Source: a virus. From it: DNA of 22,367 nucleotides. Under the pieces are notes generated by a model. It was given only the letters and a program-made list of their open reading frames with translations. It did no database searches and was not told the DNA's origin. Where the stretch lies: IMG/VR virus record IMGVR_UViG_3300020418_000043, positions 1 through 22,367 of that record; one strand, 5' to 3'. The translations under genes and the position numbers were made by a program. Of the stretch, positions 1 through 22,367 are shown piece after piece (positions within the stretch are counted from its first letter, which is position 1; the number at the start of each line of letters is the position of its first letter).

Positions 1-636
1 GAAAAAATCTCAGACCTAAATATTTTTCACGAGGCTAGGAAATATCTAGAACAAAGAGGCATCAAAGATCTTGACTATTTCTATTATTGTCCAAAATTTA
101 AAGAGTGGACTAACAAACAGAAGCAGACATTTGATACCCTCAGGCAGGATCATCCCCGCATCATCATCCCTTTCAAAGACAAACAAGGTAACCTTTTTGG
201 ATACCAAGGCAGATCACTAGCACGCCACGCTACACTTAGATATATCACGATCATGCTGGACGAGGAACAACCCAAGATCTTTGGACTGGATAGAATAGAT
301 ACAAACAAATCAATTTACATTACAGAAGGACCTTTTGATGCTACGTTCATTAAAAACTCGGTTGCCATGGCTGGTTCCGATATTGATATTAGGACGTTTG
401 GTTGGAGCGATTATATTTGGGTATTTGATAACGAACCACGCAATAGAGAAATCGTCAACAAAATCTCCAAAGTCATTGACAGAGGAGATAAAGTAGTCAT
501 TTGGCCTAACAATATTCAGCAAAAGGACATAAACGACATGTCACTTGGTGGACATGATGTGCAAAAGATGGTAGAATCTAATGTATATCAAAAACTAGAA
601 GCAAAACTTAAATTTAATAACTGGAAGAAAGTATGA
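1..636 (+). CDS. DNA primase (T4 gp61-like), 3' part
   Basis: The reading frame is open from the first base, so the gene begins upstream of the window; 211 codons are visible. Primase makes the RNA primers for lagging-strand synthesis and works with the gp41-type helicase. The visible part holds a TOPRIM-like core: a Gly-rich stretch with GYQGRS, then the acidic motif EGPFDATF (about nt 325-348), then VFDNE (about nt 421-435), which fits the acidic metal-binding positions of TOPRIM primases. The N-terminal zinc-binding part must lie outside the window. The stop codon overlaps the next start in an ATGA (633-636), so translation is probably coupled to nrdA. Assignment to the T4-type phage primase family rests on these motifs and on the neighbouring nrdA/nrdB genes; no alignment was run. 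Confidence 0.85.
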   Translation, partial: EKISDLNIFHEARKYLEQRGIKDLDYFYYCPKFKEWTNKQKQTFDTLRQDHPRIIIPFKDKQGNLFGYQGRSLARHATLRYITIMLDEEQPKIFGLDRIDTNKSIYITEGPFDATFIKNSVAMAGSDIDIRTFGWSDYIWVFDNEPRNREIVNKISKVIDRGDKVVIWPNNIQQKDINDMSLGGHDVQKMVESNVYQKLEAKLKFNNWKKV

Positions 637-2948
637 CAAACGGTCACGGAACCAAAGTTCGTAAGCGAGACGGGTCTCTAACACCTCTCGATCTAGATAA
701 GATTCATAAGGTAGTAGAGGAAGCATGTGAAGGGTTAGGGGGCGGTGTGAGTGCCTCTCAAGTAGAGATGAACTCAGGTCTTCAATTCTTTGACGGAATA
801 TCTACTAATGACATTCAAGAAATACTAATCAGATCAGCGAGTGATCTTATTAGTTTGGAAACACCAAATTATCAGTTTGTAGCAGCAAGATTGTTGTTGT
901 ATTCTGTTTATAAACAGGTGTTTGGATCTGAATGGGTCAATGGATTCACCAGTGTTTATGATCATGCGTCAAGATGTGCTGATCTTGATGTATATGATAG
1001 AGATATTCTTGGTAAATATACAGAAGAAGAATGGAATGAAATTAATTCATGGATAGATCATGATAGAGACATGCTGTTTACCTATGCAGGACTCAGACAG
1101 GTAGTTGACAAATATCTTGTACAAGATAGAAGTTCTGGTGATGTCTATGAGACACCACAGTACATGTACATAATGATTGCTGTCACATTATTCCAAAACT
1201 ATACAGAAAACAGATTAGATTACATAAAGAGATACTACGATGCCATTTCCAAACACAAGATCAACATACCAACTCCCATCATGGCTGGAGTTCGCACCCC
1301 TCTTCGGCAGTTTGCGTCTTGTGTTCTGGTTGACGCTGACGACACCTTGGATAGTATTTTTACTTCTGATATGGCCATTGGTCGTTATGTCGCACAGCGT
1401 GCTGGCATCGGCATCAACGCAGGTAGGATCCGTGGGATCAACAGTAAAATCAGGGGTGGAGAAGTTCAACACACAGGTGTTGTACCGTTCCTCAAAAAGT
1501 TTGAAGCAACTGTCAGATGCTGCACTCAAAATGGCATTAGAGGTGGATCAGCGACTGTCCACTTCCCAATCTGGCACAAAGAAATAGAAGATATTATTGT
1601 ACTTAAGAACAACAAAGGTACAGATGATTCTAGAGTCCGTAAATTAGATTATAGTATACAAATTACAAGATTATTTTATGAAAGATTTATTGGTGGTGGG
1701 GACATCAGTCTCTTTAGTCCTCATGATGTGCCTAATCTTTATGAAGTCTTTGGAACCGAAGAGTTCGATGAACTCTATGAACAGTATGAGTCAGACGAAT
1801 CTATCCCTAGGAAGACTATCCCTGCACAAGATTTAATTTTAAACATATTAAAAGAAAGAGCAGAGACAGGTAGGTTATATATTATGAACATTGACCATTG
1901 TAATAGTCATAGTTCGTTCCTAGATAAGGTAAATATGAGTAATCTCTGTCAAGAGATTACATTACCAACTACACCATTACAACACATTGATGGTAAGGGT
2001 GAGATAGCACTGTGTATACTGTCTGCTATCAACGTAGGGAAGATCAATAGGTTAGATGAACTTGAGAACCTCTGTGACCTAGCAGTCCGTGGTCTAGAGG
2101 AACTTATTGATTACCAAAATTACCCTGTTGAAGCAGCAGAACGTAGCACACTTGCACGTCGTTCTCTTGGTATTGGTTATATCGGACTAGCACACTACCT
2201 AGCAAAACAAGGTTTCAAGTATGACGACCCAGAAGCATGGAAATCAGTACACCAATTGTCTGAATCTTTCCAGTACCATCTACTCAAGTCAAGCAACGCA
2301 GTTGCAAAAGAAAAAGGAGCATGTGAATATTTCAATCGCACCAAATATTCCAAAGGTCTCCTCCCTATCGACACTTACAAAACAGATATTGATGAGTTCT
2401 GTGAGGGGGAATTGAGTTATGATTGGGATACTCTTAGGAATGACATACAGGAGTTCGGACTCAGGCACAGCACTCTGTCCGCACAAATGCCATCGGAATC
2501 TAGTTCCGTTGTGTCAAACGCAACCAATGGAATCGAACCACCTAGAGCATACTTGTCCACTAAGAAGTCAAAGAAAGGACCTCTTAAGCAGATTGTTCCA
2601 CAGTATGGGTCTTTGAAAAATAATTACACATTGTTATGGGATATGAAAGACAATGATGGATATATAAAGATCGTGAGTGTGATGCAGAAGTTCTTTGACC
2701 AAGCAATTTCTGGTAACTGGAGTTACAATCCAGAAAATTATGACAATAATGAAGTGCCTGTATCAGTTATGGCGGGTGACCTACTTAAAACATATAAGTA
2801 TGGTTGGAAGACATCGTATTATCAAAATACATACGATCAGAAAGGAGATGAACCGCAACTGACAGAAGAGAAGAAAGCAAGTATAGAAGACCTATTACAA
2901 GACATACTAACAACCGAGGAAGAAGACTGTGACAGTTGCAAAATTTAG
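633..2948 (+). CDS. nrdA: Ribonucleotide reductase class Ia, large (alpha) subunit NrdA
   Basis: Reduces ribonucleoside diphosphates to deoxyribonucleoside diphosphates together with NrdB, feeding phage DNA synthesis. The 771 residues match the usual length. Residues about 5-95 resemble an ATP-cone allosteric domain. The active-site set is complete: Cys230 in FASCVL and Cys461 in IALC form the redox pair, and NMSNLCQEI carries Asn437, Cys439 (thiyl radical) and Glu441, almost the same numbering as in E. coli. The tyrosine pair Tyr729-Tyr730 in KTSYYQNT fits the radical-transfer path to NrdB. The tail CDSC (Cys766, Cys769) is the shuttle pair recharged by glutaredoxin or thioredoxin, and a glutaredoxin gene lies 4 kb downstream. 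The start overlaps the primase stop (ATGA), and the end overlaps a possible GTG start of nrdB. Confidence 0.97.
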   Translation: MTNGHGTKVRKRDGSLTPLDLDKIHKVVEEACEGLGGGVSASQVEMNSGLQFFDGISTNDIQEILIRSASDLISLETPNYQFVAARLLLYSVYKQVFGSEWVNGFTSVYDHASRCADLDVYDRDILGKYTEEEWNEINSWIDHDRDMLFTYAGLRQVVDKYLVQDRSSGDVYETPQYMYIMIAVTLFQNYTENRLDYIKRYYDAISKHKINIPTPIMAGVRTPLRQFASCVLVDADDTLDSIFTSDMAIGRYVAQRAGIGINAGRIRGINSKIRGGEVQHTGVVPFLKKFEATVRCCTQNGIRGGSATVHFPIWHKEIEDIIVLKNNKGTDDSRVRKLDYSIQITRLFYERFIGGGDISLFSPHDVPNLYEVFGTEEFDELYEQYESDESIPRKTIPAQDLILNILKERAETGRLYIMNIDHCNSHSSFLDKVNMSNLCQEITLPTTPLQHIDGKGEIALCILSAINVGKINRLDELENLCDLAVRGLEELIDYQNYPVEAAERSTLARRSLGIGYIGLAHYLAKQGFKYDDPEAWKSVHQLSESFQYHLLKSSNAVAKEKGACEYFNRTKYSKGLLPIDTYKTDIDEFCEGELSYDWDTLRNDIQEFGLRHSTLSAQMPSESSSVVSNATNGIEPPRAYLSTKKSKKGPLKQIVPQYGSLKNNYTLLWDMKDNDGYIKIVSVMQKFFDQAISGNWSYNPENYDNNEVPVSVMAGDLLKTYKYGWKTSYYQNTYDQKGDEPQLTEEKKASIEDLLQDILTTEEEDCDSCKI

Positions 2949-4110
2949 AACCAACAAACCTATGACTAGTGTAGAAGGCATGACGGTATTCAATACCGAC
3001 AAAGTAGATACTACTAAGGGACAAATGTTCTTTGGTGCACCACTTGGTGTACAAAGATATGATAAGTTTAAGTATCCTATCTTTGATAAGTTGACACAGA
3101 ATCAACTTGGTTTCTTTTGGAGACCAGAAGAGGTGTCTCTACAAAATGACAGGGCGGATTACCAGAAATTAAATGCTGCACAGAAGCACATATTTACTAG
3201 CAATCTTAAGTATCAGATTCTCTTGGACTCTGTACAAGGTCGTGGTCCTGGCATGGCATTTATGCCTTACTGTTCTCTACCTGAGTTAGAAGGTTGTATG
3301 AATATATGGCAGACTATGGAGATGATCCATAGTAGATCATACACACATATCATTAAGAATGTATATCCTGATCCATCAGAGGTGTTTGATAAAATTTTAG
3401 ATGATGGACATATACTTAAGAGAGCACAATCAGTTACTAAAGCATATGATGAATTCATCAATGATGCACACACATATGACACTAGCAACTGGTGGAGACC
3501 AGATTGGCAAGGTAGTCCAACTGTAGCATGGGAAAAGAAAGAACTGAAGAGAAAGTTATACAGAGCAGTAGCAAATGTATACATCTTGGAAGGTATTAGA
3601 TTCTATGTCTCATTTGCATGTTCATTTGCATTTGGTGAACTTAAATTGTTAGAGGGTTCAGCAAAAATCATAGGACTTATTGCAAGAGATGAGTCACAAC
3701 ACATGACAGTTACACAGAACATTCTTAATAACTGGAAGAAGGGTGACGATCCTGATATGTTAGAGATTGTCAAGGAAGAGGAAGACTATGTGTATAGTAT
3801 GTTTCAAAATTCTGTAGAAGAAGAGAAGTTATGGGCAGAGTATTTGTTCAAGGACGGATCTATCATAGGTCTCAATGATAAATTACTACAGAGGTATGTT
3901 GAATGGACTGCGAATCGTAGACTCAAGTCAATCGGTTTGAAACCTATCTTTGATGTACCTATATCTAACAACCCACTACCATGGACGCAACATTGGTTAT
4001 CTTCTAAAGGTATGCAAGTTGCACCACAAGAGACAGAGGTAGAATCTTATCTCATTGGTAGTATAAAACAAGACGTTAAGAAGGATACCTTTGCGGGATT
4101 CAAATTATAA
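2929..4110 (+). CDS. nrdB: Ribonucleotide reductase class Ia, small (beta) subunit NrdB
   Basis: Carries the di-iron tyrosyl radical that activates NrdA. Numbered from GTG 2929, all family residues are present: Asp100 in LLDS, Glu131 and His134 in EMIHSRSY, radical Tyr138, Glu221 in LEGIRFY, Glu255 and His258 in RDESQH. This is therefore the tyrosyl-radical type, not the Tyr-less variants. The start is uncertain. GTG 2929 overlaps nrdA by 20 nt and has a good GAGGA ribosome site 8 nt upstream; ATG 2962 and ATG 2980 (MTVFNTDKV, where family similarity seems to begin) are in frame but have no well-spaced site. The functional core is unaffected. The C-terminus (about residues 370-393) should hold the NrdA-binding tail. 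Confidence 0.95.
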   Translation: MTVAKFRTNKPMTSVEGMTVFNTDKVDTTKGQMFFGAPLGVQRYDKFKYPIFDKLTQNQLGFFWRPEEVSLQNDRADYQKLNAAQKHIFTSNLKYQILLDSVQGRGPGMAFMPYCSLPELEGCMNIWQTMEMIHSRSYTHIIKNVYPDPSEVFDKILDDGHILKRAQSVTKAYDEFINDAHTYDTSNWWRPDWQGSPTVAWEKKELKRKLYRAVANVYILEGIRFYVSFACSFAFGELKLLEGSAKIIGLIARDESQHMTVTQNILNNWKKGDDPDMLEIVKEEEDYVYSMFQNSVEEEKLWAEYLFKDGSIIGLNDKLLQRYVEWTANRRLKSIGLKPIFDVPISNNPLPWTQHWLSSKGMQVAPQETEVESYLIGSIKQDVKKDTFAGFKL

Positions 4111-4112
4111 CT

Positions 4113-4739
4113 ATGGATCTTTGGAAAAATTATAAAGCAACTGTTGCTGAGATTTTTCCAGATATAGAATTTGTTAAGCGACATGCTGAATGGACTAATA
4201 AGAAAGGTGTAAACCTAACTGCTGATTTGTACTCAGGTGAACATCTAATTAAGTCAAGACAAGTTGAAATCTGGGATGGTAAATCTTGCAGCATTCACAA
4301 TAATATAATATATCCTAGAACAGGATCTAATCTACCCTGTTTTGGTATGGATCTCATGGGAATGAGTGACAAACGAGTTGTTATTGTGTTTGATTTCCAA
4401 CATCCAGTAGAGAATTACTTGTTTTATACACCAGAATTACCTAAAGTAGAGGGTACATATAGATTCTTTGAAGCGGGTAATCATTTCTCTGACAATCTGG
4501 TTGTTAGATATTGTAAACCTGATGAAGTAGATGAATATCTACCTTTGTTTAAAAAGTACTTACAATTCTATAAGAATATGCTCAATGAGCATAAACCAAT
4601 TGGTACTGATACTACACAGTATGTTGATTTTGATAGATATATGATAAGACTTGATCCAATCTCTGGATATCTATCCAGTAGGTTTGGTAAAGACCAATCA
4701 CAAACACTAATCAAAGAATTCTTTTTCAGTTATGCCTAA
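4113..4739 (+). CDS. pebS: Phycoerythrobilin synthase PebS (ferredoxin-dependent bilin reductase)
   Basis: PebS is a phage enzyme that reduces biliverdin IXalpha in two two-electron steps, via 15,16-dihydrobiliverdin, to phycoerythrobilin, with ferredoxin as donor. The 208-residue protein resembles known PebS throughout (from memory of the family), with YPRTGSNLPCFGMDLM (about residues 67-82), IVFDFQHP and FSDNLVVRYCKPDEVD. The two aspartates described as catalytic in PebS (Asp105 and Asp206) correspond to Asp80 in FGMDLM and Asp181 in LDPISGY. The constant offset of 25 means the variable N-terminal extension is missing. It starts 2 nt after nrdB and ends 8 nt inside the next ORF. PebA, which makes only the first reduction, or PcyX are alternatives, but the second aspartate and the context favour PebS. 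A heme oxygenase, needed to make biliverdin, is not in the window. Confidence 0.88.
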   Translation: MDLWKNYKATVAEIFPDIEFVKRHAEWTNKKGVNLTADLYSGEHLIKSRQVEIWDGKSCSIHNNIIYPRTGSNLPCFGMDLMGMSDKRVVIVFDFQHPVENYLFYTPELPKVEGTYRFFEAGNHFSDNLVVRYCKPDEVDEYLPLFKKYLQFYKNMLNEHKPIGTDTTQYVDFDRYMIRLDPISGYLSSRFGKDQSQTLIKEFFFSYA

Positions 4740-5130
4740 AATAGAATTTGAACATAGTTGGGGTGGTAAAGAAACTACTCTACAAAAAATTAAAAAGTGG
4801 ATCAGTAAACAGAAACCACCTTTTAATACTATTCTTAAATATCTTTTCTCATACATAGAAAAATGGTATTGGGATGGTAAAGTTCTAGAAACTATGGCAG
4901 GAGTTGATCTAGAAGTTAAAAAATTACATGAACAATGGGATAAAGATGACAAACAAATCACCCCACACATCGTGGAGAAAGGAGTACTTGGAGATGAAGG
5001 CTGGTCTATCGAAATTACAAATCCAATTGTTGAAAGAGGGACCTCAACAACTAGCACAGGCATGGTTACTGGGAGCGATGCATCAGGACTACAAGAAGAT
5101 GAAGGGGATCAAGGAACCACCCTCCCGTGA
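4732..5130 (+). CDS. Unrecognised protein between pebS and pcyA (overlaps next ORF)
   Basis: I do not recognise this 132-residue protein. It starts inside the end of pebS (8 nt overlap) with no clear ribosome site, so it probably depends on coupling. Residues 1-90 look like an ordinary soluble protein: Lys-rich, with aromatic residues (FSYIEKWYWDG) and a likely helix around residues 60-75. From about residue 100 it changes to a Ser/Thr/Gly/Asp-rich tail (GTSTTSTGMVTGSD). That tail lies exactly where another good ORF (4928-5179) runs in the +1 frame. The tail may therefore be a by-product of the other frame, or the gene may have lost an earlier stop through a frameshift. I cannot choose between these from one sequence. 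Confidence 0.6.
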   Translation: MPKIEFEHSWGGKETTLQKIKKWISKQKPPFNTILKYLFSYIEKWYWDGKVLETMAGVDLEVKKLHEQWDKDDKQITPHIVEKGVLGDEGWSIEITNPIVERGTSTTSTGMVTGSDASGLQEDEGDQGTTLP

Positions 5131-5179
5131 GTCTGGATATCAAACTACAATGAAAGAATTTTTTGCTCGATGGAAGTAA
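4928..5179 (+). CDS. Unrecognised small protein overlapping its neighbour by about 200 nt
   Basis: An 83-residue ORF in the +1 frame relative to the previous one. Its sequence looks genuinely coding: amphipathic helices such as KLQIQLLKEGPQQLAQAWLL, then HQDYKKMKGIK and a basic-aromatic end (EFFARWK). It ends 10 nt inside pcyA, the same tight spacing as other genes here, which supports it being translated. Two starts are possible: ATG 4928, with no ribosome site, or ATG 4946 (MTNKSPHTSW), preceded by a weak GGGAT. No function is recognised. Because the first gene is also open across 4928-5130, this stretch either codes in two frames or records a frameshift in one gene. Confidence 0.6.
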   Translation: MNNGIKMTNKSPHTSWRKEYLEMKAGLSKLQIQLLKEGPQQLAQAWLLGAMHQDYKKMKGIKEPPSRESGYQTTMKEFFARWK

Positions 5180-5853
5180 TTGATAATCTAATAAAAATAA
5201 TACAGAAGCATCAGAAGACTCTACCAAATGTAGAACCTTTGGAGGTTGACTCTGAGTTTGAATCAGTATTACATGACACAGATGATGGCAAACTTGACAT
5301 CAAAAATGAAATGTATTATTGTACTGGACTCAGGAAGGTGCACATAGAGGTTGCTAAACTAGGTAATCTTAATATCGTGCATTGTATATGGTATCCTGAC
5401 CCAGAGTTTGATATACCTATTTTTGGTGTTGATATTGTTGCTATGAAAGATACAGTTAGTGCTGCTATCACAGACATATCTCCTGTAGATGGTCTTGATC
5501 ACGAGATCTTTGAAGACATAGAATATATTAGTGAGAGTTTTTATTTCCCACATGATAGAGTTCTACCAGAATGGGGTGAAGTGTTCTCACCATACTGTAA
5601 GTTTGCAAGATTAACCACAGATAAAGAGAAGAAAGATTTCTGTGATATTGTAGATCAATACCTTGACATATTTGTTGGTGCTGTATGGGGAGCAAGTAGA
5701 GATAGTTCTAGATCAGAACACAGATACTTCGGTCAGATAGAATACTGTCAGCACCAGATGAAAAACGATAAGACTAGGAATATATTAGTAAACTATTTTG
5801 GTAAAGAGTGGGCAGAAAGATATATGACAGAGGTCTTGTTTGACGAACCATAA
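5170..5853 (+). CDS. pcyA: Phycocyanobilin:ferredoxin oxidoreductase PcyA
   Basis: Catalyses the ferredoxin-dependent four-electron reduction of biliverdin IXalpha to phycocyanobilin. The 227 residues compare with about 245 in cyanobacterial PcyA, from which it lacks a little of the N-terminus. The residues known from Synechocystis PcyA are all present: His58 and Glu60 in RKVHIE (His74, Glu76), His71 in IVHC (His88) and Asp88 in FGVDIV (Asp105). Other family blocks are VSAAITDISP, LPEWGEVFS, CQHQMKNDKTR and the C-terminal AERYMTEVLFD. The start overlaps the preceding small ORF by 10 nt. The stop lies inside a late-promoter-like CATAAATA. Together with pebS it gives the phage two enzymes that draw on the same substrate for different pigments. 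Confidence 0.95.
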   Translation: MEVIDNLIKIIQKHQKTLPNVEPLEVDSEFESVLHDTDDGKLDIKNEMYYCTGLRKVHIEVAKLGNLNIVHCIWYPDPEFDIPIFGVDIVAMKDTVSAAITDISPVDGLDHEIFEDIEYISESFYFPHDRVLPEWGEVFSPYCKFARLTTDKEKKDFCDIVDQYLDIFVGAVWGASRDSSRSEHRYFGQIEYCQHQMKNDKTRNILVNYFGKEWAERYMTEVLFDEP

Positions 5854-5856
5854 ATA
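5849..5856 (+). promoter_or_regulatory. T4-late-type promoter box CATAAATA
   Basis: Matches the T4-type late promoter core TATAAATA except for the first base, and includes the pcyA stop codon. It lies just ahead of the AGGAG ribosome site at 5859-5863. The same box recurs before other genes here at the same place relative to the preceding stop codon. Assignment is by sequence only. Confidence 0.5.
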
Positions 5857-5870
5857 TTAGGAGACTTATT

Positions 5871-6209
5871 ATGACAACGTGGCAAAGTACACAAACCCGT
5901 GGATTTTTAAAGGCAGTGTTTTTGATTCTGATGACATCGGCGATAACTATGGGTTCGTCTATTGCATCACCAATACCACCACTGGCAAATCCTACATCGG
6001 CAGAAAGTACTTCGTGCAAAAGCGAAAACCAAAAGGAGGAAAGCGTAGAGTTACAAGCGAGTCAAACTGGAAGCGATATTACGGAAGCTCTGACGAACTT
6101 AAACAAGACATTAAAACTCTTGGCAGAGACTCTTTCAAACGAGAAATCCTCTCCCTCCACACAACCCTCGGAAGAACAAACTATGAGGAGACAAGACAAC
6201 TCTTTTTAA
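5871..6209 (+). CDS. Possible overlapping ORF with signal-peptide-like start (doubtful)
   Basis: A 112-residue ORF in another frame within the GIY-YIG gene. In its favour: the ribosome site AGGAG (5859-5863) is 7 nt before its ATG, and its N-terminus reads like a secretion signal, a basic residue followed by FLKAVFLILMTSAITM and a small-residue stretch ASPIPPLA, then a Ser/Thr/Gln/Glu-rich hydrophilic part. Against it: it lies almost entirely inside a gene with clear family motifs, and the hydrophilic part has low complexity, as chance reading frames often do. It might be a leader whose translation opens access to the GTG start 8 nt downstream. Confidence 0.3.
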   Translation: MTTWQSTQTRGFLKAVFLILMTSAITMGSSIASPIPPLANPTSAESTSCKSENQKEESVELQASQTGSDITEALTNLNKTLKLLAETLSNEKSSPSTQPSEEQTMRRQDNSF

Positions 6210-6301
6210 ATGAAGTCCTGACAAAGAGGTTGACAGATGGTAGTCCTGCCTACTATAATAGTAACATCTTAGGAAGATATTATAGAAAAGATTATTTTTA
6301 A
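5879..6301 (+). CDS. GIY-YIG family endonuclease, small
   Basis: A 140-residue protein with the GIY-YIG nuclease core: GFVYCI (residues 25-30, the GIY half), KSYIGRKYF (37-45, the YIG half with the following Arg42), WKRYYGSS (64-71), and YEETRQLFLNE (103-112), whose Glu104 fits the metal-binding glutamate. This fold nicks or cuts DNA; stand-alone phage members include homing endonucleases (T4 Seg type) and repair-like nucleases. There is no long DNA-binding tail like that of I-TevI. The first possible start in frame is GTG 5879, because a stop lies at 5858-5860. The AGGAG ribosome site at 5859-5863 is 15 nt away and is better placed for a different ORF starting at ATG 5871. The talC promoter lies inside the 3' end of this gene. 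Confidence 0.85.
   Translation: MAKYTNPWIFKGSVFDSDDIGDNYGFVYCITNTTTGKSYIGRKYFVQKRKPKGGKRRVTSESNWKRYYGSSDELKQDIKTLGRDSFKREILSLHTTLGRTNYEETRQLFLNEVLTKRLTDGSPAYYNSNILGRYYRKDYF
6230..6259 (+). promoter_or_regulatory. Consensus sigma70-type promoter for talC
   Basis: TTGACA (6230-6235), an 18-nt spacer and TATAAT (6254-6259) are both perfect matches to the consensus. Transcription would start near 6266, giving a 40-nt leader before the talC ATG at 6307. It lies in the 3' end of the GIY-YIG gene. It should be read by the host RNA polymerase, so talC and the genes after it can be expressed without phage late factors. Confidence 0.75.
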
Positions 6302-6306
6302 ATATT

Positions 6307-6954
6307 ATGCAAATTTTTCTAGACACTGCCGATATTGAAGCAATAGAGGAACGATACGACAGTGGAATAGTTGCGGGTGTAACAACTAACCCGACTCTTG
6401 TTGCAAATCAAGGAATCAATTACCTAGAATTGATACAAGAAATAGCAGAGGTATTTCCTGAGATGGAAAGTATATCTGCAGAGGTCAAAGGTGACACAGC
6501 AGCAGAGATGATTGATGATGCTGCAAAGTATCGTGACATCAGTGAAGCGGTAACGATTAAGTTACCCATGACAAAAGAAGGAATCAAAGCATGTAAATAT
6601 TTTAGTGAGGTTGGTGTAAAGACTAACGTGACTCTTTGTTTCTCAGTAGCACAAGCAGCACTTGCAGGAATGGCAGGAGCAACATACATCTCACCATTTG
6701 TAGGTCGTCTTAATGACAACTCATTTAGTGGTGTAGAATTAGTTCGTGGCATTGCTGATCTGTATTGCACACAATCAATTAAAACAAAAGTCCTCGCTGC
6801 TAGTTTACGTGACGTACATCATGTATCTCGTTGCTTCCTTTATGGTGCAAAGGTTTGTACTTTACCTATAAAAGTTTTTGATAAAATGTATGACCATGTT
6901 CTTACTCGTGAAGGACTAGATATATTTGACAAAGATTTCAAACGCATGGTATAA
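6307..6954 (+). CDS. talC: Transaldolase, TalC type
   Basis: Transfers a dihydroxyacetone unit between sugar phosphates in the pentose phosphate pathway; in cyanophages it is a known auxiliary metabolic gene thought to favour NADPH and ribose supply. The 215 residues match the short TalC/fructose-6-phosphate-aldolase-like subfamily. Visible features are FLDTADIEAI at the N-terminus (Asp6), GVTTNPTL (24-31), the Schiff-base Lys85 in TIKLPM, TNVTLCFSVAQA, and ISPFVGRLND. There is no ribosome site before ATG 6307 (the upstream bases are AATATT), which is unusual given the strong promoter at 6230. The stop overlaps the glutaredoxin start (TAATG), so that gene is probably translationally coupled. 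Confidence 0.96.
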   Translation: MQIFLDTADIEAIEERYDSGIVAGVTTNPTLVANQGINYLELIQEIAEVFPEMESISAEVKGDTAAEMIDDAAKYRDISEAVTIKLPMTKEGIKACKYFSEVGVKTNVTLCFSVAQAALAGMAGATYISPFVGRLNDNSFSGVELVRGIADLYCTQSIKTKVLAASLRDVHHVSRCFLYGAKVCTLPIKVFDKMYDHVLTREGLDIFDKDFKRMV

Positions 6955-6955
6955 T
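6926..6955 (+). promoter_or_regulatory. Consensus-like promoter across the talC/glutaredoxin junction (uncertain)
   Basis: TTGACA (6926-6931), an 18-nt spacer and TATAAT (6950-6955). Both hexamers are perfect, but they lie in the end of talC and the -10 box covers the talC stop and the glutaredoxin start. Transcription would begin near 6962, after the glutaredoxin ATG, so it could serve only the genes from 7196 onward. Chance is possible. Confidence 0.4.
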
Positions 6956-7199
6956 GTTTACAGTATACTCTAAACTAGGGTGTCCTTTCTGTGAAAAATT
7001 TAAACAAGTTTTAGAGATAGAAGGATTACCAAGTCTTATTCTAGAATTGAATACAGACTTTACATACGATGAGTTCTATGAATTATTTGGTGAAGGATCT
7101 ACATTCCCTCAGATAGTCATGGATGACATACCTTTAGGAGGGTGTCAAGAATCATTGAGATACATGCAAGAAAATAATTTATGCTGTGAAATACCATGA
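6954..7199 (+). CDS. Glutaredoxin
   Basis: A small thiol-disulfide oxidoreductase of 81 residues. The active site is CPFC (Cys10-Cys13), preceded by a beta-strand FTVYSKLG, and the TFPQIV stretch carries the cis-proline typical of the thioredoxin fold. GGCQES fits the glutathione-binding loop. In T4-like phages such proteins (NrdC-like) donate electrons to the phage ribonucleotide reductase, whose CDSC tail is encoded upstream. The gene overlaps talC by one base and the next gene by an ATGA at 7196-7199. The C-terminal NNLCCEIP has two extra cysteines. Confidence 0.92.
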   Translation: MFTVYSKLGCPFCEKFKQVLEIEGLPSLILELNTDFTYDEFYELFGEGSTFPQIVMDDIPLGGCQESLRYMQENNLCCEIP

Positions 7200-7378
7200 G
7201 CGAAGCATTAGAAATTACAAAGGCAGATTTTGATGCCAACAAAGAAGATTATCTTGATCGTGTAGAGAAAGGTGAGATAATTCTAGTCAGACATCCTGAC
7301 GGACGAGCAGTTCTTGCTATCCCTGAGAAATGGGATGACGAACTGATAAATTTATGGAACCACGATGATGCATCATGA
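7196..7378 (+). CDS. Phd/YefM antitoxin-like small protein
   Basis: A 60-residue protein resembling the N-terminal fold of prevent-host-death (Phd/YefM) antitoxins: ITKADFDANKEDYLDRVEKG followed by EIILVRHPDGRAVLAIPEK, i.e. a helix then two strands ending in a Val-Leu-Ala-Ile-Pro turn. Family members bind DNA as dimers, repress their own operon and neutralise a partner toxin with their C-terminus. Here the C-terminus is very short and acidic, and no toxin-like ORF is adjacent: the next gene is a membrane protein. It may act against a host toxin or only as a regulator (inference). ATGA overlaps join it to both neighbours. Confidence 0.7.
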   Translation: MSEALEITKADFDANKEDYLDRVEKGEIILVRHPDGRAVLAIPEKWDDELINLWNHDDAS

Positions 7379-7749
7379 TTAAAAAACTATTTAAAAAATA
7401 CTTAAACCTTGTCAAAAAAATTGATGAAAGGCACTACTGGCCTCTGTTTATATTCCTATCGTGTTACTTTGTTGTACCATATAGTGAGTTTGTTATCACA
7501 GCACTCATCATATTATACTTTAAGTTTGAAGGTGCATTCCGTAAGATAGGTGGTAGGTTAATCAAACCATTTCCAGAGTGGATCAGATTTGGTGGATCAA
7601 CAATATTCTTTCTTGTTATGTTAGATGATACACTTGCATACTTAAGTATCATAGCAGTAGGTATTTGGACTAACAGACAACTTAAGAAAGAGAAGGCATT
7701 AGAAGAGAAGCAAGCAAAAGAAGATAAAGAAAATGGATTGACAGATTAG
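7375..7749 (+). CDS. Unrecognised small membrane protein
   Basis: A 124-residue protein with a basic N-terminus (KKLFKKYLNLVKK), a long hydrophobic stretch at about residues 22-50 (room for one or two segments) and another at about residues 68-96 (FFLVML, LSIIAVGIW). A highly charged Lys/Glu-rich tail follows (about 99-124), likely helical. By the positive-inside rule the N-terminus is probably cytoplasmic. No family is recognised. It overlaps the previous gene by ATGA. The -35 box of the next promoter lies at its 3' end. Confidence 0.8.
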   Translation: MIKKLFKKYLNLVKKIDERHYWPLFIFLSCYFVVPYSEFVITALIILYFKFEGAFRKIGGRLIKPFPEWIRFGGSTIFFLVMLDDTLAYLSIIAVGIWTNRQLKKEKALEEKQAKEDKENGLTD

Positions 7750-7765
7750 GTTTACATGCTATAAT
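7738..7765 (+). promoter_or_regulatory. Consensus sigma70-type promoter with extended -10
   Basis: TTGACA (7738-7743), a 16-nt spacer, and TGCTATAAT, i.e. an extended -10 with perfect TATAAT at 7760-7765. Transcription would start near 7772, about 17 nt before ATG 7789. The leader has no Shine-Dalgarno-like sequence. The -35 box covers the end of the membrane-protein gene. Confidence 0.75.
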
Positions 7766-7788
7766 ATTAATAGTCATAATTATCTTTA

Positions 7789-8049
7789 ATGAAACCAGTA
7801 GTAATCCTAGAACGATATCCGTATAGGTTTGTAGAGTCTGGTAAACTAGACAGTGGTTATCCAGACTTTAGAATACAGAAGTTCAATGAATGGACTCGAA
7901 GATACAATGACATGTACTTGCTAGATAGTCAAGCACAACTAGATTGTTGTATAGAAGACCACGAGTATACCAAGTGGTTAGACCCAGATCCTGAGGTAGC
8001 AGCATACCCTAGAGATACAGACACAATTACATCCCCTTACACATCATGA
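7789..8049 (+). CDS. Unrecognised small protein
   Basis: An 86-residue hydrophilic protein. It is rich in Tyr, Asp and Arg, with FNEWTRRYNDMYLLDS (about residues 32-47), CCIEDHEYTKWLDPDPE, and an acidic, proline-containing end. There is no signal peptide or membrane segment. It is the first gene behind the strong promoter at 7738 and overlaps the next gene by ATGA, so the two probably form a short operon that ends at the terminator at 8351. No function can be named. Small, strongly expressed phage proteins at such positions are often host-takeover factors, but that is only inference. Confidence 0.75.
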   Translation: MKPVVILERYPYRFVESGKLDSGYPDFRIQKFNEWTRRYNDMYLLDSQAQLDCCIEDHEYTKWLDPDPEVAAYPRDTDTITSPYTS

Positions 8050-8360
8050 GCGTAAAATCAAATGTAGAACGTGCTGAGTCAGCAATGAGAAAGGCACTAA
8101 TTAATGCTCTCGCAGAGGGAGAAGATCAACATCTATGTGAACTATTTGAAATGCTAATGGCATTGCGTGACTTAAAAGCACAAGTCAATAACACTATTAG
8201 ATTCACTGATAATACACAACAGTATTATAATAGAGAAAGTGAATTTAATATTGATCTTAGTAATCATGATAATGTTATAACTTTTCCAACTAAACATGGA
8301 GGAGACTTAGATGCACTGGATGATATTGAAATCAACACAGATGGAGACGAAGAGGGTTGA
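8046..8360 (+). CDS. Unrecognised small acidic protein
   Basis: A 104-residue protein. Residues 1-50 are likely helical (NVERAESAMRKALINALAEG, then LFEMLMALRDLKAQVNN), and the remainder is Asn/Asp-rich and acidic, ending in GDLDALDDIEINTDGDEEG. No domain is recognised. It starts by ATGA overlap with the preceding gene. Its TGA stop (8358-8360) lies inside the terminator hairpin loop and within the -35 box of the next promoter. Confidence 0.75.
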   Translation: MSVKSNVERAESAMRKALINALAEGEDQHLCELFEMLMALRDLKAQVNNTIRFTDNTQQYYNRESEFNIDLSNHDNVITFPTKHGGDLDALDDIEINTDGDEEG

Positions 8361-8374
8361 CACCCTCTTTTTTT
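8351..8374 (+). terminator. Rho-independent terminator
   Basis: A perfect 7-bp stem AGAGGGT/ACCCTCT (8351-8357 and 8362-8368) with loop TGAC, followed by a run of seven T (8368-8374). It ends the two-gene unit 7789-8360. The loop and stem also contain the TTGACA of the next promoter. Confidence 0.85.
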
Positions 8375-8384
8375 ATGCTATAGT
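8357..8384 (+). promoter_or_regulatory. Sigma70-type promoter nested in the terminator
   Basis: TTGACA (8357-8362), a 16-nt spacer, then TGC TATAGT, an extended -10 at 8379-8384 (one mismatch from TATAAT). It has the same spacer length and extended -10 as the promoter at 7738, which suggests a shared promoter type. Predicted start near 8391. Confidence 0.75.
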
Positions 8385-8390
8385 ATATTT

Positions 8391-8585
8391 GTTGGACGCA
8401 ACATGGGAGTGACTGAATAAACTTACTGGCAACCGCTAGTTAAGGTGATGGGTCAGAGGTGGTGCTCGCTGTCCGCAGGGGCAGAACTACTCAACCAAGT
8501 AGGACTCAGGCAACAACGTATTTACTACTGTAGTAATGCCCGTTGTTTGTTGGTATACAGGAATCCAACCTCCCTCTTTATTTTT
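8391..8585 (+). ncRNA. Hairpin-rich non-coding leader or small RNA (candidate)
   Basis: About 195 nt lie between the promoter at 8357-8384 and ATG 8586 with no convincing gene. Hairpins visible by eye: GTTG/CAAC with loop GACG at the predicted 5' end (8391-8402); CTGTCC/GGGCAG with loop GCAG (8469-8484), extended outside by GGTGGT/ACTACT across an internal loop (8458-8463 with 8486-8491); AACAACG/CGTTGTT (8512-8518 with 8541-8547), enclosing TTACTAC/GTAGTAA (8522-8536); and GTTGG/CCAAC (8549-8569), followed by a pyrimidine and T-rich stretch that resembles a weak terminator. It could be a 5' leader controlling the next gene, a riboswitch-like element, or a small RNA. It does not fold as a tRNA by eye and I could not match it to a known RNA class. 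Confidence 0.5.
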
Positions 8586-9032
8586 ATGGAAGAGATACAG
8601 GCATATAGATATCCTCATGCAGAGGACGTAAACCACATTCTCCACAGAATCATTTGTGATAATAGTGTTACCGAAGATAAGGGAGCATTGATGACTCAGT
8701 GGAATTGTTTTGATGTAGAAGAGTTTAATGTTATCGCAGACTATGCGAAGAGTTTAATTGACAGACCCACTAAGTTGGTAGATCTATGGGGTCAAGTGTA
8801 TCAGTATGGACACTACCAAAGTTATCACAATCATATTCATAATGATTGGGCATTCGTATACTACGTGAATACACCACACGGATCTTCACCTATTGTATTC
8901 AGAACAAGCAACAAAAGAATTAAACCTATAACTGGGATGTTGATATTATTTCCTGGTTATATGGATCATTATGTACCTCCTAATAAGGGAGAAGGAAGAA
9001 GTATCGTAGCGGGAAATTTAGTATACACATAA
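8586..9032 (+). CDS. 2OG-Fe(II) oxygenase-like protein
   Basis: A 148-residue protein fitting the phage-type putative 2OG-Fe(II) oxygenase family. It shows the double-stranded beta-helix landmarks: YHNHIHNDWAFVYYVN (metal-binding His region), GSSPIVF, then GMLILFPGYMDHYVPPNKG (distal His) and RSIVAGNL (the Arg that binds 2-oxoglutarate). Such enzymes hydroxylate proteins or small molecules; in T4-like cyanophages they sit among structural genes with unknown substrates. The frame is open upstream to ATG 8445, but that extension lies in the hairpin-rich leader and is unlike protein, so I chose ATG 8586 (MEEIQAYRYP). It has no ribosome site (upstream is TTTATTTTT). An in-frame ATG 8691 with GGGAG upstream would drop the N-terminal third. 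Confidence 0.8.
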   Translation: MEEIQAYRYPHAEDVNHILHRIICDNSVTEDKGALMTQWNCFDVEEFNVIADYAKSLIDRPTKLVDLWGQVYQYGHYQSYHNHIHNDWAFVYYVNTPHGSSPIVFRTSNKRIKPITGMLILFPGYMDHYVPPNKGEGRSIVAGNLVYT

Positions 9033-9035
9033 ATA
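9028..9035 (+). promoter_or_regulatory. T4-late-type promoter box CATAAATA
   Basis: Late-core-like octamer that includes the stop codon of the oxygenase-like gene and lies 37 nt before the start of the first fibre gene. Same layout as at 5849 and 15217. Confidence 0.55.
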
Positions 9036-9072
9036 CTTCTAGCTTAGAGAAAGTGTCTGTAGGACTAGAAGT
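9035..9072 (+). promoter_or_regulatory. Inverted repeat directly before a fibre gene start
   Basis: ACTTCTAG (9035-9042) and CTAGAAGT (9065-9072) are perfect 8-nt inverted repeats separated by 22 nt, and the second arm touches ATG 9073. The AGGA at 9061-9064, the only ribosome-site-like sequence, lies at the edge of the loop. The hairpin could limit ribosome access or protect the 5' end of the late transcript. Confidence 0.5.
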
Positions 9073-11172
9073 ATGTCAAAAATTCTTGCAAATGAAATTG
9101 CTAATTACGGTGATGACTCACCGATAGATCTGAAGGAGGGTCTGAATATCCCTGCTGGAAAACCAGTACAGGCAGCAGGATCGTCTGGTACTACAGGACA
9201 AGTCCTGTCTACTACAGGTACTACAGTGCAATGGGTAACACCATTTAGTGGAAGTTATACTGACTTATCTAATAGACCAACTATTCCTGCAGCACAGGTA
9301 AACTCTGATTGGAATGCTTCGAGTGGTGCTGCTGTTATCTTAAACAAACCAGTAGTTCCTCCTCAACCAAGTGTCACTACAGCATCTGCAGGAACTGCTG
9401 CTCTAGCATATAACAGTGGTAACGGAGAGTTTACATTTACTCCTCCAGATCTTTCATCATTTGCTACAGAGACATACGTAACTACTAGAGGATACTTAAC
9501 ATCATATACAGAAACTGATCCTGTATTCTCTGCATCTGCTGCATCAAATATAACTACTGCAAAAATTTCTAATTGGGATACATCATACAGTTGGGGTAAT
9601 CATGCTTCTGTAGGATACTTAACTCTGGAGTCTGATACTCTACAGACAGTTATTAACAGAGGTAATACCAGCACAAGTCCAGCATACTTTACAGCAAAAT
9701 TACAATACAGTAACGCATTTGTAGCAGCAGATATTACTTCATCTCTTGCTACAACTTATGATGGTTTCTTTTTAAAGAATAGTACTGATGGTAATGCATA
9801 CTATTCACATAACACTGCATGGAAAAAATTATTAAATGAAGATGCACTTCTTGATAATCTATCCAATGTAGATCTATCTGTTGCACCTCAGAATGGTCAA
9901 GTTCTTAAATGGGATTCTGCTACATCAAGATGGAAAGCAGCAAATGATTTAACAGGTGGTGGTGGAGGAGGTCTTTCACTAACAGATCTTTCTGTTCAAT
10001 CATCAACAGCATCAGGAGGAGGTTCTCTTGTATACAATAATGGTAGTGGTGTATTTACATATACTCCACCAGATCTTAGTAGTTTCATAACATCAATAGG
10101 AGATGCTATTCGTGATGCTGACTTCACAACTAATGGCATAATGAAAAGATCTGGTGCTGGAGTTTATACATCCATCACAGATAATAGTGCTAATTGGGAT
10201 ACAGCATTTGGATGGGGTAACCACGCATCACAAGGATATCTAACACAACTTCCTGTTCATGGACTAGGAGTTCATACTGGTGTAACTCTTACCAATGAAA
10301 CAGCAGGAGACTTGTTACAATATAGTGGTACACAATGGGTTAACTGGACACCAAACTATCTTACAGCAGAAACAGATACATTACAATCTGTAATTACTAG
10401 AAATGGTACAGTAACATCAGGAAACCCTGCGTTCAATACAAGTACTTTCTTCACAGGAACTGGAACAGGTGCAGGAAATGGTGGCAAACCATATTTCTTA
10501 TGGGATGCAGCTAATAATCAATTGGTAGGTTCTGATAATATAGAAATAGTATTAGGATTTAATGGTGATCAAAAAATTAAAACTGATGGTACAAATGTAC
10601 TCTACAATAATTTTGCAAATGTATTACATACTATTGAAAATTCTGGAGAAAGGGAAGCATGGAACAGTAAAGTTAGTGGAGTCTTTGTACCATCATTTAA
10701 AATTAATCATAACGCTGCTGTAGAATTATATCATGCGAATGGACAAATAAGATTAGCAACTTCTTCAACAGGTGTCACCGTAACAGGTGCATTGACTGCG
10801 GGTGGTTTGACCTATCCAACAGTTAATGGTACAAATGGTCAGGTCTTGACTAGTGATGGAGCTGGTAACGTAGCATGGGGAGCTGGCGGTGGAGGTGGTG
10901 CTAGTGTAACTATAAGTGACACACCTCCAGCAGCATCTGCTGGTGATCTATGGTGGGAAAGTGACAGTGGACGTCTAAAAATTTACTATCAAGATGTTGA
11001 TAGTGCACAGTGGGTTGATGTAGCACCACCTCTTGCACCAGCGTTATCCTCAAACGCTCCTGCTACTGCTAGTTCTACTGGTAGTGCGGGTGATATTAGA
11101 TATGATTCTGGTTATGTTTATGTCTGTGTTGCGACTGATACTTGGAAGAGAGCAGCACTAACAACTTGGTAA
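9073..11172 (+). CDS. Modular tail-fibre-like structural protein
   Basis: A 699-residue protein rich in Ser, Thr, Gly and Asn, built of short beta-type modules typical of T4-like cyanophage fibres. Repeated units are YNSGNGEFTFTPPDLSSF (about 114-130) and its copy at about 322-338; NWDTSYSWGNHASVGYLT (about 167-184) and NWDTAFGWGNHASQGYLT (about 374-391); and ESDTLQTVI/ETDTLQSVI. A poly-Gly linker occurs at about 297-302. Near the C-terminus there is a block (GGLTYPTVNGTNGQVLTSDG) that recurs almost unchanged in the next gene, then SAGDLWWESDSGRLKIYY. There is no signal peptide; such proteins assemble into the virion. A late-type box precedes it. Start chosen at ATG 9073 (MSKILANEI), directly after the inverted repeat. 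The exact fibre role is unknown. Confidence 0.8.
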   Translation: MSKILANEIANYGDDSPIDLKEGLNIPAGKPVQAAGSSGTTGQVLSTTGTTVQWVTPFSGSYTDLSNRPTIPAAQVNSDWNASSGAAVILNKPVVPPQPSVTTASAGTAALAYNSGNGEFTFTPPDLSSFATETYVTTRGYLTSYTETDPVFSASAASNITTAKISNWDTSYSWGNHASVGYLTLESDTLQTVINRGNTSTSPAYFTAKLQYSNAFVAADITSSLATTYDGFFLKNSTDGNAYYSHNTAWKKLLNEDALLDNLSNVDLSVAPQNGQVLKWDSATSRWKAANDLTGGGGGGLSLTDLSVQSSTASGGGSLVYNNGSGVFTYTPPDLSSFITSIGDAIRDADFTTNGIMKRSGAGVYTSITDNSANWDTAFGWGNHASQGYLTQLPVHGLGVHTGVTLTNETAGDLLQYSGTQWVNWTPNYLTAETDTLQSVITRNGTVTSGNPAFNTSTFFTGTGTGAGNGGKPYFLWDAANNQLVGSDNIEIVLGFNGDQKIKTDGTNVLYNNFANVLHTIENSGEREAWNSKVSGVFVPSFKINHNAAVELYHANGQIRLATSSTGVTVTGALTAGGLTYPTVNGTNGQVLTSDGAGNVAWGAGGGGGASVTISDTPPAASAGDLWWESDSGRLKIYYQDVDSAQWVDVAPPLAPALSSNAPATASSTGSAGDIRYDSGYVYVCVATDTWKRAALTTW
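9382..9462 (+). repeat. Fibre module TPPDLSSF, copy 1
   Basis: Encodes an AxxYNSGxGxFTFTPPDLSSF-type unit. Related copies lie at 10009-10086 (same gene) and 11363-11443 (next gene), each followed within a few dozen residues or further on by a SDTLxxV/IxxR unit. Divergent at DNA level, so this is old module duplication. Confidence 0.65.
9571..9624 (+). repeat. Fibre module WGNHAS-GYLT, copy 1
   Basis: 54 nt encoding NWDTSYSWGNHASVGYLT; the second copy at 10192-10245 has the same length and encodes NWDTAFGWGNHASQGYLT. Confidence 0.8.
10009..10086 (+). repeat. Fibre module TPPDLSSF, copy 2
   Basis: Second copy of the unit at 9382-9462, here ending TYTPPDLSSF. Confidence 0.65.
10192..10245 (+). 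repeat. Fibre module WGNHAS-GYLT, copy 2
   Basis: Second copy of the 54-nt unit at 9571-9624 within the same fibre gene. Confidence 0.8.
10771..10880 (+). repeat. 110-nt fibre module shared by two adjacent genes, copy 1
   Basis: Encodes a unit containing LTAGGLTYP and NGQVLTSDGAGNVAWG. The copy at 11717-11826 in the next gene has the same length and is clearly similar in DNA, including identical CAGGTCTTGAC. Confidence 0.85.
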
Positions 11173-11180
11173 AATAAATA
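11173..11180 (+). promoter_or_regulatory. T4-late-type promoter box AATAAATA
   Basis: Directly follows the stop of the first fibre gene. The next gene has ribosome site AAGGAG (11187-11192), 11 nt before ATG 11204. Confidence 0.45.
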
Positions 11181-11203
11181 AAACATAAGGAGCATACTGA
11201 GCA

Positions 11204-12205
11204 ATGGCAATTAATTTTCCTGCAACAGCAGGGCAAGCAACTGATGGTACTTTTACATACACGGTAGCAGGGATAACATACGCATGGAACGGATCATCGT
11301 GGGCAGCTGCTGGTGCTGGTGCTAGTGCTACTAATAGATCATTGTTTAGTGTGACAACAAACTCTCCATCTGGTGGTGGAGCATTAAGTTATGATCAGAA
11401 CAGTGGAGCATTTTCATATACTCCTCCAGTTCTAAGTGGATTTCTTACAGCAGAGTCAGATACACTAGCAACAATAACTGCAAGAGGTGCAAGCACTGCT
11501 AATCAAACAACTTTTACTGGTGGTGTAGAAGCAAACGTCCTTAATCTTACTACTAATGGAATAAACCTTACTTCAACTAATGATATAGGAGTTTCTGCAA
11601 CAGGTTTATATATTAATAACACATCTAACAACTCAACTATTGCAAGTTTTCAGTTCAATACTGGATGTCAATTAAGAGACACAAATGGTGTCGTTAGATT
11701 ATACACACAAACAACTGGTGCAACCATTGATGGTACATTGACTGCTGGTGGACTTTCTTATCCAACAACCAACGGGACTAGCGGACAGGTCTTGACGAGT
11801 GATGGCACAGGAAATGTAACATGGGGAAGTCCTGCAGGATCAAGAAGCACTGTACCTGTTACAGTTAACATCGCAAACGAAGCTGTATCTAACACATCAT
11901 TTACAACTCCTAAAACATATGTTCTTATAAAAGTATCAACATCTCATGCTGCATGGGTAACACTATACAGTGATACTGCTAGTAGAACTTCTGACGCATC
12001 AAGACAAATAAATGTAGATCCTTTACCAGGTTCTGGTGTTTTATCTGAGGTAATTACTACTGGTAACCAAGTACAATTAATTACACCTGGCACAATATGT
12101 TTTAACTCTGCTGGCACAGGAACCACATATGCAAAGATAGTTAATAAATCAGGATCAACAGCAAATATAACAGTGACACTTACATACGTTGTATTGGAGA
12201 GTTAA
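11204..12205 (+). CDS. Tail-fibre-like structural protein, related to the preceding gene
   Basis: A 333-residue modular protein. The N-terminal unit (FPATAGQATDGTFTYTVAG, YAWNGSSW) is a small beta module common in phage fibres. It is followed by a copy of the TPPDLSSF-type unit (TPPVLSGFLTAESDTLATIT, about 74-95) and the shared 110-nt module (about 172-208). The remainder, about 215-333, is a different beta-rich domain with many Thr and Val (WVTLYSDTASRTSDASRQIN, VQLITPGTICFNSAGTG), probably the distal tip or a trimerisation unit. It has an AAGGAG ribosome site. It appears to be a shortened relative of the 699-residue protein with a new C-terminus. Its stop is 1 nt before the next ATG. Confidence 0.8.
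   Translation: MAINFPATAGQATDGTFTYTVAGITYAWNGSSWAAAGAGASATNRSLFSVTTNSPSGGGALSYDQNSGAFSYTPPVLSGFLTAESDTLATITARGASTANQTTFTGGVEANVLNLTTNGINLTSTNDIGVSATGLYINNTSNNSTIASFQFNTGCQLRDTNGVVRLYTQTTGATIDGTLTAGGLSYPTTNGTSGQVLTSDGTGNVTWGSPAGSRSTVPVTVNIANEAVSNTSFTTPKTYVLIKVSTSHAAWVTLYSDTASRTSDASRQINVDPLPGSGVLSEVITTGNQVQLITPGTICFNSAGTGTTYAKIVNKSGSTANITVTLTYVVLES
11363..11443 (+). repeat. Fibre module TPPDLSSF, copy 3
   Basis: Third member of the unit seen at 9382 and 10009, here ending SYTPPVLSGF. Confidence 0.6.
11717..11826 (+). repeat. 110-nt fibre module shared by two adjacent genes, copy 2
   Basis: Encodes a unit containing LTAGGLSYP and SGQVLTSDGTGNVTWG; pairs with 10771-10880. Confidence 0.85.
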
Positions 12206-12206
12206 T

Positions 12207-15200
12207 ATGTCAGAAAAAATCTATGTTGTCACCCTTCATAATAAGGAAGACTTGGAAGGATTTTATGATGATATGAAGGACAACGGGTTTCGTTTAAACT
12301 TGAAACGTCCTATCAGTAGAAACACACACTACTGGATGACAGATGAACAAGCAGAAGAATTAAAACAAGATCCTAGAGTATGGGATGTAGACTTACGTCC
12401 AGAAGATAAAGGAATATATCCTAAAAAATGTGCAACATCAAAGGACGAAGTATTTTTTAGAAATCTTGAAGGAACTTTTTGGAAAGATGGAGGCATCAGT
12501 ACTGCTAATGATTTTCCATGGGGTCTATCACATACTGCAGATTCTGTAGGTGTGCATAGAGGCAAGGGACAATTTGGATCTAGTGGAGGAACTTATAATC
12601 AACATCCTGCACAAATTGTAAGTGATATGTATGAAGGTGCATGGGGTGATGGCAGACATGTAGACATAGTTGTTTGTGATGATCCTGTATCTTCTGGTTG
12701 TGCTGAGTGGATGGGATTTCAAGAGACTAGATTTGTTCCATATCAATGGTTCAATGAATTGAATACTGAGGTAGCATCTATAGATGATGATGGTCAGACT
12801 CTACCCACTGGAAATGTAACTTACCATACTAATGCAACCAATCCTGAGTATCATGGAACTCATGTTGCTGGAACTTGTGCAGGACAATACTATGGACTTG
12901 CAAACGAAGCAAATATATATGCACTACAAATTCTAGGCACAATGCCTTCTGGTCAAACTCTACCCACATTATTATTGTATGATTATCTCAGAGCATTTCA
13001 TAGAAAGAAACCTATTAATCCTGTAACTGGATACAAGAATCCTACAATATCAAATCATAGTTGGGGGTATAGCACAGAGACATCTTTAGAAGCAGAATTT
13101 CCTGCTGGTATTGCAATTGGAAATGTTGTAGAAGTAAACTATCAAGGTGTACAATATAATTCTAGTAATCCTAATCCTAGTGGTTGGACAATGGCAGGAT
13201 TAGAAACAGACTTTGGTATTGCTCCTAACAAATGGAGTATCCCTGTCACACTTACATCTGTCAATGCTGATGTAGAAGATGCTATCGAGGATGGTATAGT
13301 TATTGTTTGTGCTGCTGGTAATGATAACTTTCATGTTGTGCCACAAGGAGATGCAAATTATAATAACTTTGTTATCTTCCAAGGATATAATAGCAATGCT
13401 CCAATCTATTTTAATAGAGGTATGTCTCCTGCCAGTGCACCAAATGCAATCATGGTAGGATCATTAGGTAGTGATGCTGCATTCAAGAGATCAACTTTCA
13501 CAAACTTCGGTCCTAGAATAGATGTGTTTGCACCTGGTAGTAATATTTTATCTGCATGGGGAAACCCTGCTGTTATCACAGGACCTAGTGCAGGAGCAGG
13601 GTTTGTTGATTCAAAATATCCTGGCGGTGGAAACTGGATATGGCCTATAAGTGGAACCAGTATGGCATCACCACTGATTGCTAGTGTTGCAGCAATGGTT
13701 GCTAGTGCTAGGAGGACGGATAGATTTAGTAATGATGATCTTCGTGCATACTTGAATAACAATAGTATCTTTGGTGACATGACCTTTGATGTTAGTGGAG
13801 GACAGTTTGATGATAATTCATGTAGGAAAGATAGTCCTAACAAATATTTGGTAACAACAAATCCTAGAAAATCAAATGGTAATTTACAGAGTAAAGTAGG
13901 AGATAGAAGAAGTGGTGCAGTATTTCCTAGACCTAAAAAATTACATGCTGCTAATGGATTTCCTAGTGGTATATTATCTACCGCTTCACAGTTGGCAATA
14001 ACAAAGGAGTGGAAGGCATTAATACCAACACCTCCTTGGAAAGATCCAGCAACACAAGGATTGTTTCAATATACTTCTGAGTTATACATTCCTACTAACG
14101 AAGCAGGACCTACAGGATACCCTGTAATGATTTGTTTACATGGTAATGGAGGATCTGGAACTACTATTAATGATCCAATTTATTCTACATTAGGAGATCA
14201 TATTAGAGTAGGTCCTAATGGTTTCTTTAACAGTTGGAATATAGTTGACGAGAATAGTACTGCTCCTGACATAGAATACTTGAGAAATCTTATTAAATTA
14301 TTGAAGACATTTACAAATGTAGACAGTACAAGAATTAGAATTTCTGGTATATCTAATGGTGCAGCACTAGCATGTAGAGCATTTGTTGAGATAGATGATC
14401 CTGCTGTTGATTTAATTATTCCTATTGTATCTCAGTTTCATATAAATGAGGTAAATAATTTTACACAGTTCTTTGAACCAACAGATCATTTGAATACTAA
14501 TGGTACTCTAGCAGATTATGGATATAGTAATCAAAAAGTTCCTGCTACTGGTAGAAAAATATTGATGATGCAGAATACTAATGATAATGTCATACCTTAT
14601 AATGGTGGCGGTGGTGTTGGTATTCAATTTATAGGTGCTAGACTATGCACATATCGTATGGCACAAGCTATGGGATGGGTAGGAGGAGAACAGAATACTG
14701 GACTAACATATCAAGGAGACGCAGCAACACAACTTTATCGTTATAATATTAATGGAAATGCAAATGAGGTAGTTCATTGTGCAAGTAATGGTGGACATGG
14801 AATCAATGCAAAGATGATTACTTTGTTTGAGGAATGGGTTGAGAGTGATGGTCAGACAATTACAGTTACAGCACCATCTAATACATATAATATAACTGTC
14901 CTAGCATTTAGTAATGTTAACTATACACTTAATGGAAATGATAGGAATGGATTGGTGAGTGGTAATGATCCTACAGTTACTGTACAGGCAGGAGACACAA
15001 TTAATTTCAATGTCAATGCTGGAGGACATCCTTTCTATATTAAGACAGTTTATGTTGGTGGTACTTCTAATCAAGTAACAACAGGAACCATAACTGGAAC
15101 ACAGGGATTGACTAACGGTACAATATCTTGGAACACAACAGGTGTATCAGCAGGGACATATTATTATGTTTGTTCTCCACATGCATTTCTTGGTATGGGT

Positions 15201-15221
15201 GGATCAATTGTTGTCACATAA
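12207..15221 (+). CDS. Subtilisin-like protease + alpha/beta-hydrolase + plastocyanin-like copper domain
   Basis: A 1004-residue protein with at least three functional domains. Residues about 5-64 resemble a subtilisin propeptide (inhibitor I9-like). Residues about 150-510 form an S8 protease with a full catalytic set: Asp158 in VVCDDP, His216 in YHGTHVAGT, oxyanion Asn372 in AAGNDN and Ser485 in SGTSMASP. Residues about 605-880 resemble a polyhydroxybutyrate-depolymerase/esterase-type hydrolase: HGNGGSG (645-651), Ser716 in GISNGA, Asp793 in NTNDNVIPY and His864 in GGHGIN. Residues about 884-1004 resemble a cupredoxin, with His941 in GGHPFYIKT and CSPHAFLGM giving Cys989, His992 and Met997, the plastocyanin ligand spacing. 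Start ATG 12207 has GGAGAG upstream; the frame stays open a few codons further but into the previous gene. There is no signal peptide. It lies within the fibre cassette, so it is probably a virion-bound enzyme that attacks the cell surface or processes fibre proteins (inference). Confidence 0.88.
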   Translation: MSEKIYVVTLHNKEDLEGFYDDMKDNGFRLNLKRPISRNTHYWMTDEQAEELKQDPRVWDVDLRPEDKGIYPKKCATSKDEVFFRNLEGTFWKDGGISTANDFPWGLSHTADSVGVHRGKGQFGSSGGTYNQHPAQIVSDMYEGAWGDGRHVDIVVCDDPVSSGCAEWMGFQETRFVPYQWFNELNTEVASIDDDGQTLPTGNVTYHTNATNPEYHGTHVAGTCAGQYYGLANEANIYALQILGTMPSGQTLPTLLLYDYLRAFHRKKPINPVTGYKNPTISNHSWGYSTETSLEAEFPAGIAIGNVVEVNYQGVQYNSSNPNPSGWTMAGLETDFGIAPNKWSIPVTLTSVNADVEDAIEDGIVIVCAAGNDNFHVVPQGDANYNNFVIFQGYNSNAPIYFNRGMSPASAPNAIMVGSLGSDAAFKRSTFTNFGPRIDVFAPGSNILSAWGNPAVITGPSAGAGFVDSKYPGGGNWIWPISGTSMASPLIASVAAMVASARRTDRFSNDDLRAYLNNNSIFGDMTFDVSGGQFDDNSCRKDSPNKYLVTTNPRKSNGNLQSKVGDRRSGAVFPRPKKLHAANGFPSGILSTASQLAITKEWKALIPTPPWKDPATQGLFQYTSELYIPTNEAGPTGYPVMICLHGNGGSGTTINDPIYSTLGDHIRVGPNGFFNSWNIVDENSTAPDIEYLRNLIKLLKTFTNVDSTRIRISGISNGAALACRAFVEIDDPAVDLIIPIVSQFHINEVNNFTQFFEPTDHLNTNGTLADYGYSNQKVPATGRKILMMQNTNDNVIPYNGGGGVGIQFIGARLCTYRMAQAMGWVGGEQNTGLTYQGDAATQLYRYNINGNANEVVHCASNGGHGINAKMITLFEEWVESDGQTITVTAPSNTYNITVLAFSNVNYTLNGNDRNGLVSGNDPTVTVQAGDTINFNVNAGGHPFYIKTVYVGGTSNQVTTGTITGTQGLTNGTISWNTTGVSAGTYYYVCSPHAFLGMGGSIVVT

Positions 15222-15224
15222 ATA
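15217..15224 (+). promoter_or_regulatory. T4-late-type promoter box CATAAATA
   Basis: Includes the stop codon of the protease-hydrolase gene (15219-15221) and precedes ATG 15256 by 31 nt. Same arrangement as at 5849 and 9028. Confidence 0.55.
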
Positions 15225-15255
15225 AACCTGAGCAGTAGTATTATTTGGTAGATAA

Positions 15256-18200
15256 ATGGCAGATCGTTTTCCGTTAATAGTAAATGCGGTTTCTCAAAAA
15301 ATTGAGGAACTGATTTCTGGTGACAATTTAGAATTGTCTGGTAATAATATAATCATCAGTGGTGACACAGGTGCAGGAAAATACCTGACCAGTAATGGTA
15401 GTGTTGTTTCTTGGGGAACGCCTGGTGATGTTTATCTAACACAAAACCAAACATTAGAAAATAAAACATTTACATCATGCATCATTTCTGGATCTGCTAA
15501 TACTCTCTCTAACATACCAAACGCTGCTCTTTCAAACTCTACAATACAAGTAAATGGTGCTGCTATTGCTCTAGGTGGATCCGTTGTAACACCAAATGAT
15601 AACACCACTTACTCTGTGAGTGCACAAGATGGTATCAATAACAATACAAAAGTTATTAGACTAACTGCTGGTGGATCAGGAACTGGTGATGATGATGTTA
15701 GTATTGCTGTAGGTCCTCCTGCTGCTGTTCCTGCTGGATCTAATGCTCTTGCTCTAGCAATTAATAGAGTTGGTGAAGTTATTACAATATCTGGTACAGC
15801 ACCTGATGCTGACACCATAACAACAGTAAAGTCTGGAACTGGTGGTACAGCACAGACTGGAGATATTACAATTGCTGCGACTGGATCCTCTACAGTATCT
15901 CAGGACGTAGCATCTAAAACAATTACGATCAACTCAACTTATGTTGACACGATCACAAAGATGAGAGCAACTACAGGACAAGTATTAAATCCTGGTAACT
16001 TTACATTCTTATCTGGTGGTGCTACTACTGTTGCTCAAGGTGTAGATGGTAATGGTGACTCAACAATTACATATACATCTGTTGACACAATCACAAGAGC
16101 AAAAGGTGGAGCAGCTGGATCGTTTGTAACTGGTGATGTTGAGTTTACTGGTGGAGCAAACGTCACAGTATCACAAGCGGGTAACACAATCAGTATTGCT
16201 AGTGTAGACACAAACACAGTAACTAGACTTTCATCTGGTGCTAACGTTGTGACTGCAGGAGACTTTAAGTTTGTAGGAACTGGTGCTACTAGCATTTCAC
16301 AAGCGACTGCTGGTGGTGTAACAACATTCACAGTCACATCTCAGAACGATGATACTGGTGCAGCGTTGACAGCATCTGCTGGTATTTTATTATCAGGAAC
16401 AGATTTTCAGTTAAAAAATGCTGGTAACTTTTCTGGTAATCAATTATTAAAGTGGGACTCTGGTAACAGTCAGATAGGAAATAGTTTGATTTCTGATAAC
16501 GGGTCTACTGTTACAATTTCTGGTGATTTAGTTGTTGATGGTACACAAACTGTTCTTAATACACAAACACTTATTGTAGAAGACAATAGTATTGAACTAA
16601 GAAAAGGAAATAATTTAGTTGGAAATGATGGTGGTTTACAGGTAAACTTAGAAACAGATGGTGGTGGATCTGTCACAAAATATCAATCATTACAATGGTA
16701 TAATTCTGGTGGATACTGGAGAGGATGGGATGGTTCTGTTGAGAGAAGGTTTGTTACAGAGTCAGAGACACAGATTCTTACTAACAAAACTCTTACATCT
16801 CCAACACTTACCTCACCTAACATTGGTGCTGCTGTTGCGACATCAGTTAATGGTCTTATCGTTAGTACAACTGCCTCTGCAACTCTAGACATTGCAACAT
16901 CTAAAATATTAGATGTAAATGATTCTCTAACATTAACATCAGATAACCCTGCTGCAACTGTTGCTGTTAACTTCAGAGTTGGTGGAGACGTAGCATATAG
17001 ATCTGATACTCTTGCATCATTCTCATCTACCACATCTACACAGATGCGTGGTTTGATTACAGATACAACAGGATTAGATAAGTTAGTATTCCAAACTAAC
17101 CCTACAATTTTAACTGGTATTACTACAACATCTGCAGGATTTAATTTAGTTAATACTGGTGCTACAAGTATATTATTTGGTGGTGCTGCAGGAAGCATTG
17201 TCATGGGTGCTTCTACTGGTACTACAACAATCAACCATGACTTAGAAGTTATCGAGGATATCACATGTGGTGTTGATACAAACGATACTGCTACATTCAA
17301 TGGTATTGTCAATATTGAAAATGCAGACTTAGTAATTCGTGGAACATCTAATGACCCAATACAAGTTGGTAGAGGTGGTGGTGCTGTAAGCACAAACACT
17401 CGTGTGGGTACATCAGCACTTGCTGCAAACACTTCTGGATCTCAGAACACAGCATTTGGATACCAAGCATTGTTCACAAATAATATCGGTGCATCCAATA
17501 CTGCAATTGGACACAGGGTTTTGAGGGCAGCGGGTGTCGCAAATAACAACATTGGTATTGGTAAAGATGCATTACTTGTTACACTTTCTGGTAGTAAGAA
17601 CCTTGCGATTGGTAACAATGCAATGGAAACAAACCAGACTGGTAGTGGAAACGTCTGTATTGGACACTATGCTGGTTTCGATGTACAAGGTAATAACAAC
17701 GTTCTCATAGGTCCTGCATACAATGAGACTTCTGCTGATGTAACATTCAGACCTCCAAATATTAGTGGAGATAATCAACTTGTTATTGGTTCTGGTGGAC
17801 AAGCATGGATACGTGGTGACAATAGTTACAATGTTAGTCTTAGTCAAGATCTTACCGTAGATGGAGATACACTTATCAAAGGTGATCTTGTAGTCAATGG
17901 TACTACAACCACAGTTAAATCTAATATTGTACAGATTACAGACAAAGCAATTGAACTTGCTGCTGTTGTAAGTACACAGTTTACATGTACTGCTGTATCT
18001 GGATCTAGCAATATCACAGCGATTGCTCCTACATTAGGACTGATACCTGGCATGGAAGTTACATCAAACACTGCTGGTATTACAGTTCCTGCTGGAACAA
18101 TCATTGTAAGTATTACAAATGACACAGCGGTATTGAGTAACAACGTAACAGGATCTGGTACACCTACATTCAGTGCGATAGGTCCTTCCGATACTGCTGC

Positions 18201-18951
18201 AGAAGACGGTGGTATTATTGTTAAGGGTACAACCGATAAGACATTCTTATGGAGAGGAACCGATGGTGGTGTATCATATAACTCTTGGTTGTCTTCAGAA
18301 CATATGGATCTTGCAACTGGTAAGAACTATTATGTCAATGGTATTCTAATTGCTAGTGATACAAGTAAAGTTATCGGACCTACAAATGGTGGTGGTCAAG
18401 GACAAACAACTTCTCCTTACACACTCGGTAGTGCTGTTACAGGATCATCATTGACATCTCTTGGAACTCTTACTACATTACAAGTTGGTGGTGATATAAC
18501 CATGAGCAAATCTGGAGTAGGAGTTGCGTTATTTAGATCTACAGATGATGATATGCGTGTCAGAATTAGATCAGTTGATGGCAAATTTAGTCAATTAGAA
18601 TTTGCTGATACTGATGCAGATGCTGGTGAGATCAGATATGGTCATGCTGGTGGCACTATAACATCTGATTTTATGGCATTCCATGTTGGTAGTAATACAG
18701 AGCAACTTCGTATAGAATCTAATGGTAATGTATTACCAGCAGGAGATAACACACAAGATTTTGGATCAAGTACTAAGAGATGGGCAAACGTATATACTGG
18801 TGACATGCACTTAAATAATATGAATACTGGTGGTAATGAAGTGGACGGATCTGAAGGTCACTGGACTATGCAAGAAGGTGCTGATGATCTCTTCTTAATC
18901 AATAGAAATACTGGTAAAAAGTATAAGTTCAATCTTACAGAGGTATCATAA
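15256..18951 (+). CDS. Large tail-fibre protein with repeat arrays
   Basis: A 1231-residue fibre-like protein. N-terminal LTSNGSVVSWGTP and LTQNQTLENKTFTSCIISG units are typical of T4-like cyanophage fibres. Residues about 186-364 contain four tandem imperfect repeats, each opening with DTIT or DTNT and containing a GDF/GDV strand and an S-or-A-QxxxxxxTI strand. Two copies of GDLVVDGTQTVL/GDLVVNGTTTTV with ...ELR/ELA follow, about 453 residues apart. Residues about 716-822 form a YadA-head-like array (NTAFGYQAL, NTAIGH, NNIGIGKDAL, NLAIGNNAM, NVCIGHYAG, NNVLIG). The C-terminal part, with LRIESNGNVLPAGDNTQDFG and KRWANVYTGDMHLN, resembles the end region of other phage fibres. It was probably made as a trimer. 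The ribosome site is weak (GGTAG). The stop overlaps the next start in TAATG. Confidence 0.85.
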   Translation: MADRFPLIVNAVSQKIEELISGDNLELSGNNIIISGDTGAGKYLTSNGSVVSWGTPGDVYLTQNQTLENKTFTSCIISGSANTLSNIPNAALSNSTIQVNGAAIALGGSVVTPNDNTTYSVSAQDGINNNTKVIRLTAGGSGTGDDDVSIAVGPPAAVPAGSNALALAINRVGEVITISGTAPDADTITTVKSGTGGTAQTGDITIAATGSSTVSQDVASKTITINSTYVDTITKMRATTGQVLNPGNFTFLSGGATTVAQGVDGNGDSTITYTSVDTITRAKGGAAGSFVTGDVEFTGGANVTVSQAGNTISIASVDTNTVTRLSSGANVVTAGDFKFVGTGATSISQATAGGVTTFTVTSQNDDTGAALTASAGILLSGTDFQLKNAGNFSGNQLLKWDSGNSQIGNSLISDNGSTVTISGDLVVDGTQTVLNTQTLIVEDNSIELRKGNNLVGNDGGLQVNLETDGGGSVTKYQSLQWYNSGGYWRGWDGSVERRFVTESETQILTNKTLTSPTLTSPNIGAAVATSVNGLIVSTTASATLDIATSKILDVNDSLTLTSDNPAATVAVNFRVGGDVAYRSDTLASFSSTTSTQMRGLITDTTGLDKLVFQTNPTILTGITTTSAGFNLVNTGATSILFGGAAGSIVMGASTGTTTINHDLEVIEDITCGVDTNDTATFNGIVNIENADLVIRGTSNDPIQVGRGGGAVSTNTRVGTSALAANTSGSQNTAFGYQALFTNNIGASNTAIGHRVLRAAGVANNNIGIGKDALLVTLSGSKNLAIGNNAMETNQTGSGNVCIGHYAGFDVQGNNNVLIGPAYNETSADVTFRPPNISGDNQLVIGSGGQAWIRGDNSYNVSLSQDLTVDGDTLIKGDLVVNGTTTTVKSNIVQITDKAIELAAVVSTQFTCTAVSGSSNITAIAPTLGLIPGMEVTSNTAGITVPAGTIIVSITNDTAVLSNNVTGSGTPTFSAIGPSDTAAEDGGIIVKGTTDKTFLWRGTDGGVSYNSWLSSEHMDLATGKNYYVNGILIASDTSKVIGPTNGGGQGQTTSPYTLGSAVTGSSLTSLGTLTTLQVGGDITMSKSGVGVALFRSTDDDMRVRIRSVDGKFSQLEFADTDADAGEIRYGHAGGTITSDFMAFHVGSNTEQLRIESNGNVLPAGDNTQDFGSSTKRWANVYTGDMHLNNMNTGGNEVDGSEGHWTMQEGADDLFLINRNTGKKYKFNLTEVS
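15811..16347 (+). repeat. Four tandem imperfect fibre repeats, about 41-47 residues each
   Basis: Units begin at 15811, 15946, 16084 and 16207, each at a D-T-I-T or D-T-N-T motif, with spacing 135, 138, 123 and about 141 nt. They look like beta-repeats of a fibre shaft and have diverged strongly in DNA. Confidence 0.65.
17400..17720 (+). repeat. YadA-head-like repeat array
   Basis: Encodes six or so short units of the form N-x-A/I/V-x-I/F-G-x-x-A, about 14-20 residues apart, as in left-handed beta-roll heads of trimeric autotransporter adhesins and in some phage fibres. Confidence 0.7.
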
Positions 18952-19883
18952 TGCCTATTACAATGGGTGGAGGTTCACCAATAGGACAACAAGCATTTAC
19001 AACCGCTGGTAGTTTTACATGGACAGCACCAGCTGGAGTAACTTCTGTTTGTGTAGTATGTGTAGGTGCTGGTGGTGCAGGAGGTGGAGCGTTAGCATAT
19101 AAAAATAATATTACTGTTGTACCAGGCACAGGTTATGCGGTAGTCGTTGGTGCTCCTGGTTCTATGGGAACAGGAACTACTGGTTCTGCAGCAGGACAGA
19201 ATACAGGAACTCCTGGTGGAGATTCATCATTTACTGCCACTCATGGAACCACAACTGCACAGGGTGGCGTGACAGGACCTTCGTCAGTATCTACTAAAGG
19301 ATCACCAGCAGGAGTTTATGACGGTGGTGGTAGTGGTGGAATAACATACAACCATGGAGGATATAATGGTGGTGGAGCTGGTGGATATTCTGGAGATGGT
19401 GGCGGTGGCGGTGCATCAAATGCAACTGGAAATTATAATAATGCTGGTGGAGGCGGTAGTCATGGTTCGTGGGCTTACTGGGCTGGTGGTGGTGTAGGTA
19501 TCTTAGGTGAAGGTGCTAGTGGAGCAGATTCTACTGGAAATGGATTTGGTGGTTCAGGTGGTGGAGATGGAACAGGACCAGGAACTGAAAATGCTCAGTC
19601 TCAAACTGGTGGAGATTATGGTGGTGGTTCTAGTGGAAGATGGGCTGGAAACACAGGTGGTAAAGGTGCAGTGAGAATTATATGGGGTGCTGGTAGATCA
19701 TTTCCATCAACAAATACAGCAGATGTTTCGGGTAGTGCAACTCAGTCCGAATTCAAATTAGATAGATTAGGTATTGCAACAGGAACTTCTGATCCTAGTG
19801 GTGCCTCTGCTGGAGATATATACTATAAGACTGATACTAATAAAGTCAGAGTATATGATGGTTCTTCTTGGAAAGATGTTTAG
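18951..19883 (+). CDS. Glycine-rich adhesin-like tail-fibre protein
   Basis: A 310-residue protein. The N-terminal part (GQQAFTTAGSFTWTAPAGVT, then VCVGAGGAGGG) matches the opening of phage glycine-rich domain proteins. Residues about 40-245 are dominated by Gly runs separated by Ser, Asn and aromatics (GGYNGGGAGGYSGDGGGGGA), like the polyglycine sandwiches of gp38-type fibre-tip adhesins in T-even relatives, whose loops set host specificity. KGAVRIIWGAG closes the domain. The last 45 residues (LDRLGIATGTSDPSGASAGD, YDGSSWKDV) are a separate module that reappears at the N-terminus of the next protein. The start overlaps the previous stop (TAATG). The gene follows the large fibre as gp38 follows gp37 in T2-like phages. 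Role by analogy only. Confidence 0.8.
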   Translation: MPITMGGGSPIGQQAFTTAGSFTWTAPAGVTSVCVVCVGAGGAGGGALAYKNNITVVPGTGYAVVVGAPGSMGTGTTGSAAGQNTGTPGGDSSFTATHGTTTAQGGVTGPSSVSTKGSPAGVYDGGGSGGITYNHGGYNGGGAGGYSGDGGGGGASNATGNYNNAGGGGSHGSWAYWAGGGVGILGEGASGADSTGNGFGGSGGGDGTGPGTENAQSQTGGDYGGGSSGRWAGNTGGKGAVRIIWGAGRSFPSTNTADVSGSATQSEFKLDRLGIATGTSDPSGASAGDIYYKTDTNKVRVYDGSSWKDV

Positions 19884-19887
19884 GAGG
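19882..19887 (+). promoter_or_regulatory. Strong ribosome binding site AGGAGG
   Basis: A perfect AGGAGG that shares bases with the stop codon of the glycine-rich gene and lies 5 nt before ATG 19893. It is the strongest ribosome site in the window. Confidence 0.8.
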
Positions 19888-19892
19888 TAATT

Positions 19893-21533
19893 ATGCCAGT
19901 TATAGTTGGAGATGGTACAGGTGCAGGAGTAGAAGGAAAATCAGATAGAATAGGTATTCCGACAGGATCTTCTGATCCAACTTCAGCAGAAGTCGGTGAT
20001 TTATATTTCAACATTCCAAATAGCACATTAAAAATATACAATGGTGTTGGTTGGGAAGATCTTGGAGCTGGTACTATCGCACCAAACGGTAGTAGTTCAT
20101 TTCCAGCAGTATCTGCTGCCCAATTATTATCAGATTATCCAAACTTAAATTCTGGTGTTTATTATTTACAAACTAGTGGAGGTAGTGTACAAGTTTATTG
20201 TGAAATGGAGAGAATGGGTGGTGGTTGGGTTATCCCCTTCCAACATCAATGTGTAAATGATCAGGGATTATATGAGACATTATTTACTAATGCTCCTTCT
20301 GGCACTCCAAACTCTGGTTCATCTGACTTCCAAGGAGCAGGATCTCTCACTGGTTCACAACTCTGGGATAATTATGTTGGTTCTAGTTCAGAAGCTATGG
20401 TATACGCCAGAGAAATTCAAACTGCTGGTGGATCATATGATGAGACACATGCATATGTTAGTAGCAATGGTGGAACCATTTTTAGTAAAGCAAATTTTCA
20501 AGACTTACTTAATCCTGTACCAGGAAATGGTGGTTATGAATCTGGTATTACAGTTCTTTATAGAAATGGTTCAAGAAAAGTAGATCTAAAACAGCAAACC
20601 GTGTGGTCTTCTCCATCATTAGTTACCATTAACAATGGTGCAGTAGACCAAGAACTATATTATTGTAATGGTCAAGATGGTGGTGATTCCAACTGGTCAT
20701 TTGCTTTGATGCGAGGTGGCACACCATATCCTCGTTTAGCAAACACTGCTAATGGTGGTGGTCGTCACAATGGTGTTACACGTTGGGGTCAGTTAGGATT
20801 CCGTGCTGCTTCTGTTAGTGTTCCAGTTGATCCTTTTGGTGACATGTCAGGAGTTGGATACTTCCCATTGACTAATACTTTTACTAATAAGTCAGTTGGA
20901 TATACACAATATAATGGCACTAATACTGCTGGAACTTATACAGCAGAGGGTATTACATGGGCAAGTGTAGGAGCACATGGATTCCGAATCCCAAAACCAG
21001 GTGAAGTATCTATTGGTGAGTGGTTCCAAGGAAACCAAGACTGGGCAATTTCTATGGTCTTTAAGATGGCTGCTAATCCAGGCACTGCAACAAATAGAGC
21101 ACTGATACATATGGCTAACGGTGATGACCATGCTAGACCAGCATTTTGGGTTACTGGACCTAACAGAGGTGCAGGAGTTGCAAACAAAATGGAATGGTTT
21201 AGTAGTAGTAATGGATCTTCTTGGGACATTGCGAGAGGAGATACTAATGCTTCTGGTCTCGGATCTGCCACTATTGCTGCTGATACCAAGTATCATGTTG
21301 TGTTTACTCGTAGTGGTTCTAGTGGATTAAAAGGATATGTAAATAAAACTCTTGATTGGAGTGATAGCAATACAGCATCTCACTATGCCTCTGGAGATTA
21401 TGAAATTAATATTGGAGCTTGGTTTAACTACCTCAGCAATTATGGATGGCATGGATCTATTAAGAATGTAAGATTCTTTAGGAAAAATTTATCTTCAGCA
21501 GAGGTTAATCAATTATATACACTAGACTTTTAA
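19893..21533 (+). CDS. Fibrinogen-like plus LamG/concanavalin-like adhesin
   Basis: A 546-residue protein in three parts. Residues about 15-58 are the module shared with the preceding protein (SDRIGIPTGSSDPTSAEVGD, KIYNGVGWEDL). Residues about 68-310 resemble a fibrinogen C-terminal domain: FPAVSAAQLLSDYP, SGVYYLQTSGGSVQVYCEME and the GGGWVIPFQ turn, with a later Asn/Gly-rich region (GGGRHNGVTRWGQLGFRAAS). Residues about 320-546 resemble a LamG/concanavalin-type lectin: WAISMVFKM, KYHVVFTRSGSSGLKGYVN, IGAWFNYLSNYGWHGSIKNV and the closing RFFRKNLSSAEVNQLY. Both folds bind sugars or proteins in other systems, so a receptor-binding role is likely (inference). It is preceded by a perfect AGGAGG. 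Confidence 0.82.
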   Translation: MPVIVGDGTGAGVEGKSDRIGIPTGSSDPTSAEVGDLYFNIPNSTLKIYNGVGWEDLGAGTIAPNGSSSFPAVSAAQLLSDYPNLNSGVYYLQTSGGSVQVYCEMERMGGGWVIPFQHQCVNDQGLYETLFTNAPSGTPNSGSSDFQGAGSLTGSQLWDNYVGSSSEAMVYAREIQTAGGSYDETHAYVSSNGGTIFSKANFQDLLNPVPGNGGYESGITVLYRNGSRKVDLKQQTVWSSPSLVTINNGAVDQELYYCNGQDGGDSNWSFALMRGGTPYPRLANTANGGGRHNGVTRWGQLGFRAASVSVPVDPFGDMSGVGYFPLTNTFTNKSVGYTQYNGTNTAGTYTAEGITWASVGAHGFRIPKPGEVSIGEWFQGNQDWAISMVFKMAANPGTATNRALIHMANGDDHARPAFWVTGPNRGAGVANKMEWFSSSNGSSWDIARGDTNASGLGSATIAADTKYHVVFTRSGSSGLKGYVNKTLDWSDSNTASHYASGDYEINIGAWFNYLSNYGWHGSIKNVRFFRKNLSSAEVNQLYTLDF

Positions 21534-21540
21534 CAAAGAC

Positions 21541-21618
21541 ATGACAACATTGATAATTATTGCTATAATAATAGCAGCAACAGGTTGGATGATAAGATAT
21601 TACGATCCACACAATTAA
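21541..21618 (+). CDS. 25-residue single-membrane-segment peptide
   Basis: A short ORF that fits exactly between two genes (7 nt after the adhesin, 3 nt before the next start). It encodes MTTLIIIAIIIAATGWM followed by a short polar tail IRYYDPHN, i.e. one hydrophobic segment with a positive tail. The ribosome site is weak (AAAGAC). Tight packing favours a real gene; its role is unknown. Tiny membrane peptides of phages sometimes affect the host membrane or lysis, but nothing here shows that. Confidence 0.55.
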   Translation: MTTLIIIAIIIAATGWMIRYYDPHN

Positions 21619-21621
21619 ATT

Positions 21622-22233
21622 ATGATAGAATCGAGACCGATAGTCCCCCAGAATGATGGGTGGTTGGAAGTTCGTGTACCCAAAAACATCATGGATGATC
21701 TGTGGGGCATGATAGACACTGCAGGAAGAGATGCTAAGTTTAAACTAGCAGGAAATATCAGTGCAAGTAAGGAGATGAGTCCGACTGATACTTTCAAAAA
21801 ATTTATTGGTGATGTAACAAAAGAATACGGAGAGCATTTCAAATACAAAGCAAGTGAAATGATAACCATGATACCAGAAGGATCATCAATTCAATTGAAT
21901 GATCTATGGGTCAACTGGCAGTATCAACATGAGTTCAATCCATCTCATGTACACTTTGGTTTGTATTCATTTGTTATATGGATGAAGATGCCAGTAGAAA
22001 CTACAGATCAAATGCAATTACCCATAGCAAAATCTACAAGTTCATGTCTATCATGTTTTCAGTTTGAATACTTTAATACATTTGGACAGAAAAGACTTTT
22101 CAATTATCCTATGGGCAAAGAGATAGAAGGTCTGATGGTATTCTTTCCAGCAGTAATGAACCATTTAGTATATCCTTTCTATGATTCAACTGAACCTAGA
22201 ATCTCTGTCGCAGGGAACATGGCGTGGATGTGA
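21622..22233 (+). CDS. 2OG-Fe(II) oxygenase-like protein, second type
   Basis: A 203-residue protein with the same fold signature as the gene at 8586 but a different sequence. Residues 113-140 hold LNDLWVNWQYQHEFNPSHVHFG, which places a His pair (HVH) where the usual family has HxD. The later block GLMVFFPAVMNHLVYPFYDS holds the distal His, and RISVAGN the 2-oxoglutarate-binding Arg. Between them lies a Cys-containing insert (SSCLSCF). Related proteins are common beside structural genes of T4-like cyanophages; the substrate is unknown. The start is ATG 21622 (MIESRPIVPQ), with no clear ribosome site but 3 nt after a small ORF. The stop overlaps a late-type box. Confidence 0.78.
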   Translation: MIESRPIVPQNDGWLEVRVPKNIMDDLWGMIDTAGRDAKFKLAGNISASKEMSPTDTFKKFIGDVTKEYGEHFKYKASEMITMIPEGSSIQLNDLWVNWQYQHEFNPSHVHFGLYSFVIWMKMPVETTDQMQLPIAKSTSSCLSCFQFEYFNTFGQKRLFNYPMGKEIEGLMVFFPAVMNHLVYPFYDSTEPRISVAGNMAWM

Positions 22234-22239
22234 TAAATA
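22232..22239 (+). promoter_or_regulatory. T4-late-type promoter box GATAAATA
   Basis: Overlaps the stop codon of the preceding gene (TGA 22231-22233) and lies 19 nt before ATG 22259. First base differs from the other boxes. Confidence 0.45.
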
Positions 22240-22258
22240 GAACAGCAAATAAAATATC

Positions 22259-22367
22259 ATGGCAGAAGTCAAGAAAGAGGAAAAGAAAAATCCTCTACAG
22301 AAACTTAAGGAAGCAGTTGATGATAAAGAAGAGCAACTAGCATACTTAGCAACTCTAATAAGAGTGA
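22259..22367 (+). CDS. Unrecognised protein, 5' part (runs off the window)
   Basis: The first 36 codons are visible: MAEVKKEEKKNPLQKLKEAV, then DDKEEQLAYLATLIRV. They form a charged, Lys/Glu-rich helix that turns hydrophobic at the window edge, so a membrane segment or coiled coil may follow. A late-type box 19 nt upstream suggests late expression. No function can be assigned. Confidence 0.7.
   Translation, partial: MAEVKKEEKKNPLQKLKEAVDDKEEQLAYLATLIRV

Follow-up and report, generated by a model that had tools for sequence, protein, structure and literature searches.

Results

Gene content of the locus

The DNA analyzed here (the window) is a virus fragment of 22,367 bases, positions 1 to 22,367 of the IMG/VR record IMGVR_UViG_3300020418_000043. 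It was assigned to a T4-like marine cyanophage because it carries ribonucleotide reductase, bilin reductase and transaldolase genes and has relatives among the Kyanoviridae. The gene of interest is intact, from an ATG at nucleotide 12207 to a stop codon that ends at 15221, and codes for a 1004-amino acid product referred to below as the triple protein (Table 1). It is part of a structural operon, with tail fiber, virion structural and lectin genes as neighbors. The protein encoded immediately upstream, of the PHROG_9627/15343 type, lacks a copper domain. Genes for 2OG-Fe(II) oxygenases (PHROG_81) are found on either side of the fiber gene island, at 8445-9032 and 21622-22233, and a pair of genes for ferredoxin-dependent bilin reductases, each matching PHROG_7278, lie near each other at 4113-4739 and 5170-5853.

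Table 1. Genes around the triple-domain gene and predicted regions of its product.
Feature	Position	Strand	Evidence
Tail fiber protein gene	9073..11172	+	PHROG_9729
PHROG_9627/15343 protein gene, directly upstream of the triple-domain gene	11204..12205	+	PHROG match
Triple-domain gene, 1004 aa	12207..15221	+	full-length PHROG_9158 match, 3.1e-211
Probable I9-like subtilisin propeptide, residues 1-68	12207..12410	+	predicted fold, profile searches, conservation
Fast-evolving low-confidence linker, residues 69-150	12411..12656	+	model pLDDT, dN/dS
Predicted S8 protease, residues 151-525	12657..13781	+	triad D158/H216/S485, oxyanion N372
Conserved post-protease linker, residues 526-594	13782..13988	+	alignment
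Predicted alpha/beta-hydrolase esterase, residues 595-884	13989..14858	+	triad S716/D793/H864, PHROG_2576
Predicted cupredoxin (plastocyanin-type), residues 885-1004	14859..15218	+	ligands H941, C989, H992, M997
Virion structural protein gene	15256..18951	+	PHROG_6002, 1575 bits
Glycine-rich protein, fiber island	18951..19883	+	PHROG_4474
LamG/concanavalin-type lectin protein, fiber island	19893..21533	+	domain search

Domain architecture of the triple protein

A first-pass annotation, made from the nucleotide sequence, had described this product as a chain among tail-fiber genes that combines a complete subtilisin triad and its oxyanion Asn, a complete alpha/beta-hydrolase triad and a full plastocyanin-type ligand set. 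The catalytic residues were all found at exactly the positions it had assigned, the copper ligands are H941, C989, H992 and M997, and the active-site residues are almost invariant among relatives. The structure predicted for the full chain has a mean pLDDT of 84.7, with every domain folded and none of the catalytic residues misplaced; the pTM is 0.54, so the relative placement of the domains is not predicted. The domain searches that the annotation had recommended identified Peptidase_S8 (4e-26) and Copper-bind (2e-6) above the curated Pfam cut-offs, while the esterase was recognized by its matches to PHROG_2576 and AoAXEB and not by Pfam.

The residues of the protease active site lie in the motifs VVCDDP (D158), YHGTH (H216), AAGND (N372) and GTSMA (S485). 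The motif around the Asp departs from DTG and reads CDDPV, a degenerate form in which the Asp itself is still invariant. In a family alignment of 74 rows, D158 and H216 are present in all 74, and N372 and S485 in each of the 72 that reach them. Foldseek searches with the model retrieved proteinase-K-like enzymes (2e-16), and the subtilisin fold of the model was apparent from TM values to the target of 0.74-0.8. The N-terminal half of the product of 12207-15221 is predicted to be a proteinase-K-type S8 protease with a complete active site. Following the protease, the conserved linker displays the motif CxxxSPNxYLxxxNPRxxxG...R..G..FPR, beyond which the cargo modules diverge between phages. This linker and its homologues weakly resemble the viral 2-cysteine adaptor PF08793 (7 of 18 members, best E 0.0019).

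Residues 4-63 of the model form a beta-alpha-beta-beta-alpha-beta arrangement, the topology of subtilisin prosegments. When a profile of the N-terminal region was compared to the PDB, the top three matches were subtilisin prosegments at non-significant E values of 0.5-0.75, and 6 of 16 members gave weak matches to Inhibitor_I9 (best 0.024). In a 558-amino acid model, the propeptide-like domain was not superposable on docked propeptides (rmsd 14 Å to 3whi). No other part of the chain is as well conserved as this domain (dN/dS 0.08-0.24), whose mean identity among 53-64 relatives is 66%, higher than those of the S8 (52%) and copper (47%) domains. Better conservation of this region and its homologues than of the catalytic domain is unusual for a subtilase propeptide. 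As the modeled topology suggests, the triple protein is probably a zymogen with an I9-like propeptide; given that its conservation is unexpectedly high for a disposable propeptide, the domain may also dock to the particle. A maturation cleavage would likely fall in the linker formed by residues 69-150, where pLDDT falls below 50 at 72-82 and 141-145 and dN/dS is 0.64-1.1. The probable I9-like propeptide would bring self-processing, which the first-pass annotation had listed as an alternative, into the main reading.

The esterase module has an alpha/beta-hydrolase fold, a G-x-S-x-G sequence and a Ser-Asp-His triad contained in the motifs GISNG (S716), NTNDN (D793) and GGHG (H864). It matched PHROG_2576 at 5.7e-62. 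A profile built from eleven aligned esterase modules, in which the Ser, Asp and His are invariant, matched chain 9j07 of AoAXEB at 2.3e-7, and a Foldseek search with the model also retrieved 9j07 (acetyl xylan esterase B; 1e-12, TM 0.66). D793 and H864 are present in 16 of 16 family rows that carry the module. No curated family cut-off was reached, and because the Pfam matches stay below the gathering scores the module is called CE1-like rather than CE1. Esterases with 32-44% identity were found in genomes assigned to Bacteroidota, Planctomycetota and Verrucomicrobiota. Two other apparent cellular matches were rejected as cellular carriers, since they are probably misbinned phage contigs. One (L173), filed as Gammaproteobacteria, has the window's own neighbors and looks like a misbinned phage contig; the other (L229), a 335-kb contig filed as Neomarinimicrobiota, has adjoining pro-S8 and esterase-YHYH genes with phage structural ORFs alongside. 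A different arrangement was seen in L024:5998-8955, where a second alpha/beta-hydrolase-like stretch (GHSQGG) lies inside the cupredoxin domain and its Asp and His motifs come ahead of the Ser motif, an order reminiscent of a circular permutation. The extra stretch may be a genuine insertion, or the sequence may be a metagenome chimera.

In the C-terminal part, the His-Cys-His-Met set of a type-1 copper site was recognized within a cupredoxin fold in both sequence and model. The spacing C-x2-H-x4-M is that of plastocyanin, with x2 in most relatives, and the ligands are kept in 59-60 of approximately 61 family rows. This part is predicted to be a type-1 copper domain and is a putative copper binder. 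Related copper domains were found in cyanophage proximal tail fibers. Capture of a host PetE as the source of the domain is not favored, as its relatives are tail-fiber domains and the PHROG PetE match reaches only 0.063. In L070:4700-7705, the protease and an intact copper domain flank cupredoxin-like repeats that are apparently devoid of any copper ligand.

The dN/dS values for the protease, esterase and copper domains are mostly 0.2-0.45 (range 0.08-0.64), an indication that all domains of the triple protein are under purifying selection. The invariant triads and the low dN/dS disfavor the possibility that the protein is an inactive pseudo-enzyme.

Distribution and cargo exchange

The propeptide-S8-esterase-Cu chain was found in about 19 contigs besides the window, including the genome of the isolate S-MbCM7 (ACG-2014h). 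An assembly chimera was ruled out by this recurrence, and the domains do not occur together by chance in a single genome. The combination, which the first-pass annotation did not know as a described phage system, is not unique to the window genome. The fused triple form, the swappable cargo and the split counterpart were not found described in the open-licence papers searched. The family, PHROG_9158, is labeled "unknown function". The pro-S8 platform is common to the IMG/VR and GenBank relatives, and what varies is the C-terminal cargo: a copper domain in 43 ORFs, and none or another cargo in 31. LamG lectin cargo was identified in L023 and S-SCSM1, and tandem copper domains in L072 and L074. 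On the S8 tree, the presence of the esterase requires four gains or losses, all forced by well-supported branches. On the esterase tree, the fused copies form two groups, but two origins are not fully supported. A comparison of L002:212-3214 with the window showed 98% identity in the copper domain and just 63% in the linker that follows the propeptide, a disparity that points to domain-scale recombination between phages.

Split counterparts in other marine phages

Other marine phages have the esterase at the C-terminal end of a baseplate-wedge protein of 1050-1200 amino acids (PHROG_17744), and the genes that follow code for a copper-domain protein (PHROG_9627/15343/677 type) and then for a pro-S8 protein. 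Downstream sequence of 3 kb or more was available for 23 baseplate-type esterase loci, and an S8 ORF was present at 21 of them, usually with the Cu-domain gene in between. As for the two without it, L125 shows a cut ORF that covers the propeptide only, and the esterase ORF of L117 is truncated, with neighbors and sequence that fit the YHYH type. No S8 gene was found near the YHYH-esterase in any of 11 cyanophage loci, and in all 11 a copper-domain gene is next. Given the lack of S8 at these loci, the predicted protease and esterase need not occur together. Because a PHROG_9627/15343 gene also precedes the S8 gene in the window, the gene order is kept there, with the esterase and copper domains carried on the protease chain. 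That the parts fused in the window are neighbors elsewhere argues for a joint function. Tentatively, we propose that the pro-subtilisin, the CE1-like esterase and the copper domain may be a baseplate surface-opening kit of marine T4-like cyanophages and related uncultured phages, encoded by three neighboring genes in certain lineages and, in others, repeatedly fused and reshuffled on a single protease platform. The window would represent the fully fused form.

Evidence on virion location

The S-SCSM1 protein QFG06492, which consists of an S8 domain with the triad kept and two LamG domains and is 27% identical to the triple protein, carries a "(virion protein)" note. The S-SCSM1 record has 48 products with the virion label, and several plain structural genes are without it; mass spectrometry of the virions detected 45 proteins (PMC9602691). 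Because the numbers of labels and proteins differ and structural genes are unlabeled, the label appears to follow detection mostly but not exactly. The text of PMC9602691 does not name the QFG06492 gene. In S-CREM1 the S8 gene is within the baseplate operon. S-SZBM1_207, a YHYH protein without esterase that occupies the esterase's position, was detected in virions by one peptide (PMC9146016), and these phages' YHYH and lectin proteins are placed among the putative receptor-binding or baseplate proteins in PMC7029224. A search for virion subtilases in the open-licence literature returned nothing direct, and the main text on jumbo phage Atu_ph07, consulted for independent virion evidence, does not name the subtilase of that phage. 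By analogy with these proteins, a location of the triple protein on the virion of the window's phage is supported indirectly.

Discussion

Each individual fold of the triple protein was already known, and the protease has been annotated in several cyanophages. Among the closest known systems is S-MbCM7_177 (AHB80591, PHROG_9158) of ACG-2014h, which has the same domain order and the same neighbors, shares 42% identity over 99%, and is annotated only as a hypothetical or S8-domain protein; its esterase is only about 36% identical to that of the window and branches apart from it on the esterase tree. The S8-Cu proteins of S-CAM4, ACG-2014e/i/j and S-H9-1, described as "subtilisin-like serine protease", share the protease platform, the linker and the C-terminal copper domain but have no esterase. 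QFG06492, the "baseplate wedge subunit" of S-SCSM1, is likewise a pro-S8 protein with an intact triad, although LamG lectin cargo replaces the esterase and copper domains. The YHYH-esterase proteins of the baseplate locus (ACG-2014d_72, the S-ShM2 gene annotated gp7, PHROG_2576) have a homologous esterase with the same triad, joined not to a protease but to YHYH, for which a tail metal hydrolase function is predicted (PMC7824862). Fold and catalytic residues of the protease are shared with subtilases of the proteinase K, aqualysin and VPR types, but the window enzyme has large insertions, no secretion signal and extra C-terminal modules. AoAXEB (PDB 9j07), a CE1-type acetyl xylan esterase also labeled feruloyl esterase, has the same fold and triad arrangement as the window esterase; identity in the structural alignment is about 19% and the substrate is not transferable.

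We lean toward the interpretation that the triple protein is a virion-borne, self-activated surface-opening enzyme, probably peripheral to the baseplate or the fibers. The first-pass annotation had likewise suggested a virion-borne enzyme for entry, an interpretation that the intact domains, the tail and baseplate gene neighborhood, the recurrence of the domain order in other phages and the distant S8 homologue annotated as a virion protein support in part. The multi-enzyme protein, in which no recognizable secretion signal was found, would be made in the cytoplasm with its protease held inactive by the N-terminal I9-like propeptide, whose topology comes from the model and whose homology was detected weakly. 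The propeptide would assist folding and then be removed by the enzyme's own cleavage. On the particle, the protease would trim outer-surface proteins of marine Synechococcus or Prochlorococcus and the CE1-like esterase would strip ester groups off the same surface, so that the tail could reach its receptor or the outer membrane more easily. The copper domain, whose role is the least certain, may act as a stable adhesive or redox beta-sandwich of the kind common to cyanophage fiber proteins. The fused chain would be one arrangement of a kit otherwise encoded by separate adjoining baseplate genes.

Other explanations were considered. The protease could be a maturation enzyme that cleaves neighboring fiber proteins and itself during tail assembly, with the esterase and copper domains as passengers. 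The synteny with fiber genes and the zymogen-like N-terminus fit this explanation, as does the N-terminal domain being the most conserved, which is expected if it meets conserved assembly partners. We regard it as rather unlikely, however, since the varied surface-type cargo (LamG lectin, esterase, Cu) suits host contact and not processing, and the esterase is kept on baseplate-locus proteins that have no protease. Subtilases and CE1 esterases usually act outside the cell, and this property, together with the esterases of 32-44% identity in the bacterial genomes mentioned above, would agree with a soluble, non-virion enzyme, freed at lysis, that helps progeny to disperse by clearing away host debris or polymer. 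The genes nonetheless sit in structural operons, the esterase can be fused to a baseplate-wedge protein, and the S-SCSM1 homologue is flagged as a virion protein, all of which make release at lysis improbable. We give equally little credence to the idea that the enzyme-like folds serve adhesion with little catalysis. Copper and lectin modules do suggest binding, and some cupredoxin-like copies in relatives have no copper ligands (L070), but a pure binder would lose its triads, and here no residue of either triad varies across approximately 45-90% identity, nor does the oxyanion Asn, and dN/dS is low.

To our knowledge, the way in which cyanophages cross the host surface is poorly known, and most cyanophage tail proteins are annotated as unknown. 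The hosts are the ocean's most abundant photosynthetic cells. A surface-opening, virion-borne triple protein would suggest a function for PHROG_9158 and also for the C-terminal half of PHROG_2576. As a widespread, modular protein predicted to be active-site-complete, it provides named domains, residues and isolates (S-MbCM7, S-CAM4) with which entry could be tested directly.

Follow-up and report, generated by a model that had tools for sequence, protein, structure and literature searches.

A predicted type-1 copper domain at the C-terminus of a cyanophage-like protease-esterase and of tail-fibre connectors in related viruses

The stretch of DNA analysed here, referred to below as the window, is a whole IMG/VR virus record of 22,367 bases that bears the marks of a marine T4-like cyanophage and encodes a ribonucleotide reductase small subunit (phrog_86 match). 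An auxiliary pigment gene at 4113-4739 encodes a ferredoxin-dependent bilin reductase (PF05996, 56.8 bits), and two 2OG-Fe(II) oxygenase-like proteins (8445-9032 and 21622-22233, by Pfam) flank the tail-gene block. The protein encoded at 19893-21533 has a Laminin_G_3 lectin domain (Pfam), and its N-terminal part may, judging by a motif alone, be a fibrinogen-type domain. The present study concerns a 1,004-residue protein read from an ATG at 12207, whose features and neighbours are the following:

9073..11172, + strand, tail fibre protein, context (phrog_9729)
11204..12205, + strand, upstream neighbour (phrog_9627/15343)
12207..15221, + strand, open reading frame of the 1,004-residue protein, with an N-terminal beta-alpha-beta-beta-alpha-beta stretch, an S8 subtilase, an alpha/beta hydrolase and a C-terminal cupredoxin
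12819..13766, + strand, peptidase S8 domain, residues 205-520 (PF00082, 92.4 bits, cut-off 21.8)
13974..14861, + strand, alpha/beta hydrolase, residues ~590-885 (phrog_2576, E 5.7e-62)
14883..15218, + strand, cupredoxin domain, residues 893-1004 approximately (Pfam, model, fold matches, ligand alignment)
15027..15029, + strand, codon of predicted copper ligand His941 (alignment with plastocyanin and relatives)
15171..15173, + strand, codon of predicted copper ligand Cys989 (same alignment)
15180..15182, + strand, codon of predicted copper ligand His992 (same alignment)
15195..15197, + strand, codon of predicted axial copper ligand Met997 (same alignment)
15256..18951, + strand, virion structural protein, context (phrog_6002, E 0)

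The 1,004-residue protein matches phrog_9158 over residues 2-1003. Its gene has tail-type genes before it and a virion structural gene after it (PHROG matches), and a similar gene order surrounds its relatives in S-CAM4, ACG-2014i, ACG-2014e and S-H9-1; in two related loci (L088 and L098) the counterpart of the upstream neighbour itself has a cupredoxin copy. From this gene context, and from the parallel with the gp9 connectors described below, we infer that the protein is part of the virion, which remains unconfirmed.

Two enzyme domains precede the cupredoxin. The criterion for a peptidase S8, a Pfam score above the cut-off with the catalytic His and Ser present, is met, and His216 and Ser485 are invariant across 18 aligned sequences (alignment A3). 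The alpha/beta hydrolase, which has a GISNG motif (Ser716) and His864, is like the short-chain polyhydroxyalkanoate (PHA) depolymerases and esterases, its score with NF050058 (38.4 bits) lying under the cut-off of 150. Situated between protease and cupredoxin, it occurs in relatives of about 1,000 residues and is missing from those of about 690, from which we conclude that domains have been shuffled onto a common S8 core. Comparison of the window with one relative (L002) gives a dS of 0.14 for the cupredoxin (14850-15218) and 0.36 for the protease part (12207-13946), an inequality that suggests, on these sequences, recombination inside the gene. The full-length model is poor (pLDDT 62), too poor for placing domains. 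The beta-alpha-beta-beta-alpha-beta pattern it gives for residues 1-70 is suggestive of an I9-type propeptide, but a Pfam search gave no significant match there; the N-terminus shows no signal peptide.

The initial annotation had placed a plastocyanin-like copper site at positions 14856-15218, a range that begins slightly early, in the linker behind the hydrolase: the fold itself spans about 14883-15218. The motifs on which it relied, GGHPFYIKT at 15021 and CSPHAFLGM at 15171, are present, and its numbering of the ligands (H941, C989, H992, M997) is correct, counting from the ATG at 12207. The Pfam Copper-bind family (PF00127) is matched with 28.3 bits in the whole protein and 33.8 in the domain alone, above a cut-off of 21.2, and 13 of the 16 members of sequence set A1 match it at E <= 0.01. 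The domain model (AlphaFold2, from an alignment of 78 sequences) reaches a pLDDT of 95.4, and type-1 copper proteins head its matches in the PDB: Foldseek returns rusticyanin first (E 9.5e-6), with copper nitrite reductase and plastocyanin high and a probability of 1.00 to rusticyanin and plastocyanin, and VIA gives the N-terminal cupredoxin of Hyphomicrobium nitrite reductase (2dv6; Z 10.7, 94 residues, rmsd 2.0 Å) and rusticyanin (2cal; Z 10.0, 98 residues, rmsd 2.4 Å). By model confidence and both fold searches the criterion for a Greek-key beta-sandwich cupredoxin fold is met. In a separate fold search against viral models, the domain also matched a Fadolivirus "Blue type 1 copper protein" and, in metagenomic genomes of Marseillevirus and Pithovirus, small "beta-sandwich" proteins.

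In the family profile, the columns of H941, C989, H992 and M997 align with the four ligand residues of plastocyanin. A single-sequence search had left the first His offset by two residues, because the family reads H-P-F where plastocyanin reads H-N, an offset that the larger profile resolves. Fold and alignment would thus put the ligands where plastocyanin has them, with the proviso that inter-ligand distances in the model were not measured. Plastocyanin-like is an apt description as far as these four ligands go, but the domain is not a plastocyanin, scoring 35.7 bits against a cut-off of 87.85, and a captured PetE auxiliary gene is excluded by a score so far under that cut-off. Chance occurrence of the motif is likewise excluded, by the Pfam score, the fold and conservation in sets chosen blind to the domain. 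There is strong evidence that the protein ends in a true cupredoxin, a type-1 copper domain, with its ligand set intact, in the absence of any copper-binding data; that it binds copper is likely, zinc or an empty site not being excluded, and that it does so outside the cell is probable.

Retention of the ligands was followed in several samples of relatives. The wider viral and cellular scans were seeded with a pattern that holds the Cys and the second His and are therefore biased for both residues, for which reason sets blind to the domain were also assembled. One of these, selected by the protease part, comprises the best 80 loci, with 75 distinct proteins, 73 of them with a stop codon. A cupredoxin domain is present in 60 of the 73 and absent from 13, where it must be dispensable. 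At least one full H-C-H-M set is kept in 58 of the 60, the domain being truncated in one exception (L227) and diverged in the other (L250). The refuting condition named at the outset, loss of ligands in close homologues, was looked for and is not fulfilled, either here or in the gp9 connectors, where 67 of 67 complete copies keep H-C-H-M. Counted by copy, the protease set has 80 complete domains, with four ligands in 67, three in 1, one in 2 and none in 10, whereas independent loss would predict full sets in about 42 copies and complete absence in 0.04. Loss is nearly all-or-none, and the copies that have lost ligands look mutually related, so their losses cannot be counted as separate events; wherever a protein in this set has degenerate tandem copies, it retains one intact copy as well. 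Mean column identity over the domain is 0.65, many non-ligand columns being variable. The C-x2-H-x4-M spacing that had been likened to plastocyanin is present (CSPHAFLGM) but peculiar to the clade of the window: among the 67 H-C-H-M copies the second gap is x4 in 4, x2 in 62 and x3 in 1, so that most relatives read C-x2-H-x2-M. For the domain, dN is lower than dS against all seven relatives tested, the Prochlorococcus protein included, and codon-level comparison strongly indicates purifying constraint.

From 42 matching phage records (of 50,697), 16 loci were taken, and 21 of their 23 domain matches have H-C-H-M, the other two being partial matches in S-CAM1. The seeded scans found the full set in 122 of 203 viral and 78 of 85 cellular domain matches. 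Most viral losses fall in tail proteins of great length, about 2,000 or 3,200 residues, with several copies each; the persistence of ligand-less copies there implies that the fold can serve without metal. Degenerate tandem copies, which the viral scan and the protease set both contain, read ESNV, YCYY, HSAM and others at the ligand positions. In the giant phage proteins of ~3,200 residues (L063 2059-11805, L054, L074 and others alike) the cupredoxin-type domain is repeated several times; some of the repeats have a full ligand set and others no ligand at all, at positions that recur. Outside the cyanophages, Actinomycetia phage DSL-LC01 (L014 4026-5411) encodes a domain with all ligands in a 462-residue frame that adjoins collagen-like genes. 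The rows of alignment A2 were picked for H-C-H-M, and its ligand invariance is not counted as evidence; a further alignment, filtered by a C..H pattern and hence circular in its Cys and His columns, was not used.

The same domain turns up in the gp9 connectors. The window domain matched PHROG 677, annotated as "baseplate wedge tail fiber protein connector"; the domain of a related phage protein matches 331 of 50,697 phage records, and that of S-SM1 gp9 matches 332, most among the matches listed being annotated as the gp9 connector. All four ligands are found in 12 of the 13 regions fetched, the exception being a tail fibre of S-B05. A second set blind to the domain, selected by the gp9 N-terminus, comprises the best 80 loci, with 79 distinct frames, of which 71 have a stop codon and 8 more, left out of the count, run off the contig. 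The domain closes 67 of the 71 complete frames and is absent from 4, and each of the 67 copies has H-C-H-M. These copies sit at the extreme C-terminus, behind an N-terminus that matches T4 gp9/10: the N-terminal domain PF07880 scores above its cut-off of 25 in S-SM1 and P-SSM3 gp9 (39.1 and 45.6 bits), S-SM1 gp9 matches T4 gp9 (PDB 1pdp) over residues 4-61, and for the longer protein of P-TIM68 the Pfam search gave no PF07880 match. In T4, the C-terminal part of gp9 holds the long tail fibre. As far as sequence alone can tell, hundreds of related viruses have a tail-fibre connector that ends in this domain. A virion proteome of S-SM1 found 41 proteins (PMC3037559), the presence of gp9 among them being unconfirmed.

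Beyond phages, the seeded cellular scan, from which the best 80 of 100 relatives were kept, gave by title two Prochlorococcus sequences, two Euryarchaeota metagenome-assembled genomes and otherwise marine Bacteroidota; the two euryarchaeal loci, L130 and L166, could be of phage origin and are not treated as archaeal hosts. Among the 78 cellular H-C-H-M copies, 63 end within 5 residues of the end of the reading frame and 25 lie in frames under 200 residues. Several large cellular relatives carry Ig-like, InlB-repeat or DUF285 domains, the cupredoxin standing behind Ig-like or InlB-repeat surface domains, and the domain is thus present on surface proteins of marine Bacteroidota. The closest non-phage sequences found, within the same best 80 of 100, are from Prochlorococcus, a host genus, which encodes the domain as a protein of its own:

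L102 3947-4351, L103 3947-4351 and L278 7224-7628, stand-alone Prochlorococcus cupredoxin-like protein, distinct from plastocyanin

This 134-residue protein, which begins with a signal-peptide-like stretch as judged by eye, is matched at E < 1e-30 in 60 of 266 genomes of the genus, an upper figure for intact genes because it includes broken or partial copies in three genomes (G167, G161 and G080); a contig (C1 of G016) that looks like phage DNA in a host assembly was not counted as a host gene. The ligands are kept in all five copies read (twelve loci, L266-L277, scanned on the forward strand only), and one copy has ordinary-looking genes around it on a contig of 1.66 Mb. A tRNA suspected beside the gene in L102 was not found by ARAGORN. 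Many other matches in the genus, near E 1e-6 and about 36%, look like PetE, and one (G001, L265) reads as a 116-residue plastocyanin-like protein. In a tree of 165 domain copies both Prochlorococcus sequences used fall inside the clade of the window (100/92), and the window and Prochlorococcus domains differ by a dN of 0.27 and a dS of 0.93; the tree rests on few columns, leaves out the gp9 copies and does not show the direction of transfer. One small extracellular module is thus common to phages, their Prochlorococcus hosts and marine Bacteroidota.

The reading that we favour, tentatively and at a little less than an even chance, is that this is an extracellular type-1 copper module which marine T4-like phages use as a terminal docking domain on tail proteins, both the docking and the copper being inferred. 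A marine extracellular module would have been fused by T4-like cyanophages to baseplate and fibre-region proteins; the apo-protein, lacking an N-terminal signal peptide, would be made in the cytoplasm and built into the particle, and copper would be taken up on lysis or from seawater, its binding stiffening the small beta-sandwich into a terminal piece for docking. The cupredoxin of gp9 would lie at the fibre end of the baseplate connector, and that of the window protein may tether the protease-esterase either to the virus particle or to the host surface on which the enzymes work. Its computed basis is the fold, the four-ligand alignment with plastocyanin, retention in the blind sets and the sharing with gp9, Bacteroidota and Prochlorococcus. 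Against docking stand the persistence of ligand-less copies, the dispensability of the domain in 13 of 73 protease relatives, the lack of copper-binding data and an unidentified docking partner.

Retention of the whole ligand set, Met included, in all 67 complete gp9 copies (best 80 loci), together with nearest folds that are electron-transfer or redox copper proteins, would suit a redox role, in which Cu(II)/Cu(I) cycling at the host surface acts as a switch on fibre deployment or on the enzymes, or hands electrons to a partner. We consider this unlikely: no redox partner is seen, marine Bacteroidota have the same domain on surface proteins, and structural copper need not cycle. A bolder version, to which we give very little credence, has a working type-1 centre at the baseplate/tail-fibre joint (gp9), with spare copies on accessory tail enzymes, whose copper redox state, set by light or by redox at the photosynthetic cell surface, governs fibre deployment and so underlies the light-dependent adsorption reported for several cyanomyoviruses. 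That the cupredoxin is merely an Ig-like brick, its ligands inherited without use, is compatible with the degenerate tandem copies (ESNV, YCYY, HSAM and others) but hard to square with the variability of many other columns when the ligands persist in 67 of 67 gp9 and 58 of 60 protease-linked proteins, and we hold it to be very doubtful.

The Prochlorococcus gene invites another thought, that the domain mimics the secreted host cupredoxin and binds whatever partner that protein naturally has on the cell. The nesting of both Prochlorococcus tree sequences in the window's clade (100/92) and the stand-alone gene in 60 of 266 genomes (E < 1e-30) speak for it; with the direction of transfer not shown, the partner unknown, and gp9 copies more divergent and absent from the tree, it remains improbable. 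The copper of cupredoxins is usually buried and tightly held, which counts against its serving as a lure for host copper-uptake receptors, as does the fact that no such receptor has been identified in the host. The precedent for this "Trojan horse" is the proposed iron-bearing phage tail, tail-fibre iron sites and the idea itself being in print (PMC11705849), and the closeness of sequences from a host genus (best 80 of 100) would fit; the chance that it applies here seems slim indeed. Whether docking, a redox or light switch, or a metal lure, any role is inferred, the switch and the lure both staying in play as rivals to docking.

Singly, cupredoxins, phage proteases and metal-bearing tails are all known. 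The open-licence PMC literature (subscription papers and preprints lying outside that scope) yielded no account of a phage virion with a cupredoxin, and the copper case in PMC8115048 is a viral NirK gene, not a virion part. What appears to be new, within those open-licence papers, is that T4-like phages have a type-1 copper site conserved in their connector and in accessory enzymes, such that related viruses may bear copper where they take hold of the host. Should copper prove to be bound, the tail connector of a widespread group of ocean viruses would include a metalloprotein; copper, chelators, redox and light would become controls in adsorption studies; viruses would count among the copper ligands of the sea; and there would be a testable candidate for why cyanophage adsorption depends on light.

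Set beside known systems, the domain shares with plastocyanin (TIGR02656, PF00127) the cupredoxin fold and the H/C/H/M ligands and, in the window's clade, the C-x2-H-x4-M spacing as well, yet neither the window protein (30.6 bits) nor the domain alone (35.7) meets the TIGR02656 cut-off of 87.85. Plastocyanin alignments show His-Asn where the ligand His of the window domain precedes Pro-Phe, and, unlike plastocyanin, the domain has no signal peptide and is the C-terminal part of a 1,004-residue multidomain protein. Its best fold matches, the N-terminal cupredoxin of Hyphomicrobium nitrite reductase and rusticyanin, are respectively an enzyme domain and a periplasmic electron carrier, with identities of 24 and 30% (VIA). 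T4 gp9, the connector between baseplate wedge and long tail fibre, resembles cyanophage gp9 at the N-terminus (PF07880, 1pdp), but the S-SM1 match stops at residue 61 (PDB) or 96 (PF07880), and the cyanophage protein ends in a cupredoxin. Also comparable are the iron-binding HxH tail fibres of phage R22Y and T4 gp37 (PMC11705849), phage tail proteins whose metal site has been proposed to act in adsorption; there paired histidines serve for iron, whereas the window domain has a predicted four-ligand type-1 copper site in a distinct fold.
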